DNA from: an uncultured Flavobacteriaceae bacterium
GTDB taxonomy: Bacteria; Bacteroidota; Bacteroidia; Flavobacteriales; Flavobacteriaceae
Assembly (NCBI GenBank): GCA_943788095.1
Contig: CALSOZ010000001.1
Coordinates: 248,001 to 312,000, forward strand
Reading direction: 5' to 3'
Length of the DNA: 64,000 bases
Each line of letters opens with the position of its first letter. Position 1 is the first letter of the stretch. The notes below the pieces were generated by a model, which worked only from the letters and a program-made list of their open reading frames with translations, made no database searches and was not told the origin of the DNA. The translations under genes were made by a program, and so were the position numbers. Shown here piece after piece: positions 1-64,000 of the stretch.

Positions 1-31
1 GGTTCGTCTTTACGAATCTCGTTAAAAAAGG

Positions 32-433
32 CTATTTTTTTAGTAAATCTCTAATGTCTGATAATAGTTCGTTATCAGAAAGCCCAGCAGGCGTTGCCAC
101 TTCAGCTTCTTCTTCCTTTTTGAATTTGTTAATTCCTTTTACAAGAAGGAACATAAAGAAAGCAACAATAATAAAATCAATCGTATGAGTTAAAAACTGA
201 CCCCACAACAAGGCAGATTCTCCGTCTAAAACACCTTGAGCATTTAAACTACCCTCAGATAAAATGTATTTTAAATTTTTTAGATCCGCTTTAAAGACTA
301 ATCCAACAAGCGGCGAAATAATTCCCCCTGTAAAACTAGTGACGACTTCTTTGAACGCCGCGCCCATTACAAATCCAACCGCAATATCGATGAGGCTGCC
401 TTTCATGGCAAATTCTTTAAATTCTTTAAACAT
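32..433 (-). CDS. mscL: Large-conductance mechanosensitive channel MscL
   Basis: This inner-membrane channel opens under high membrane tension and releases solutes during hypo-osmotic shock. The 133-residue length is close to the usual 130-150. The N-terminal helix (about 1-12, MFKEFKEFAMKG) and the glycine/alanine-rich pore helix TM1 (about 14-40) are typical of the family. TM2 lies at about 80-102, followed by a charged linker and a short C-terminal bundle helix ending in LLSDIRDLLKK. The gene is downstream of the broken alr gene on the same strand, 62 bases away. The family call is secure. Confidence 0.97.
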   Translation of the reverse strand: MFKEFKEFAMKGSLIDIAVGFVMGAAFKEVVTSFTGGIISPLVGLVFKADLKNLKYILSEGSLNAQGVLDGESALLWGQFLTHTIDFIIVAFFMFLLVKGINKFKKEEEAEVATPAGLSDNELLSDIRDLLKK

Positions 434-495
434 AATTAAGTAGGTTTTGAGTTAATAATGTTACCAAATTAATAAAAAAAAAGTAGTGAAACCCC

Positions 496-1612
496 TTATT
501 TGTGTACAATTTTACGTTTTACGCGTTGGGAGATGCTTGTAATCAGTTCATAAGAAATTGTATTAGCTGCTGTGGCGGCTATTTCAGCGGAATGTTCTGC
601 TCCAAATATCACAACTTCATCACCCTCTTCACAGTCAATATTGGTGACGTCTACCATAATCATATCCATGCATACATTCCCTACAATAGGGGCTTTTTTT
701 CCGTGAATCATTACAAACCCAACGCCATTTCCAAAGTGACGCCCTATCCCGTCAGCATGACCAATAGGAAGTGTAGCAGTTTTCAATATCAGAGGTACTT
801 TTAAAAGCGCGATTATACCCAACACTTGCCCCTTTTTTTATCTGATGAATTTGAGAAATAATAGATTTTAAGCTAGCGACAGGAATCAAATTTTTAGTTT
901 CTTTTTCAGAGTTTCCAAACCCATACAAACCAATTCCACATCGTACCATATCAAAATGAGCTTCTGGATAATTTAGCACTCCCGATGTATTGCACAAGTG
1001 TCGAATAACAGGGTAACTTAGACCATCAATAAGGGTTTTGGAAAGGGATTCATAGCGCATCAATTTGATCTAAGGTAAATTCTTGTTCTTCAAAATCTTC
1101 ACTAGCTGCTAAATGTGAAAACACAGATTTTACTTTTAGGGACGATTGCTCCCTTTAAAGATTCCAGTACCAAATCAAGCTCTTCTGGTTCAAACCCCAA
1201 GCGATTCAAGCCGGTATTAAACTTTATATGAATTGGATAGTTGTTTTGATTTTGATTTTTTGCAATCCCCTCAAATTCCTGTAGATAGTTTTAAGCTGTA
1301 TATGCTTGGCTCCAAACAGTGTTCAATTGCTAAGCCTAGATTTTTAACTAAGGGGATGCAGCACCAAAATAGGTTTTGTGACCCCAGCTTTTCGAAGCGC
1401 AACACCTTCGGCGACATACGCAACGGCAAAATAATCAACCCCAAGTTGCTTGCAAATAATTTGCAACAACGTCTGCATCACTTCCGTATGCAAACGCTTT
1501 TACGACTGCCAAAAAAAGAGTCTCTGTATTTAATTTTGCTTTTAAATACCTCAAAGTTGTGTTTTAAAGCGGGGAGATTAATTTCTAAAGTTGTTTCGAA
1601 CACTTTAGGCAT
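496..1612 (-). pseudogene. alr: Alanine racemase, frameshifted remnant
   Basis: The span matches a full alanine racemase (about 370 codons) that makes D-alanine for peptidoglycan, but no single frame covers it. Reading frame to frame on the minus strand gives [18 protein letters not shown], the PLP-lysine segment LFLAVVKAFAYG, GVDYFAVAYVAEG, YPIHIKFNTGLNRLGFEP, SVFSHLAASEDF, the catalytic-tyrosine segment SVGYNRAF, LPIGHADG and NVCMDMIMVDV. Frame changes fall near 787, 1062, 1136, 1281, 1293, 1350, 1450 and 1530, each explained by one added or lost base. The start codon overlaps the end of tdk by 8 bases, so translational coupling was probably ancestral. Catalytic motifs and both neighbours are intact. 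It is either a recent pseudogene or a local sequence-quality problem; D-alanine could come from another racemase elsewhere in the genome. Confidence 0.9.
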
Positions 1613-2252
1613 TGGAGCTGTTTTTGTTTGCATCGACTTCAATAGGATTTACGATCTCCATGTCTTGCAATTTATCTTTTGTGATGGCCTTATAATAGGC
1701 AGCTCGACTCAGCGGTTCATATTCGTCAACTTCTCCTAAAAGCACTAGGTTGTCGTTTTTAGATTTACGATGACTGTACTGTGCTAAGTTTCCTGTGTGT
1801 GTACACACGGCGTGCACTTTGGTAACGTATTCAGCGGTTGCCATCAGGTTGGGCATGGGCCCAAAAGGATTTCCTTTAAAATCCATGTCAAGTCCAGCGA
1901 CAATCACTCGAATGCCTTTATTGGCCAAGTCATTACAAACGTTAACAATTTCATCATCAAAAAACTGCGCTTCATCGATTCCAACGACTTCACATCCATC
2001 TGCTAAAAGTGGAATGTTTGAAGCGGCGGGAACAGGTGTAGATAGAATTTCATTGGCGTCGTGTGAAACCACCATTTCGTCATCGTATCGAACGTCAATA
2101 GCGGGTTTAAAAATCTCCACTTTTTGGTTCGCAAATTGTGCACGCCTCAACCGTCGAATCAACTCTTCTGTTTTTCCAGAAAACATAGATCCGCAGATCA
2201 CTTCGATCCAACCAAATTGTTCTTTAGGGTTTACTGTATTTTCGAGAAACAT
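1605..2252 (-). CDS. tdk: Thymidine kinase, type II
   Basis: This enzyme phosphorylates thymidine to dTMP with ATP in the salvage pathway. The P-loop GSMFSGKT is at 21-28 and the Walker B-like DEAQFF at 93-98. The nucleoside-binding lasso region [16 protein letters not shown] follows further down. Compared with the E. coli enzyme the structural zinc ligands are mostly absent: only one of four is visible, and the C-terminal Cys/His pair reads LSRAAYY. The 215-residue length is usual for Bacteroidota. The stop codon overlaps the alr start. The call is secure by motif. Confidence 0.97.
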
Positions 2253-2409
2253 TTTGTAATTTTATCACCAAACGAAATTTATATTCGTTTTTATAAAGGT
2301 CACGTAAATTTATTAAAAATCAAAAGTATAAATTTAAAAGTTATAAAAAGACATTATTATAAAGTTTGCAGTCGTCTTAAAATGGATATCAATTAATTAA
2401 CAACACACA

Positions 2410-3141
2410 ATGAAAAAGCAATTAGAGTCGGAATTAATAAGTATCGCCCATAGAATCCTTAAGTTAACGGGGAGAGAAGACCTAGAAAAAATGCAAGCCG
2501 AAATTGCGTTGTTGTATCAAAAAATAACAATCTTGAAGTTTTTAGAAAGTAATACTGACGGAAAAATTCCTGATGTTGTTGGAATGGACGCTTCTTTTTT
2601 TGATTCTTTAGACGGTGCGTTCAACAATACGTTGACGGATGCAGTTGAAGTAGAAGAAAAAACGTTTGTAAATATAGATTCCGACGATACGGAGGCAATT
2701 ATGGAACCTGCCATTGAAAAAATTAAAGATATGGTCGCTCAAATGCCAGAAGAAACATTAGAAGTCGACACAATCATAGACGCTTTAAACGAGCCAACAG
2801 AACCAATTGAGCACGACCTAAACGAACTTTCACCAAGTTATGCGGAGCTTCCAGTTTTTGATGCTGTTGCACCTGAGACTTTACAAACCTCTTTAAACGA
2901 TCAGCTCAAATCACAAGGATTTCAAATTGGTCTTAACGATCGGCTCGCTTTTGTGAAAAACTTATTCGAAGACAGTAATGAAGATTATGATCGTGTTTTA
3001 TCACAATTGAGCACTTTAGCATCATTTGAAGAAGCCACTCATATGTTAAATACAATCATTAAACCTGATTATAATAACTGGGAAGGTCAAGAGGATATTG
3101 AAACGCGCTTTTTAGAAATTATAGAAAATAAATTTAAGTAA
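2410..3141 (+). CDS. Acidic protein of unknown function upstream of gpsA
   Basis: I do not recognise this 243-residue protein. It is strongly acidic and has no signal peptide or membrane segment, so it is probably cytoplasmic. Residues 1-45 look helical and could form a coiled coil. The middle (about 60-165) is rich in D, E and P and probably disordered. The last 75 residues (from GLNDRLAFVKNLF to the end) look like a compact helical domain. It precedes gpsA by 66 bases on the same strand, so the two may share a transcript. Codon use and composition match the neighbours. Confidence 0.85.
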   Translation: MKKQLESELISIAHRILKLTGREDLEKMQAEIALLYQKITILKFLESNTDGKIPDVVGMDASFFDSLDGAFNNTLTDAVEVEEKTFVNIDSDDTEAIMEPAIEKIKDMVAQMPEETLEVDTIIDALNEPTEPIEHDLNELSPSYAELPVFDAVAPETLQTSLNDQLKSQGFQIGLNDRLAFVKNLFEDSNEDYDRVLSQLSTLASFEEATHMLNTIIKPDYNNWEGQEDIETRFLEIIENKFK

Positions 3142-3207
3142 GCCGGGTCGCTTCCGTGTGATGAACGTATTATTTTCAGTACTTTTGAACCGCAAAATAA
3201 AATTTAA

Positions 3208-4209
3208 ATGTCTTCAGAGTTAAAATACGCAGTTTTTGGAAGTGGAAGTTGGGCAACAGCGATTGTTAAAATGCTTTGCGAAAACCGCGACCAAGTAGGC
3301 TGGTATGTTCGCAACCCAAGTACGGTTGACTATATTCGTTCCGAACAGCACAACCCATCTTATTTAAGCGCTGTTGAATTTCAAGTGGATCAACTGTATT
3401 TAGACAGTGATATTAATAAAATGGCGGACCACGCCGATGTGTTAATTTTTGCGATTCCATCAGCGTTTATAGAAAACGAACTCGATAAATTAAATATTGA
3501 TATTTCATCTAAAATAATTGTATCAGCAGTGAAGGGAATTACTCCTACATCGGGTCTTTTGGTTGGGGAACATTTTCAACAAAAGCATGCCATTGACTTA
3601 AATAACGTTGTTGTTTTGGCGGGGCCTTGTCATGCCGAAGAAGTCGCTTTAGAACGCCTATCGTACCTAACGTTTGCTTGTGCAGATCTTGATATTGCCA
3701 ATGAAGTCGCAAATCAGTTTTCGAGTGATTATATAAAGACCAGCACAAATGATGATGTTGTGGGCGCCGAATATGCGGCTATGCTAAAAAATATTTATGC
3801 GATTGCCGCTGGAATGGCACATGGTTTAGGCTATGGCGATAATTTCCAAAGTGTGTTGATGAGCAATGCAACTCGAGAGTTGAAACGATTCATCAAAAAG
3901 GCCCACAAAATGAAACGGAACATTAATGAAACCGTTTATCTAGGGGATTTATTGGTAACTTGTTATTCGTTGTTCTCTAGAAACAGAATGTTTGGAAACA
4001 TGATTGGTAAAGGGTACACCGTAAAATCTGCTCAAATGGAAATGAGTATGATCGCCGAGGGTTATTACGCCACAAAAAGTGCTTATGAAATAAATCAAAG
4101 CAAAGAGTCTCCTGCCCAGACCCCAATTATCGACACGGTTTATGAGGTCTTATATTTGAATAAAAACGCCAAAAAAGCGTTTAAGAAACTAACGGAAAAA
4201 TTAAGTTAG
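3208..4209 (+). CDS. gpsA: Glycerol-3-phosphate dehydrogenase [NAD(P)+]
   Basis: GpsA reduces dihydroxyacetone phosphate to sn-glycerol 3-phosphate, the backbone of phospholipids. The Rossmann motif GSGSWA is at 11-16. The central segment VVLAGPCHAEEV is the family AGP(S/C)HA(E) signature, and GAEYAAMLKNIYAIAAG carries the conserved catalytic lysine. Length (333) is normal. The 3' end is 2 bases from a convergent gene, with no room for a separate terminator. Confidence 0.97.
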   Translation: MSSELKYAVFGSGSWATAIVKMLCENRDQVGWYVRNPSTVDYIRSEQHNPSYLSAVEFQVDQLYLDSDINKMADHADVLIFAIPSAFIENELDKLNIDISSKIIVSAVKGITPTSGLLVGEHFQQKHAIDLNNVVVLAGPCHAEEVALERLSYLTFACADLDIANEVANQFSSDYIKTSTNDDVVGAEYAAMLKNIYAIAAGMAHGLGYGDNFQSVLMSNATRELKRFIKKAHKMKRNINETVYLGDLLVTCYSLFSRNRMFGNMIGKGYTVKSAQMEMSMIAEGYYATKSAYEINQSKESPAQTPIIDTVYEVLYLNKNAKKAFKKLTEKLS

Positions 4210-4211
4210 GT

Positions 4212-4607
4212 TTAAGATTTTAAAATGCCCTTCAAATTCATCAAAGGAATTTCTTGAAGCGCTTTTTCGTTAATCGTGTTTTTTCTGAATTCAAATGATT
4301 TTTCAAACAATTGATTCCCGTCAAAAAAAGACACATTAAATAGATTGTTTATTGCTAAAACATCTTCTAGGATCATTTCAATTTTAGCGTAGCTTTTTGC
4401 CGGAAGTGACTCAATTTTTTTTCGAAAGGTAGCCGTTTTTTTGTCTTCTGAATACCCTTTTGTGACGATAATTACCATTTCCAAAGCAACGGGCTTATCG
4501 TTGATGATATACGCATTCCAGTCAAAGACTTTATAGTCGTCATTATACTCACGTACAACCGCAATATACACCTCTTTAACTTCTGGAATAAGAATGTCTT
4601 TTTTCAA
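4212..4607 (-). CDS. Unknown protein downstream of pheS
   Basis: This 131-residue protein has no recognised name. No signal peptide or membrane segment is visible. The alternating hydrophobic pattern (EVYIAVVREY, ALEMVIIVTKGY) suggests a small alpha/beta fold. It begins 11 bases after the pheS stop codon on the same strand and is therefore probably co-transcribed with pheS. Nothing visible ties it to tRNA charging, and the pairing may only reflect conserved gene order. Confidence 0.85.
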   Translation of the reverse strand: MKKDILIPEVKEVYIAVVREYNDDYKVFDWNAYIINDKPVALEMVIIVTKGYSEDKKTATFRKKIESLPAKSYAKIEMILEDVLAINNLFNVSFFDGNQLFEKSFEFRKNTINEKALQEIPLMNLKGILKS

Positions 4608-4618
4608 ACAAAACGGAT

Positions 4619-5638
4619 TTATAGGGCACTTTTAAATTGCTCTAAAAAGCGCACATTATTTTCACTTAATAAACGGATATCACTAATTTGGTGAAGGAGT
4701 AGCGCAATTCGATCAATGCCCATCCCAAAAGCAAATCCAGAGTATTCTTTAGAGTCAATGCCACAATTTTCAAGAACATTTGGATCGACCATCCCACAGC
4801 CCATAATTTCTAACCATCCTGTTCCTTTGGTCATTTTATAATCGGTTTCAGTTTCTAAACCCCAATAGACATCCACTTCGGCACTAGGCTCTGTAAAGGG
4901 GAAGTAAGAAGGTCGAAGTCTGATTTTTGATTTTCCAAAAAGTTCGGTAGTAAAATACTGTAGCGTTTGTTTGAGGTCTGCAAAACTTACATTTTTATCA
5001 ATATATAAGCCTTCTACTTGATGAAAAAAGCAGTGAGAACGCCCCGAAATAGCTTCATTTCTATACACCCTACCTGGCGAAATGGTCCGAATAGGCGGCT
5101 GGTTGTTTTCCATATAACGTACTTGTACAGAACTAGTGTGTGTACGAAGTAAAATATCGGGATCGGTTTGTATGAAAAAGGTGTCTTGCATATCTCTTGC
5201 CGGATGATGTTCTGGCAAGTTTAACGCGGTAAAATTATGCCAATCATCTTCAATCTCTGGCCCTTCACTAACGTTAAAGCCAATCCTCGAAAAGATATCA
5301 GTAATTTGATTTTTAACTAAGGAGATTGGGTGGCGAGCGCCAATATTAAAAGGTTCGCCAGGTCGCGTTAAGTCGCCAAAAATATTAGAATCACTCGAAG
5401 TATTTTCTAAAGCCGCTTTTAAGGCATTCACTTTATCTTGTGCAACACTCTTCAATTTATTGATGGCTTGTCCAAAGTCTTTTTTTTGTTCGTTTGGAAC
5501 GTCTTTAAAGCTCAAAAATATATCCGTTAAAACCCCTTTTTTACCAAGAAACTTAATTCGAAAAGCCTCTAGTTCTTCTGTGGATTGTGTCGAAAATGCT
5601 TCAGCTTCTTCTATAAGTTTATGGATGTTTTCTATCAT
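4619..5638 (-). CDS. pheS: Phenylalanyl-tRNA synthetase alpha subunit
   Basis: PheS is the catalytic subunit of the alpha2beta2 class II enzyme that charges tRNA-Phe. The N-terminal coiled coil occupies about 1-90. The catalytic core follows with GPEIEDDWHNFTALN, HHPARDMQDTFF, the motif 2 region (RVYRNEAISGRSHCFFHQVEG) and motif 3, GFAFGMGIDRIALL, near the C-terminus. Length (339) is standard. The beta subunit gene pheT is not adjacent. A small unknown gene follows it closely on the same strand. Confidence 0.98.
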   Translation of the reverse strand: MIENIHKLIEEAEAFSTQSTEELEAFRIKFLGKKGVLTDIFLSFKDVPNEQKKDFGQAINKLKSVAQDKVNALKAALENTSSDSNIFGDLTRPGEPFNIGARHPISLVKNQITDIFSRIGFNVSEGPEIEDDWHNFTALNLPEHHPARDMQDTFFIQTDPDILLRTHTSSVQVRYMENNQPPIRTISPGRVYRNEAISGRSHCFFHQVEGLYIDKNVSFADLKQTLQYFTTELFGKSKIRLRPSYFPFTEPSAEVDVYWGLETETDYKMTKGTGWLEIMGCGMVDPNVLENCGIDSKEYSGFAFGMGIDRIALLLHQISDIRLLSENNVRFLEQFKSAL

Positions 5639-5672
5639 GATAATATTAAATAATGGCCAAATTTAAGAAAAC

Positions 5673-6029
5673 TTAGCTAATAAACTTCGCCTCAATAAAA
5701 TAGTTTACAATGGCGTCCTTCATAAGGATACTTTGTTCACCAGCCTTAAGGTTTGGTAGCGCTTCTTTAATGGTGTAATGTGGCCAACCTTGTTCGTCGA
5801 AATAGTCAAATGCATAATAGCCATAGGGCTCTAAAAGCCGACATATTGCAATGTGCATCAGGTTGAGTTTTTCGTCTTTTTTAAAGGTTCGGTGTAGTTG
5901 CCCAAGCTCTTGTACACCAATAAGATAGATGATTCCATCTAGGTCTAAAGGGTCGCCATCAGCAAACTGATCAGATAGTTTTCTGACCACTTCTTCCCAT
6001 CGTTTTTTAAGTTCTTCGTCTCGAGCCAT
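5673..6029 (-). CDS. Unknown protein upstream of pheS
   Basis: I do not recognise this 118-residue protein. It is charged, lacks a signal peptide or membrane helix, and has a helical N-terminus (ARDEELKKRWEEVVRKL), a central QELGQLHRTFKKDEK stretch and an aromatic-rich part (EPYGYYAFDYFDEQGWPHY). It lies 34 bases upstream of pheS in the same direction and may be the first gene of a pheS transcript. Even sequence character and a good in-frame length support a real gene. Confidence 0.85.
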   Translation of the reverse strand: MARDEELKKRWEEVVRKLSDQFADGDPLDLDGIIYLIGVQELGQLHRTFKKDEKLNLMHIAICRLLEPYGYYAFDYFDEQGWPHYTIKEALPNLKAGEQSILMKDAIVNYFIEAKFIS

Positions 6030-6132
6030 AATTATTTCGTAAATTTAGGGTGTATTAAAATAGAAACGAAACATTTGAGTTGTTATGTTAGGGTTCATAG
6101 TTAATTTCTTAAAATCAATTAAATAAAACACC

Positions 6133-6666
6133 ATGGTGATCATTGATATTATTTTAGGCGCGCTTATTCTTTATGGGTTAATAAAAGGGCTTTCTAAAGG
6201 TTTTTTTGTTGAAGTAACCTCTTTGCTTGCATTATTAGTAGGTGTGTATGGCGCTGTTCATTTTAGCAATTATGCGGCTGAATTTTTATCAGACCGTTTT
6301 GAGTGGGGCGAAAAAACGATCAACATCACTGCGTTTGCGATTACATTTGTAGTGATTGTATTTGCAATCTCCCTTGCAGGGAAGGCACTGACAAAGTTGG
6401 CCGATTTTGCCGCATTGGGTGTTCTTAATAAGTTATTAGGCGGCCTCTTTGGAGGGCTAAAAATTGCTTTAATCCTCAGCATCCTTTTGTTAATCTTTAA
6501 CGCCTTAAATAAAACAATTCCATTTGTCTCCGACGAAGAGATTGAAGCGTCCGTGCTTTATAAGCCCGTAAAGTCGTTAGCTCCAATGATTTTTCCAAAT
6601 TTCATAAATGAAGAAACACCATTAGAGCTCCCGAACATTCTTACCTCACCCGAAGAGACTGAATAA
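6133..6666 (+). CDS. cvpA: CvpA family membrane protein
   Basis: The protein begins MVIIDIILGALILYGLIKG, the characteristic CvpA opening, and has four hydrophobic helices at about 1-20, 25-45, 62-85 and 100-125 in 177 residues. CvpA proteins are inner-membrane proteins linked in E. coli to colicin V production and envelope stress tolerance; the exact activity is unclear. The acidic C-terminal tail is probably cytoplasmic. The gene ends 7 bases from the convergent SulP gene. Confidence 0.92.
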   Translation: MVIIDIILGALILYGLIKGLSKGFFVEVTSLLALLVGVYGAVHFSNYAAEFLSDRFEWGEKTINITAFAITFVVIVFAISLAGKALTKLADFAALGVLNKLLGGLFGGLKIALILSILLLIFNALNKTIPFVSDEEIEASVLYKPVKSLAPMIFPNFINEETPLELPNILTSPEETE

Positions 6667-6673
6667 TTTATTT

Positions 6674-8515
6674 TTAAGACAACTCCTTAATACATTCTTT
6701 AAGACTACTATAGATATGCTCTTCTGGAATAAAATCTGGGATGATATCAATCCGTTCCATCATATATCGAGGCTGTTTTAACAAATTAATAAACCGAACT
6801 TCAACCTTCTTCGTTTGAAGATCTTGAATCATATCCTCCATAGCGTACAGCCCTGATTGATCCATATACTGCATGCGATCTAAGCGCAAAATGACCGTGG
6901 TTGCTGTCTCGGGAATTTGTTTGTATAGCTGTTGAAAATCCGAAGTAGACCCAAAAAACAATGGTCCTTTGATTTGCTTGATATACACCGACTCTTTTAA
7001 GTGATCAGGAAAATTTTTCTCATTTGGCCACGATGTTTCCTTTAATACTTTCACGTCAGAATATTCGGTGGTAAGATCTCCAATTTTTTTCATAAACATT
7101 AAGCAAGAAATAATCAAACCAATCCCAACGGCAAAGATTAAATCCCAAAAAGTAGATAACAATAAGACCACGAGCATTACTAAAACTTCAGAACTTAACT
7201 TGAATGGCCCAAAAGAAATGTCTCTTGGTAGGGCTGGTATTGCTTTGAGTCCTTTATAGTCCATCACTCCAATTCCAACGGTTATTAAAATTCCAGAAAG
7301 TACTGCTGTTGGTATTTTAGACGCCACTGGGCCTAATGCCAATAATACAAATAGTAACATCACTCCTGCGATCATCCCAGAAAGTTTTGTTTTTCCGCCA
7401 GAATTTATATTGACAACGGTTCTAATGGTTGCACCAGCGCCCGGAATTCCACCAAATATAGAAGCGATACTATTTCCGATCCCCTGCCCAATAAGCTCTT
7501 TGTTTGGATTGTGTTTCGTTTTGGTCATATTATCCGCCACAATACTTGTAAGAAGCGAATCAATCGCACCTAATAAGGCGAGGGTGAACCCAGTGAAAAT
7601 ATAAGGGGCAATTGTGGAAAGTTTAAAGTTTGTAAAGATTTCTAACTGTGGAATTGGCAGTCCACTAGGAATTTCTTCGATAGGTCTATAATCCAGCCCA
7701 AACCCAACAGCCACTCCAGACATTACAAGCAATGCAACGAGCGTGCTCGGAACTACTGTGGTAATGCGCTTAAATCCATAAATAATAAGAATGGTTCCCA
7801 AGGCCAATAGCAACTCTAACCAATTGATGTTTTTCAAGGCTCTTGGCATTACTTCAAGTGCTCCAATGGTTCCAGAAGCATTCTTAGAGGCTAATATTTC
7901 AGACTCTTTTAAAATGTCTGCCTGTGAGATTAACGATGCGCGATCGATGGTTTCTTCAAAGTTCTCTAACACTAAAATTCCATCCCCCGCTTCATCTTTT
8001 AAAATATTTTTCAGAATAACCTCTTCAGCTTGGGCTTTGAATTGGTTCACATAGTCCGCATCTTCTTTAGGATTATATCCAAGAGATGGTAAAATTTGGG
8101 TTAATAAAATAATAACTCCGATAGCCGTCATGAAACCAGAAACGACAGGATACGGAATGTATTTAATGTATTTTCCAAAACCTAACACACCCAATCCGAC
8201 TTGTGAGAGTCCTGCAATTAAAAACACCGTTAATATGGCTGGGAGCGCGATGTTAACATCGCCGTCATTGGCAGCAATAATTCCAGAAATCACCACCATA
8301 CTGACGGCGGTCATTGGCGCTGTAGGACCAGATATCTGAGTGTTGGTGCCTCCAAAAAGGGCGGCAAAAAAACTAATGAATATAGCACCGTAAAGACCTG
8401 CGCTAGGCCCTAATCCAGAAGAGACCCCAAAAGCCAATGCTAATGGTAATGCGACGACACCTGCGGTAATACCTCCAAAAGCATCGCCTCTAAAGTTTGA
8501 AAAAAATTGTTTCAT
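6674..8515 (-). CDS. SulP (SLC26) family anion transporter with STAS domain
   Basis: This 613-residue inner-membrane transporter starts with the family region FRGDAFGGITAGVVALPLAL and has 10-14 hydrophobic segments up to about residue 460. The C-terminal STAS domain (about 480-610) contains VILRLDRMQYMDQSGLYAMED. A luminal-type insertion with charged residues (about 150-220) lies between helices. SulP proteins carry sulfate, bicarbonate or other anions. The substrate cannot be told from sequence; marine bacterial relatives include bicarbonate carriers. It is single-gene with a terminator upstream that isolates it from the next gene. Confidence 0.95.
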   Translation of the reverse strand: MKQFFSNFRGDAFGGITAGVVALPLALAFGVSSGLGPSAGLYGAIFISFFAALFGGTNTQISGPTAPMTAVSMVVISGIIAANDGDVNIALPAILTVFLIAGLSQVGLGVLGFGKYIKYIPYPVVSGFMTAIGVIILLTQILPSLGYNPKEDADYVNQFKAQAEEVILKNILKDEAGDGILVLENFEETIDRASLISQADILKESEILASKNASGTIGALEVMPRALKNINWLELLLALGTILIIYGFKRITTVVPSTLVALLVMSGVAVGFGLDYRPIEEIPSGLPIPQLEIFTNFKLSTIAPYIFTGFTLALLGAIDSLLTSIVADNMTKTKHNPNKELIGQGIGNSIASIFGGIPGAGATIRTVVNINSGGKTKLSGMIAGVMLLFVLLALGPVASKIPTAVLSGILITVGIGVMDYKGLKAIPALPRDISFGPFKLSSEVLVMLVVLLLSTFWDLIFAVGIGLIISCLMFMKKIGDLTTEYSDVKVLKETSWPNEKNFPDHLKESVYIKQIKGPLFFGSTSDFQQLYKQIPETATTVILRLDRMQYMDQSGLYAMEDMIQDLQTKKVEVRFINLLKQPRYMMERIDIIPDFIPEEHIYSSLKECIKELS

Positions 8516-8533
8516 TGAAAAAAAAATTAGATT

Positions 8534-8562
8534 AAAAAATTAACAAAGAGACTTTCTTTGTT
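8534..8562 (-). terminator. Rho-independent terminator for the small membrane protein gene
   Basis: AACAAAGA (8542-8549) pairs with TCTTTGTT (8555-8562) around a 5-base loop. Read on the minus strand it is followed by AATTTTTTAAT. It sits just after the gene ending at 8582 and before the SulP start. Confidence 0.65.
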
Positions 8563-8581
8563 TGAAAAAACGGTATTTAAT

Positions 8582-8881
8582 CTAGGTGTGCTCAGGAGGG
8601 GGTGATGTGTTTTCTAAATGAATCTCGCTTAATGTTTTATTGTAAAACTCAAATGATAACGAATGATGTCTTTTCAATAATCGCCCGTCTTGGGAATGTG
8701 TTTGGTTAATAACAAGCTCAAAAAATTCCTTAACATCTTCAACGTCTTTTTTTTCGTTGTCTAATGAAAACACAACGGTTTTCGCTTCTTCATTTGAATT
8801 TATGAGCACTAGCGTGGGCGCAATTAAAATGAATAGAAAAAACAAAGAAAAGAATGTAGCAAAATATGTTTTGATAGTCAT
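8582..8881 (-). CDS. Small single-pass membrane protein, unknown function
   Basis: This 99-residue protein has one strong hydrophobic segment at about 8-29 (ATFFSLFFLFILIAPTLVLI), then a charged soluble domain rich in K, E and H ending in SPPPEHT. The segment could be an uncleaved signal or a membrane anchor that places the rest in the periplasm. It has its own downstream terminator and lies 66 bases from the end of batE on the same strand, so it may be the last gene of the Bat transcript. No family is recognised. Confidence 0.75.
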   Translation of the reverse strand: MTIKTYFATFFSLFFLFILIAPTLVLINSNEEAKTVVFSLDNEKKDVEDVKEFFELVINQTHSQDGRLLKRHHSLSFEFYNKTLSEIHLENTSPPPEHT

Positions 8882-8947
8882 ATAATTTAAGGAATAGTCG
8901 TAAATATAGAATAAAAACTAAAAAACAAGCATTATTTATTGAATAAA

Positions 8948-9694
8948 CTAAAGATTTCTTAACACGGCTTTGGTAACCCATCCCGTTTCTCCATTGCGTA
9001 ATTTTATTTTAGACCAGTCCAAATTATAATCCTCAATGATTTGAACTTTTGTGCCTTCATGAAGTGTAAAGGATGTCTCAGCCCTAAGGTTTGGCTCAGC
9101 CTTCACTTCTGTTTCCTTCGCAAACACAATAGCTGGGCGCAGAGAGGCCTCAATGTTGTCTTTTTTGAATAGCAGCCCTAAGGAGCTAACTAATAGGATT
9201 AAAACTAGGCTGCTTGAAACAAAAAACAGGCGCTTCTTAGCTTCTGAACTAGAGAGGTAATACGATAAAAATAATAGGACAAAAAGAAACACCAATCCAA
9301 CACAACTGATGGCCCAGTCATCGAGACTAAGGCTGTTGATTGTTTTATTGAAGAGTTTTGAAAACCCATTTTCTGGAATCTCCTGAATGGCGTCAATGGT
9401 CATCTTTTGTGCAAAACTCAAATTATTTAAAACATCTGTATCATTGGGCGCAAGTTGAAGTGCTTTTTCGTAATAGAAGATACTCGGAGCAATTTCATTG
9501 AGTTTGTAGTGGCAGTTCGCCAGATTGTAATACAGCTCAGCAGAATGTAGATTAGAGTCTAAAATGGACGAATATTGCTCAATCGCTTCTTTATAGTATC
9601 CAGAATTGTAAAGTTCATTTGCCTGTTCAAACGAGGAGTTGGTTTGAGAAAAACCAACCAAACAAATCAACCATAAAATAAGAAATTGTTTCAT
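8948..9694 (-). CDS. batE: BatE: TPR and SH3-domain membrane protein
   Basis: This is the last gene of the Bat (Bacteroides aerotolerance) cluster. It has a signal peptide ending at about residue 17 (VGFSQ), TPR repeats from about 20 to 100 (ANELYNSGYYKEAIEQYSSI and AELYYNLANCHYKLNEIAPS), two membrane helices at about 135-152 and 163-183, and a C-terminal bacterial SH3-like domain (about 195-248, ending in GETGWVTKAVL). It follows batD with a 4-base gap. Bat proteins are thought to form an envelope complex affecting oxidative tolerance; the mechanism is unknown. Confidence 0.92.
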   Translation of the reverse strand: MKQFLILWLICLVGFSQTNSSFEQANELYNSGYYKEAIEQYSSILDSNLHSAELYYNLANCHYKLNEIAPSIFYYEKALQLAPNDTDVLNNLSFAQKMTIDAIQEIPENGFSKLFNKTINSLSLDDWAISCVGLVFLFVLLFLSYYLSSSEAKKRLFFVSSSLVLILLVSSLGLLFKKDNIEASLRPAIVFAKETEVKAEPNLRAETSFTLHEGTKVQIIEDYNLDWSKIKLRNGETGWVTKAVLRNL

Positions 9695-9698
9695 CTTT

Positions 9699-11453
9699 TT
9701 AATTTAATTGTTTGTCTAAAGCGTTAATAACCTTCGAGGCTTTGTCTAAATCATTTTGCATATCCACAGTCGAAAGTGGGGTGTATCGCGCCAGCTCACA
9801 AGCCTTTAAAAGAGAGATGAACCCCTCTAACGTAGAACGATTAACTTTTTTATTTTGAAGTATTTCTTCAATTTTTTCTTTATTAAACTCACTTGTTTCT
9901 AAGCGAAATTTTGATTTTAGATAATTGTGAAGCGCGCGTTCAAGAGCATCATAAAATTGTTCTTTTTGACCTAAGGATTTTTTAGCGACACTTAAATATT
10001 TTCGAGCCAAACGGTTTGTTTTCCGAATTTTATTTCCAGTTACATCCAACGCACGTGTCATTCGGTTTCTAACCATAAATACGGTAAATGGAATTAATAA
10101 GAAAGGGGTCAATAATAAAAGCCAAAACAAATTAGACTTAAAAAAAGGCTTGGAGTGAATTGGTTTGAGGTTTGTTGTTGTTTTAAAAGAACTAAATTGG
10201 TTCAAGTTTGGGGTGATGACATTTTCTACGATAGCTCCAGAACTATTGTTGCTGGTATTCATAGGCCCTTCATCGACATTGATAACCAGTCGTTCTGAAG
10301 TTATCGTTTTGTAGCGTTTTGTTTTTAAATCAAAATAGGAAAATGACATGTTTGGAATCGGATAACTTCCTTGGTAATTTGGGACTACGGTATAGGTGTC
10401 AATAATGGTTCCGTGCATCCCTGAGGCGCGGGTTAACACCTTTTCAAAGTGTTCTGGCTCATACACCTCTAATGCACTTGGCAACACCAATTTAGGAAGC
10501 TTAAATAGTTTTAAATTGCCTTTCCCAGAAACAATGACTTTTAGCTCTAGAGCTTCAGTCGCTTTGAGTGTTTGTTTATTCGATTCGAGCTTAAAGTCAA
10601 AGTCACCAACAGCACCCGAAAAGTCCGCTGGTTTTCCCGCTTCAGGAAGTGGCTTTACTCTAATGGTCAAATTGCCTGTGGCAACTGTCCTGTTCACAGT
10701 GCTTCTAAAGAGTCTTCCAAAAATATCGCGTCGTTGCGTTGGCACTTCAACGGCTATGTCATAGGCGAGCGGTTCTATATTTAATTTCCCAACCTTTTGC
10801 GGATATAGCACCATTTTTTTTAAAATAACATAGTTGTAGTTTTCACCTTTGTAAGTCCCTTGTTCTATTTTAAAATCTTTAATTTCTATATTTTGACTCC
10901 AGAAGTCACTGTACCTAGGCTTGTCTAGTTCACGGCTATTTTGAATTCCAGTCCCTGGTGAAAAATAGAGTTTGTAGACAATATAGATGGCTTCATTTAA
11001 ATAAGGTTTTGCATTAGATATTTCCGCGACAAGATGTGTTGATTGAGACGCAATATAATTTGGGTCGTTGGGGTTTTTGGGTTTATCTATTGCGGCAGAT
11101 ACGGTTATGTTTATTGGAAGGGTTTTATAGGTTTCTCCATCTATTTTAATTGTAGCTTGTCCGATAACAAATGTCCCTCTTTTTTGTGGCGCTAAAAAAT
11201 AACTATAACTTTTTGAAAATGACCGGACCCCATTTACCCATGAATTATTGATCGACTGACTTGGGCCGCCGACGACTGTGAAGTTTTCAAAATTAGGAGG
11301 TTCAAAATCATCACCATCCTTGTTCATCGTAAAATCGACCCGAAGCCGTTCATTGATTCCCAGTTGTTTTTTACTCACTTTTGCAGTAAAAGAAATCTGA
11401 GCAGAAACAAACCCGGAGATTAAAAACGTATATAACAGCATTTTTAGTTTCAT
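9699..11453 (-). CDS. batD: BatD family protein
   Basis: The 584-residue protein has a signal peptide (1-18, ending SGFVSAQ), a large periplasmic region of repeated beta-sandwich modules (about 20-430), one membrane helix at about 445-465 (FWLLLLTPFLLIPFTVFMV) and a basic helical cytoplasmic tail. This matches the BatD/oxygen-tolerance family. It lies 3 bases after batC and 4 before batE, so the genes are clearly in one operon. The tail (LDVTGNKIRKTNRLARKYL onward) resembles the Bacteroidota version of the family. Confidence 0.93.
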   Translation of the reverse strand: MKLKMLLYTFLISGFVSAQISFTAKVSKKQLGINERLRVDFTMNKDGDDFEPPNFENFTVVGGPSQSINNSWVNGVRSFSKSYSYFLAPQKRGTFVIGQATIKIDGETYKTLPINITVSAAIDKPKNPNDPNYIASQSTHLVAEISNAKPYLNEAIYIVYKLYFSPGTGIQNSRELDKPRYSDFWSQNIEIKDFKIEQGTYKGENYNYVILKKMVLYPQKVGKLNIEPLAYDIAVEVPTQRRDIFGRLFRSTVNRTVATGNLTIRVKPLPEAGKPADFSGAVGDFDFKLESNKQTLKATEALELKVIVSGKGNLKLFKLPKLVLPSALEVYEPEHFEKVLTRASGMHGTIIDTYTVVPNYQGSYPIPNMSFSYFDLKTKRYKTITSERLVINVDEGPMNTSNNSSGAIVENVITPNLNQFSSFKTTTNLKPIHSKPFFKSNLFWLLLLTPFLLIPFTVFMVRNRMTRALDVTGNKIRKTNRLARKYLSVAKKSLGQKEQFYDALERALHNYLKSKFRLETSEFNKEKIEEILQNKKVNRSTLEGFISLLKACELARYTPLSTVDMQNDLDKASKVINALDKQLN

Positions 11454-11456
11454 CCT

Positions 11457-12341
11457 TTACCAGTCTTTTTCTGTTTTAATTTTGACCCCTTTAGTTTTTG
11501 ATGCATTCATTTTCTCTTGTACTTTTTTCTCTTCATTACTCATGGCTTCAAGTAAGTTTTTTACTTGCTGAGGCGACAGTTTTCCCTGCTGGGGTTGAGG
11601 TTGTCCTTTGTTGTCTTTAGGGTCTTTGTTTTTCTGATCGCCCTTATCATCTTTAGGCTTTCCGTCTTCATCTTCCTTATCGTCGCCCTCTTTTTTATCG
11701 CCGTCCTCGCCGCCTTCCTCTTTGTTTTTTTCGTCTTTATCTTTTTTGTCGTCGCTGTTCTCTTTATCGTCTTTGTTTTCGTCTTGGTCTTTATCCTTAT
11801 CTTCATCGTCGCCATCGCCATCGCCGTCCCCTTGCTCCTTAGCACATTCTTGAGCGAGGGCTAAATTATACCGACTTTCATCATCCGAAGGGTTATTTCT
11901 TAGCGCATTTTTGTAGGCTGAAACAGCTTCCTTACAACGTTTTTTTTGCATTAAAGCGTTGCCTATGTTGTGATATGCCTTGTGTTTTTCTGTTTTAGAA
12001 CGGCTATTTGTTACTGCTTCTAAGTGACGAGACATGGCTTCATCATAAAGCTTAGAGTTATAATAGGCATTACCAAGGTTGTAAGATCCAGTAGCATTGT
12101 TTTGTTTTGTAGAAACCCCTAAACGGTATTTTTTTTCGGCCTCAATAAAATTCTCATTAACAAGCGAGTTTCCTTCAAATATATAATTATTGGATTGTGC
12201 TAATTGAGGGTCCTCGTCTTGTGTGTACCCATTGAGTGTGATTAATAAAAACAGCACTAAGCAACCACTGGAGCGCCCAATGGTTGATGCTCGACAAGCC
12301 TCAAGCCACAAATTTTGTAATAAAATATTCAACTGTTTCAT
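11457..12341 (-). CDS. batC: BatC: TPR protein with a long charged tract
   Basis: A hydrophobic segment at about 24-40 is a signal or anchor preceded by an unusually long N-terminus. TPR repeats run from about 50 to 165 (ATGSYNLGNAYYNSKLYDEA, KHKAYHNIGNALMQKKRCKE, DDESRYNLALAQECAKEQ). Residues about 168-255 are almost all D, E, K and G, giving a low-complexity tract that also creates long spurious open frames on other frames. A short helical segment (LSPQQVKNLLEAMSNEEKKV) closes the protein. The start codon overlaps the batB stop by 4 bases. Confidence 0.9.
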   Translation of the reverse strand: MKQLNILLQNLWLEACRASTIGRSSGCLVLFLLITLNGYTQDEDPQLAQSNNYIFEGNSLVNENFIEAEKKYRLGVSTKQNNATGSYNLGNAYYNSKLYDEAMSRHLEAVTNSRSKTEKHKAYHNIGNALMQKKRCKEAVSAYKNALRNNPSDDESRYNLALAQECAKEQGDGDGDGDDEDKDKDQDENKDDKENSDDKKDKDEKNKEEGGEDGDKKEGDDKEDEDGKPKDDKGDQKNKDPKDNKGQPQPQQGKLSPQQVKNLLEAMSNEEKKVQEKMNASKTKGVKIKTEKDW

Positions 12342-13375
12342 AAGTTTTCATTAAATAGATTTAGACGTTTTAACCATGCGGTTTTTCGTTCTAAAAATAA
12401 AATATCCAAAATTAAAAACAATAAACTAAACACCAAAAACCACTGAAATTGATCCTTATATTCTGCAAATTCTTTTGCTTCAAACTCTTTTTTATCCATT
12501 GCATTTAAAATGTCTCTAATTTGTTCCACAACGGCAGCGGTGGTCGTTCCGTCAAGATACTCCCCATTTGCTTCTTTGGCAATCAACCGCAACGTTTCGG
12601 AGTTAAGCTTCGTAATCACTGTCTCGTTGTTTTGATCTTTTTTATAGCTCATCACAACACCGTTTCTTTTTAGCGGAATCGGCCCTCCTTTTTCACTTCC
12701 TACACCAATGGTGTAAATTATTATACCCTCTTCAGAGGCGGCTTCTGCAACGTCAGAACTGAGATCGTTATGATCCTCTCCATCTGAAATGATAATTAAG
12801 ACACGATTTGTTTGTTCTTCATCGTCAAAATAATTTCGTGACAATTGGATGGCCTCATCAATAGCGGTTCCTTGTGAAGATAGCATGTCGGTATTCATGC
12901 TTTGCAAAAACATTTTTGCAGCGGCGTAATCCGTTGTAATTGGTAGTTGAGGAAATGCTTTTCCCGCATACGCAATAATACCAATCCGGTCACTCGCTAA
13001 ATTATTTATGATCTGTGTCACTAGTTGTTTCGATTTCTCGATTCGATTGGGTGCTACATCTTCAGCAAGCATACTCTTTGAAACGTCAATTGCAAACACA
13101 ATATCAACACCTTCGCGTTTAATGGTTTCAAGTTTTGTGCCAATTTTAGGATTCACTAACGCAATGACCAAACTACCGATAGCCAAACAAAAGACACAAA
13201 ATTTTAGCACGGATTTAAAAAAAGACAAATCGGGGCTCAATCGCTTTAAAACAACCGAGCTTCCAAAGGCTTTTTGGACTCTTTTTTTCCAGAAAATAGT
13301 CCACAAAAACACTAGCAACATTACCGGAAGGATGAGCAATAACCAAAACCAAAATTTTTCTTCTAATTGATACAT
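12338..13375 (-). CDS. batB: BatB: von Willebrand factor A domain membrane protein
   Basis: Two membrane helices (about 8-29 and 55-74) precede a VWA domain (about 90-285) with the metal-binding MIDAS motif DVSKS at 97-101. The further MIDAS residues lie in AIDEA and ISDGEDHND, and a final helix is near 312-330. VWA domains bind protein partners through a metal ion. The gene abuts batA end to start and overlaps batC by 4 bases, showing tight translational coupling. Confidence 0.95.
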   Translation of the reverse strand: MYQLEEKFWFWLLLILPVMLLVFLWTIFWKKRVQKAFGSSVVLKRLSPDLSFFKSVLKFCVFCLAIGSLVIALVNPKIGTKLETIKREGVDIVFAIDVSKSMLAEDVAPNRIEKSKQLVTQIINNLASDRIGIIAYAGKAFPQLPITTDYAAAKMFLQSMNTDMLSSQGTAIDEAIQLSRNYFDDEEQTNRVLIIISDGEDHNDLSSDVAEAASEEGIIIYTIGVGSEKGGPIPLKRNGVVMSYKKDQNNETVITKLNSETLRLIAKEANGEYLDGTTTAAVVEQIRDILNAMDKKEFEAKEFAEYKDQFQWFLVFSLLFLILDILFLERKTAWLKRLNLFNENL

Positions 13376-14374
13376 TTAAATAAAGCTTCTAAATAAAGTG
13401 AATCGCAATAAAAACTCAAACAATAATAACCCCAAAGCCAGAAACACTAACGGTCTGAACTTTTCTTCATAGTTATAAAATTTAAATTCTTCTATTTCTG
13501 TTTTCTCGAGCGCGTCGATTTCTTTGTAGATTTCCTTTAGCTTACGGTTATTCGTTGCTCTAAAGTACTTTCCTCCTGTTACCTCTGCAATTTCTTTTAA
13601 GAGTTTTTCGTCAATTTCTACTTGTGTTCTTCCATATTGAAACACGCCATTTCTGATGGCTATAGGCGATAATGCCATGCCGTTGGTTCCAAGCCCAATG
13701 GTGTAGGCTTTAATACCATATTCGACCGCTAACTCACTCGCTGTTTGAGGATCAATAAATCCAGCATTGTTGACGCCGTCGGTCAATAAGATGATGATTT
13801 TACTTTTTGCTTTACTGTCTTTAATTCGATTCACGGCGGTTGCTAACCCCATCCCAATGGCGGTCCCACCAGTGATGACCGTATTGTATTTTATGTCTTT
13901 TAAAGATTGGAGCACGATGCTTTTGTCACTTGTAATAGGGGTTTTGGTATAACTTTCTCCTGCATATTCTACAAGTCCAATTCGGTCATTTGGACGCCCT
14001 TTAATAAAATCCGCAGCGACATTTTTTAGCGCATCAAGTCGATTGGGTTTTAGGTCTTTTGCTAACATACTCGCAGAGACATCAATCGCTATAACAATAT
14101 CTACGCCTCGTGTTGTTTTTGTTTTTGAGGACACATCCACTGTTTGTGGGCGCGCAAGTGCTGTAATAATTAGAGCTATAGCCAACATTCTTAAACCAAA
14201 CAAAAGATGCTTTAAAGTGGTCCAGATACTTGTTTTACGAAACCCTTCTGTGCTAGAAACACTTAATTGGGCGGTTTGTTTTTTATGTTTCAAGACATAC
14301 CAAACCACCAAAACAGGCAGCAGCATTAGGAGCCAGAAAAATTCTTTTTGCGTAAAATCGATTCCCTTAAACAT
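13376..14374 (-). CDS. batA: BatA: von Willebrand factor A domain membrane protein
   Basis: It has the same design as BatB: helices at about 10-29 and 55-74, VWA domain from about 90 to 280 with MIDAS motif DVSAS at 98-102 and LLTDGVNNAG, and a C-terminal helix at about 308-327. BatA and BatB are paralogues that probably work together. The start overlaps the end of the upstream BatD-like gene by one base. Length (332) is normal for the family. Confidence 0.95.
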   Translation of the reverse strand: MFKGIDFTQKEFFWLLMLLPVLVVWYVLKHKKQTAQLSVSSTEGFRKTSIWTTLKHLLFGLRMLAIALIITALARPQTVDVSSKTKTTRGVDIVIAIDVSASMLAKDLKPNRLDALKNVAADFIKGRPNDRIGLVEYAGESYTKTPITSDKSIVLQSLKDIKYNTVITGGTAIGMGLATAVNRIKDSKAKSKIIILLTDGVNNAGFIDPQTASELAVEYGIKAYTIGLGTNGMALSPIAIRNGVFQYGRTQVEIDEKLLKEIAEVTGGKYFRATNNRKLKEIYKEIDALEKTEIEEFKFYNYEEKFRPLVFLALGLLLFEFLLRFTLFRSFI

Positions 14375-16041
14375 TATTTTTCTTTTTCGGTTAGTTTAAT
14401 AAGTTCGATAGAATTTAAAATTCGTTCCATAATTTGATCGGCATACACATCGTCCTCTTTCCAGGTCAAAATAACCTGCTGTAATAAATTAGGAGTTGAA
14501 AACCCTAAAATGACATACTCACCCTTTACGAGCCTATCCTTGATGAGAAAATCAGCGACTCCAAATGTTTTGAGACCCTCTTGTCCATTTGGGGTGATAA
14601 ATTGTTCACTTTTGTTGAGGATGTTTTTGGTGCCTTTTTTCTCAAAGGTATCCAAGACCCCTTCCGCGACTTTTGCCAAATCAATGGCGGTATCTTTTTC
14701 CTTTCCCTCTTCGGGTTGACTCGCATACTTTGAACTGCTTACAACCACATCGATTGGGGTGTCAATTCCAGCATATGTAAATGTAGCCATTTCAACCTTA
14801 CCTTTCAATTCTTCGGGAAGCTCAACAGTTTGTCTTTCTAAAACTATGGGCGTTGAAAGTATAATACCTGGAGCGCCATATTCGCTTGTAACCCAATCTG
14901 ATTTTTCTAATAAGAGCTTGCTAGGGTTTCTAAGGATCGTATCTTTTGTCGTTGTAAATCCATTTCTGATTATCAACCCGGTCATCGTTATCAAACTCAC
15001 TCCGAGTATGAGGGCTATAATTTGTTTGATTTTTTTTCGTTTTTGTTTGCGAGCGATTGCTTCACGATAGGCCAAATCTTCTAATAACTCTTCTTCTGTG
15101 GGCTCCGGAAGCCCTTCTTTTACATGATCAATTTCCGTTTCAATCGTACTTTTATCGAATTTGGCTAATTCAAAATCTGGCTTAGATTTTGCGAATTTAA
15201 CCAAATCAGCACGTTTTAAAATGGTTTCAATATTTCGAATTGTTTCTGGAGTTAGTTCAATTTGATTGGCGTCTTTTAAGGTTCTCAAACGCTGAACCAA
15301 TTCATCGGTGGTACTTTCTAACGACTGTTCGTAAACTTGTTCATCGAGATACTGTCTTAAAATTAAAGTCAAATCGGAATAAAAGGTTTTAATTTCCTCG
15401 TTTTGAAAATAATGTGCTTCATCTAGTTTTTCTAAGGCCAATTTGGCGCGTTCATAAGGAGGTAAAGCCGCAATTTTTTCTGATTCAGTTAAAGGCTTTT
15501 TGCGCCAAATAAACCAGTATAATACGCCACCAATCAGAAATAAAAGGAATAGAAACAATCCTAGATTTCTCCAAAGATCAGAACGCGTTTTTTTGACTTC
15601 TGAAATTGGCTTGATGTCAAAGAGTTTTTGCTTGGTTGTGTCGACCACAACGGGATTCACTTGAACCTGTAAGGAATCGGTAAAAAAGGTTTCATCACCA
15701 ATTATAATCTTTTGTTTTGGAATGGTATACACTCCAGAGTCAAACAGCGTCAGTCCGTAGGTTTTTGTAAGCTGATAATAGCTTTCTTTTTTAGTCGTGT
15801 CAATAGGGTAGCTATTGATCATTTCAAGTGGCTGAAATGTTTGTTCTTCAGAAAAGACCACCAGAGCGGTTGAATCTGCTTTTATTTGGATTTTATATAA
15901 CAATTCAGCCCCAATTTTGATGGCGGTTGAATCGATGCTAGTCGTCACTTGGCTAGAGGCGACCGTCGAAATAAGCATGCAGAAAATACTCCAAAGTAGG
16001 CTTTGTATCGTCCGTGTTTTTATGGTTCTAGTGCGCTTCAT
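14374..16041 (-). CDS. BatD-like two-helix membrane protein of the Bat cluster
   Basis: The 555-residue protein has a signal peptide (about 12-31, ending TVASSQ), a periplasmic beta-rich domain (to about 160), a membrane helix (about 163-183), a helical region with PPYERAKLALEKLDEAHYFQ and ILRQYLDEQVYEQS, a second helix (about 345-365) and a C-terminal beta-rich domain. The first half resembles BatD-type proteins that sit between DUF58 and batA in flavobacterial clusters. The last 190 residues are not a part of BatD that I recognise. It lies 7 bases after the DUF58 gene. Confidence 0.8.
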   Translation of the reverse strand: MKRTRTIKTRTIQSLLWSIFCMLISTVASSQVTTSIDSTAIKIGAELLYKIQIKADSTALVVFSEEQTFQPLEMINSYPIDTTKKESYYQLTKTYGLTLFDSGVYTIPKQKIIIGDETFFTDSLQVQVNPVVVDTTKQKLFDIKPISEVKKTRSDLWRNLGLFLFLLFLIGGVLYWFIWRKKPLTESEKIAALPPYERAKLALEKLDEAHYFQNEEIKTFYSDLTLILRQYLDEQVYEQSLESTTDELVQRLRTLKDANQIELTPETIRNIETILKRADLVKFAKSKPDFELAKFDKSTIETEIDHVKEGLPEPTEEELLEDLAYREAIARKQKRKKIKQIIALILGVSLITMTGLIIRNGFTTTKDTILRNPSKLLLEKSDWVTSEYGAPGIILSTPIVLERQTVELPEELKGKVEMATFTYAGIDTPIDVVVSSSKYASQPEEGKEKDTAIDLAKVAEGVLDTFEKKGTKNILNKSEQFITPNGQEGLKTFGVADFLIKDRLVKGEYVILGFSTPNLLQQVILTWKEDDVYADQIMERILNSIELIKLTEKEK

Positions 16042-16048
16042 TTCGTGT

Positions 16049-16915
16049 TTATCCTCGTTGTTTAAAATAGCCCAATAATTTTTTTACATAACTTTCATCA
16101 ACTCTACAACTCAGTGCACCTGCACCCGATTTCTTAAAGCTATCAGAAAAGTAATTGACCTTGTTTTGATAATTTGCTTGGTAATTTTTTCGTACGGTTT
16201 TCGAAGCAGTATTCACCAAAAAGGAGGCTCCAGATTCTTGGTCTTCGACTTGAATCATCCCTAAATTCGGAATCTCGGCCTCGTATTTGTCATACACCCT
16301 GATGCCTGTGATGTCATGTTTTCCAGAGGCGATTTTTAAATTATGCTGATATGCGTCTCCCATAAAATCGGACAAAAGAAATACAATTGCTTTCTTTTTC
16401 ATCACATTTGATAAAAATTTAAGCGCTTCTGCGATGTCTGTTTCTTTACTTTTAGGCGAAAACTCAATCAGCTCTCTAATAATTCTTAACACATGCGAAC
16501 GTCCTTTTTTTGGCGGAATGTATAATTCAATTTCGTTCGAAAATAAAATCAATCCAATTTTATCATTGTTCTGAGTGGCCGAAAACGCAAGTGTTGCTGC
16601 AATTTCGGTTACAATTTCATTTTTGAATTGCGCTTCGGATCCAAAAAGTTTAGAACCCGACACATCGACCATTAACATCATGGTTAACTCGCGTTCTTCT
16701 TCAAAAATTTTAATATGAGGTTCGTTACAACGGGCGGTCACATTCCAATCAATATTCCTTACATCGTCCCCATATTGATATTGTCGAACTTCTGAAAACG
16801 TCATTCCACGCCCCTTGAAAGTCGAGTGGTACTCGCCCCCAAACACATGGTCGGACAAGCGACGTGTTTTGATTTCTATTTTTCTAACTTTTTTTAGTAA
16901 TTCCTTAGTATCCAT
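16049..16915 (-). CDS. DUF58 domain protein of the MoxR-Bat cluster
   Basis: Soluble 288-residue protein with the DUF58 signature GRGMTFSEVRQYQYGDDVRN at about 36-55, followed by IDWNVTAR, and a VWA-like half with DVSGS at 84-88. DUF58 proteins almost always lie beside a MoxR ATPase and VWA genes, and are thought to be its substrate or adaptor. It follows moxR by 59 bases on the same strand and precedes the BatD-like gene closely. Confidence 0.95.
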   Translation of the reverse strand: MDTKELLKKVRKIEIKTRRLSDHVFGGEYHSTFKGRGMTFSEVRQYQYGDDVRNIDWNVTARCNEPHIKIFEEERELTMMLMVDVSGSKLFGSEAQFKNEIVTEIAATLAFSATQNNDKIGLILFSNEIELYIPPKKGRSHVLRIIRELIEFSPKSKETDIAEALKFLSNVMKKKAIVFLLSDFMGDAYQHNLKIASGKHDITGIRVYDKYEAEIPNLGMIQVEDQESGASFLVNTASKTVRKNYQANYQNKVNYFSDSFKKSGAGALSCRVDESYVKKLLGYFKQRG

Positions 16916-16974
16916 TTGATGCCTGTGCTGTTATGTACGTGTGATTTTAAACCACTCAAAAAAGTCACTATGAA

Positions 16975-17979
16975 TTAAGGTACCTCAATGACATTGACAA
17001 TTTTACTGATAATGTCTTCGGATGTTACATTTTCAGCTTCCGCTTCATAGGTAATTCCGATTCGATGACGCAGTACGTCATAGACGATCGCACGCACATC
17101 TTCAGGGATGACATAGCCACGACGTTTAATGAAGGCATAGCATTTGGCGGCAGTTGCCAAATTGATACTTCCTCTTGGTGATGCACCAAAAGCGATCAAC
17201 GGTTTTAGCTCTGCTAAACCATATTTTTCTGGGTATCGCGTCGCAAATACGATGTCTAGGATATATTTCTCAATCTTCTCATCCATGTAAACCTCTCTTA
17301 CGGCAGCTTGTGCGCTCAAAATTTGTTTAACGGTCACGACCGGATTAATTTTTTCAAACGCTCCTTTTAAATTTGCTCTTATAATAAGCTGTTCGTCTTC
17401 AATTTTTGGATAATCGATAATTGTTTTTAACATGAAACGATCGACCTGAGCTTCCGGAAGGGGATACGTTCCTTCTTGCTCTACCGGATTCTGAGTCGCC
17501 ATGACAAGAAATGGTTTGTCCAATATAAAGGTTTCGTCGCCGATGGTAACTTGTTTTTCTTGCATCGCTTCTAAAAGTGCCGATTGAACTTTTGCAGGTG
17601 CTCGATTGATTTCATCTGCCAAAACAAAATTGGCAAAAATAGGCCCCTTTTTAATGGTGAAATCGTTGGCTTTAATATTGTAAATCATGGTGCCGACCAC
17701 ATCGGCAGGTAACAAGTCTGGTGTAAATTGTATTCGACTAAAACTTCCGGCTACGGCTTGAGACAAGGAGTTTATTGCCAGCGTTTTGGCTAGTCCAGGA
17801 ACCCCTTCCAAAAGAATATGGCCTTGACCTAAAAGACCAATAAGCAAGCGTTCTATCATGTGTTTTTGTCCAACAATTACCTTGTTCATTTCTAAAGTAA
17901 GTAAGTCAACAAAGGCACTTTCTTTTTCAATTTTCTCATTGATTGATTGAATGTCAATCATGTTCTTATCATCTTCCAT
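16975..17979 (-). CDS. MoxR family AAA+ ATPase
   Basis: This ATPase has Walker A GVPGLAKT at 59-66, Walker B with LADEINRAP at about 119-127, the sensor region MATQNPVEQEGTYPLPEAQ and a C-terminal lid. It is the first gene of the eight-gene Bat cluster and is expected to act as a chaperone that helps metal loading or assembly of the VWA proteins. An internal ATG at residue 7 (MIDIQSINEKI) is an alternative start. Length (334) is typical. Confidence 0.96.
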   Translation of the reverse strand: MEDDKNMIDIQSINEKIEKESAFVDLLTLEMNKVIVGQKHMIERLLIGLLGQGHILLEGVPGLAKTLAINSLSQAVAGSFSRIQFTPDLLPADVVGTMIYNIKANDFTIKKGPIFANFVLADEINRAPAKVQSALLEAMQEKQVTIGDETFILDKPFLVMATQNPVEQEGTYPLPEAQVDRFMLKTIIDYPKIEDEQLIIRANLKGAFEKINPVVTVKQILSAQAAVREVYMDEKIEKYILDIVFATRYPEKYGLAELKPLIAFGASPRGSINLATAAKCYAFIKRRGYVIPEDVRAIVYDVLRHRIGITYEAEAENVTSEDIISKIVNVIEVP

Positions 17980-18135
17980 CGTAATGTTTTAAATAATTGT
18001 TTTTTAATCTAAAAAATTCTGTTGTGCAATTTGTTAAAATATTTCCGTTCACCTTGTTAATAATTGGTTAAAACTTAGGTTCAATTTATGGCTTAATGAA
18101 TATTTGTTTATTATTTTTAATTTAGAATTAACAAA

Positions 18136-19011
18136 ATGAAGAAATCAAAGTTTTCTAAAATGATTGCAGGCACTATGTCATGGGGGGCTTGGGGGCGTAA
18201 TTTTAATGCAACCGAGATGCAGTGCTTGATTGAAAAATGTGTAGAATTTGGTGTCACCTCTTTTGATCATGCGGATATTTATGGCGGATATTCAACTGAA
18301 TTTGCTTTTGGAGCAGCATTTTCTAAAACGTCCATAGTGCGCTCCGAGGTTCAATTCATTTCGAAATGCGGAATTCAATTGATGTGTCCAAACCGACCAA
18401 ATAAAATAAAGCATTATGATTGCTCTAAAGCGTATATTATTGCCTCCGCAGAGGCCTCATTAAAACACTTAAAGACAGACTATTTAGACGCGCTGTTGAT
18501 CCATCGTCCTAGTCCATTGATGCATCCTTATGAGATTATGGAAGCGATTCAACAGTTAAAAAAAGACGGAAAAATTAGTAGTTTTGGCGTGTCAAATTTT
18601 ACACCGTCTCAAGTCGATCTAATTTCTAGCGAAGTGGCGATTGACATCAATCAAATTGAGTTTTCCGCCGTTCAGCATCAAGCCTTATTTAACGGAAGTT
18701 TGGATCAGATGTTAAAACACAAAATCACTCCCATGGCTTGGGCGCCACTTGGGGCGTTGTTTTCTAGCGAAGTATCAGCTCAAAAAAATCGTATTATTGA
18801 GCAACTCGACGTTTTAGCTCAAAACTATGACGCTACTCCAGATCAGTTACTATTGGCTTGGATCTTAAAGCACCCTTCTGGGACTCATCCTGTAATTGGA
18901 ACGACTCATTTAAAACGTATCGAAGCCTCAGCAGCGGCTGTTTCAATACCTCTTATAATCGAAGATTGGTTTAAAATATTAGAGGCCAGTCAAGGCTACA
19001 AAGTTCCCTAA
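18136..19011 (+). CDS. Aldo/keto reductase, YdhF-like
   Basis: NADPH-dependent oxidoreductase of the AKR fold, 291 residues. The catalytic tetrad is visible: Asp44 and Tyr49 in DHADIYGGY, Lys77 in ISKCG, and His123 in LLIHRP. The segment KISSFGVSNFTPSQVDLI is the usual AKR signature. It resembles E. coli YdhF in the N-terminal part. The substrate cannot be inferred. It is divergent from moxR, and the next gene starts 12 bases after its stop, suggesting a two-gene transcript. Confidence 0.93.
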   Translation: MKKSKFSKMIAGTMSWGAWGRNFNATEMQCLIEKCVEFGVTSFDHADIYGGYSTEFAFGAAFSKTSIVRSEVQFISKCGIQLMCPNRPNKIKHYDCSKAYIIASAEASLKHLKTDYLDALLIHRPSPLMHPYEIMEAIQQLKKDGKISSFGVSNFTPSQVDLISSEVAIDINQIEFSAVQHQALFNGSLDQMLKHKITPMAWAPLGALFSSEVSAQKNRIIEQLDVLAQNYDATPDQLLLAWILKHPSGTHPVIGTTHLKRIEASAAAVSIPLIIEDWFKILEASQGYKVP

Positions 19012-19022
19012 ACCCCTGCAAA

Positions 19023-20162
19023 ATGATTAATAAACGACTGCTTATCAAAAATCTTCTTGCGCATAATGACGAGAGCAGTTTTTATGATAAAAAGTTAAAA
19101 ATTAACATTAGTAATAAAGAAGGCAAAGCGAAGTTTCTAAAACATATTTGTGCGCTATCCAATAGCAATCCAAACAACAATTCCTACATCGTGATTGGGG
19201 TAGACGATCAGTATAGTCACATTATTGGCGTTGATTTTTTTGATGACAGTAAAATTCAAAACCTTGTGAACGCCTATTTAAGCCATCCACCGATTATTCA
19301 GTATGAAAACATTCCGTTTCCACATCTGAGTGATGACAAGGTGGTGGGGCTGGTTACCATTCGCCCCAAAGAAACTCAAGAAATCACTTCCCTTCGTAAA
19401 AATATTTGGAAGTATTATGGAGGCAGTGTGTTTTTTAGAGAAGGCAGTATAAGTATGCCCAAAGTATTTGACATTGAACTGACGGATTCCAATTCAGAAA
19501 TTGTAGCGTCTATTGAAGCGCATTCTCGGAACAATATTAAGTATACTTTGGATGGAGTCTTTGATTTTATGGCACAACGAAAGGATTATGATCCAAAATA
19601 CAAGGTTTTCAAAGAGTATTTTGTGATCTGTTGGTCTGGCCAAAAAAAGAAGATAAAAACCCAAACGTTTTATTCGCGGGTGGACATCGCGTTGATTAAC
19701 GAACAGGTGCGCTTGTTTTACTCGACATTGGACGCCGTTGAGATTTCCTATGACAGTGATTCTTTTAAAATTATTGAGTATGTCAACTTAGGGTTAAACG
19801 GTCAAAACACCTATTATCAACTAGAAAAAACCACGATTACTTTTGGAAACAATGCGATTTACAACATTGATTCTCAATTGCTTTTTAAGCCACCTCAATA
19901 CGATAAAAAAATTCTGCACCATATTTATAATGCCAACAACGCGCTTATGGATCGGCTTAAACAGGGAAAAGTTCTTACAACGGCGCAGCTCAACGATTTG
20001 AAAAATGTTCCCGCAACATATTTAATCTGTTATTTTAATGGTTTTGAAGCCGCGTTGACGCAGCTCCAATCCGCAAAGCCGCTGTTGTATAAACACAGCG
20101 ATGAAGTGTATGCGCTTTATAAAGAAAGCATGCGAATTCTAAGGAAAGCGAAGTATAGTTAA
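19023..20162 (+). CDS. AlbA_2 / Schlafen-like domain protein
   Basis: Residues about 15-125 match the AlbA_2 (formerly AAA_4, Schlafen-like) module: ESSFYDKKLKI, GKAKFLKHICALSNS, NSYIVIGVDDQYSHIIGVD and a later GGSVFFREGS. These domains are proposed to bind nucleic acid and occur in regulators and some defence proteins. The rest (about 130-379) is not recognised; it has no helicase or nuclease motif that I can see. The protein appears soluble. It follows the aldo/keto reductase by 12 bases. Function is unknown. Confidence 0.8.
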   Translation: MINKRLLIKNLLAHNDESSFYDKKLKINISNKEGKAKFLKHICALSNSNPNNNSYIVIGVDDQYSHIIGVDFFDDSKIQNLVNAYLSHPPIIQYENIPFPHLSDDKVVGLVTIRPKETQEITSLRKNIWKYYGGSVFFREGSISMPKVFDIELTDSNSEIVASIEAHSRNNIKYTLDGVFDFMAQRKDYDPKYKVFKEYFVICWSGQKKKIKTQTFYSRVDIALINEQVRLFYSTLDAVEISYDSDSFKIIEYVNLGLNGQNTYYQLEKTTITFGNNAIYNIDSQLLFKPPQYDKKILHHIYNANNALMDRLKQGKVLTTAQLNDLKNVPATYLICYFNGFEAALTQLQSAKPLLYKHSDEVYALYKESMRILRKAKYS

Positions 20163-20191
20163 GGTTGTTGTGCTGTGGAGCCACCACTACG

Positions 20192-20227
20192 CTAAAGTGA
20201 GGCAACATCAATTGCTTTAGTTTTTTT
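20192..20227 (+). terminator. Possible weak terminator after the AlbA_2 gene
   Basis: CTAAAG (20192-20197) can pair with CTTTAG (20215-20220), and the inner GCAA with TTGC, followed by seven T residues. The stem is short and interrupted, so this is tentative. Confidence 0.4.
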
Positions 20228-20267
20228 AGAAATAGTTCTTATTATAAAGGACTTTTGTTCTCGTTTA

Positions 20268-20777
20268 TTATTTCCCGCCGTCCAGTTCATCTTGCCATTC
20301 CAACAATTTTTTCCACTTACCCTCGTATGCTAAGCGGGCTTGTTTTGGCCATGTTCCAGGGACATGCATTTTAAAGGCGTCTCCACCACTGTCTAAAATT
20401 GTTTGACACCGTTCAATATTACAATCGGCTAAAGCTTTCCAGCTACGAACGCCATTATTGTGAAATAGTTGTTGAATTTTCGGCCCAATTCCTTCAATAA
20501 CTGTCAGGTCATTTTCTTTAATGGGTCTTCCAAACACACTTTTAGCTAGGGCTGCATTAAACATCAAACCAGTAGTTTTTGGATCTGAAAAAGAAGTTCT
20601 AGCAGTTGTTTTTTGATCGTTGCAAGCTTTTAGCTCTGCTTCAAGACGTTTAATTTGTGATTTACAGTCATCACAATTTTTACAGTCGCGCTGTTTGTTA
20701 AATAAGCGACCCAAAAGGTAGCCAAATAGTGCGCACAATAGTCCAACGATTATAGGGATTAATAGATGCCAATTCAT
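20268..20777 (-). CDS. Membrane-anchored helix-hairpin-helix protein
   Basis: The 169-residue protein has an N-terminal membrane helix (about 4-25), a cysteine cluster at 32, 35 and 38 (CKNCDDC), a short coiled coil with a fourth cysteine at 52, and a helix-hairpin-helix module at about 91-119 (NDLTVIEGIGPKIQQLFHNN). The C-terminal 40 residues are rich in W and K (TWPKQARLAYEGKWKKLLEW). Such modules usually bind DNA, but here the domain is tethered to a membrane and paired with an OmpA-domain gene 18 bases upstream. Topology and role are unknown. Confidence 0.85.
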   Translation of the reverse strand: MNWHLLIPIIVGLLCALFGYLLGRLFNKQRDCKNCDDCKSQIKRLEAELKACNDQKTTARTSFSDPKTTGLMFNAALAKSVFGRPIKENDLTVIEGIGPKIQQLFHNNGVRSWKALADCNIERCQTILDSGGDAFKMHVPGTWPKQARLAYEGKWKKLLEWQDELDGGK

Positions 20778-20795
20778 GATTTTTTTGTTTTGTAG

Positions 20796-21698
20796 TTAAT
20801 TAATTATTACGTCTGTTCGTCTGTTTTTAGCTTTTCCAGCAAGAGTATTGTTGGTTGCAATTGGAGCCGATTCTCCTTTTGATTCGGTTTTGACTTTATG
20901 AGCTTCTACGTTCAGTTTTAATAACTGACGTTTTGTAAAATCAGCTCGTCGCTGTCCAAGCCCCATATTAAATTTGGCCGACCCGTCGCTATCACAATGC
21001 CCAACAATGGTGCAAGAACGGTTTTCATACGCGTTGAGGTAATCTGCTAAGTCACCAAGAGCGCTTTTTTTCAAGTCTCGGTTAGATATTGTGTATTTAC
21101 CAAGTTCAAAATTCAGTAAAGTAGGCGATGCTAATAAGGCATTTTTTAGTGCAGCATCCCGTTTGGATAAATCGTCATCCAATAAAAGTGCATAAGGGCC
21201 GTGTAAAACACCCGAAGCATCTGGTCGAAGACCTTCATTCATGACCCCAGAAGTAAGAATTTTATCAACCGAAATCCCCCTGGTACTCAATTGTTTTTTA
21301 ATGGCTTCTGCTCGTGCCATTCCTAAATCGCCAAAAGAAGAGGTGTTGGATTCATCACCTTTAAAATACCCCATCACTTTTAGAACTTTTGAAGGATTTT
21401 GAGACAGGTAGTTTTTTAGCTTTTCAATTGGGGTGTCCAGTCCTTCAGGAATAGGCGCTAAAATAGTGTGTCCTGAAGTATTGAATTTGAAATTTTCACT
21501 GGTACCAATATCAAAGTCCGCCCCAGAAATCGAAAAAGGGTTCAAGTATTCAGAGACACTAGTGGCATCAATAGGAATGTTTGTGTTGGCGTTGAGAGTC
21601 GTATTTTCACAACGGTTACAATTGGAGAGCCAGTAAAGGATGGATCCAATAACAATGGTAAATAAAATTCCCAATAAATAGGTGGTTTTCTTGCTCAT
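20796..21698 (-). CDS. Membrane-anchored protein with two OmpA-like domains
   Basis: After an N-terminal hydrophobic anchor (about 6-25) come two regions of OmpA type. The first (about 75-150) contains IEKLKNYLSQNPSKVLKVMG and LGMARAEAIKKQL. The second (about 195-300) contains TIVGHCDSDGSAKFNMGLGQ and ends with AKNRRTDVIIN. OmpA-like domains bind peptidoglycan in the periplasm. Cysteines at 27 and 30 follow the anchor (NCNRC). The gene forms a pair with the downstream helix-hairpin-helix gene. Confidence 0.88.
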   Translation of the reverse strand: MSKKTTYLLGILFTIVIGSILYWLSNCNRCENTTLNANTNIPIDATSVSEYLNPFSISGADFDIGTSENFKFNTSGHTILAPIPEGLDTPIEKLKNYLSQNPSKVLKVMGYFKGDESNTSSFGDLGMARAEAIKKQLSTRGISVDKILTSGVMNEGLRPDASGVLHGPYALLLDDDLSKRDAALKNALLASPTLLNFELGKYTISNRDLKKSALGDLADYLNAYENRSCTIVGHCDSDGSAKFNMGLGQRRADFTKRQLLKLNVEAHKVKTESKGESAPIATNNTLAGKAKNRRTDVIIN

Positions 21699-21761
21699 CT
21701 GACGTGGGTTTTACGATGTAATCACAACAAACAATAGTTGTGTATAAAGTAAGACACATAA

Positions 21762-21797
21762 ATAAAAAAAAAGTCACATCTTGCGGATGTGACTTTT
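21762..21797 (-). terminator. Strong terminator after the ALDH7 gene
   Basis: AAAAGTCACATC (21769-21780) and GATGTGACTTTT (21786-21797) form a 12-bp perfect stem with a 5-base loop. On the minus strand a run of nine T follows. It separates the dehydrogenase gene from the tandem-OmpA gene. Confidence 0.92.
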
Positions 21798-21817
21798 AAA
21801 AACAATAATAAATTAGG

Positions 21818-23371
21818 TTATAAATTGAACATAATCCCTTGTGCTAAAGGTAATTCGTCGGAGTAATTAATGGTATTTGTTTGACGGCGCATATATACTT
21901 TCCATGCATCCGAACCAGACTCACGTCCACCACCCGTTTCTTTTTCACCTCCAAAAGCACCACCAATTTCTGCTCCAGAAGTTCCAATATTTACATTGGC
22001 AATTCCACAATCAGACCCGGCATAAGACAAGAACTTTTCAGCCTCTTTTAGTTCATTGGTCATAATCGCAGAAGACAAGCCTTGAGCCACACCGTTTTGT
22101 TTTTGGATGGCATTTTCTACCGCCCCAGAATATTTCATTAAATATAAGATTGGTGCAAAGGTTTCATGTTGTACAATCTCATAATGGTTTTCAGCTTCAA
22201 TAATGGCTGGCTTCACATAACAACCACTTTCATAGCCTTCACCTTCTAAAACACCACCATCAACCAATATATTTCCTCCTTCAGCTTTTGCTTTTTCAAT
22301 TGCTGCTAAATAGGTGTTTACAGAATCCTGATCGATCAAAGGCCCGATATGGTTTTTTTCATCCAAAGGATTTCCGATGGTTAATTGTCCATAAGCTCCT
22401 ACAATAGCGTCCCTAACTTTGTCATATACAGACTCGTGAATAATCAGTCGTCGTGTAGAAGTACAACGCTGTCCGCAAGTTCCTACCGCACCAAAAATAG
22501 CGCCAGGCACCACTACTTTTAAATCCGCGGTTGGGGTGATAATAATTGCATTATTTCCTCCCAACTCTAGTAAAGATTTCCCAAAACGTTGAGCTACCGT
22601 AGCCCCTACAATTCGTCCCATTCTTGTAGAACCGGTCGCAGAAATCAAAGGTACTCTTGTGTCCGTCGTCATCATTTCTCCAACGGTATAATCGCCATTG
22701 ATGATCGACGAAATCCCTTCTGGCAACTTGTTTTCTTTTAAAATTTCGGCAATAATATTCTGACAAGCAATAGAGCATAAAGGTGCTTTTTCTGACCCTT
22801 TCCACACACATACATCTCCACAAATCCATGCCAAAGCAGTATTCCACGCCCAAACTGCGACAGGGAAATTAAAGGCAGAGATAATACCCACCACTCCAAT
22901 AGGGTGCCATTGTTCTCGCATCACATGGCCAGGACGCTCAGAAGGAATGGTTTGTCCGTTTAATTGTCGAGACAATCCAACGGCAAAATCACAGATATCA
23001 ATCATTTCTTGAACTTCTCCATACCCTTCTTGCAAGGATTTTCCCATTTCATAAGACACTAATTTACCGAGGGGTTCTTTTAAAACTCTTAACTTATTTC
23101 CAAATTGACGGACAATTTCGCCACGTTGGGGCGCTGGCATCATTCGCCACTCAGGGAACGCAGCCGTTGCAGCCGTCATCACCGCTTCATAGTCTGCTTG
23201 AGAGGTGCAAACCACGCTTCCAATTTTTTGGCCATCTACAGGCGAAAAACTATCGAGGGTAGCACCATTTCCAAAGCTATTTGCACCTGTTGAAGTTCCT
23301 AAGTTTATATCTTTAACTCCAAGCGCATCCAATGCATCTTGAATTTTAAAAGTATTAAAGGCTGTATTCAT
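21818..23371 (-). CDS. ALDH7-type aldehyde dehydrogenase (probable L-piperidine-6-carboxylate / aminoadipate semialdehyde dehydrogenase)
   Basis: This 517-residue NAD-dependent dehydrogenase has ISAFNFPVAVWAWNTALAWI in the coenzyme region, the glutamate motif LLELGGNNAII and the catalytic cysteine motif GTCGQRCTSTRR. The ELGGNNA and GQRCTSTRR forms are characteristic of the ALDH7 (antiquitin, Pcd/AmaB) group, which oxidises aminoadipate semialdehyde in lysine breakdown. No other lysine-catabolic gene is in the window, so the substrate is an inference. A TATATTCG box at 23410-23403 could be the -7 promoter element. Confidence 0.9.
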   Translation of the reverse strand: MNTAFNTFKIQDALDALGVKDINLGTSTGANSFGNGATLDSFSPVDGQKIGSVVCTSQADYEAVMTAATAAFPEWRMMPAPQRGEIVRQFGNKLRVLKEPLGKLVSYEMGKSLQEGYGEVQEMIDICDFAVGLSRQLNGQTIPSERPGHVMREQWHPIGVVGIISAFNFPVAVWAWNTALAWICGDVCVWKGSEKAPLCSIACQNIIAEILKENKLPEGISSIINGDYTVGEMMTTDTRVPLISATGSTRMGRIVGATVAQRFGKSLLELGGNNAIIITPTADLKVVVPGAIFGAVGTCGQRCTSTRRLIIHESVYDKVRDAIVGAYGQLTIGNPLDEKNHIGPLIDQDSVNTYLAAIEKAKAEGGNILVDGGVLEGEGYESGCYVKPAIIEAENHYEIVQHETFAPILYLMKYSGAVENAIQKQNGVAQGLSSAIMTNELKEAEKFLSYAGSDCGIANVNIGTSGAEIGGAFGGEKETGGGRESGSDAWKVYMRRQTNTINYSDELPLAQGIMFNL

Positions 23372-23445
23372 TTTTTATAATTTTATAAATCTGTTTGAGT
23401 TGCGAATATAATAATTTTATAGCCGCTTTAATGATAATTACACAA

Positions 23446-23916
23446 TCATTCCCAGTCGCAAAAAGGATGTTTACTGAGGTTAGAATTATAATATCTTATA
23501 TCTCCAGTAACTTCTTGTCCTAGCCAATTTGGTTTAGAAAAAACGTCATCTTCAGCGCTTAATTCTACTTCAGCAATTACCAATCCAGCATTTAAGCCTT
23601 CAAATTCATCAACTTCAAATAGGTGATTACCGACCGAAACTTCATGCCTTGTTTTACGAATGATCGTTTTTTCACATAAGCCTAAAAGTGTCTCGGCGTC
23701 TGTTTTAGAAATTTCTTTTTCCCATTCAAACCGACTTAGCCCACTTTCGTTGCTTTTTCCCTTGACGGTCATAGAGCCTTTTTGGTCATTAAGACGAATC
23801 CGAACTGAGCGCTCGGGATGGCTGTTTAAATACCCTTGAGCAATCGTCGATTTTTTTGAAGCTTCTACACGATATCTGTCAGAGATTACCAAAAATTTAC
23901 GTTCAATTTCTATCAT
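23446..23916 (-). CDS. CYTH domain protein (inorganic triphosphatase family)
   Basis: The protein opens with IEIERKFLV, the ExExK signature of CYTH/triphosphate tunnel enzymes. Basic and acidic tunnel residues follow in RSVRIRLNDQKGSMTVKG, FEWEKEI, KTRHEV, FEVDEFEG and VIAEVELS. Members bind triphosphates in a beta-barrel with divalent metal; bacterial ones are often tripolyphosphatases. The 156-residue length is normal for a stand-alone CYTH domain. It is cytoplasmic. Confidence 0.93.
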   Translation of the reverse strand: MIEIERKFLVISDRYRVEASKKSTIAQGYLNSHPERSVRIRLNDQKGSMTVKGKSNESGLSRFEWEKEISKTDAETLLGLCEKTIIRKTRHEVSVGNHLFEVDEFEGLNAGLVIAEVELSAEDDVFSKPNWLGQEVTGDIRYYNSNLSKHPFCDWE

Positions 23917-24073
23917 AAAAAATAAGCTAGTGATTAGATGCTCTAAATTTACAGTAAGTCAAACGATTTACCAATACGAAATAGAAAACAACTTTTTTAA
24001 ACGCTTTCAAGGAGACTTATCTGGAGTAATTGCTAAAAAATATGGAATGAATTCTTTGGTTTGATAAGATTTC

Positions 24074-24123
24074 GTTGAGAGAACTCAACCAATATGCGAA
24101 TATTCGCAAAAATACTACTTTCG
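24074..24123 (+). promoter_or_regulatory. ppc upstream region with two inverted repeats and a -7-like box
   Basis: GTTGAG-AGAA-CTCAAC lies at 24074-24089. The perfect 14-base palindrome TGCGAATATTCGCA lies at 24095-24108. TACTTTCG at 24116-24123 matches the Bacteroidota -7 element TAnnTTTG with one mismatch. The palindrome would sit just upstream of the -7 box, where a repressor would block RNA polymerase. No -33 TTG is found at the usual distance. Confidence 0.45.
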
Positions 24124-24180
24124 TAGAGGAATTTCGGAGTTGCTTTAGTAATTTTGGGAGCAACTAAATGTATTAAAGTA

Positions 24181-26760
24181 ATGTCCACTCAGCCAAAAAT
24201 CACCAGATTTAAACAAAACGTTTTGTCAAAATATCAAATATACAACAGTATATTTATGACTCTTCCTTTTAACTCGATTACAAAAACCGGTGCGCTTTTG
24301 CCACTTTTTTTTGAAACCTGTAAAAAAGGATTTGCAAACAATGAAGATCCTACAACCATTGTAAATACATTTTTTAAAAAATACCAAGCCAGACGATCTC
24401 CTAAAAGTCAGATCGATTTGTTGTTTCGTTTTATACAATATATCGAGCGCCAAGTGGTCTTGTTTGATGCCATCGAAGATGCTGCCTTCCCTGTTGTTAA
24501 CAATATGGATGGAATTGGAACTTTGAGAAGTTTAAAAGAAAAAGTAAGCTCTGAGAACAAATTGGAAGTACTTCAAAACTACTTAGAGGAATTCAAAGTG
24601 CGTATTGTGTTAACAGCGCATCCAACACAATTTTACCCAGGATCGGTATTAGGAATCATCACCGATTTAACCGAGGCCATCCGTGAAAACGACTTATTTC
24701 GCATCAACGAATTGTTAGCACAATTAGGAAAAACACCTTTCTTTAAACAATCAAAGCCAACACCTTACGATGAAGCAGTGAGTCTAATTTGGTACTTAGA
24801 ACATGTGTTTTATAAATCGTTTGGGAGTGTTTATGACTATATTCAGCAAAATATTTTTGACGGGAAACACATTGATAACGACATTATTAATATTGGTTTT
24901 TGGCCAGGAGGCGACAGAGATGGGAACCCATTTGTAACCCCAGAAATTACTTTGAAAGTTGCGGCAAGGCTTCGTGAAACGATTATCAAAAACTATTACC
25001 GGGACTTAAGAGGTCTTAAAAGAAAACTATCCTTTGCGGGGGTTGAAGATCGAGTTGTAGCCTTAGAAGTGGAGCTCTATAAAATTATAACCAATAAAAA
25101 ATCTACCTTAACACTAGAGTATTTAACGTCAGAGTTAAAAGAAATTAAGGCCGTTGTTGTTCAAGAGCACCAGTCGCTTTATGCCCCTGAATTGAACAGC
25201 CTTTTAAATAAAATTCATTTATTTGGATTCCACTTTTCTACACTAGACATCCGTCAAGACAGTCGTGCGCATGCTGCGGTATTTAACGATATGGTCAACG
25301 TGATGATTGAAAGCGGAAGCGCTAGTTTCCCTGAAAATTACCATGATTTGCCGGAAACAGATCAAATTCAGGTGTTGTCAAATATTAAAGGACGTGTTGA
25401 TTTTGATTTAATTACGGATAAAGACACATTAAAAGCCTTAAAAACGATGGAGGCGATTAAAACCATTCAGCAGACCAATGGCGAAAAGGCAGCCAATCGA
25501 TACATTATTAGTAACAATCAAAGCACGCTCCATGTCATGCAGTTGTATGCAATGCTTAAGCTTGTTGCATTTCAAGATGATCTAACAGTGGATTTAGCAC
25601 CACTTTTTGAAACCATTACAGATTTACAAAATGCACCTTCCGTCATGGAAGACCTTTATACTAATCCCGAATATGCTGCGCACTTAAAAGCGCGAGGAAA
25701 CAGACAAACCATCATGCTGGGGTTTAGTGACGGCACCAAGGACGGTGGTTATTTAATGGCCAACTGGGCAATTTATCAAGCGAAAGAACTGTTAACTGCG
25801 ATCTCCAGAAAGTATGACATTACGGCGATTTTCTTTGATGGTCGAGGTGGGCCACCCGCAAGAGGTGGTGGAAAAACACATAATTTCTATGCGTCCTTGG
25901 GACCAACAATTGAAGACAAAGAAGTGCAGCTGACGATTCAAGGGCAAACGATAAGCTCAAATTTTGGGACGTTAGAGTCCTCACAATATAACCTTGAACA
26001 ATTGATTAGCTCTGGGATTCATAATAGCTTGAGTGACAAAGACCTTAGTATGACCCCTCAAAACAGAGTGGTGATGGCCCAGTTGTCTAAACTAAGTTAT
26101 GAAGCATATGTGAATTTTAAAGCGCATCCGAAGTTCATCCCTTACTTAGAACACATGAGCACGCTTAAGTATTATGCGAAAACCAATATTGGAAGCCGTC
26201 CATCTAAGCGAGGCAAAGCAGAAGGACTCGTGTTCGAAGATTTGCGCGCCATTCCTTTTGTAGGCTCATGGAGTCAATTGAAACAAAATGTACCAGGATT
26301 TTTTGGCGTAGGAACCGCATTAAAACATTATGAAGATATTGGTGAGTTTGAAAAAGCACAACACTTATTTAAAACCTCTGATTTTTTCAAAACGTTGATT
26401 GAAAACAGTATGATGTCCTTATCTAAATCGTTCTTTGATTTGACCAAATACATGTCTGAAGATCCAGAGTATGGCGAATTTTGGAATGTGATTTATAGTG
26501 AGTATGTTACCACTAAACGTTTGTTATTAAAACTAACAGGTTATGACGAGTTGATGCAAGAAGAGCTTGCTGGAAAGGCTTCTATCTCGGTGCGAGAGTC
26601 TATCGTATTGCCTTTATTAACAATACAACAATATGCATTGAAAAAGATTCAGGAGCTAGAAAAAGAATCTCCAAGAGACAAGGATCAAATTAAAACGTAC
26701 GAAAAAATTGTAATGCGCTCTCTATTTGGAAACATTAATGCGAGTCGAAACTCAGCATAA
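24181..26760 (+). CDS. ppc: Phosphoenolpyruvate carboxylase
   Basis: This enzyme adds bicarbonate to phosphoenolpyruvate to give oxaloacetate, replenishing the TCA cycle. Catalytic motifs are visible: TAHPTQFYPGS with the essential histidine, FWPGGDRDGNPFVT, GFSDGTKDGGYL and FFDGRGGPPARGGGKTH. The 859-residue length fits the Bacteroidota form, which is slightly shorter than that of E. coli. I prefer the ATG at 24181 (MSTQPKITRF) over the in-frame ATG at 24154, because the nine extra residues look non-coding. A strong terminator follows. Confidence 0.97.
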   Translation: MSTQPKITRFKQNVLSKYQIYNSIFMTLPFNSITKTGALLPLFFETCKKGFANNEDPTTIVNTFFKKYQARRSPKSQIDLLFRFIQYIERQVVLFDAIEDAAFPVVNNMDGIGTLRSLKEKVSSENKLEVLQNYLEEFKVRIVLTAHPTQFYPGSVLGIITDLTEAIRENDLFRINELLAQLGKTPFFKQSKPTPYDEAVSLIWYLEHVFYKSFGSVYDYIQQNIFDGKHIDNDIINIGFWPGGDRDGNPFVTPEITLKVAARLRETIIKNYYRDLRGLKRKLSFAGVEDRVVALEVELYKIITNKKSTLTLEYLTSELKEIKAVVVQEHQSLYAPELNSLLNKIHLFGFHFSTLDIRQDSRAHAAVFNDMVNVMIESGSASFPENYHDLPETDQIQVLSNIKGRVDFDLITDKDTLKALKTMEAIKTIQQTNGEKAANRYIISNNQSTLHVMQLYAMLKLVAFQDDLTVDLAPLFETITDLQNAPSVMEDLYTNPEYAAHLKARGNRQTIMLGFSDGTKDGGYLMANWAIYQAKELLTAISRKYDITAIFFDGRGGPPARGGGKTHNFYASLGPTIEDKEVQLTIQGQTISSNFGTLESSQYNLEQLISSGIHNSLSDKDLSMTPQNRVVMAQLSKLSYEAYVNFKAHPKFIPYLEHMSTLKYYAKTNIGSRPSKRGKAEGLVFEDLRAIPFVGSWSQLKQNVPGFFGVGTALKHYEDIGEFEKAQHLFKTSDFFKTLIENSMMSLSKSFFDLTKYMSEDPEYGEFWNVIYSEYVTTKRLLLKLTGYDELMQEELAGKASISVRESIVLPLLTIQQYALKKIQELEKESPRDKDQIKTYEKIVMRSLFGNINASRNSA

Positions 26761-26781
26761 ATCACACATTCATATTAAATT

Positions 26782-26815
26782 AAAAAGCCTCTAGAACAAC
26801 TTCTAGAGGCTTTTT
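26782..26815. terminator. Bidirectional terminator between ppc and amt1
   Basis: AAAAAGCCTCTAGAA (26782-26796) and TTCTAGAGGCTTTTT (26801-26815) form a perfect 15-bp stem with a CAAC loop. T runs on both strands suit the two convergent genes. Confidence 0.95.
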
Positions 26816-26836
26816 GGCGACTAACTAAATAAACAG

Positions 26837-28075
26837 CTAATGCTCATTTAATCTAAAATCTGGGTATGCGTCCATTTGGTGTTCGTGTGCATCAAGACCT
26901 TCTAGTTCTTCTCGTTCCGAGACTCTAATACCCATGGTCTTCTTTAATGCAAATATGATAAGGAAAGAAGTCGCGATACAAAACACAGCATAACACAAAA
27001 CGCCAACGAGTTGTACTAGAAACTGATCAACCCCTGCTTTGGCGCCAAAAAGTCCAACAGCTAAGGTTCCCCAGACACCACATATAAGGTGTACAGCAAT
27101 GGCCCCAACAGGGTCATCTAATTTTATTTTATCGACTAAGCTCACCGTAAATACTATGAGTGCGCCAGCAATCGCTCCAATGAGGATGGCATCTTCCGGG
27201 CTCATTTGATCGGCGCCAGCAGTAATCCCTACAAGTCCTCCTAAAATACCATTTAGGAACATTGTTAAATCTAAGTTTTTATATAAGACCGTTGAAGTAA
27301 TCATTGCGACGACACCACCAGCGGCAGCGGCCAAACAGGTGGTTACCAAAGTTAAGGATGTTGCTTCGGGGTTTGCGGATAATACAGAACCGCCGTTAAA
27401 TCCAAACCAGCCCAACCAAAGAATAAGAACTCCAGCCGTTGCTAATGGGATGTTGTGTCCTGGAATGGCCTGAGACGTTCCATTATTAAACTTCCCAATC
27501 CGAGCTCCTAAAAGGTAAACAGCGACTAAAGCAGCCCATCCCCCCACAGAGTGGACGAGGGTAGATCCCGCAAAATCATAAAAGCCTTCCGCATCTCCAA
27601 TGGTTAGCGACGATAAAAATCCGCCACCCCATTGCCAAGATCCAGCAATTGGATAGACAAACCCAACATATACAACCGTAAAAATCATAAAGGCTCCGAT
27701 TTTCATACGTTCCGCAACGGCTCCAGAAACAATTGTTGCGGCGGTTGCGGCAAACATGCCTTGGAATAAAAAGTCGGTCCACCACGTATAACCCCCATCT
27801 GCATACTCGGCAGTCATGCCGTTTTCTGGAGGGCTTATCCCTGGAACAATAGACCCTATAAATCCATTAAAGTCTCCAGGGTACATTAAGTTAAAGCCTA
27901 TCATATAGTAAAGGAGAAGCCCAACAGTTATAATAAAGATGTTTTTAAATAAAATATTAATTGTGTTTTTTTGACGTGTGAGCCCAATTTCTAGAAATGC
28001 AAATCCAGTATGCATAAAAAAAACGAGCGCCGTACAGATCATCATCCATACGTTATTGATAGTTAGTAATTCCAT
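26837..28075 (-). CDS. amt: Ammonium transporter (glnK-linked)
   Basis: A 412-residue Amt/Mep/Rh channel with 11 expected membrane helices. The twin pore histidines are in DFAGSTLVHSVGG and IAVHLICGVWG. It starts directly with the first helix and shows no cleavable signal. The C-terminal tail has the conserved segment RVSEREELEGLDAHEH, through which PII acts. It lies 5 bases after the PII gene on the same strand, the classic glnK-amtB arrangement. A second paralogue lies 600 bases upstream. Confidence 0.97.
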   Translation of the reverse strand: MELLTINNVWMMICTALVFFMHTGFAFLEIGLTRQKNTINILFKNIFIITVGLLLYYMIGFNLMYPGDFNGFIGSIVPGISPPENGMTAEYADGGYTWWTDFLFQGMFAATAATIVSGAVAERMKIGAFMIFTVVYVGFVYPIAGSWQWGGGFLSSLTIGDAEGFYDFAGSTLVHSVGGWAALVAVYLLGARIGKFNNGTSQAIPGHNIPLATAGVLILWLGWFGFNGGSVLSANPEATSLTLVTTCLAAAAGGVVAMITSTVLYKNLDLTMFLNGILGGLVGITAGADQMSPEDAILIGAIAGALIVFTVSLVDKIKLDDPVGAIAVHLICGVWGTLAVGLFGAKAGVDQFLVQLVGVLCYAVFCIATSFLIIFALKKTMGIRVSEREELEGLDAHEHQMDAYPDFRLNEH

Positions 28076-28080
28076 AGTTG

Positions 28081-28419
28081 TTATTTTAATGTATTTATGC
28101 CTTTTTCGCCGGTTCTAATTCTATAGACTTCATCGACCTGTGATACAAAGATTTTTCCATCACCAACATCGCCCGTAGAGCCTGCTGAAAGGATCGCCTT
28201 GATGGTCACTTCTTCAAAATCATCATTTACCACAATAGACAAATAGCGTCTTTGGATATCACTTGTGCTGTATGAAACACCCCTGTATACATGGCCTTCT
28301 TTTTCGTTCCCAAGACCTGTAACGTCCCAGTACGAGAAGAAATTGACACCGACTTCGTGCAGGGCTTTTTTGACACTAGAAAATTTAGATTTTCTAATGA
28401 TTGCTTCTACTTTTTTCAT
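28081..28419 (-). CDS. glnK: PII nitrogen regulatory protein
   Basis: PII senses 2-oxoglutarate and ATP/ADP and blocks Amt when nitrogen is plentiful. The 112-residue protein starts MKKVEAIIRKSKF and has the C-terminal signature GDGKIFVSQVDEVYRIRTGE. The T-loop reads EGHVYRGVSYSTSDIQRRY: the tyrosine equivalent to the E. coli uridylylation site (RGAEY) is kept, but the loop is one residue shorter and its outer half is quite different. The operon is glnK-amt1, with a palindromic operator and a -7 box just upstream. Confidence 0.96.
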   Translation of the reverse strand: MKKVEAIIRKSKFSSVKKALHEVGVNFFSYWDVTGLGNEKEGHVYRGVSYSTSDIQRRYLSIVVNDDFEEVTIKAILSAGSTGDVGDGKIFVSQVDEVYRIRTGEKGINTLK

Positions 28420-28442
28420 AGGTTTTAAATTTAGTTTGAATT

Positions 28443-28487
28443 CAAAAATAATTAAAAATATAAATACCCCTAAATTTTTAGGGGTAT
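28443..28487 (-). promoter_or_regulatory. glnK-amt1 promoter with palindromic operator
   Basis: A palindrome with 11-base arms, ATACCCCTAAA (28464-28474) and TTTAGGGGTAT (28477-28487), is separated by TT. On the minus strand TATTTTTG (28450-28443) matches the -7 box TAnnTTTG exactly. The palindrome centre is 25.5 bases from the first base of the box, so it would be near -40, replacing the -33 element. That is where a class II activator binds. The expected leader is about 18 bases. The core CCCTAAATTTTTAGGG recurs upstream of gltB. Confidence 0.75.
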
Positions 28488-28562
28488 AGTATGTGTTTTT
28501 ATGAATATGACAATAATACCCCGTTTATTTTGAAGGGCTTGTTTCTAAATAGTATTAAACAT

Positions 28563-28596
28563 AAAAACCCTAGAAGCGCGAGCCCCTAAGGTTTTT
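28563..28596 (-). terminator. Terminator after amt2
   Basis: AAAAACC (28563-28569) pairs with GGTTTTT (28590-28596), with a further 3 bp after one mismatch and a GC-rich loop. On the minus strand it ends in five T. It separates amt2 from the glnK promoter. Confidence 0.7.
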
Positions 28597-28669
28597 AACA
28601 CAAACTAAAAATCACAAACTAATTTTTAATTTTTTTAGAGTAAATGAATGCTCCAATATTGTTTTGAAG

Positions 28670-29959
28670 TTAGTCTTGACCTCTTTCTCTTTTACCAGGA
28701 TATGCAATAGATCCGTGCTCAGAGATGTCTAATCCAGCAACTTCTTCTTCTTCTGTAACTCTCAATCCAACAGTTTTCTTAAGGATTCCAAAGACTACAA
28801 AAGAAAGAACAACAGCCCAAACAGCATATGCCAACCCTCCAGTCAATTGTGCTACAAGTTGAGCAGAACCACCTCCGTTAAAGATCCCAAGTCCAGCATC
28901 GCCGTCTACACCCCAAAGTCCGATTACAATCGTTCCCCAGAATCCAACAACTCCGTGAACAGAGGCTGCACCAATAGCATCGTCTATTTTAAGTTTCTTT
29001 TCGATAATTTCGATAGAGAATACCACAATGATACCACCAATAAGTCCCGCTAATACAGCACCACCAGCAGTCATGTTTCCACAACCTGCAGTAATACTGA
29101 CCAATCCAGCTAACGCACCATTTAAAGATTGCGCTAAATTTGGCTTACCGTACCAGATCCAAGTGGTGATCAGTGCACCTAATGCACCAGCCGCCGCAGC
29201 AAGGTTGGTAATTAACACGACTGTTGAAGCAGCAACCGCATCGTCTCCACCCCAAGCAAGTTGAGATCCACCATTAAATCCAAACCATCCTAACCAAAGG
29301 ATAAACACCCCTAAGGTTGCTAATATCTGGTTGTGACCTGGAATAGGCATTACTTTTCCATTTACAAATTTTCCAATTCTAGGACCTACCATGTAAGCAG
29401 CAACTAAAGCAGCAAAACCACCTACAGCATGTACGATAGACGATCCAGCAAAGTCAATAAACCCTAGCTCTGTCAACCATCCTGATCCTTGCCATTGCCA
29501 TCCCCCTGCAATTGGGTAGATGATAGCAGTCATAACGATTGAAAAGATAACGTACGTTGAGTATTTTGTTCTTCCAGCGATAGCTCCAGAAACAATTGTT
29601 GCAGCCGTTGCAGCAAACATTGTTTGGAAGAATAAATCAGCCCCTTCACCTTGCATGATGCCACTCCAGAAAAACCATCCGTTTGTAGTATCGCCATACA
29701 TTAAAGAGTATCCTACAAACCAGTAGGTAAGAGATCCTACAGCAATATCCAGCAAATTTTTCATTGCGATGTTCACTGCATTTTTGGACCGTGTCATTCC
29801 AGATTCTACTAAAGTAAAACCTGCTTGCATGAAGAATACTAAGATACCAGATAATAGCATCCATAACATTCCCATGTCGTCCTTGATCGCTCCAGCAAGA
29901 CCCTCAACCGCAGCGGCATCCTGTATTACTAGAGGTAAGTTGTTAATTAAATGTGACAT
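28670..29959 (-). CDS. amt: Second ammonium transporter
   Basis: A 429-residue Amt paralogue with an N-terminal extension of about 30 residues before the first helix. The pore histidines are in DFAGSSIVHAVGG and AASVHGVVGFWG, and the tail carries RVTEEEEVAGLDISEHGS. It follows the porin gene by 35 bases with no promoter or terminator between them, so both are probably on one transcript. Having two different Amt proteins suggests different affinity or regulation, which the sequence does not settle. Confidence 0.97.
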   Translation of the reverse strand: MSHLINNLPLVIQDAAAVEGLAGAIKDDMGMLWMLLSGILVFFMQAGFTLVESGMTRSKNAVNIAMKNLLDIAVGSLTYWFVGYSLMYGDTTNGWFFWSGIMQGEGADLFFQTMFAATAATIVSGAIAGRTKYSTYVIFSIVMTAIIYPIAGGWQWQGSGWLTELGFIDFAGSSIVHAVGGFAALVAAYMVGPRIGKFVNGKVMPIPGHNQILATLGVFILWLGWFGFNGGSQLAWGGDDAVAASTVVLITNLAAAAGALGALITTWIWYGKPNLAQSLNGALAGLVSITAGCGNMTAGGAVLAGLIGGIIVVFSIEIIEKKLKIDDAIGAASVHGVVGFWGTIVIGLWGVDGDAGLGIFNGGGSAQLVAQLTGGLAYAVWAVVLSFVVFGILKKTVGLRVTEEEEVAGLDISEHGSIAYPGKRERGQD

Positions 29960-29994
29960 AAATTATATTTTTGGTTGGTTAATATTTACGGGTC

Positions 29995-30990
29995 CTAGAA
30001 AGAGTAAACGGCAGCAATTGTAAGCGCTGTGGCGTTTTTTTCAGCGGCAATCCCTTCAATAATGTAATCGTCAGAACTATCGTAACGTAATTCTGTGATT
30101 AGTTTTAAGTTGTCGTCTAACTGTGTGCTACCAGTAAAGGTTAAGGCTAAAACATCTTCGCTGTCATCTGCAGAAGTGTATGAGAAAAATTCTGGACGCA
30201 ATCCTAATGCAAACGTTTCAGAGAACGTGTTTTCTAGGTAAAAAGCAACTCCTTGGTATCCAGATTCTGTATCATCAGAGTATGCATAAGCAGCGTTGAT
30301 TCCTACGAAAAATGAGTCAGAGGCATTAAAACCTCCTGTGTAATCTACAAAAATAGCGTCCGTTGGAGCTGATGGAATATCTACAGAGCCATAAATGAAG
30401 TTTAGGTATTGCCCTTTATATCCAACCTGAGCGCCAAATTGAGTTGCCCCGCTCTCATTAGCGTCAGCACTAGAAATAGCATGTGCGTTAGTTATCGCTA
30501 ATAAAAAAGATAGATCTTCACTTGCAGCGTAGTCTAACTTCACACCTGTGTGAGAAAATGGACCTGCGTTAAATAAATAAGATACAGAATAGTTAAAGTT
30601 AGCTGCAGGAGAAATCACTTCATATCCTAAAAAGGTGTTGAACTGTCCAGCAGTAATTGTAACGGATTCACTTAAATTATAGTAAGCGTACAATTGGTTG
30701 ATGGCTCCAGCCATGTTTGCATCGTCAGCTCTTGGGCCAAATGCAAGATCAGCAACAACACCAGACTTGGCGCCTTCATAAGAAAACACGGTGTTTGCCA
30801 TTCCCAATCCAAATCCATTTGCTTTTTCTGGATTTGCAATTAACAGTCCAGGAGTTCCTGTCCCATCTACTGTGTTGGTGGTGCCGTACACATCTACTGT
30901 ACCAGATACTGATAATTTAGGAGCTTCATCCTGTGCGTTTAGAGTCATTGCTCCAACAAAAACAATTGCACTTAAAATAATTTTTTTCAT
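29995..30990 (-). CDS. Outer-membrane beta-barrel porin linked to ammonium transport
   Basis: The 331-residue protein has a signal peptide cleaved after about residue 20 (MTLNAQ), alternating amphipathic strands through its length, many aspartates, and a C-terminal aromatic residue (AAVYSF), all typical of an outer-membrane barrel. It belongs to the Bacteroidota putative porin type. It lies upstream of amt2 and shares a promoter with it, which suggests a role in letting ammonium or a small nitrogen compound across the outer membrane; that is inference. Confidence 0.85.
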   Translation of the reverse strand: MKKIILSAIVFVGAMTLNAQDEAPKLSVSGTVDVYGTTNTVDGTGTPGLLIANPEKANGFGLGMANTVFSYEGAKSGVVADLAFGPRADDANMAGAINQLYAYYNLSESVTITAGQFNTFLGYEVISPAANFNYSVSYLFNAGPFSHTGVKLDYAASEDLSFLLAITNAHAISSADANESGATQFGAQVGYKGQYLNFIYGSVDIPSAPTDAIFVDYTGGFNASDSFFVGINAAYAYSDDTESGYQGVAFYLENTFSETFALGLRPEFFSYTSADDSEDVLALTFTGSTQLDDNLKLITELRYDSSDDYIIEGIAAEKNATALTIAAVYSF

Positions 30991-31031
30991 AATAGTTAAT
31001 TTTAGTAGTTAATAAATTTTAGTTAACGGCC

Positions 31032-31074
31032 CAAAACTAACAATAAACAAACAAAACCCTTAAAAAAATAGGGT
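31032..31074 (-). promoter_or_regulatory. Porin-amt2 promoter with degenerate palindromic operator
   Basis: CCCTTAAAAAAATAGGG (31057-31073) is a looser, one-base-longer version of the glnK operator. On the minus strand TAGTTTTG (31039-31032) is an exact TAnnTTTG box, 26 bases from the palindrome centre. That is the same geometry as at glnK. The leader to the porin ATG would be about 35 bases. Confidence 0.6.
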
Positions 31075-31107
31075 ATAATAATTAATTTTTACATAATATT
31101 TAGTTTA

Positions 31108-31154
31108 ACCCCCTAAATTTTTAGGGTATGTCTGTTTTTTGTATAATATTTTCG
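31108..31154 (+). promoter_or_regulatory. Palindromic operator upstream of gltBD
   Basis: CCCTAAATTTTTAGGG (31111-31126) is identical to the core at glnK. Toward gltB, TATTTTCG (31147-31154) matches the -7 box with one mismatch, 28.5 bases from the centre; a TA dinucleotide also lies at exactly 25.5 bases (31144). The gltB start is 250 bases further on, so the leader would be long. Confidence 0.6.
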
Positions 31155-31401
31155 ATATTTCAATAGTCTGTTCTTTTTTTATGAATTTTTTTTGTGACGA
31201 TTGTCTATATATATAGATCAATAAATAAGTGCTCTATTTTCAATTGATTATTCGATAGTCTTAGGAGGGTTTCATTGCTCAAAATGCATTAATAGGTATT
31301 CTAAATTGGAATTTCGAAAAAGTGACGGAGCTTTTTTTAAAATCGATTTTTACCAATTATATTACATCTTTATTAAGGTTCAACCAGAAATAATTTTAAG
31401 T

Positions 31402-34400
31402 ATGTTAAAAAAACAAGGTCTTTATTTACCAGAATTTGAACACGACAACTGTGGTGCAGGGTTTATATGTAGTTTGACAGGGAAACGGTCCAATGATATC
31501 ATTCATAAAGCACTAGAAATTTTAGTCAAACTAGAACACAGGGGCGCAGTGAGTTCTGATGGAATAACAGGTGATGGTGCAGGAATTCTTATCGATATTC
31601 CTCATAAATTTTTCAAAATTTTCTGTGAATTCGAATTGCCAGAGGCAGGAGACTATGCCGTTAGTAATGTGTTTTTACCAAGAAAAGACAACCAAAGAGC
31701 GTATTGTGTTGAGGTGTTTGAATCTGAGCTGAAAAAGCAAGGGTTAGAAATTCTGGGTTGGAGAGATGTACCGGTTAACAGTGATGTTTTAGGAGAAATT
31801 GCCAAAACAACAGAGCCCATTGTGAAGCAAGTCTTTATTAGTAAATCGGAGACCAAACAAACGGATTTTGATTTTAATCTTAAATTATTCGCTGCACGAA
31901 AAATCGCAGAACACACAATTTATGACTCCAAACTATCGGAGTCGAAATTCTTTTACCTTCCAAGTCTTTCTACTAAAATAATTATTTTTAAAGGCTTATT
32001 AAAGCCAGAGCATATCAACGAATATTATCTGGATCTATTTAATTCTGCCTTAGATACACGATTGGCTTTGGTACACCAACGTTTTTCAACCAATACATTT
32101 CCTACGTGGGATCTAGCACAGCCATTCCGATATATATGTCATAATGGAGAGATTAACACCTTAAGAGGAAATGTATCTCGCATGTTTTCTAGAGAAGAAA
32201 TCATTAAAAGTGATGCTTTTGGAGATGATATTAAAAAAATAATCCCCACAATTCTTAAAGGCAAATCCGATTCAGCGACCTTAGATATGGTGGTCGAATT
32301 ATTATTAATGACTGGTCGTTCGCTTCCTGAAGTCATGATGATGCTGGTTCCTGAAGCTTGGGAGAAAAACCCGGACATGTCCGATTCCAAAAAGGCTTTC
32401 TACGAATACAATTCTTGCCAAATGGAGCCATGGGATGGTCCTGCGTCTATTCCGTTTACCGATGGAAATTTTATTGGTGCCGTTTTAGACCGTAATGGAT
32501 TAAGACCTTCTCGATATACGGTTACTAAAGACGGAAATGTGATCATGTCCTCTGAGACGGGCGTGGTCGATATTGAACCCGAAGACGTAGAATTCCATGG
32601 ACGATTAGAGCCAGGAAAAATGTTTCTAGTTGACATGAATGAAGGGCGCATCGTCAATGATGAAGAGATTAAAGAAAAAATTGCTGCCAAACAACCCTAC
32701 AGAAAATGGTTGAACGAAAACTTAGTACACCTGAAAGACATATCCGCCAAAAAAGGACCTATTAAATATAAGGAGGTTGACTTAAAGAAAAGAGAAGTCG
32801 CTTTTGGATATACAAAAGAGGATTTAAACACCATTATCCGCCCAATGGCTCAATTAGGAAAAGAACCGATTGGCTCTATGGGAAGCGATACACCAATCGC
32901 TGTTTTGTCTGAAAGACCTCAACTTATTTATAATTATTTCAAGCAAATATTTGCACAAGTAACCAACCCACCTTTAGACGGGATACGTGAAGAATTAATT
33001 ACAGACATCAGTTTAACGCTTGGGAGCGACACTAATATTTTTGATTGCAATTCGGAAGCCTGTAAAAAACTAAAAATTCAAAACCCCGTTATTTCAAAAC
33101 ACGATTTAGATAAAATCAGAAATTATGACACGAATCCTAATTTCAAAGTAGAATCTATTTCGATGCTGTATGAAGTCAATCGGGGCTTAAACGAGTTAGA
33201 AATTGCGCTTGAAGCTTTAGTAACCAAAGCCTCTAAAGCCATAGACGACGGTGCAAACATTATCATTTTATCCGATCGATTTGTAGATGAAAATCACGCA
33301 CCAATTCCAGCACTTTTAGCCTGTTCGTATGTAAATCATGCGCTCCACAAGTTAAACAAACGTTCTCGAATCAGTCTTATTATAGAGTCCGCTGAGCCTA
33401 GAGAAGTGCATCATTTTGCCCTTTTATTTGGATTTGGCGCGAGTGCGGTAAATCCATATATCGTTAATGAGATTGTAGAAAATCAAATTAAAGACGCTGA
33501 AATTACCGATTTAGAATACCTCACGGCCATCAAGAATTATAACAAAGCCATTGGAAAAGGGATTCTGAAAGTGATGAATAAGATTGGAATTTCTACATTA
33601 AACTCCTATCGTGGCTCTCAATTATTTGAGTGTGTAGGAATCAATACAAATACCGTTGAAAAATACTTTCCAAATACGCCAACACGAATTCAAGGAATTG
33701 GGTTAAGAGAAATTGAAAAAGAAATTTTAAAACGTCATAAGAAAGCATTCAACCCCAATATCGAATCCGATATTGAAATTGGTGGGGAATATCGATGGCG
33801 TCGTGGTCAGGAAAAACACATATTTAATCCATTGACTGTTGCGAAACTTCAAGAATCGGTTCGCACCAACAAAGCCTCTACTTTTAAAGAATACTCGGAG
33901 CTTGTAAACAATCAGTCTACGAGATTAATGACCATTAGAGGTCTTTTTGAATTTGATCAATTTGATCCAATTCCAATTGATGAGGTGGAGCCTTGGACCG
34001 AAATTGTAAAACGTTTCAAAACAGGGGCCATGTCTTATGGATCTATTAGTAAAGAAGCGCATGAAAACTTAGCGGTTGCAATGAACAGAATTGGCGGAAA
34101 AAGTAATTCTGGAGAAGGTGGAGAAGATGAAGACCGTTTTTATAAAAACGCACAAGGCGATTGGAGAAACTCAGCAATTAAACAAGTTGCCTCTGGGCGA
34201 TTTGGAGTGACGTCTAATTATTTAACCAGTGCGAGTGAAATTCAAATAAAAATTGCTCAAGGCGCGAAGCCCGGAGAAGGGGGACAATTACCAGGCCCTA
34301 AAGTGAATCGAGAAATTGCAAAAACAAGAAATTCAACGCCTTATGTAGGATTGATTTCACCACCACCGCATCATGATATTTACTCGATTGAAGATTTATC

Positions 34401-35898
34401 ACAATTAATTTACGATGTAAAATCGGCGAATAGAGCGGCGCGAGTGAATGTAAAATTAGTCTCAGAAATTGGAGTAGGAACCGTAGCTGCAGGCGTTTCA
34501 AAAGCAAAAGCAGACGTTGTTTTAGTTTCTGGTTTTGACGGCGGAACAGGTGCATCACCATTAACCTCTCTAAAACATGCTGGACTTCCTTGGGAGTTAG
34601 GGATTGCCGAAGCACAACAAACATTGGTAATGAACAATCTGAGAAATCGAATTGTTTTGGAATGTGACGGACAATTAAAAACGGGTCGAGATGTGGCAAT
34701 AGCATGTCTGTTAGGCGCCGAAGAGTTTGGTTTTGCAACCGCTCCTTTAGTCGCTTCAGGATGTATTATGATGCGTGTGTGTCACCTGAACACATGTCCT
34801 GTCGGGATTGCAACTCAAAACCCAGAACTACGTAAAAAATTCAAAGGAAAACCAGAACACGTTGTGAACTATATGTATTTCGTCGCACAAGAATTGCGTG
34901 AAATCATGGCGCAACTAGGCTTTAAAACGGTTAATGAAATGGTGGGTCAGGTTCAAAAATTAAACCGCAATAAAGCAATTGAACATTACAAAGCTTCAGG
35001 AATTGATTTAACGCCAATTTTACACAAAGTAGAAGTTGCAGAAGATGTTAAGTTATTCAACACAGAACAACAAGATCACAACCTCGATGTCCATTTAGAT
35101 TTTAAAATAATCAAACAAGCACATCAAGGTATTTTTAGAAGACAACGAACACACTTGAAAATGCCAATCACCAATATTGATAGAGCGGTTGGTGCGATTT
35201 TAAGTAATGAAATTTCTAAAATTTACGGTGCAGATGGTTTGCCACATGACACCATAAACATTGATTTTAACGGGTCTGCAGGACAAAGTTTTGGCGCGTT
35301 TACCACGAAAGGGGTAACCATGACTGTTCATGGAAACACGAATGATTATTTAGGAAAAGGATTGTCTGGCGCAAAACTAATTATCAAAGTTCCAGAAACG
35401 AGTACGATTGTTCCAGAAGATAACATCATCACAGGAAATGTCACCTTATATGGTGCAACAGCCGGAGAGGTCTATATTAATGGAAAAGCTGGCGAACGCT
35501 TTTGTGTTCGGAATTCGGGTGCACATGCAGTCGTAGAAGGGATTGGCGATCACGGTTGTGAATATATGACCGGAGGTGTTGCTGTGATTCTTGGAAAAGT
35601 TGGTAGAAACTTTGGTGCTGGAATGAGTGGAGGCGTAGCCTATATTTTAGATGATGACAATACATTCACTAAAAACTGTAATGGAGCAGACTTAAATATC
35701 GATCCCGTGGAGCTTCAGGACGATGTGAATCAATTGAGAACATTAATCGAAAATCATTTTGTAGCGACGTCAAGTCCTTTAGCAAAACGAGTTTTAGAAA
35801 ATTGGGAGGCGATGCTTCCTAAATTCAAAAAAGTACTGCCAGAAGAATACAGACAGGCTTTATTAAGATTAGAAAAAGAACAACTAGAAACAGTTTAA
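31402..35898 (+). CDS. gltB: Glutamate synthase large subunit
   Basis: GltB makes two glutamates from glutamine and 2-oxoglutarate. I chose the ATG at 31402 (MLKKQGLYLPEFEHDNCG), which leaves a 16-residue propeptide before the catalytic Cys17 of the N-terminal amidotransferase domain; the upstream TTG extension is unsupported. The central and FMN domains follow with GFDGGTGASPLTSLKHAG. The 3Fe-4S cysteines are in CIMMRVCHLNTCPVGIATQ, and the C-terminal beta-helix ends the 1498-residue protein. gltD starts 2 bases after its stop. Confidence 0.98.
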   Translation: MLKKQGLYLPEFEHDNCGAGFICSLTGKRSNDIIHKALEILVKLEHRGAVSSDGITGDGAGILIDIPHKFFKIFCEFELPEAGDYAVSNVFLPRKDNQRAYCVEVFESELKKQGLEILGWRDVPVNSDVLGEIAKTTEPIVKQVFISKSETKQTDFDFNLKLFAARKIAEHTIYDSKLSESKFFYLPSLSTKIIIFKGLLKPEHINEYYLDLFNSALDTRLALVHQRFSTNTFPTWDLAQPFRYICHNGEINTLRGNVSRMFSREEIIKSDAFGDDIKKIIPTILKGKSDSATLDMVVELLLMTGRSLPEVMMMLVPEAWEKNPDMSDSKKAFYEYNSCQMEPWDGPASIPFTDGNFIGAVLDRNGLRPSRYTVTKDGNVIMSSETGVVDIEPEDVEFHGRLEPGKMFLVDMNEGRIVNDEEIKEKIAAKQPYRKWLNENLVHLKDISAKKGPIKYKEVDLKKREVAFGYTKEDLNTIIRPMAQLGKEPIGSMGSDTPIAVLSERPQLIYNYFKQIFAQVTNPPLDGIREELITDISLTLGSDTNIFDCNSEACKKLKIQNPVISKHDLDKIRNYDTNPNFKVESISMLYEVNRGLNELEIALEALVTKASKAIDDGANIIILSDRFVDENHAPIPALLACSYVNHALHKLNKRSRISLIIESAEPREVHHFALLFGFGASAVNPYIVNEIVENQIKDAEITDLEYLTAIKNYNKAIGKGILKVMNKIGISTLNSYRGSQLFECVGINTNTVEKYFPNTPTRIQGIGLREIEKEILKRHKKAFNPNIESDIEIGGEYRWRRGQEKHIFNPLTVAKLQESVRTNKASTFKEYSELVNNQSTRLMTIRGLFEFDQFDPIPIDEVEPWTEIVKRFKTGAMSYGSISKEAHENLAVAMNRIGGKSNSGEGGEDEDRFYKNAQGDWRNSAIKQVASGRFGVTSNYLTSASEIQIKIAQGAKPGEGGQLPGPKVNREIAKTRNSTPYVGLISPPPHHDIYSIEDLSQLIYDVKSANRAARVNVKLVSEIGVGTVAAGVSKAKADVVLVSGFDGGTGASPLTSLKHAGLPWELGIAEAQQTLVMNNLRNRIVLECDGQLKTGRDVAIACLLGAEEFGFATAPLVASGCIMMRVCHLNTCPVGIATQNPELRKKFKGKPEHVVNYMYFVAQELREIMAQLGFKTVNEMVGQVQKLNRNKAIEHYKASGIDLTPILHKVEVAEDVKLFNTEQQDHNLDVHLDFKIIKQAHQGIFRRQRTHLKMPITNIDRAVGAILSNEISKIYGADGLPHDTINIDFNGSAGQSFGAFTTKGVTMTVHGNTNDYLGKGLSGAKLIIKVPETSTIVPEDNIITGNVTLYGATAGEVYINGKAGERFCVRNSGAHAVVEGIGDHGCEYMTGGVAVILGKVGRNFGAGMSGGVAYILDDDNTFTKNCNGADLNIDPVELQDDVNQLRTLIENHFVATSSPLAKRVLENWEAMLPKFKKVLPEEYRQALLRLEKEQLETV

Positions 35899-35900
35899 GG

Positions 35901-37367
35901 ATGGGAAAGATAACAGGATTTTTAGAATTTGAGCGTCAGGATGAAACATATCAGTCGCCAAAAAAGAGAATAAAAAACTACAAGGAATTTACAATTCCAC
36001 TTGAAGAATCAAAGCTGAGAGACCAAGGTGCGCGTTGTATGGATTGCGGAATTCCGTTTTGCCATAGCGGCTGCCCTCTCGGAAATTTAATTCCAGATTT
36101 TAACGACAAAGTTTACAAAGGCAAATGGAAAGAAGCGGCAGAAATTTTACATTCTACCAATAATTTTCCAGAATTTACAGGCAGATTGTGTCCTGCACCT
36201 TGCGAAGAAGCCTGTGTTTTAGGGATTAATGAAGATCCGGTAAGCATTGAAAACATTGAAAAAAACATTGTAGAAACGGCCTTTACAGAAGGCTGGATTA
36301 CCGCAAAACCACCCAAAGTAAGAACCGATAAAACGGTTGCCGTCATTGGATCTGGTCCTGCGGGGTTAGCGGCTGCTCAACAATTAAACAGAGCCGGACA
36401 TACCGTAACCGTTTTTGAACGAGACTCCAAAGTAGGTGGCCTCTTACGGTATGGAATTCCAGATTTTAAAATGGAAAAAAACGTCATTGACCGTCGTGTA
36501 AACGTTTTAATAGAAGAAGGCATTGTGTTTAAAACAAATGCGCACGTAGGTAAAAACATAGACGCCAATCAGCTAAAAGCCGATTTTGATGCGGTAGTAC
36601 TTTGTGGAGGTGCAACCGTTAAACGAAACATCCCAATTCCTGGCGCTGATCTAGAAGGTGTACATCAAGCAATGGACTTTTTGAAAGGAAACAACCAATA
36701 CGTAGATGGGCTTGTAGACTTTAAAGAAATCTTATCAGCCAAAGGAAAAAATGTGATTGTAATTGGTGGTGGTGACACAGGATCAGATTGTATCGGAACT
36801 TCAAATCGTCATGGAGCAACCTCGGTCACAAATTTCGAAATTCTCTCGAAACCATCGGAAGGAAGACCAGCAAATCAACCCTGGCCATATTGGCCAATGA
36901 AGCTCAAAACAACCTCATCTCACCAAGAAGGAGTAGAACGCTTTTTTAGTATTTCTACCAAAGAATTTATTGGCGATGCCAAGGGTAAGTTAAAAGCTTT
37001 AAAAACAGTAGAGGTTGAGTGGATCTTTAAAAAAGGCGAACGCCCACAATTAATCGAAGTTCCAAACTCAGAAAAATTATGGGACTGTGATTTAGTGTTG
37101 TTGGCACTCGGATTTACGGGCGCAGAAAAAACATTGGCAGATCAGTTTGGCTTAGAAATGGACTTTAGAACCAATATTAAGGCAACGACCAAAAATTACG
37201 TGACAAATGTTCCGGGTATATTTGCAGCCGGTGACATGCGTCGAGGACAATCGTTAATTGTGTGGGCGATCTCGGAAGGCAGGCAGGCAGCACATCATGT
37301 AGATGCCTATTTAATGGGCACTTCTGTATTACCATTAAAAGATGATAGTGATTTACCCAGAATTTAA
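35901..37367 (+). CDS. gltD: Glutamate synthase small subunit
   Basis: GltD passes electrons from NADPH to GltB. N-terminal iron-sulfur cysteines lie in CMDCGIPFCHSGCPLGN and CPAPCEEACVLGI. The FAD motif VIGSGPAGLAAAQQL is at about 149-163, and the NADPH-binding VIGGGDTGSDCIGTSNRHG is at about 290. A second FAD contact is AAGDMRRGQSLIVWAI near the end. Length (488) is normal. It forms an operon with gltB. Confidence 0.98.
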   Translation: MGKITGFLEFERQDETYQSPKKRIKNYKEFTIPLEESKLRDQGARCMDCGIPFCHSGCPLGNLIPDFNDKVYKGKWKEAAEILHSTNNFPEFTGRLCPAPCEEACVLGINEDPVSIENIEKNIVETAFTEGWITAKPPKVRTDKTVAVIGSGPAGLAAAQQLNRAGHTVTVFERDSKVGGLLRYGIPDFKMEKNVIDRRVNVLIEEGIVFKTNAHVGKNIDANQLKADFDAVVLCGGATVKRNIPIPGADLEGVHQAMDFLKGNNQYVDGLVDFKEILSAKGKNVIVIGGGDTGSDCIGTSNRHGATSVTNFEILSKPSEGRPANQPWPYWPMKLKTTSSHQEGVERFFSISTKEFIGDAKGKLKALKTVEVEWIFKKGERPQLIEVPNSEKLWDCDLVLLALGFTGAEKTLADQFGLEMDFRTNIKATTKNYVTNVPGIFAAGDMRRGQSLIVWAISEGRQAAHHVDAYLMGTSVLPLKDDSDLPRI

Positions 37368-37533
37368 TATTATTTTTGTGCACTGAACGTCATACAATAA
37401 AGGTGTTAATTTACTGATAAATAAGGTTTTAGGTTAAACTTTAAACAATTGAATTTAAACCATTTAAATAGATGTTCAGCCCACTAAATGTGTAAAAATA
37501 TAATTTCGATACTTCTAAGGCACAAAATTGACA

Positions 37534-39213
37534 ATGAAAGAACTAAATAAATACAGTAAAGCTGTTACTCAAGACCCAACACAACCCGCTGCTCAAGCCA
37601 TGCTTCACGCAATTGGACTCACAAAAGAGGATTTTAAAAAACCATTGGTAGGGATTGCAAGTACAGGTTACGAAGGAAACCCTTGTAATATGCACCTTAA
37701 TGACTTGGCAAAATTGGTCAAAAAAGGCACGCTAAACAAAGAGGTTATTGGTTTGATTTTTAACACCATAGGAGTTAGTGATGGAATTTCAATGGGAACT
37801 CCAGGGATGCGTTTTTCGCTACCCTCAAGAGATGTCATTGCAGATTCCATGGAAACTGTTGTGCAAGCAATGAGTTATGACGGATTGATTACAGTCGTTG
37901 GTTGTGATAAAAACATGCCCGGGGCCTTAATGGCCATGATTCGTATCGATAAGCCTGCAGTTTTGGTGTACGGTGGCACCATTGATTCTGGATGTCATAA
38001 TGGACAAAAATTAGATATTGTTTCCGCTTTTGAAGCCTGGGGAAGCAAGGTCGCAGGCACGATGTCTGAGTCTGAGTTTGAACAAATTGTAGAAAAAGCA
38101 TGCCCTGGAGCCGGCGCTTGTGGCGGAATGTATACAGCCAATACCATGGCATCAGCCATTGAAGCACTCGGAATGACACTCCCTTTTAATTCTTCTAACC
38201 CAGCAACAGGCAAAGAAAAACAATTAGACGCAATTAAGGCTGGTGAAGCCATGCGTATATTGTTAGAAAAAGATATAAAGCCATCGGATGTTATCACCAA
38301 GAAATCGCTCGAAAATGCCATTCGACTCGTAACAATTCTTGGGGGCTCTACCAACGCAGTTCTACACTTTTTAGCGATTGCTAGAGCAGCTCAAATAAAA
38401 TTCACTCTTGAAGATTTTCAAAGAATAAGCGACAATACACCGTTTTTAGCCGATTTAAAACCAAGCGGAAAATACTTAATGGAGGATTTACACCATGTTG
38501 GTGGAATTCCTGCGGTTATGAAATACTTATTAAACAAAGGGTTACTTCATGGAGATTGTTTAACCGTCACAGGGAAAACAATTGCAGAAAACCTGGCGGA
38601 GGTTGCTGACCTTAAAGAAGGTCAAGACGTCATCAGACCCCTTGAAGCTCCCATAAAATCTTCTGGGCATTTAAGAATGCTGTATGGAAATTTAGCACCC
38701 GAAGGAAGCGTTGCTAAAATTACTGGAAAAGAAGGTTTAAAATACAGAGGAACCGCTAAGGTTTTTGAAGGGGAATACGACGCCAACGATGGAATTCGTG
38801 ATGGCAAAGTCAACAAAGGCGATGTTGTGGTGATTCGTTACGAAGGCCCAAAAGGAGGCCCTGGAATGCCCGAAATGTTAAAACCAACCGCAGCCATTAT
38901 GGGCGCAGGATTAGGGAAAGATGTGGCCTTAATAACCGACGGCCGTTTTTCAGGAGGAACACACGGATTTGTAGTAGGACACATCACTCCAGAAGCACAA
39001 GAAGGTGGAGCGATTGCTTTGGTAAAAGATGGAGATATTATTACGATTGATGCCGAAACGAACTCAATTATACTCGAAGTTTCTGACGAAGAACTTCAAT
39101 TAAGAAAATCACAGTGGAATGCACCAGCCTTAAAAGTAACAAGAGGTGTGCTTTATAAATATGCAAGAACTGTTTCATCGGCATCAGAAGGATGTGTTAC
39201 CGATGAATTTTAA
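37534..39213 (+). CDS. ilvD: Dihydroxy-acid dehydratase
   Basis: IlvD dehydrates dihydroxy acids to the keto acids of valine and isoleucine. The iron-sulfur cysteines are in [16 protein letters not shown] and [17 protein letters not shown]-terminal motifs include [15 protein letters not shown]. The ATG at 37534 ([11 protein letters not shown]) is preferred to the TTG two codons earlier. A TAATTTCG box at 37501-37508 may be the -7 element of the ilv operon. The next gene starts 9 bases on. Confidence 0.97.
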
Positions 39214-39222
39214 ATTAGTATT

Positions 39223-40956
39223 ATGGAAACATTAACCGCCAAACAAAAGCAATACATAGAGCAGCCTAAAGAACGTATTACAGGAAGCGAAGCCATTGTA
39301 AGATGTTTATTAGCTGAAGGTGTAGAAGTTTTATACGGCTACCCTGGTGGGGCAATTATGCCCGTTTATGACGAACTCTACAAGTATGAAGGAGAAATAA
39401 ACCACGTCCTCACAAGACACGAACAATGTGCTGCACATGCTGCGCAAGGGTACGCGCGAATTTCAGGAAAAGTTGGGGTTGCTATGGCCACCTCTGGACC
39501 AGGTGCAACGAACCTTATTACTGGAATTGCTGACGCACAAATAGATTCAACCCCAATGGTTTGTATTACAGGTCAAGTTCCCTCTCATTTATTAGGGAGT
39601 GATGCATTCCAAGAAACAGATATTGTTGGAATTTCAACCCCAGTGACAAAGTGGAATCACCAAGTGACTAAGGCGTCTCAAATTCCAGAAATCATCGCTC
39701 GCGCATTTTATATTGCTAGAAGTGGACGACCGGGACCTGTTTTAATAGACATTACCAAGGATGCCCAGTTTGAAGAATTTGATTTTGAATATAAAAAATG
39801 TATGGGTGTTCGTAGTTATGTCCCGGTTCCAAAAACAGATGAAGCTGCGATTTCTGCAGCAGCTCAAATCATAAACAGCGCCAAAAAACCAATGATTGTT
39901 TGGGGACAAGGCGTGATTCTTGGAAAAGCAGAAGAGGAGCTTAAGGCAGTGATTGAAAAGACAGGAATTCCAGCAGCATGGACCATTTTAGGGGCTTCGG
40001 CAATTCCGACATCTCACGCCTTAAATATAGGGATGGTAGGAATGCATGGAAACTATGCGCCCAACGTACTTACTAATGAATGCGATGTGTTGATTGCTAT
40101 TGGCATGCGATTTGACGATAGAGTCACCGGCAAATTAGATGAGTATGCAACACAAGCCAAAATAGTTCATTTTGAGATCGATCCCTCTGAAATTGATAAA
40201 AACATTAAAACTGATGTTGCTGTTTTAGGAGACGCGAGGGATAGTTTATCTAAATTATTACCCCTTCTTAACTCAAACTCACATCCAGACTGGCTGCAGA
40301 AGTTTAAAGACTTATACGACATCGAATTTGAAAAAGTCATAAAAAACGACCTTCACCCAACGACTGAAGGCCTTACAATGGGCGAAGTGCTTAAAGAAAT
40401 AAACATTCAAACCAAAGGCGAAGCAGCCATTGTTTCAGATGTTGGTCAACATCAAATGATTGCCTGTCGATATGCCGATTTTAATGTGAGTAAAAGTAAT
40501 ATCACATCTGGTGGACTCGGCACTATGGGCTTTGCGTTGCCCGCTGCCATCGGTGCTAAAATGGCGGCTCCAGACCGCGAAGTGGTTGCTATTATTGGCG
40601 ATGGAGGGTATCAAATGACCATCCAAGAGCTTGGTACCATTTTTCAGAATAAAGTCCCAGTAAAAATAGTCGTTTTGAACAATGAATTTTTAGGGATGGT
40701 TCGACAGTGGCAACAATTATTCTTCGACAAACGTTACGCTTCTACAGAAATGGTAAACCCCAATTTTGTAGCCATTGCAAAAGGGTATTATTTAGAAGCT
40801 CAAAAAGTCACCAAACGCGAAGATTTAGCATCTGCCGTTAAAGAAATGATTGATAGCAACGAACCCTATTTCTTGGAAGTTTGCGTAGAAAAAGAAAACA
40901 ATGTATTTCCTATGGTTCCTTCGGGAGCATCGGTGTCAGACATAAGATTAGAATAA
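39223..40956 (+). CDS. ilvB: Acetolactate synthase large subunit
   Basis: This ThDP enzyme condenses pyruvate with pyruvate or 2-ketobutyrate. The ThDP-activating glutamate lies after GYPGGAIMPVYDELY in RHEQCAAHAAQGYAR, and the C-terminal ThDP/Mg motif runs from GDGGYQMTIQEL to VVLNNEF. Length (577) is standard. The regulatory subunit starts 2 bases after its stop codon, so both subunits are translated together. Confidence 0.97.
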   Translation: METLTAKQKQYIEQPKERITGSEAIVRCLLAEGVEVLYGYPGGAIMPVYDELYKYEGEINHVLTRHEQCAAHAAQGYARISGKVGVAMATSGPGATNLITGIADAQIDSTPMVCITGQVPSHLLGSDAFQETDIVGISTPVTKWNHQVTKASQIPEIIARAFYIARSGRPGPVLIDITKDAQFEEFDFEYKKCMGVRSYVPVPKTDEAAISAAAQIINSAKKPMIVWGQGVILGKAEEELKAVIEKTGIPAAWTILGASAIPTSHALNIGMVGMHGNYAPNVLTNECDVLIAIGMRFDDRVTGKLDEYATQAKIVHFEIDPSEIDKNIKTDVAVLGDARDSLSKLLPLLNSNSHPDWLQKFKDLYDIEFEKVIKNDLHPTTEGLTMGEVLKEINIQTKGEAAIVSDVGQHQMIACRYADFNVSKSNITSGGLGTMGFALPAAIGAKMAAPDREVVAIIGDGGYQMTIQELGTIFQNKVPVKIVVLNNEFLGMVRQWQQLFFDKRYASTEMVNPNFVAIAKGYYLEAQKVTKREDLASAVKEMIDSNEPYFLEVCVEKENNVFPMVPSGASVSDIRLE

Positions 40957-40958
40957 GA

Positions 40959-41489
40959 ATGGAAACAGAACAACAACTTTATACGATATCGATATATACC
41001 GAAAACAATATCGGTTTGCTCAATAGAATTTCAGCAATTTTCCAGAGAAGACACATTAATATAGAAAGTCTTAACACTTCTGCTTCTGAAATTGAAGGTG
41101 TATCACGCTTCACTATTTTAGTGAGTATGCCTGAAGCTCAAATTAAAAAAATTATTGGTCAGATAGAAAAACAAGTGGAAGTAGTAAAAGCCTACTATCA
41201 CACAGAGGAAGATACAATTTATCAAGAATCTTGCTTATTCAAAATTAAGTCCGATTTATTATTTGAAGAACGTCAAATTCAAAACATTATTAAAGAAAGT
41301 AATGCGCGAATTGTCACTGTAAATAAAGTATTTTTTGTACTCGAAAAATCAGGGCGTCGAAGCGAAATAGAGCTGCTTCACAGAGAACTAAGTGTTTTTG
41401 GGATCATGCAATTTGTACGTTCGGCACGGATCGCAGTCACCAAAGACGAATTAAAAATAACAGAAATGCTAAACGCATTCAAAAACTAA
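40959..41489 (+). CDS. ilvN: Acetolactate synthase small (regulatory) subunit
   Basis: The 176-residue protein begins with an ACT domain (YTISIYTENNIGLLNRISAI, then RRHINIESLN) that binds valine for feedback control, followed by the small-subunit C-terminal domain. I chose the ATG at 40959 (METEQQLYT); the longer frame that reaches back into ilvB is not a plausible start. It lies between ilvB and ilvC in the operon. Confidence 0.95.
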   Translation: METEQQLYTISIYTENNIGLLNRISAIFQRRHINIESLNTSASEIEGVSRFTILVSMPEAQIKKIIGQIEKQVEVVKAYYHTEEDTIYQESCLFKIKSDLLFEERQIQNIIKESNARIVTVNKVFFVLEKSGRRSEIELLHRELSVFGIMQFVRSARIAVTKDELKITEMLNAFKN

Positions 41490-41501
41490 CAAATAACTAA
41501 A

Positions 41502-42980
41502 ATGGCAAATTATTTTAACACATTAACATTAAGAGAAAAATTAGAGCAATTAGGGAAATGTCGTTTTATGGACGCTTCAGAATTTGAAGACGGAGTCACA
41601 GCATTAAAAGGCAAGAAAATTGTGATTGTAGGCTGTGGAGCCCAAGGTTTAAACCAAGGTTTAAACATGAGAGATTCTGGTTTAGATATTTCTTATACAC
41701 TTAGACAGTCTGCTATAGACCTAAAAAGAGACTCGTTTGTAAATGCAACGTCAAACAATTTTAAAGTAGGAACCTACGAAGAATTATTGCCAACGGCAGA
41801 TGTTGTTATTAACTTAACACCAGATAAGCAACACACAAACGTTGTGAAAACCATTATGCCTTTATTAAAAAAAGGAGCCACATTATCGTATTCTCATGGT
41901 TTTAATATTGTTGAAGAAGGGATGCAAATTCGTGAAGATTTGACAGTAATTATGGTAGCGCCAAAATGTCCTGGTTCTGAAGTTAGAGAAGAATATAAAA
42001 GAGGATTTGGAGTGCCAACATTAATTGCTGTTCATCCAGAAAATGATCCAGAAGGCAAAGGATGGGCGCAAGCCAAAGCTTATGCAGTTGCCACAGGCGG
42101 CCATAGAGCAGGCGTATTAGAATCGTCATTTGTTGCCGAAGTTAAAAGTGATTTAATGGGAGAGCAAACTATTTTATGTGGTTTGCTACAAACAGGAGCA
42201 ATTTTATCTTTTGATAAAATGGTAGCAGAAGGAATTGATGCAGGTTATGCCGCTAAATTAATTCAGTATGGTTGGGAAACTGTAACCGAAGCGTTAAAGC
42301 ATGGTGGGATCACGAATATGATGGACAGATTGTCGAACCCTGCTAAAGTAGAAGCATTTAGACTTTCCGAAGAATTAAAAGAGATTATGCGTCCATTGTT
42401 CCAAAAACATATGGATGATATTATGACGGGCCATTTTTCTAAAACAATGATGGAAGACTGGGCAAATGATGATAAAAACTTGTTAACTTGGCGAGCGGCT
42501 ACTGGAGAAACTGCTTTTGAAAAGCAAACCATTACAAATCAAGAAATTTCAGAACAAGAATACTTTGACCACGGAACATTATTAGTTGCTTTTGTTAGAT
42601 CTGGTGTTGAATTAGCTTTTGAAGCAATGACAGATTCTGGTATTATTGACGCTTCTGCATACTACGAATCTTTACACGAAACACCATTAATTGCAAATAC
42701 AATTGCAAGAATGAAATTAGCTGAAATGAACCGTGTAATTTCTGATACGGCAGAATATGGTTGTTATTTATTTGACCATGCTTGTAAACCGTTGCTAACA
42801 GACTTTATGAAGACTATAAAAACAGATGTTATTGGTAAAGCCTATAGCTCAGAGAACGGTGTTGATAATCAAGAATTAATTAGAATTAACGCGATTGTTA
42901 GAAATCACCCAGTAGAAATAGTAGGAGCAAAATTAAGAGCTTCTATGACCGCCATGAAAGTTATAAAAACCGATGCCTAA
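41502..42980 (+). CDS. ilvC: Ketol-acid reductoisomerase, class II (long form)
   Basis: IlvC isomerises and reduces acetohydroxy acids with NADPH. The dinucleotide motif [11 protein letters not shown] is at 43-53. At 492 residues it is the class II form found in E. coli and Bacteroidota, with a duplicated knotted C-terminal domain: two sets of metal-binding segments, one around [15 protein letters not shown] and one around [11 protein letters not shown]. The operon position between ilvN and ilvA fits. Confidence 0.97.
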
Positions 42981-42985
42981 AGCGA

Positions 42986-44248
42986 ATGTCAGAAACGACT
43001 ACTTATTTTCCAACGATTGAAGCTGTAGAAGCAGCTGCAAAAAACCTTGAAGGCGTTTCAAAAATTACGCCTTTGGTTCCTAACTTGCAGTATTCCTCAA
43101 AATTTGAGTGTAATATAAGTTTCAAGCGAGAAGATTTACAGGTCGTTCGATCCTATAAAATACGTGGAGCGTATAATAAAATGTCCTCTTTAACGTCTGA
43201 GGAAGCAGCAAATGGCGTGGTTTGTGCCAGTGCGGGAAATCACTCTCAAGGAGTTGCACTGTCTTGTAAATTATTAAAAATACAAGGCACTATTTTTATG
43301 CCAACGACGACTCCTAAACAAAAAATTGAACGCGCCAAGATGTTTGGTGAGCATTTCATCAAAATCATCCTTGTAGGGGACAGTTTTGACGACGCCTATA
43401 GTGCAGCTATAAAAGATTGTACGGAGCGCCAAAAAACGTTTATCCATCCTTTTAATGACCAAAAAGTAATTGAAGGGCAAGCAACATTAGGATTGGAGCT
43501 GGTCCATCAAACACCCGCTCCAATTGATTATATTTTTGTAGCTGTTGGTGGCGGCGGATTAGCCTCAGGGATGTCCACTGTTTTTGAACACCTTTCCCCA
43601 ACGACCAAAATTATTGGTGTAGAACCCGAAGGTGCGCCTTCAATGAAGGCCGCTTTTCAAAACCACGGGGTTATTGAACTGGACAAAATCGACAATTTTG
43701 TCGATGGTGCAGCGGTGAAGCGAGTTGGAGACCTCAACTTTGCAATTTGCCAGAAAAACCTACATGATATGATTACCATTCATGAAGGGAGTGCGTGTCA
43801 AGCCATTTTAGATTTGTATAATAAGGAAGCTATTATCGCAGAACCAGCAGGTGCCTTAAGTGTGGCAGCTTTGGAGACGTATAAGGACGAAATAAAAGGT
43901 AAAAATGTGGTGTGTATTATCAGTGGTGGCAACAATGATATCACAAGAACCGCTGAAATCAAAGAACGCGCTTTACTCTATTCGAACTTAAAACATTATT
44001 TCATTATTACCTTTCCACAACGTGCGGGAGCTTTACGGGAGTTTGTGGTTGATATATTAGGCCCGAATGATGACATCACACACTTTGAATATACCAAAAA
44101 GGTAAACCGAGAAAATGATGTCGCAGTGGTTGGAATTGAGATTAAATCTCCGAGTGATTTTGAACCCTTAATCGCTCGAATGAAACGCCATAATTTTTAT
44201 GGAAATTATCTAAACGAAAAACCAGATTTGTTTCAGTTTTTAGTTTAG
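42986..44248 (+). CDS. ilvA: Threonine dehydratase
   Basis: IlvA deaminates threonine to 2-ketobutyrate, the entry step to isoleucine. The PLP lysine is in RSYKIRGAYN, the phosphate-binding loop is VGGGGLASG, and SGGNND follows near 320. The C-terminal region (about 335-420, HYFIITFPQRAGALREFV) is a single ACT-like regulatory domain, shorter than in E. coli IlvA (420 against 514 residues). It is the last gene of the ilv operon and convergent with pyk. Confidence 0.95.
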   Translation: MSETTTYFPTIEAVEAAAKNLEGVSKITPLVPNLQYSSKFECNISFKREDLQVVRSYKIRGAYNKMSSLTSEEAANGVVCASAGNHSQGVALSCKLLKIQGTIFMPTTTPKQKIERAKMFGEHFIKIILVGDSFDDAYSAAIKDCTERQKTFIHPFNDQKVIEGQATLGLELVHQTPAPIDYIFVAVGGGGLASGMSTVFEHLSPTTKIIGVEPEGAPSMKAAFQNHGVIELDKIDNFVDGAAVKRVGDLNFAICQKNLHDMITIHEGSACQAILDLYNKEAIIAEPAGALSVAALETYKDEIKGKNVVCIISGGNNDITRTAEIKERALLYSNLKHYFIITFPQRAGALREFVVDILGPNDDITHFEYTKKVNRENDVAVVGIEIKSPSDFEPLIARMKRHNFYGNYLNEKPDLFQFLV

Positions 44249-44271
44249 ATAATTGTCACATTAATTACGTA

Positions 44272-45720
44272 TTATATCTGGGAGTAGTCTTTTACTTCAC
44301 TAATCCTTAAGGTGTTGACCATTCCTTTATCTTTCATTGGCATTGCTGCTAAACTAATAACCAAGTCATCTGCTTCCACATAGCCTTTATCATAAGCAAT
44401 CCGATTGACATCATTAATCGTTTCGTCGGTAGATGCAAACTTGTCATAATGAAAAGCACGAACGCCCCACAGTAAATTCAATTGAGAGATAATTCGTTTG
44501 TTAGATGAAAACACAAGGATATGAGCATCAGGACGCCAAGCCGAAATTTGAAAGGCCGTGTAACCACTATTTGTGAGTGTTGAAATTGCACGAGCATTAA
44601 TTTCATTGGCCATATTTGCTGCATGGTAACAAATAGATTTTGTAATATAGCGTTTGGTACGAATGTGCGGTGGTTTTTGTGGGACATGAATTAATTCCGA
44701 ATTCTCGACCGCTTTGATGATATCCGACATTTTTTCAATTACTTGAACAGGATATTGACCAACAGATGTTTCACCAGAAAGCATGACAGCATCTGCGCCG
44801 TCCATAACAGAGTTGGCAACGTCATTAACCTCTGCACGCGATGGGGTAAGGCTATCAATCATGGACTCCATCATTTGAGTCGCAATGATCACAGGAATTC
44901 GAGCATTCTTTGCTTTGAGCACTAATTCTTTCTGAATTAATGGAACTTGATGCGCTGGAATTTCAACCCCTAAATCGCCTCTGGCAACCATCAATCCATC
45001 GCAATAGGCAATGATTTTATCAATGTTTTCAATCGCTTCAGGTTTTTCAATCTTAGCGATAATTGGAATTTTATAAGAACTGAGTTCTGATATTAAATTT
45101 TGCAATTCCACTAAGTCTTCTGGATGTCTTACAAAAGAAAGGGCCATCCAATCGACCTCTTGTTTGATGGCAAATACAGCATCTTCTTTATCTTTTTCAG
45201 TGAGCGCAGGCTGCGAAATATTAGTGTTTGGAAGGTTGACCCCTTTTTTAGACTTTAGTGGCCCCCCTTGAATTACTTTGGCTTTCACTTCATCTTTTTG
45301 GTTACTCGAAATCACTTCAAAAAGAAGTTTTCCATCATCCAATAAAATACGTTCTCCTGGATTGGTGTCCAAAGGGAACCGATCGTACGTCATATAAACA
45401 CGCTCTTTTGTTCCTTCAAAACGTTCTCCTGTGGCAAAAATAATTTCATCGCCCGGCTTTACAACTACATCATCTTTCATCACACCGACTCGTAACTTAG
45501 GGCCTTGTAAATCAGCTAGGATTGAGGCGTTATAGCCATGCTCTTGATTGATTTCTCGAATGTGTTTGATTCGTAATTTTACATCTTCATAGTCTGCATG
45601 AGAAAAATTAATTCTAAATACATTGACACCAGCTGCAACCATTTTAAGGAGCATTTCCTTTGAGTTTATTGCGGGACCTAGTGTAGCGACAATTTTTGTT
45701 TTCTTTCTTGTGTGTGACAT
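44272..45720 (-). CDS. pyk: Pyruvate kinase
   Basis: Pyruvate kinase makes ATP and pyruvate from phosphoenolpyruvate. Visible motifs are FRINFSHADYED, LADLQGPKLRVG, the active-site signature IIAKIEKPEAIENID, VARGDLGVEIP and MLSGETSVGQYP. The 482-residue length is normal. Its start codon overlaps the stop of the preceding IPExxxVDY gene by one base (TAATG), so the two are translationally coupled. Confidence 0.98.
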   Translation of the reverse strand: MSHTRKKTKIVATLGPAINSKEMLLKMVAAGVNVFRINFSHADYEDVKLRIKHIREINQEHGYNASILADLQGPKLRVGVMKDDVVVKPGDEIIFATGERFEGTKERVYMTYDRFPLDTNPGERILLDDGKLLFEVISSNQKDEVKAKVIQGGPLKSKKGVNLPNTNISQPALTEKDKEDAVFAIKQEVDWMALSFVRHPEDLVELQNLISELSSYKIPIIAKIEKPEAIENIDKIIAYCDGLMVARGDLGVEIPAHQVPLIQKELVLKAKNARIPVIIATQMMESMIDSLTPSRAEVNDVANSVMDGADAVMLSGETSVGQYPVQVIEKMSDIIKAVENSELIHVPQKPPHIRTKRYITKSICYHAANMANEINARAISTLTNSGYTAFQISAWRPDAHILVFSSNKRIISQLNLLWGVRAFHYDKFASTDETINDVNRIAYDKGYVEADDLVISLAAMPMKDKGMVNTLRISEVKDYSQI

Positions 45721-46214
45721 TAATTAAATATTAAATGGTCTTTTGATTTAAGTTTTGTAACATCTATGCTGTAAGCGGTCGTTACTTTTGATATGTTTTG
45801 AATCGTATTTAGGATTCTTTTTTCATTAATAATACCACCACCATTATTTATTTTTAAAAAATAATCAACGGATTGATGTTCTGGTAAAAAGCAATGTACG
45901 ACCCAAGTTTTATCGTTGCTGTCGGCAAATAAACCTTGAGAAATCGGAACCGCTTCTTCGACAAGGCACTGATTTTTAATAAGGTGCCAATCGGTTTGTA
46001 AATGAGGGTTATTCCATTCAAAAACAGAAAACGAAGCTTTAGACATTATAAAGTCTAAATCTTCTTTGGTTCGCACTAACTTTGTTGCTAAAGTTTGATT
46101 TAAAAAATAAGACAATCGATAATCTTCTACGTCGCAATGGATGGCTAAAAGCGCGTAACTTTCGTCTACAAAATCATCAACAAGAAGTTTATGTATGGCC
46201 ATGTTCGTTAACAT
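45720..46214 (-). CDS. IPExxxVDY family protein
   Basis: This 164-residue protein carries LPEHQSVDYFLKI, the variant of the IPE...VDY motif that names the family. The family is found in flavobacteria between rnc and pyk, as here. No catalytic motif, signal or membrane helix is visible. A second ATG at residue 5 (MAIHKLLVDDF) may be the true start. The function is unknown; the conserved position suggests a link to the neighbouring genes. Confidence 0.85.
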   Translation of the reverse strand: MLTNMAIHKLLVDDFVDESYALLAIHCDVEDYRLSYFLNQTLATKLVRTKEDLDFIMSKASFSVFEWNNPHLQTDWHLIKNQCLVEEAVPISQGLFADSNDKTWVVHCFLPEHQSVDYFLKINNGGGIINEKRILNTIQNISKVTTAYSIDVTKLKSKDHLIFN

Positions 46215-46315
46215 TCATTTTGTAAATATAAGATATTAAGACAATATTCGACTTCGTATTGGTGCTTCTTAAGGCTAAATTATTACGAAAACGATATCGT
46301 CTTGAGGGTACTGTC

Positions 46316-47059
46316 TTACAGAGACCCTTTATTTATTTTGTCTCGTAGTACAAAATAAGCGCGCTTGGAAACTTTTTCTTCTGCTTTCTTTTTTGAGGTT
46401 GCACGTGCTTTCGCAATTGTTTTGCCGTCAATTATGAGTTTGACAGAAAAATGCTGTAAGAAATCTTTACCAGTATCACTCTGGCTTTTAAAATCAAAGT
46501 ACTTCTTTTCTTTTTGGCACCATTCAATAATTAGACCTTTGTAGCTTATGATTTTGCCTTCTAAAGTGTCAATATCTATATGGGGTATGATGACCGATTT
46601 ATAAATAAATTTCTCACACACTATGTAACCTTTGTCTAAATATACAGCGCCAACTAAGGCTTCAAACAGATTGCCGTGAATATTGTCACCAAACTTAGCC
46701 ACAGGTAGTTTTGTGTGCATTAATTTCAAAAGTCCTAGTTCTTTTCCGATTTCATTAAGGTGCTCTCTACTCACAACCTTAGAGCGCATTTTTGTTAAAT
46801 ACCCTTCGTCCCCGTTTGGAGCTTTATCAAACAAATAGTGAGCCACGACAGCACTCAGAATCGCATCTCCTACAAACTCTAAGCGTTCGTAGCTTATGGG
46901 ATTGCCCAGCAGATCTTTCTGATTGGTTGAGCGGTGTGTAAATGCTTTTTCGTAGTAGAGGTGTTTTGAGGGTGTAAATCCCACAATTTTTTTCACAGAC
47001 GCTATAAGCTCTCGGTTCTTGGGAGAACGTTGCTTAAAGATATTTCGAATAGAATTCAA
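46316..47059 (-). CDS. rnc: Ribonuclease III
   Basis: RNase III cuts double-stranded RNA and matures rRNA. The catalytic signature ERLEFVGDAILSAVVAHYLF sits near residue 60, the second acidic cluster is in NLFEALVGAVYLDKG, and the C-terminal double-stranded RNA-binding domain (about 175-243) contains TIAKARATSKKKAEEKVSKR. Length (247) is normal. It follows fabF by 6 bases. Confidence 0.97.
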   Translation of the reverse strand: MNSIRNIFKQRSPKNRELIASVKKIVGFTPSKHLYYEKAFTHRSTNQKDLLGNPISYERLEFVGDAILSAVVAHYLFDKAPNGDEGYLTKMRSKVVSREHLNEIGKELGLLKLMHTKLPVAKFGDNIHGNLFEALVGAVYLDKGYIVCEKFIYKSVIIPHIDIDTLEGKIISYKGLIIEWCQKEKKYFDFKSQSDTGKDFLQHFSVKLIIDGKTIAKARATSKKKAEEKVSKRAYFVLRDKINKGSL

Positions 47060-47065
47060 AGAGTT

Positions 47066-48316
47066 TTAGTCTAATTTTTTGAAAACAACACACGCATTAT
47101 GACCGCCAAAACCAAAGGTGTTACTCATCACAACCTTAACGTTTCGTTTTTGAGCTTTATTTAGTGTAAGATTTAGTTCTGGATCAATGTTTTCGTCCGG
47201 AGTTGAATGATTGATTGTTGGAGGAATAATGCCATGCTCTATAGATAAAATAGCTGCAATTGCTTCAATCGCTCCAGCGGCACCCAATAAGTGACCCGTC
47301 ATGGATTTTGTAGAGTTAATATTTATGTTTTTCGCATGAGACCCAAAAACTTCTTTAATGGCCTTCAGTTCTGCGACATCCCCTAGAGGTGTCGAAGTTC
47401 CATGGGTATTAATAGCATCTACATCTTCAGGTTTTAACCCTGCGTTTTCAAGACAATTTTTCATGACTGCAATGACACCAATTCCATCGGGGTGCGGTGC
47501 GGTCATATGATGGGCATCTGAAGAGAGACCACCACCAATAAGTTCTGCATAGATTTTTGCACCTCTAGCTTTGGCATGTTCGTATTCTTCCAAGATAAGT
47601 GCGCCTGCGCCTTCTCCTAAAACAAAACCATCTCGGGTTCCGTCAAAAGGTCTTGAAGCAGTTTCAGGACTTTCATTTCTAGTAGAGAGTGCATGCATGG
47701 CATTAAACCCACCCATGCCAGATTGATTGATTGTTGCCTCGCTACCACCACTAACAATAACATCACAATGCCCAAGACGAATTAGATTTAAAGCGTCAAA
47801 AATGGCATTGGCCGATGAAGCACATGCCGATACGGTTGTGTAGTTTGGCCCCATAAACCCATGTTTGATAGAGATATTACCTGGAGCAATGTCTGCAATC
47901 ATTTTAGGGATAAAAAAGGGATTGAATCTTGGGGTTCCATTGCCATTGGCAAAGTTCATCACTTCGTTTTGGAAGGTTTCGATTCCACCAATTCCAGCAC
48001 CCCAAATCACACCAACTCTAAGTTTGTTGATAGCGTCTAAATCTAGTTTGGCATCTATGATGGCTTCGTCAGAAGCCACCATAGCATATTGCGCAAACCG
48101 ATCCATTTTACGGGCTTCTTTACGATCAAAGAAGTCCGATACATCGAAATTTTTTAATTCACAAGCAAATTTTGTTTTGAAATGTTCTGTATCAAAATAC
48201 GTCACAGGCGCACAACCGCTTTTTCCACTTATTAGGGCATCCCAATAAGCATCTTTTGTATTGCCAATTGGAGTCAATGCCCCAAGACCTGTTACTACAA
48301 CTCGCTTTAGTTCCAT
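47066..48316 (-). CDS. fabF: 3-oxoacyl-ACP synthase II
   Basis: FabF elongates fatty acids on acyl carrier protein. The catalytic triad is visible: Cys in TVSACASSANAIF, His in INTHGTSTPLGD and His in STKSMTGHLLGAAGA. The C-terminal FGFGGHNACVVFKK is also typical. It follows acpP by 16 bases, the usual acpP-fabF order. Length is 416. Confidence 0.98.
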   Translation of the reverse strand: MELKRVVVTGLGALTPIGNTKDAYWDALISGKSGCAPVTYFDTEHFKTKFACELKNFDVSDFFDRKEARKMDRFAQYAMVASDEAIIDAKLDLDAINKLRVGVIWGAGIGGIETFQNEVMNFANGNGTPRFNPFFIPKMIADIAPGNISIKHGFMGPNYTTVSACASSANAIFDALNLIRLGHCDVIVSGGSEATINQSGMGGFNAMHALSTRNESPETASRPFDGTRDGFVLGEGAGALILEEYEHAKARGAKIYAELIGGGLSSDAHHMTAPHPDGIGVIAVMKNCLENAGLKPEDVDAINTHGTSTPLGDVAELKAIKEVFGSHAKNININSTKSMTGHLLGAAGAIEAIAAILSIEHGIIPPTINHSTPDENIDPELNLTLNKAQKRNVKVVMSNTFGFGGHNACVVFKKLD

Positions 48317-48332
48317 AAAAAATTAAAAGGTA

Positions 48333-48566
48333 TTATTTTGCAGCTTCAATATATGAAACAGCTTGACCTACAGTCGCAATGTTTTCTGCTTGGTCGTCTG
48401 GGATTTGAATGTCGAATTCTTTTTCAAATTCCATTATAAGCTCTACAGTATCTAGCGAATCTGCGCCTAGGTCGTTTGTGAAGCTAGCTTCTGTTACTAC
48501 TTCGTTCTCATCAACGCCCAATTTGTCCACGATAATCGCTTTTACTCTTGATGCAATGTCTGACAT
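48333..48566 (-). CDS. acpP: Acyl carrier protein
   Basis: The 77-residue acidic four-helix protein carries the phosphopantetheine site [15 protein letters not shown] with Ser37. It begins the minus-strand acpP-fabF-rnc-IPExxxVDY-pyk transcript. A good -7 box lies 31 to 38 bases upstream of the start codon. Confidence 0.98.
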
Positions 48567-48596
48567 AATATTTAATTTTAAGTTTTAATTAGATTG

Positions 48597-48604
48597 CAAA
48601 AATA
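48597..48604 (-). promoter_or_regulatory. acpP promoter -7 box
   Basis: TATTTTTG on the minus strand matches TAnnTTTG exactly and would give a leader of about 25 bases. No TTG is found at the -33 position. Confidence 0.55.
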
Positions 48605-48746
48605 AAAAACTTTACAATAAAATGCGTCATTACTTCAAAAATGTGCACTTATTTGTGTTTTATTAAGTTAACTGTTGCGCTTTTGCTTCTTATTGTGAAT
48701 TCTTTTTCTTTTTTTTGTTAAAGAATTTTAACTATAAAATTTTTTA

Positions 48747-49313
48747 ATGAAACACATTGCGATTTTTGCTTCGGGATCTGGATCCAATGCAGAAAACATC
48801 ATTAAGTATTTTAAAAATACTAAAACTGTATCGGTTGTTTCGGTGCTTACAAACAACCCAAAAGCGCAGGTTTTAGAACGGGCAGCTGAACTGGGGGTTA
48901 AAACAATCATTTTTAATAAATCGCAACTTAACGACCCTAAATGGGGGCTTGAAAATTTAGCAAACCTTGATTTAATTGTTTTAGCGGGATTTTTATGGAA
49001 ATTTCCAGAGCAGTTGTTGGAAAGGTATAAAAATAAAGTCGTGAACGTTCATCCAGCACTCTTGCCAAAATATGGCGGAAAAGGAATGTATGGGATGCAT
49101 GTGCACGAGGCAGTTGTTAAAAACAACGAATCAGAATCAGGGATCACAATTCATTATGTTAATGAACATTATGACGAAGGTGCCATTATTTTTCAGGCCA
49201 ACTGCACCGTTCTCAAAACAGATTCAGCGACTAAAGTAGCCGCTAAAATTCACCAATTAGAAATGGAACATTTCCCTAAAGTCATTCAAAACATTCTTTT
49301 GTCTGATGTCTAA
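48747..49313 (+). CDS. purN: Phosphoribosylglycinamide formyltransferase
   Basis: PurN transfers a formyl group from 10-formyl-THF in purine synthesis. Visible motifs are FASGSGSNAENI at 7-18, VVNVHPALLPKYGGKGMYG with the catalytic histidine, and HYVNEHYDEGAII with the catalytic aspartate. Length (188) is normal. It is divergent from acpP and overlaps the downstream RNase H gene by 8 bases. Confidence 0.97.
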   Translation: MKHIAIFASGSGSNAENIIKYFKNTKTVSVVSVLTNNPKAQVLERAAELGVKTIIFNKSQLNDPKWGLENLANLDLIVLAGFLWKFPEQLLERYKNKVVNVHPALLPKYGGKGMYGMHVHEAVVKNNESESGITIHYVNEHYDEGAIIFQANCTVLKTDSATKVAAKIHQLEMEHFPKVIQNILLSDV

Positions 49314-49947
49314 ATCTAAAAAGAAATATTACACGGTTTGGAAAGGACATCGCACAGGCGTATTTGATGCATGGAGCGCATGTAAATTACAAATCACAGG
49401 TTTTGAAGGGGCACAATACAAGTCTTTTCCGACTGCTGAAGCTGCAAAAACAGCACTTCAAGGAAATTACAGGGACTATGTAGGGAAGTCTAAAAAACGT
49501 ACAACCGGCCTCTCCGAGGCACGCTTGAAGTTGATAGGCCAGCCGAATTACAACTCTATTGCGGTGGACGCTGCTTCTAGCGGAAACCCAGGCATCATGG
49601 AGTATCGAGGTGTGGATACTCAGTCTAAAAAACAGCTATTTCATAAAGGCCCATTTGATCAGGGGACCAATAATATTGGTGAGTTTTTGGCATTGGTGCA
49701 TGGATTAGCACTTTTGAAACAAAAAAACAGTCAACGAATTCTTTATACGGACTCAAGAACCGCAATGAGTTGGGTCAAAAAAAAACAGTGTAACACCAAA
49801 TTGCAGAGAACCCCAAAGAACGCCCAATTGTTTGATCTTGTAGATCGCGCGGAGCAGTGGCTCAAAAACAATGCGTATAAAACGACTATTGTAAAATGGG
49901 AAACCAAAGCATGGGGTGAAATTCCGGCAGATTTTGGACGCAAATAA
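49306..49947 (+). CDS. rnhA: RNase H1 with viroplasmin-type hybrid-binding domain
   Basis: Residues 1-55 (KKKYYTVWKGHRTGVFDAW and FEGAQYKSFPTAEAAKTAL) form the hybrid-binding (viroplasmin) domain that grips RNA-DNA duplexes. The catalytic domain (about 78-213) keeps the acidic residues in IAVDAASSGNPG, NIGEFLALVHG and LYTDSRTAMSWV, and ends in WGEIPADFGRK. The enzyme removes RNA from RNA-DNA hybrids. It overlaps purN by 8 bases; this pairing is common in flavobacteria. Confidence 0.95.
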   Translation: MSKSKKKYYTVWKGHRTGVFDAWSACKLQITGFEGAQYKSFPTAEAAKTALQGNYRDYVGKSKKRTTGLSEARLKLIGQPNYNSIAVDAASSGNPGIMEYRGVDTQSKKQLFHKGPFDQGTNNIGEFLALVHGLALLKQKNSQRILYTDSRTAMSWVKKKQCNTKLQRTPKNAQLFDLVDRAEQWLKNNAYKTTIVKWETKAWGEIPADFGRK

Positions 49948-49997
49948 GTTATGTCATTCCTCAGAGGAATATCTTTTTATAAAGACTAAAAAATGCG

Positions 49998-50005
49998 TAA
50001 CTTTG
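49998..50005 (+). promoter_or_regulatory. PfkB kinase promoter -7 box
   Basis: TAACTTTG matches TAnnTTTG exactly, giving a leader of about 18 bases before the ATG at 50029. A weak hairpin (ATTCC/GGAAT, 49956-49970) followed by T residues upstream may end the purN-rnhA transcript. Confidence 0.6.
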
Positions 50006-50028
50006 CGCCATAATTTTTATAGTATTTT

Positions 50029-50958
50029 ATGAGTAAACTAGTAATTGTAGGCACTGTAGCATTTGATGCCGTTGAAACCCCTTTTGGAAAAACCGATAAA
50101 ATTCTTGGTGGATCTGCTTCATACATAGGGCTTTCTGCCTCACAATTTAATGTTGATAGTTCCATTGTTTCTGTTGTTGGAGGCGACTTTCCTCAAGCTT
50201 ATTTAGATCTTTTTTTAGATAGAGATATTGACATTTCTAGCATTGAAATCATTAAAGAGGGTAAAACCTTTTTTTGGAGCGGACGTTATCACAATGACAT
50301 GAACTCTAGAGATACATTAGCAACAGAGCTCAACGTCTTAGAAAACTTTCAACCGATCGTGCCAGAGACATACCAAGATGCAAGCATTTTGGTCTTAGGA
50401 AATTTACATCCATTTGTCCAATCGAGTGTTTTAGATCAAATGACAAACCCTTCGACATTAGTTATTTTGGACACCATGAATTTTTGGATGGATAATGCAC
50501 TCGAACCGTTGATTGAAGTCATTAAACGTGTCGATGTCATTACCATCAATGACGAAGAAGCACGTCAACTTACAGGGGAATACTCTTTAGTAAAGGCTGC
50601 TCAAAAAATTCACGCCATGGGACCCGAATATGTAGTCATCAAAAAAGGAGAACACGGTGCATTGTTATTTAACCATACCAATGTGTTTTACGCACCGGCA
50701 TTACCGTTAGAATCTGTTTTTGACCCAACAGGCGCTGGAGACACTTTTGCAGGAGGGTTTGCTGGGTTTTTAGCGCAATCAGAAAATAGATCATTTGAGA
50801 ACATGAAAAAAGCGGTTATCCACGGATCTACGCTCGCCTCATTTTGTGTTGAAAAATTTGGAACGGAGCGCCTTGAATCACTAAGGCCCGAAGAAATAAG
50901 CGTCCGTCTAAAAGCTTTTAAAGAATTAACGCAATTTGAAATTGAATTAACAAACTAG
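50029..50958 (+). CDS. PfkB family carbohydrate kinase
   Basis: A ribokinase-fold kinase of 309 residues. The N-terminal GGSASYIGLSASQF is a PfkB substrate-binding region, and the C-terminal signature DPTGAGDTFAGGFAG (about 232-246) holds the catalytic aspartate and anion hole. Substrate cannot be read from sequence; the neighbouring purine genes make a nucleoside or sugar substrate plausible. It has its own promoter and terminator. Confidence 0.92.
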   Translation: MSKLVIVGTVAFDAVETPFGKTDKILGGSASYIGLSASQFNVDSSIVSVVGGDFPQAYLDLFLDRDIDISSIEIIKEGKTFFWSGRYHNDMNSRDTLATELNVLENFQPIVPETYQDASILVLGNLHPFVQSSVLDQMTNPSTLVILDTMNFWMDNALEPLIEVIKRVDVITINDEEARQLTGEYSLVKAAQKIHAMGPEYVVIKKGEHGALLFNHTNVFYAPALPLESVFDPTGAGDTFAGGFAGFLAQSENRSFENMKKAVIHGSTLASFCVEKFGTERLESLRPEEISVRLKAFKELTQFEIELTN

Positions 50959-50960
50959 TA

Positions 50961-50990
50961 AAACGCGCCATATTAGGCGCGTTTATTTTT
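50961..50990 (+). terminator. Terminator after the PfkB kinase
   Basis: AAACGCGCC (50961-50969) and GGCGCGTTT (50976-50984) form a 9-bp stem with a 6-base loop, followed by ATTTTTT. Confidence 0.92.
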
Positions 50991-51021
50991 TATAAAATTA
51001 AACATCTAATATAACACTTCA

Positions 51022-52920
51022 ATGAGCGATGCTATAAAACATGAATGTGGAATTGCACACATCAGACTTTTAAAACCATTAGATTTTTACAAAAAAAAGT
51101 ACGGAACGGCTTTTTATGGCATTAACAAGATGTATCTTATTATGGAAAAGCAGCACAACCGTGGCCAAGATGGTGCAGGGTTTGCTAGTATAAAACTAGA
51201 CATGCAGCCCGGAGAGCGCTACATAAGTCGTGTGCGTTCGGTTGCTCAACAGCCCATTCAAGATATTTTTTCGCAAATCAATTCACGCATCAACGATGTA
51301 TTGGAAGCCCACCCAGAAGTGACTGATGACACGGAGGCACAAAAAAAAATAGTTCCTTATCTAGGGGAAGTTCTATTGGGACACGTCCGATACGGAACGT
51401 TTGGAAAAAACAGCGTCGAAAGTGTTCATCCTTTTTTGAGACAGAATAACTGGATGCACCGAAATGTGATTTTGGCAGGAAATTTCAACATGACCAATGT
51501 TAAAAGCTTGTTTAAAAACCTTGTTGAGATTGGACAACACCCTAAAGAGTATACCGATACGATTACTATTATGGAGAAAATTGGACATTTTCTGGATGAT
51601 GCCGTATCAAAATTATACAAAAAGCTCAAAAAAGAAGGGTATAGCAAAATGGAATGTTCGCCATTGATCGCAGAGCGACTCAATCTTAAAAAAATATTAA
51701 CCAAAGCAGCCAAAAATTGGGACGGTGGCTATGCAATGGCTGGACTTCTAGGTCATGGCGATTCTTTTGTTTTAAGAGATCCTTCGGGGATCCGCCCGGC
51801 GTATTATTATATGGATGATGAAGTGGTTGTTGTGGCCTCTGAACGTCCTGTGATTCAAACTGTTTTTAATGTTGATTATGATAAGGTTCATGAATTGCCG
51901 CCAGGAACGGCGATTATCACTAAAAAATCAGGCGAAACGTCTATTGATCAAATTCTTGAACCTTTAGAGCGACAGGCATGTTCGTTTGAACGGATTTATT
52001 TTTCTAGAGGGAGTGATGCTGAAATCTATCAAGAACGAAAATTATTAGGAAAGTTGATTGTTCCTGAAGTGTTGAAGCAAGTCGATTACGATATAAAACA
52101 CACGGTATTCTCTTACATTCCTAACACGGCAGAAACCTCATTTTTTGGAATGATTGAAGAAGTCGAAGAGTATTTAAACAAAAAGAAAACGGAACAAATA
52201 TTAAAAGGAACGCGCTCACTGTCTGCTGAAAAAGTCACTCAAATCCTTTCAGAACGCACTCGCATCGAAAAAATAGCCATCAAAGACGTTAAGCTTCGTA
52301 CCTTTATTACAGAAGATAGCAGCCGCGACGATTTGGTCGCACACGTGTATGATGTGACTTATGGCGTTATTAAGCCAGAGGACAACCTAGTAATTATTGA
52401 TGATAGTATCGTTAGAGGGACGACTTTAAAGAAAAGTATTCTAAAAATGATGGACCGTTTATCACCCAAGCGAATTGTTGTGGTGTCTTCGGCTCCGCAA
52501 ATTCGGTATCCAGATTGTTATGGAATTGACATGGCAAACCTTGAAGGGTTGGTGGCGTTTAGAGCGGCCTTGTCGTTGTTAGAAGATCAAAACAAGTGCC
52601 ACTTAGTTGAAGAAATCTATATGCGATGTAAAGCACAAGAAAGCTTATTAGATACATCGGTTCAAAATTTTGTGAAAGAAATTTATGCACCCTTCACCCC
52701 CGAACAACTTTCTGATAAAATAGCAGAACTTTTAAGTGAAGACGGAATTCAAGCGGAGGTCAAAATTATTTTTCAACCCATAGAAAACCTACACATTGCT
52801 TGCCCAAAAAACTTAGGGGACTGGTATTTCACAGGAAATTACCCAACACCAGGTGGAAATCGTGTTGTCAATCGGGCCTTTATTAACTTTTTTGAAGGGA
52901 ATAACGAAAGAGCTTACTGA
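51022..52920 (+). CDS. Long PurF-like amidophosphoribosyltransferase
   Basis: This 632-residue protein has an N-terminal glutamine amidotransferase domain with Cys9 in HECGIAHIRLL, RGQDGAGFAS and GHVRYGTFG, and a C-terminal phosphoribosyltransferase domain with the PRPP loop VIIDDSIVRGTTLK. It is about 130 residues longer than E. coli PurF. Cys9 implies removal of an 8-residue propeptide. The flexible loop after RTFI, which in PurF carries conserved R and K residues, reads TEDSSRDDLVAHVYDVTYG here. It may be the purine-pathway enzyme or a divergent paralogue. Confidence 0.85.
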   Translation: MSDAIKHECGIAHIRLLKPLDFYKKKYGTAFYGINKMYLIMEKQHNRGQDGAGFASIKLDMQPGERYISRVRSVAQQPIQDIFSQINSRINDVLEAHPEVTDDTEAQKKIVPYLGEVLLGHVRYGTFGKNSVESVHPFLRQNNWMHRNVILAGNFNMTNVKSLFKNLVEIGQHPKEYTDTITIMEKIGHFLDDAVSKLYKKLKKEGYSKMECSPLIAERLNLKKILTKAAKNWDGGYAMAGLLGHGDSFVLRDPSGIRPAYYYMDDEVVVVASERPVIQTVFNVDYDKVHELPPGTAIITKKSGETSIDQILEPLERQACSFERIYFSRGSDAEIYQERKLLGKLIVPEVLKQVDYDIKHTVFSYIPNTAETSFFGMIEEVEEYLNKKKTEQILKGTRSLSAEKVTQILSERTRIEKIAIKDVKLRTFITEDSSRDDLVAHVYDVTYGVIKPEDNLVIIDDSIVRGTTLKKSILKMMDRLSPKRIVVVSSAPQIRYPDCYGIDMANLEGLVAFRAALSLLEDQNKCHLVEEIYMRCKAQESLLDTSVQNFVKEIYAPFTPEQLSDKIAELLSEDGIQAEVKIIFQPIENLHIACPKNLGDWYFTGNYPTPGGNRVVNRAFINFFEGNNERAY

Positions 52921-53042
52921 TAGAAAATACACTTTATCTAATAAAAGCGCATTTCATCTAAAATAAACTTCTACTATGTATTAAACTTATATATTTGACT
53001 CACCATAACATAAGTAGGTTAAGTTCATGGTAGATTTGGGGC

Positions 53043-53072
53043 AAAAAAGGTGAACGTAAGTTCACCTTTTTT
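53043..53072. terminator. Bidirectional terminator between the PurF-like gene and sod
   Basis: AAAAAAGGTGAAC (53043-53055) and GTTCACCTTTTTT (53060-53072) form a 13-bp perfect stem with a GTAA loop, with T runs on both strands. It serves two convergent genes. Confidence 0.93.
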
Positions 53073-53094
53073 ATTTTCTATTGTTTCCTAAAGC

Positions 53095-53703
53095 TTATTT
53101 TCCTGCTTGAAAACGAGCCTCAACTTCTTTCCAATTAATTACATTAAAAAATGCATTAATATAATCTGGACGACGATTTTGGTAATTCAAGTAATAAGCA
53201 TGCTCCCAAACATCTAATCCTAAGATTGGAGTTCCGCCACAAGATACACCTGGCATTAATGGATTGTCTTGATTTGGTGTAGCACAAACTTCGACCTTTC
53301 CGCCTTTGTGAACACATAACCATGCCCATCCGGACCCAAACTGAGTTGCAGCCGCCTTACTAAAAGCGGTTTTAAAATCTTCAAAAGACCCATAAGCCGC
53401 AACAATTGCATCTTTCAGTTCTCCAGAAAGGGCTTCCTTTCCTTCAGGATTCATCACATTCCAAAACAGTGAGTGGTTATAAAACCCACCTCCGTTGTTT
53501 CGTACTGCTTTATTAGACATGTCTAAGTTTCCAAGAATGGACTCTATGGAGTTATTTTCTAAATCGGTGCCTGCAATGGCCGCATTTAGATTGTTGGTAT
53601 AGCCGTTATGATGTTTAGAATGGTGGATTTCCATTGTTCGAGCATCAATATGAGGTTCTAGTGCATCATAAGCGTAATTTAATTTTGGTAATTCAAAAGC
53701 CAT
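53095..53703 (-). CDS. sodB: Superoxide dismutase (Fe/Mn family)
   Basis: This cytoplasmic enzyme converts superoxide to hydrogen peroxide and oxygen. Metal ligands lie in [21 protein letters not shown] and [16 protein letters not shown]. Length (202) is normal. The metal (Fe or Mn) cannot be decided safely from the motifs, so the gene symbol is provisional. A perfect -7 box lies 34 bases upstream. Confidence 0.96.
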
Positions 53704-53736
53704 AAGAATTTATTTTAAGTGTTTAAATGATTCGTT

Positions 53737-53744
53737 CAAATTTA
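53737..53744 (-). promoter_or_regulatory. sod promoter -7 box
   Basis: TAAATTTG on the minus strand matches TAnnTTTG exactly and would give a leader of about 28 bases. Confidence 0.55.
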
Positions 53745-53811
53745 CAATAATCAAATAAAAATTACGACCTTATATAATTAAGATTGTTTATTTTGGTATA
53801 AATTTTATTTA

Positions 53812-56800
53812 GTGAGCGCATCAACATTCAATATCTATAATGCTTCAGCAGGGAGTGGGAAAACATTTACTTTGGTAAAAGACTATTTGAAAATAGTTTT
53901 GACTTCTAAAGAATTTTTGCCACACCGGCACGTTTTAGCCATTACCTTCACAAATAAAGCCGTGGACGAAATGAAAACGCGGATTGTAGAAGCGCTGATG
54001 GCGTTTGCTTCGCCATCTATATTAAATCAATCTGAACCCCTTTTTGAGCAAGTAGTGAGTGAATTGGACAGTTCGCCACAGCATATTCACAACAAATCTA
54101 AACAACTCTTAAGTAAAATTCTGCATAATTATGCAGCCTTTGACATCTCAACCATTGATAAGTTTACTCAAAAACTGATACGCACCTTTGCATTTGATTT
54201 AAAGCTACCAATGAATTTTGAAGTTGAACTCGACACCGATCATTTACTCCAAAAAGCCGTCAGTAGGTTGCTCTCAAAAGCCGGTAAAAACAAGGAACTT
54301 ACAAAAGTATTGGTTGCCTTCGCAATTGAAAAAGCAGATGACGATAAGAGTTGGAACATTGCTTTAGATTTAGTTAAAACGGCGAAGCTTTTAATCAGCG
54401 AATCCGATGCGCCCTTTTTAAAAGCGCTTTCACAACGGTCGTTGCAGGATTTCCAAGACCTGAAAACAAAGTTAACCAACGACATTAACGCGATTGAGAC
54501 AGAAATCGTAGAGCAATCAATGCAAGTTTTGGAATCGATTGCTGCCAGCGGAGTTGAGTTTTCAGACTTTACTAGAGGGTCGCTCCCAAAACATTTTACG
54601 GCCTTAGCGTCCAAAAAATTCAATAGTAAGCTCGATGCGGTTTGGCAAACCTCCATCGAAACAACTTCGTTATATACAAAAAATGCGCCGCCACATGTGG
54701 CTGAAGTAATTGATGCACTTCGCCCTCAGCTTGTTGATGCATTTCATAAAACGAAGCAAGGCGTGTATCGCTATCGCTATTTAAAAAACATTCGAAAAAA
54801 CACCACACCGCTTTCCGTTCTAAATTTGATCTATCAAGAACTAAAAACAATAAAAGACGAAGAAAATCTTTTGATGATCTCCGAATTCAACACCATTATA
54901 AGTCAACAAATCAAAGATCAACCCGCTCCTTTTATTTATGAGCGAATAGGCGAAAAGTTTAATCACTTTTTTATTGACGAATTTCAAGATACTTCAGTCT
55001 TGCAATGGGAAAATTTGGTGCCATTGTTAACGAATACATTATCGGAAGAAAACGGAAGCGTCATGTTGGTTGGTGATGCCAAACAAGCAATTTATCGCTG
55101 GAGAGGTGGAAAGGCAGAGCAGTTTATTAATTTACATACTAATGCGACGGCATTTCCTTTTGATGCTACGCTTTCTCACCTTCCAACAAATTACAGAAGT
55201 TGTAAAACGGTTGTGGATTTCAATAATAATTTTTTTAGACATCTTTCGGACGTTACTTTTTCAAACGAGACTTACAAAGCGCTCTACCAATCACCGCCTC
55301 AGTTAGAGTTTAATGCTAAAACCGGCTATGTCAACATTTCTTTTTTAGAGTTTGAAAAAGGCTCTGACAAACAACTTTTATATGCGGAAAAAGTTTTAAA
55401 AATTATTACCACCTATTTAGATTCAAGTCCAGAAGCCCAATGGAAAGACATCTGTGTGCTTGTCCGAAAACGTAAAGATGGGATTGCGGTAGCAAACGTA
55501 TTAAGTCAAAATGGAATTGATATTGTTTCTAGTGAGACTCTTTTAGTCGCGCAATCCCCACAAGTAAAAGTCATTATTAATCTATTAACGTATTTGCACG
55601 AGCCATCAAACATGGAAGCAAAATTGGAAGTTCTCAATTATATTTTAGCCCATAATGAGGTGGGTGACTCCCATTTGTTTCGATCTAAGTCTATTCCATT
55701 AAGTCGAACAGCTTTTTTTAAATCACTAGAACCTTTAGGGCTTCAGTTTTCTCCGAAAACCGCTCTCCAGCTTTCTATTTATGAATCTGTTGAATATATA
55801 ATTAGTAGTTTTCAGTTGTCAAAAAAATCAAACGCCTACATTCAGTTTTTCTTAGATTTTGTGCTTGAATTCACTCAAAAACCATCTCCGAGTATTCAAC
55901 AATTTATAGATCATTACAACCACAAAAAGGACCGTTTAAGCGTGGTGACTCCAAAGGGCATTAATGCAGTTCAAATTATGACGGTTCATAAATCGAAGGG
56001 ATTGGAATTTCCTGTGGTCATTTTTCCCTTTGCAGAATTAGACATCTATAAAGAATTGGAGCCAAAAGAATGGATGCCGTTGGAATTGTCATACGCACCG
56101 TTTTCGCATTTTTTATTAAATTATAATAAAGACTTTGAAGCCTACGGTTCGGTAGCAGAATCTATTTTTAGAGATCATCAATCAAAATTAGAACTCGACA
56201 ACATTAACTTGTTATATGTTGCACTTACAAGAGCCGTAGAACAATTATACATTGTAGGCAATGCGTCGGTTTCCAAAAAAGGGGATGAAAACCTTAAAAC
56301 ATATTCTGGACTTTTAATTAATTATCTAAAATCAATTGGAAATTGGGATAGCACAAAACGAGACTATGAATTTGGAGTATTTGAAAAAATTGAACCTCCT
56401 AAATCCGAAAAACATCCAACGGTCCTTCAGCGCGAATTTATATCGACCCCAAAAGAACACCTCAATGTATCAATGGCGACCAATGCCGGATATTTGTGGG
56501 ACACCTCTCAAAAAGAAGCCTTAGAGAAAGGGAACTTAATCCATTTATTGATGTCTAAGATTTACACCAAATCTGATATTGAAACAACACTGCACGATTT
56601 TTATAATGCAGGTGTGATTTCATCGGCTCAAAGCGATGAACTTTTGACCACTTTAAAAGCGATTGTGAGTCACCCAGTGTTAACGACTTATTATAGTTCC
56701 AATGTGGAGGTGTATAATGAACGGGAAATCATGACGGCTTCTGGAACCATAATCATTCCGGATCGCTTGGTTGTTTTTAAGGACTTATCAGCGGTTATTA

Positions 56801-56943
56801 TAGACTATAAAACGGGAAATCATTATGATAAATACGAGACCCAATTAGCGACTTATTCTGATATTGTTCAAGAAATGGGCTATAAAGTCAGTAAAAAAAT
56901 TCTGGTGTATGTTAATTCAAACATAGAGATTAAGTGTTATTAA
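53812..56943 (+). CDS. UvrD-type helicase with C-terminal nuclease motif (AddA-like)
   Basis: The 1043-residue protein has Walker A ASAGSGKTFT at 11-20, motif Ia LAITFTNKAVDEMK, Walker B FIDEFQDTSVLQW near 387, VGDAKQAIYRWRGG, VMTVHKSKGLEFP-type motif V and LLYVALTRAVEQLYIVG (motif VI). The C-terminus carries a PD-(D/E)XK-type motif (IIDYKTGNHYDKYETQLATY). This is the AddA/RecB layout for double-strand break repair. The only plausible start is GTG at 53812, since an in-frame stop lies just upstream with no ATG between. Its likely partner is the AddB-like gene 1.7 kb downstream. Confidence 0.9.
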   Translation: MSASTFNIYNASAGSGKTFTLVKDYLKIVLTSKEFLPHRHVLAITFTNKAVDEMKTRIVEALMAFASPSILNQSEPLFEQVVSELDSSPQHIHNKSKQLLSKILHNYAAFDISTIDKFTQKLIRTFAFDLKLPMNFEVELDTDHLLQKAVSRLLSKAGKNKELTKVLVAFAIEKADDDKSWNIALDLVKTAKLLISESDAPFLKALSQRSLQDFQDLKTKLTNDINAIETEIVEQSMQVLESIAASGVEFSDFTRGSLPKHFTALASKKFNSKLDAVWQTSIETTSLYTKNAPPHVAEVIDALRPQLVDAFHKTKQGVYRYRYLKNIRKNTTPLSVLNLIYQELKTIKDEENLLMISEFNTIISQQIKDQPAPFIYERIGEKFNHFFIDEFQDTSVLQWENLVPLLTNTLSEENGSVMLVGDAKQAIYRWRGGKAEQFINLHTNATAFPFDATLSHLPTNYRSCKTVVDFNNNFFRHLSDVTFSNETYKALYQSPPQLEFNAKTGYVNISFLEFEKGSDKQLLYAEKVLKIITTYLDSSPEAQWKDICVLVRKRKDGIAVANVLSQNGIDIVSSETLLVAQSPQVKVIINLLTYLHEPSNMEAKLEVLNYILAHNEVGDSHLFRSKSIPLSRTAFFKSLEPLGLQFSPKTALQLSIYESVEYIISSFQLSKKSNAYIQFFLDFVLEFTQKPSPSIQQFIDHYNHKKDRLSVVTPKGINAVQIMTVHKSKGLEFPVVIFPFAELDIYKELEPKEWMPLELSYAPFSHFLLNYNKDFEAYGSVAESIFRDHQSKLELDNINLLYVALTRAVEQLYIVGNASVSKKGDENLKTYSGLLINYLKSIGNWDSTKRDYEFGVFEKIEPPKSEKHPTVLQREFISTPKEHLNVSMATNAGYLWDTSQKEALEKGNLIHLLMSKIYTKSDIETTLHDFYNAGVISSAQSDELLTTLKAIVSHPVLTTYYSSNVEVYNEREIMTASGTIIIPDRLVVFKDLSAVIIDYKTGNHYDKYETQLATYSDIVQEMGYKVSKKILVYVNSNIEIKCY

Positions 56944-57036
56944 ATTAAAAAACAGCATTAAATTAGCTTAAAAATGTAATTATTGAAGTTTACGGCAACT
57001 ATTTATATGCATTATTAACATTTTTTTGGTTTTAAA

Positions 57037-57067
57037 TTTGTTTTCTATGATTAACACCATACTTTTG
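57037..57067 (+). promoter_or_regulatory. Consensus promoter of the OmpA gene
   Basis: TTTG (57037-57040) and TACTTTTG (57060-57067) are separated by 19 bases, the consensus spacing of Bacteroidota -33 and -7 elements. It is the only promoter here with both boxes intact, suggesting strong expression. Confidence 0.8.
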
Positions 57068-57098
57068 CAAGTAATCAAAAAAACTAAATTTAACTAAT

Positions 57099-58529
57099 AT
57101 GAAAAATCTTAGCAGATTAATTCTATCCACTTTACTAATCGTAGTGATTGGCAATGTGAACGCTCAGGACAGTAACAATCCTTGGCAAATTACAATAGGC
57201 GTTAACGCCGTTGATGTTTATCCAGTTGGAGAAGATGCTCCACAAGGAGATTTTTTTGGAGAGTTCTTTAACGTCTCTGATCATTGGAATATCCTTCCTG
57301 CATTTTCAACACTTTCTGTACAAAGGTATCTTGATAACGATTTCTCAATCGGTATATCTGGATCAATGAACAGAATCGAAAAATGGGGCTCTTTAGAAGG
57401 TGAGCCTAGTGTCGCTGTTGACAACCTTATGTATTACGGGGTAGACGCAAATGTAAAGTACAGCTTATCAACGCTTTTAAATACATCAAGACTTGAGCCT
57501 TTTTTAGCGATCGGTGGTGGTTATACTTGGATCGAAGAGGGTAAGTATAATACAGAACCGTCAAATGATTCTTCTAGTGATTTAGCAGGATCAGCGACCT
57601 TCAATGGGACATTTGGTATTGCATATTGGATTACTAAGAATTTTGGTCTTACGGCTCAATCAACTTATAAAAACTCATTCGATGATCAACTAACATCACA
57701 CTTTCAACACGCTTTAGGATTTTCTGTGAAGTTTGGTGGAGTTGATACTGATGGCGATGGTGTATATGATAAAGACGATACCTGTCCTGAAGTTGCTGGT
57801 TTAGCACAATTTGCTGGATGTCCAGACTCTGATGCAGATGGGATTCAAGATTCAGAAGATACGTGTCCAAATGAAGCTGGTTTAGCTGAATTTAAAGGAT
57901 GTCCTGATACGGATGGCGATGGCGTTTCTGATAATGAAGATACCTGTCCAAATGAAGCAGGATTAAAATCATTAGCTGGGTGTCCAGATGCTGATTCTGA
58001 TGGTGTTGCCAATGCACAAGACACATGTCCAAACGAGGCAGGTCCAGTTGCAAATGGTGGATGTCCTTGGAAAGATGGTGATAGTGATGGTGTATTAGAT
58101 AAAGACGATAACTGTCCTACTGAAGCTGGAACTGTTGCAAACAACGGTTGTCCTGAAGTTGTTCTTCCAACAGAAGATGTACAAACTCAACTTACAAACT
58201 ACGCAAGAACAATCAACTTTAGCTTAGGGAAATCAAATTTCAAGAAATCAGCATTCCCAACGTTACAAGCAATTACAGGAATTCTTAATGAATATCCAAA
58301 AGCAAACTTTATAGTTGAAGGTCATACAGACAGTATTTCTACTAAAGCATTTAATCAAAGATTATCTGAATCTAGAGCGAATGCTGTTGTAAATTACTTC
58401 ATATCAAATGGTGTTTCTGCCGAAAGATTAACAACGGTTGGTTTTGGTGAAACAACTCCAATTGAATCTAATATGACTGCTGCAGGTAGAGCTGCTAACA
58501 GACGTGTAGAAGTTAAATTGGCTAAGTAG
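57099..58529 (+). CDS. OmpA family protein with thrombospondin type 3 repeats
   Basis: The 476-residue outer-membrane protein has a signal peptide (to about 22, VNAQ), a beta-barrel (about 25-208), five calcium-binding thrombospondin type 3 repeats (about 210-350, each around DxDGDGVxDxxDxCP) and a C-terminal OmpA domain that binds peptidoglycan (VEGHTDSISTKAFNQRLSES and RAANRRVEVKLAK). It is probably an abundant structural protein, consistent with its consensus promoter and strong terminator. Confidence 0.96.
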   Translation: MKNLSRLILSTLLIVVIGNVNAQDSNNPWQITIGVNAVDVYPVGEDAPQGDFFGEFFNVSDHWNILPAFSTLSVQRYLDNDFSIGISGSMNRIEKWGSLEGEPSVAVDNLMYYGVDANVKYSLSTLLNTSRLEPFLAIGGGYTWIEEGKYNTEPSNDSSSDLAGSATFNGTFGIAYWITKNFGLTAQSTYKNSFDDQLTSHFQHALGFSVKFGGVDTDGDGVYDKDDTCPEVAGLAQFAGCPDSDADGIQDSEDTCPNEAGLAEFKGCPDTDGDGVSDNEDTCPNEAGLKSLAGCPDADSDGVANAQDTCPNEAGPVANGGCPWKDGDSDGVLDKDDNCPTEAGTVANNGCPEVVLPTEDVQTQLTNYARTINFSLGKSNFKKSAFPTLQAITGILNEYPKANFIVEGHTDSISTKAFNQRLSESRANAVVNYFISNGVSAERLTTVGFGETTPIESNMTAAGRAANRRVEVKLAK

Positions 58530-58556
58530 TTTTACGCCATACACAATAAAAAGCTT

Positions 58557-58590
58557 AAAACGCTTCGCTATTGCGAAGCGTTTTTTTATT
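58557..58590 (+). terminator. Strong terminator between ompA and the AddB-like gene
   Basis: AAAACGCTTCGC (58557-58568) and GCGAAGCGTTTT (58573-58584) form a 12-bp stem with a TATT loop, followed by a T-rich tract. It ends only 8 bases before the next start codon. Confidence 0.93.
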
Positions 58591-58598
58591 TTTATAAC

Positions 58599-61355
58599 AT
58601 GACAAGTTTTATTTATGACGTTCTAAAAGATTTAGAAACACATTCGAAAGATGTTTCTAAATTAAGCCTTATTCTCCCGAACAAACGGGCTGGGGTATTC
58701 CTTAAAATGGAGTGGTCAAAATTAAATAAAACCACAGGATTTTTACCTCACATCATTGCAGTTGAAACTTTTATTGAAGAGTTGTCACAACTTAGACTTC
58801 TAAGTAACACGGAACTTCTTTTCGAATTTTACGAAGTTTATTTAGAACTGACCCCTCAAATCGAACAAGACTCTTTTGATAGTTTTTCAAAGTGGGCCCC
58901 TATTGTGCTCCAAGATTTTAATGAAATTGATCGCTATTTAATCCCACAAGATCAGATTTTTGAGTACCTCTCAGCGATTCAAGAATTAAACCATTGGTCT
59001 TTAGAGGCAAATTCGACGCCGCTTATTAAAGGTTATTTGTTTTTTTGGAAACAGATTTACTCCTATTACAAAAAGTTTACAAAGCACCTTCTTCAAAAAG
59101 GGGCAGGATATCAGGGATTGATTTATAGAAAAGCCGTCCAAAATCTCGAAACATACATTCAAAACAACCCCAACACATCACATGTGTTTTTAGGGTTTAA
59201 TGCTTTAAACGCCTCGGAATCCAACATCATTCAAGAATTATTACAACAAAACAAAGCAACGATCTATTGGGACATTGATCAAACGTTTTTAGAAACACCC
59301 CAACACGATGCGGGTTACTTTATAAGACAATATCAAAAAGCGTGGAAACATTTCAAATCTCAACCTATTAAATGGCTTTCTAATTATTATACCAACCCCA
59401 AGCATATATCAGTCGTTGGAACGCCAAAAAACATAGGCCAGGTGAAATATGTCGGCGCATTATTACAACGACTACACACCCAAAATAAGCTTCACAATAC
59501 GGCTTTGGTTTTAGGAAATGAAGATTTATTGATTCCAATATTGAATTCGATTCCTAGTACAATTCAAGACATCAATATCACTATGGGGTTGCCTTTGAAA
59601 CAAATTCCTTTTGCCGCCTTTATAGACCAATGGTTTCAACTCCAAAAAGAAGCATCATCTCATTACTACTATCAAGATGTCATTGCAGTCTTATCTCATC
59701 AATTTGTACGCCCTTTGTTTCAAACTCAAGATCAGGATGCGGCTCAATTGATTATGACCACCATCAAAAACCAAAACTTAGTAAGCCTTACAAAGGATCA
59801 AATTATTGCGATTGCACCAGATCACAACACTCTTTTAGAGCTTTTGTTTGGAACTTGGAACGATCAGCCAAACAAAGCCATCGAAAGTGTTTTTGCCCTT
59901 ATTTTTAAACTTAAAGACCATTATTCCACCTCTAAAAGCAAGCATCTTTTACCTTTAGAGTATTTATATCGTTTTTCGGAAATATTTAATCACTTACAGC
60001 GGTTAAACAAATCATATAACTATCTCACAAGTATTAAAGTGTTACAAAGTCTGTACAAGGAATTGTTAAGTTTAGAAACGCTAGATTTTAAAGGACAACC
60101 TTTAAAAGGATTACAAATTATGGGAATGCTCGAGTCGCGTGTGTTAGATTTTGAGGCGGTCATTATAGTTTCAGTGAATGAAGGCATCTTACCAGCTGGA
60201 AAAACAAATAATTCATTTATTCCGTTTGATGTTAAAATAGAAAACGGCCTACCGACCTACAAAGAAAAAGATGCGGTTTATACCTATCACTTTTACCGTT
60301 TACTTCAACGGGCTAAGAACGCTCATATTATCTATAATACTGAACCCGATGTGTTGAGTGGTGGCGAACGCAGTCGATTTATAACGCAGCTAGAATTTGA
60401 AGCACACCATGTTTTAGATCATAAGATCGTGATGCCAGAGACGCCTCAAATCACCCCACAACTAGTAACCGTTCAAAAAACACCTGAAATTTTATCCCAA
60501 CTCAAGCGTGTGGCCAAAAAAGGATTTTCACCCTCTTCTTTGAGTCAGTATATTCGAAACCCTATAGACTTTTATAACCAGAAAATTCTGGGCGTCAAGT
60601 CCGAAAACCTTTTAGAAGAAACCATCGCTGCAAACACTTTTGGAAGTATTATTCACAACACACTCGAAGCGTTTTACACCCCTTTTGTTGGTCGTGTTTT
60701 GGATACAGCAATGATCACTGCTTTAAAACCTAAAATTGCACCCACAGTGGCACACTATTTTAAGGAGTTTTATAAGGAAGGCGATATCACAACAGGGTTA
60801 AACCTCATTAGTTTTGAAATTGCAAAACGCTATGTTTCTAATTTTTTAGCATATGAAATAGCGTGTATCAACAATGGGGATCAAATTAAAATTGAAGCGA
60901 TTGAATCAAACATAACGGTGGCGATCGACATTCCCGAACTCCAAACCCCGATTCAATTAATTGGAACGATTGACAGGGTAGACACCTGTAATGGCACCCA
61001 ACGAATCATTGATTACAAAACCTCTCAAGTTTCTCAAACAGAGTTAGAACTCGTCAATTGGGAAGATTTGACCTCAGACTATAAAGCGTACAGTAAAAGC
61101 TTTCAAATCTTGACGTATGCCTACATGATAAACAGCCAAGCTCCTTTTACGACGGCGGTTGAAGCAGGAATCATTTCGTTTAAAAACCTCAAATCAGGAT
61201 TGCTTAAGTTTGCCAAGAAAGATAAGCCAGGGGCTTACGCTCAAAAAACAACGCTCCTTTCTATTGAAACCTTAGAGACTTACGAACAGGCGCTCAAAAC
61301 CTTAATTTTGGAACTATTTAATCCTGAGATCCATTTTGTAGAAAAAGAAGTTTAA
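58599..61355 (+). CDS. PD-(D/E)XK nuclease family protein (AddB-like)
   Basis: The 918-residue protein opens with LILPNKRAGVFLKMEW, an AddB-type start with a degenerate P-loop, and ends in a RecB-like nuclease domain: LIGTIDRVD near 788, IIDYKTS near 805 and SFQILTYAYM near 833. It is shorter than classical AddB (about 1160). The cysteine that begins the AddB iron-sulfur staple is replaced in LSQYIRNPIDFYNQKIL, and no C-terminal cysteine cluster is seen. It probably partners the AddA-like helicase. The start of the downstream hydrolase overlaps its stop by one base. Confidence 0.85.
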   Translation: MTSFIYDVLKDLETHSKDVSKLSLILPNKRAGVFLKMEWSKLNKTTGFLPHIIAVETFIEELSQLRLLSNTELLFEFYEVYLELTPQIEQDSFDSFSKWAPIVLQDFNEIDRYLIPQDQIFEYLSAIQELNHWSLEANSTPLIKGYLFFWKQIYSYYKKFTKHLLQKGAGYQGLIYRKAVQNLETYIQNNPNTSHVFLGFNALNASESNIIQELLQQNKATIYWDIDQTFLETPQHDAGYFIRQYQKAWKHFKSQPIKWLSNYYTNPKHISVVGTPKNIGQVKYVGALLQRLHTQNKLHNTALVLGNEDLLIPILNSIPSTIQDINITMGLPLKQIPFAAFIDQWFQLQKEASSHYYYQDVIAVLSHQFVRPLFQTQDQDAAQLIMTTIKNQNLVSLTKDQIIAIAPDHNTLLELLFGTWNDQPNKAIESVFALIFKLKDHYSTSKSKHLLPLEYLYRFSEIFNHLQRLNKSYNYLTSIKVLQSLYKELLSLETLDFKGQPLKGLQIMGMLESRVLDFEAVIIVSVNEGILPAGKTNNSFIPFDVKIENGLPTYKEKDAVYTYHFYRLLQRAKNAHIIYNTEPDVLSGGERSRFITQLEFEAHHVLDHKIVMPETPQITPQLVTVQKTPEILSQLKRVAKKGFSPSSLSQYIRNPIDFYNQKILGVKSENLLEETIAANTFGSIIHNTLEAFYTPFVGRVLDTAMITALKPKIAPTVAHYFKEFYKEGDITTGLNLISFEIAKRYVSNFLAYEIACINNGDQIKIEAIESNITVAIDIPELQTPIQLIGTIDRVDTCNGTQRIIDYKTSQVSQTELELVNWEDLTSDYKAYSKSFQILTYAYMINSQAPFTTAVEAGIISFKNLKSGLLKFAKKDKPGAYAQKTTLLSIETLETYEQALKTLILELFNPEIHFVEKEV

Positions 61356-62200
61356 TGGTTATAACTAAAAAAAATATCGCGATTAAAGGGCCGCATCGCC
61401 GTCCGATCCTATTGGATATGGTTTACAATAACGCAGTTGAATACGCGCCACTAATCATCTTTTGTCATGGGTATAAAGGCTTTAAAGACTGGGGCGCTTG
61501 GAATTTACTTGCAGAAGCATTTGCTACTTCTGGCACGGCTTTCTTGAAGTTTAATTTTTCTCATAACGGTGGGACAGTTAAGCAACCTATCGATTTCCCT
61601 GACCTCGAAGCTTTTGGTCTTAATAACTATACAAAAGAACTGGACGACTTGAACACGGTGCTTAATTGGGTTGAAACGACCTATGCAAAGCATCCGAATA
61701 TTAACACCTCTACTATCATATTAATAGGCCACAGTCGAGGTGGCGGGATTGTAACCCTTAAAGCAGCCGAAGATTTCCGTGTAAAAAAGCTAGTGAGTTT
61801 GGCAGGTGTTTCAGATTTTAAATCGAGGTTTCCAAAAGGGACTGATCTTAAAACTTGGAAATTGGAAGGCGTCCGTTTTGTGTTGAATGGCCGTACAAAA
61901 CAACAAATGCCTCACTATTATCAATTCTACGATAATTTTATGGCAAATGAATCTAGGCTTACAATTCAAACGGCCGTCAAAAAATTACAGTTACCATTCC
62001 TAATTATTCATGGGGATCAAGACACAAGTGTTCATTTAGAGGAGGCTCTGATGCTACATACGTGGTGTCCTAATGCATATTTGGCCGTATTGGAAGGTGC
62101 GAATCATGTGTTTGGAAGTCAGCATCCTTGGCTATTTGACGAATTACCTCCGTATTTACAGCAAATCCACTCCAAAATCACCCATTTTATTAACAATTAG
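61355..62200 (+). CDS. Alpha/beta hydrolase
   Basis: The 281-residue protein has the oxyanion region IIFCHGYKGFKDWG, the nucleophile elbow GHSRGGG, the acid in IIHGDQDTSVH and the histidine in GANHVFG. The family includes dienelactone hydrolase-like and peptidase-like members; the substrate is unknown. No signal peptide is seen. It is translationally coupled to the AddB-like gene (TAATG), though no functional link is evident. Confidence 0.9.
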   Translation: MVITKKNIAIKGPHRRPILLDMVYNNAVEYAPLIIFCHGYKGFKDWGAWNLLAEAFATSGTAFLKFNFSHNGGTVKQPIDFPDLEAFGLNNYTKELDDLNTVLNWVETTYAKHPNINTSTIILIGHSRGGGIVTLKAAEDFRVKKLVSLAGVSDFKSRFPKGTDLKTWKLEGVRFVLNGRTKQQMPHYYQFYDNFMANESRLTIQTAVKKLQLPFLIIHGDQDTSVHLEEALMLHTWCPNAYLAVLEGANHVFGSQHPWLFDELPPYLQQIHSKITHFINN

Positions 62201-62292
62201 GATTAGTTCTTAAAAAAAACTGCATTTATCTGATATTTTTTTTGGAAAGAACAAACTAATTTTTGTAATTTAGACTAAAATAAATATATATT

Positions 62293-62490
62293 ATGGGATA
62301 TTCATTCAAAAATAGCAAAGGAAAGACGTACTTTTTACACACTAAAGATGTAATTCTTAAAGGTGGTAGAGAACAAACTATTTATTATTTCGCCAAAGAT
62401 GAGCGTGATAATACATGTGATCTTCCTGCTGGAAAAATGATTGTAGAAAACGAAAAAACTGGATTACCTTTTGTGAAAAAGGCCGTTTAA
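62293..62490 (+). CDS. Small conserved protein, unknown function
   Basis: A 65-residue soluble protein, GYSFKNSKGKTYFLHTKDV at the start and PAGKMIVENEKTGLPFVKK at the end. It belongs to a widespread group of very small bacterial proteins with the pattern YxLHxKxVxLKGGRxQTIYYFAKD; no function is known to me. It has its own terminator. Confidence 0.85.
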   Translation: MGYSFKNSKGKTYFLHTKDVILKGGREQTIYYFAKDERDNTCDLPAGKMIVENEKTGLPFVKKAV

Positions 62491-62512
62491 AGTTTTTCAA
62501 TCTAAACAATTT

Positions 62513-62541
62513 AAAGTCCACTCTTAGAGTGGGCTTTTTTG
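62513..62541 (+). terminator. Terminator after the small conserved gene
   Basis: AAAGTCCACTC (62513-62523) and GAGTGGGCTTT (62527-62537) form an 11-bp stem with one T-G pair and a TTA loop, followed by a T run. Confidence 0.88.
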
Positions 62542-62591
62542 TTTCATGTCCATAATAAATAGCTTAAATTGAAAATAACAATTAACCAATC

Positions 62592-63230
62592 ATGCGAAAA
62601 CAACTTATTATTTTTGCCTTTCTAATCTTAGGCGCAACTGCAGTAGCACAGACCACAAAAACATATTACAATAGCGGAAACACCTCAACGACTAAGAAGT
62701 TTGTGGGTTCAAAGTGGCTTCCAGGAACTATAGTGTTAGCAGATGGGAGCGAACTTGTAGGCCAAGTTAAAGGCTATACGTATAAAGAGAATGACATCAA
62801 TTCATTCCGGTTTAGAGTAAAAAAAGGAGACAAAGCAAGAACCATTAAAGCAGCGGATTGCCAGTTGATCTCTTACGATGGATTGATTATTCTTTCGTTG
62901 CCTAAAAACCTTAAAAAAATATACGGGAAACGCCTATTTTATGTCTCTTTATATTATGGGGAGCATCTCACTATTTTTCAAAACCCCAAAGCAAGTATTT
63001 CAGAAGGTAGTCCAGGCTCGATTACATTTAATGAAGGTCAAATGCTCAGTTACTTAGCGCTAAAAGACGGCCAAATCTCCAAACTTACAGCCTTGAGCTT
63101 TAGAAAACAAATGAGAAGACTTTGTTATGATAATGAAAAATTCATGAACCGCACCACCGACAAAAGATGGTTTAAATATGACAACGTTTATAAAGTGGCT
63201 CATTTCTATAACCAAACCAAAAACAAGTAA
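62592..63230 (+). CDS. Secreted protein of unknown function
   Basis: A 212-residue protein with a signal peptide cleaved near residue 20 (GATAVAQ). The mature part contains WLPGTIVLADGSELVGQVKG, followed by basic, beta-rich sequence (FRFRVKKGDKARTIKAADCQ). It has no lipobox and no recognised domain. It is probably periplasmic or surface-exposed. Confidence 0.8.
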   Translation: MRKQLIIFAFLILGATAVAQTTKTYYNSGNTSTTKKFVGSKWLPGTIVLADGSELVGQVKGYTYKENDINSFRFRVKKGDKARTIKAADCQLISYDGLIILSLPKNLKKIYGKRLFYVSLYYGEHLTIFQNPKASISEGSPGSITFNEGQMLSYLALKDGQISKLTALSFRKQMRRLCYDNEKFMNRTTDKRWFKYDNVYKVAHFYNQTKNK

Positions 63231-63344
63231 ACAGTTTTCTTTTATCACACTAAATGATCTCACATCCATCTTTAAATCTTGACTCACAGTTGAGAGATTA
63301 AATGGAGGTTACAAGTGACCGATCCCAAACAATAGCCCATACAT

Positions 63345-63902
63345 ATGAAATCAATTCTATTTTTAATCAGCTTCATTTTTTGTAGTCAACTACAAGCCCA
63401 AGACACAACATTTAAATATGTAAAAACAGACGAAACAAAAGCGATTGCAGGTCTCAAATCTGTGATGAACGCTTCTGCCTTTGTATTTAATGAACGGTCT
63501 GCTGCCGAGAATTATGAAATTGTGTACAACTACATCGCTTCTAAGTATGCGTACCCAGAGGATGTTTTGATGTCCTCAACTCCAGCAGAAGAACTCGTGA
63601 TTCAAGAAACAATTTCTGACTTATATACTATGAAGTCTATGGGGTTCGTCAATAGTTTTGCAGTGCGCTACAACCTAGTTTTCAAGACCAATGAAGGCAG
63701 TATAGAATGCATCGTTGTTTCTATGCAACTTGGAAATACAGTAAACATGTCTCAAAACATGGATGTAGAGTGGGATGATTTGAAAGGACTTTATTTGCAT
63801 CGAAAAAATGGGAAGCCTAAAAAAACGATGTTTGGAATAACAGACACAAAAATTGAAAACCATTTTAACGCTATTTTAAAATCCTTAAAACAGTCTAAAT
63901 AA
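63345..63902 (+). CDS. Secreted protein of unknown function
   Basis: A 185-residue protein with a signal peptide ending near residue 18 (CSQLQAQ). The rest is mixed alpha/beta with no recognised motif. It lies 114 bases after another secreted unknown on the same strand. The last 98 bases of the window show no further gene. Confidence 0.78.
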   Translation: MKSILFLISFIFCSQLQAQDTTFKYVKTDETKAIAGLKSVMNASAFVFNERSAAENYEIVYNYIASKYAYPEDVLMSSTPAEELVIQETISDLYTMKSMGFVNSFAVRYNLVFKTNEGSIECIVVSMQLGNTVNMSQNMDVEWDDLKGLYLHRKNGKPKKTMFGITDTKIENHFNAILKSLKQSK

Positions 63903-64000
63903 GGTGTTTATTTTATGATGAAAAGGTGTTGGTTAAACGACAAAAACTAGTTCCAACGAATGTTTGGTGATGTGTGTGATCTAATAATCGCATAAAGCAC

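Follow-up and report, generated by a model that had tools for sequence, protein, structure and literature searches.

A conserved pair of dyads upstream of ammonium uptake and assimilation genes of Flavobacteriaceae, the probable operator of a dimeric activator

What does a perfect palindrome do in the promoter of a flavobacterial ammonium uptake operon, and which protein would read it? The window analyzed here, a 64,000-nucleotide stretch of DNA from an uncultured Flavobacteriaceae bacterium, carries on its minus strand glnK (28081-28419), which encodes a PII protein of 112 amino acids and is the first gene of the putatively controlled operon, and behind it amt1 (26837-28075, minus strand), which encodes an ammonium transporter of 412 amino acids. 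The palindrome, ATACCCCTAAATTTTTAGGGGTAT, lies upstream at 28464-28487 (minus strand), with arms of 11 bases around a central TT and its centre at 28475.5. A TAnnTTTG -7 box, TATTTTTG, occupies 28443-28450 on the same strand, and the glnK start codon at 28419 lies 3' of this box. From the palindrome centre it is 25.5 bases to the near edge of the box and 32.5 to its last G. The original prediction, whose span of 28443-28487 takes in the box and the palindrome together, had noted the arms around TT, the distance of 25.5 bases to an exact TAnnTTTG and the missing TTG at -33, all of which we find again in the sequence.

The glnK-amt1 palindrome is real and not a product of chance. In 1000 dinucleotide shuffles of the 250 bases at 28420-28669, perfect arms of at least 11 with at least four G-C pairs never appeared, and arms of 11 of any make-up appeared seven times. 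Four other inverted repeats in the 64-kb window pass the same bar, and all four are terminator-like, with outer A/T runs. With up to three mismatches allowed, the 22-base palindrome core has no second match in the window's genome, an assembly about 75% complete.

A closer look shows that the palindrome has a partner. A distal, weaker dyad of the glnK-amt1 promoter lies at 28516-28539 (minus strand; centre, 28527.5), 52 bp upstream of the proximal one, with an A-rich element, CATAAAAAC, between the two at 28495-28503 (minus strand). Counterparts of this distal dyad are present in 12 genus relatives (L049-L060). The window also holds a second pair, in the promoter of the omp-amt2 operon, with the proximal dyad at 31053-31076 (minus strand; centre, 31064.5) and the distal dyad at 31106-31129 (minus strand; centre, 31117.5), 53 bp away and within the region common with the divergent gltB. 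Here the TAnnTTTG -7 box, TAGTTTTG, occupies 31032-31039 (minus strand), and 32.5 bp separate its last G from the proximal centre, the same distance as in the glnK promoter. The original prediction missed both the 28516-28539 dyad and the pair in the omp-amt2/gltB region. It had described a lone perfect palindrome; the site itself stands, while the unit is a pair of dyads separated by about 52 bp (five helical turns). Similarly, the perfect palindrome proves to be an extreme form of a looser dyad with a core of approximately ACCC-N11/12-GGGT.

The omp-amt2 operon begins with omp (29995-30990, minus strand), a gene of the BBP2, OmpL-like porin family (PF07642), and continues with amt2 (28670-29959, minus strand), encoding an ammonium transporter of 429 amino acids. 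A terminator-like hairpin 3' of amt2 (28562-28597, minus strand) splits this unit from glnK-amt1. As an observation in its own right, a BBP2 porin-family gene heading an amt operon is a candidate outer-membrane route for ammonium.

To establish how far the arrangement extends, 76 upstream regions of glnK, omp, and glnA from relatives were scored for two dyads 46 to 58 bp apart with a score sum of at least 29. The scoring consensus was derived from the window's own site, and controls were run with the same score. The original prediction had staked itself on conservation of the palindrome in orthologous promoters, and a pair is found in 58 of the 76 regions (19/28 for glnK, 16/19 for omp, and 23/29 for glnA), counts that are not independent, since genus regions share ancestry. 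Eight of the pair-bearing glnA regions come from outside the genus, and one further glnA pair, in G032, was judged by eye. Although spacings of 46 to 58 bp were allowed, the centres are 52 or 53 bp apart in 49 of the 58 pairs (25 and 24, respectively), with the remainder at 54 (n = 4), 51 (n = 3), 50 (n = 1), and 56 (n = 1). A TAnnTTT(G/A) box lies 30.5 to 34.5 bp from the proximal centre in 54 of the 58 pair-bearing regions, ending in G in 50, and the distance is 32.5 in 21 and 33.5 in 19 of these boxed regions. A TTG at -33 is present in 7 of the 54 and absent in 47. Between the dyads, ATAAAAA occurs in 35 of the 58. Among the 58 are glnK of L060, scored with a mis-registered pair, and the atypical L082, both of which were kept; L176 was dropped, as its glnA start was not found, and 30 of 39 glnA matches (those with loci) were read. 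In L082 (8440-8519), from a genome of another family (G038), two dyads about 52 to 54 bp apart directly abut the glnK start codon, and a possible TAnnTTTG box lies upstream of them.

One dyad motif is thus common to operons of ammonium uptake and assimilation: glnK, omp-amt, and glnA. The original prediction had pointed to glnK, amt, gltB, and glnA as the genes at which relatives should be searched. No dyad pair is found within 250 bases before the start of the window's gltB (31402-35898, plus strand), which encodes the glutamate synthase large subunit and is divergent from omp. Control of gltB by the omp-amt2 pair, at least 272 bases before its start, is possible.

A further question is whether the palindrome acts as RNA. 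Both strands fold well, and a terminator scan flags the palindrome, as would suit a terminator, an attenuator, or a structured leader. Its location upstream of the -7 box speaks against this, as does the strong constraint on its position relative to that box. Moreover, arm complementarity in both dyads is about what column make-up predicts, with no covariation, and at the centre of the proximal dyad complementarity falls below expectation. A search of 28380-31450 against Rfam gave no match up to an E value of 1. Arms that do not covary imply a DNA site, and we regard an RNA hairpin as extremely improbable.

Eighteen of the 76 regions lack the pair, and 10 of these precede genes further down same-strand clusters headed by a pair-bearing gene: glnK after omp or amt2 (L061 and L069 to L073), omp as the last gene (L077, L078, and L080), and glnA after omp-amt (L167). 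In L071 and L072, the gap of about 145 to 240 bp from amt2 to glnK has no pair, and a hairpin precedes glnK in L071 and L073, so that some of the ten may be separate units lacking the pair. In L075 and L081 the gene follows close behind a porin-like gene, with no pair before the porin-like gene either, and in L076 a contig end leaves 88 bases before glnK. The five glnA regions lacking the pair belong to G019 and to four genomes of other families. G019 (glnA) and G021 (glnK cluster head and glnA), which lack the pair, belong to the same family. No dyads are seen in the glnK promoters of seven genomes that represent other families in the class, the best single-dyad score being 14.1. A further 14 regions stand outside the 76, among them L083-L087, G021, G050, gltB, G026, and L233. 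No pair occurs at five loci of distant glnK or amt paralogues (L083-L087) or at the glnK cluster head of G050; a pair is present at omp of G026 and at glnK of L233. G026 also has a second glutamine synthetase locus (L220; G026:C21) with a dyad pair before glnN, and its first glnA sits behind omp-amt.

Specificity was assessed with other genes and with reversed patterns. Among 908 upstream regions of other genes, 34 score at least 29, with some repeats where loci overlap; these are 16 omp, 14 glnN (region common with glnA), 3 loci fetched for holding a dyad, and 1 other (L309), for a net control rate of 1/875. A search of 25 genomes for one dyad plus the box, which missed known sites in other genomes, gave 19 matches in 13 genomes, against 4 for the reversed pattern; 13 of the 19 are glnK, omp, or glnA promoters, and there is no other recurrent target. 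A looser pattern, whose spacer was too narrow, gave 13 matches in 11 of 120 genomes, against 18 for its reversed control, and 3 of the 13 are nitrogen promoters, including one in a new genus (L233). A one-dyad pattern with at most one mismatch gave 75 forward matches in 18 genus genomes, compared with 26 for the reversed control. Separately, a dyad, ACCCCTATGAATTAAGGGGT, lies between glycyl-tRNA synthetase-like and comF-like genes (named by eye) in the window's genome (L062, 4030-4049; G000:C2:32029-32048) and also in G008 and G013.

How would such a module act? In the F. psychrophilum promoters described in passages of one study, the sigma-A box spans -12 to -5 (PMC9723704). By this measure, the glnK start is predicted at about 28438, with its two dyads centred near -37.5 and -89.5, and the omp start would lie at about 31027. 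A proximal dimer would then cover the -33 region, where the TTG is lacking. From this geometry and from the targets, we conclude with a probability of roughly 0.78 that the palindrome serves as the proximal of two operator sites from which a dimeric activator would switch on glnK-amt, omp-amt, and glnA in Flavobacteriaceae, probably at nitrogen shortage. The case for activation comes from geometry and targets together, that for a nitrogen response wholly from the identity of the target genes. The dimer at about -37.5 would take over the missing -33 contact, as in class II activation. Another dimer, bound to the same DNA face at about -89.5, may assist through the RNA polymerase alpha subunits or by bending over the A-rich stretch, and occupancy of both dyads would rise at low nitrogen. 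That a dimeric, class II-type activator occupies a site replacing the -33 contact at nitrogen genes was already the original prediction, and the comparison favors it, as site position, box spacing, and the lack of a -33 TTG are recurrent features of the glnK, omp-amt, and glnA promoters. Of known arrangements, tandem sites match best, with a class II site joined by another one upstream.

Alternatively, a repressor might occupy the dyads and be released from the promoters at nitrogen shortage. A dimer bound to the proximal dyad, at about -26 to -49, would stand in the way of polymerase, the placement of the G038 dyads at the glnK start codon would suit repression, and a single promoter cannot separate activator from repressor. 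Against this, 47 of 54 promoters have no -33 TTG and thus look weak unaided, and constant box spacing with in-phase upstream sites is typical of activators. We therefore consider repression unlikely and retain the two-site activator. The cis module itself is solid, and the identity of its binder is a testable proposal.

Four groups of regulators were weighed as binders and set aside. For the Crp/FNR family, the spacing of about 52 bp is the one point of agreement, as tandem CRP sites lie at -41.5 and -93.5. Crp/FNR half sites are TGTGA/TTGAT, which the dyad does not resemble, and no Crp-type protein exceeds the family cut-off in pair-bearing G002, G015, and G017 (assemblies 80 to 90% complete); a Crp/FNR binder is very unlikely. 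A regulator of the Lrp/AsnC family encoded near glutamine synthetase or glnK genes is somewhat less improbable, if still a long shot. Across much of the genus, as well as in G018, G026, G028, G034, G035, and G036, its ortholog shares a contig with glnA or glnK, at a distance of about 6 to 25 kb. Yet at an E value of 1e-15 no ortholog is found in pair-bearing G031 (complete) and G025, nor in G017, none of the 30 Lrp loci has a pair upstream of the Lrp gene (best sum, 25.6), and known Lrp sites, at about 15 bp, also count against it. For both families, it is the genome distribution that does not fit. The response-regulator-like gene beside glnA in the window's genome (L063, 5305-5694) was rejected: it is truncated, and several pair-bearing genomes yielded no relative. 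GerE proteins of about 930 to 967 amino acids were taken, by judgement, for glycan regulators; a SusC/SusD-like neighbor was seen by eye in 9 of 12 genomes read, and the one protein scanned has a Y_Y_Y domain.

NtrC-type control from sigma-54 promoters would suit nitrogen targets, and NtrC sites are dyads. It is close to negligible here, as sigma-A TAnnTTTG boxes stand at a fixed spacing in these promoters, and none of the 58 pair-bearing regions contains TGGYM-N6-8-TGC or GG-N10-GC in the last 130 bases upstream of the start codon. In passages on F. psychrophilum, sigma-54 genes are mainly those of protein quality, envelope, and motility (PMC9723704).

Several features of the neighboring loci deserve mention on their own. 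The ORF of L063 (G000:C7:93304-93690), downstream of glnA, encodes 129 amino acids and is response-regulator-like; its relatives in the genus genomes G002, G003, G006, G009, G010, and G013 lie in open frames of 231 to 243 amino acids and have a patchy distribution. In G009 (L064, 2080-4003), five near-identical tandem ORFs of 95 to 119 amino acids, about 390 to 400 bases apart, look GIY-YIG-like by eye. A nitrogen island comprising glnA, glnN, purM, prfA, pyrF, amt-glnK, crcB, ilvE, and an Lrp gene, several of them named by eye, appears in varying order in L081, L208, L209, and L077-L080.

As the half site TACCCCT fits the NarL heptamer, the GerE proteins of 15 genomes were examined. A GerE protein of 207 to 210 amino acids is encoded between nadE and dnaG in G002, G009, G012, G015, G017, G023, G025, G026, and G031, and in G012, G015, and G017 it is the sole GerE match of response-regulator size. 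The ortholog thus occurs in 9 of the 11 pair-bearing genomes examined and in none of the 4 that lack the pair (the window's own genome is outside this set), a distribution with a hypergeometric probability of 0.011 in which five of the nine come from one genus. No ortholog was found in G043, G058 (no GerE match), G050, or G019, all of which lack the pair at glnA. For G019, whose glnK region is incomplete, 18 of 22 GerE matches were fetched, and its best response regulator is 38% identical to the candidate, versus at least 58% for orthologs. In pair-bearing G013, a draft about 90% complete, none of four GerE matches is orthologous, and in G038 no ortholog is among the 6 of 10 GerE matches read.

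All three candidate proteins scanned have a PF00072 receiver and a PF00196 GerE domain over the cut-off, and the nearest solved relatives include NarL, VraR, and EvgA. At the position of the phosphate-accepting Asp, 89 rows, at least four of them duplicates, show Glu in 72, Thr in 9, Ser in 6, and Pro and Asp in 1 each. The best 80 candidate loci listed are mostly from Flavobacteriaceae or its genera, for example, Kordia, Aquimarina, Gelidibacter, Psychroserpens, and Formosa, with a few metagenome-assembled genomes carrying other labels, and both nadE and dnaG are in the locus in 77 of these 80. The recognition helix EKTVSTYK is identical in the nine candidates found through GerE; the other 80 loci were searched for with this helix as one of two patterns, and its constancy among them is therefore no evidence. 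No kinase gene adjoins the candidate in any of the nine loci viewed. Nor is there a sign of autoregulation, as no pair at a spacing of 50 to 54 reaches 29 upstream of the candidate in the 80 loci; at spacings of 46 to 58, one locus (L309) scores 29.6, which we take as chance.

This orphan NarL-type regulator with its Asp replaced is the leading candidate for the binder, its link to the sites being correlative. The dimer on the dyads may be this protein, which would not be phosphorylatable in the usual way, a more weakly supported step than those above. A stronger statement, which we consider possible if on balance doubtful, is that the nitrogen master activator of Flavobacteriaceae is a dedicated, hitherto undescribed orphan NarL-type regulator, kept between nadE and dnaG and without the phosphate-accepting Asp (Glu in most species). 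It would sense nitrogen status in a way that does not involve phosphorylation, and its action through paired 24-bp dyads at a 52-bp spacing would have arisen independently of NtrC and actinobacterial GlnR.

Marine Flavobacteriaceae are major degraders of algal sugars, and nitrogen supply therefore matters to them. Little seems to have been described of how Bacteroidota register nitrogen shortage and adjust transcription to it. Among the matches listed in the open literature on Bacteroidota nitrogen control and promoters, titles and abstract beginnings name no matching regulator or site. In Prevotella, passages of one study report large ammonium effects on glnK/amtB, with a direction that differs between passages and no transcription regulator named there (PMC5552732), and the main text of another report does not mention glnK and amtB (PMC12316311). 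The paired operator and the candidate, as read from genomes, point to an undescribed nitrogen switch of flavobacteria. An exactly defined and portable operator, a regulon predicted to span three operon types, and a single candidate protein bring the question within reach of direct tests.

Known systems resemble parts of this arrangement. The NarL heptamer is TACYYMT, with 2 bases between heptamers; TACCCCT fits it, as does the inverted arrangement, whereas 8 bases separate the heptamers here. Tandem CRP sites of class III likewise place two in-phase dimers about 52 bp apart with the proximal one near -40, but the motif is another and three pair-bearing genomes hold no Crp-type protein over the cut-off. 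BvgA, of the NarL family, has a recognition helix that we take to be similar to EKTVSTYK. As proposed here, BvgA-type regulators bind as dimers at inverted half sites and activate from more than one site. Passages on B. holmesii fhaB describe two inverted repeats centred 51 bp apart (PMC2225982). The flavobacterial module differs in its half site, ACCCC(T)A, its nitrogen targets, its phylum, and a candidate without the phosphate-accepting Asp. GlnR, finally, is of the OmpR type and uses other boxes, while the candidate here is NarL-type and tied to its sites by correlation. The two would nonetheless be alike in placing nitrogen control under an atypical response regulator, as described for actinobacterial GlnR, with amtB among the targets (PMC3087709, PMC5826061).
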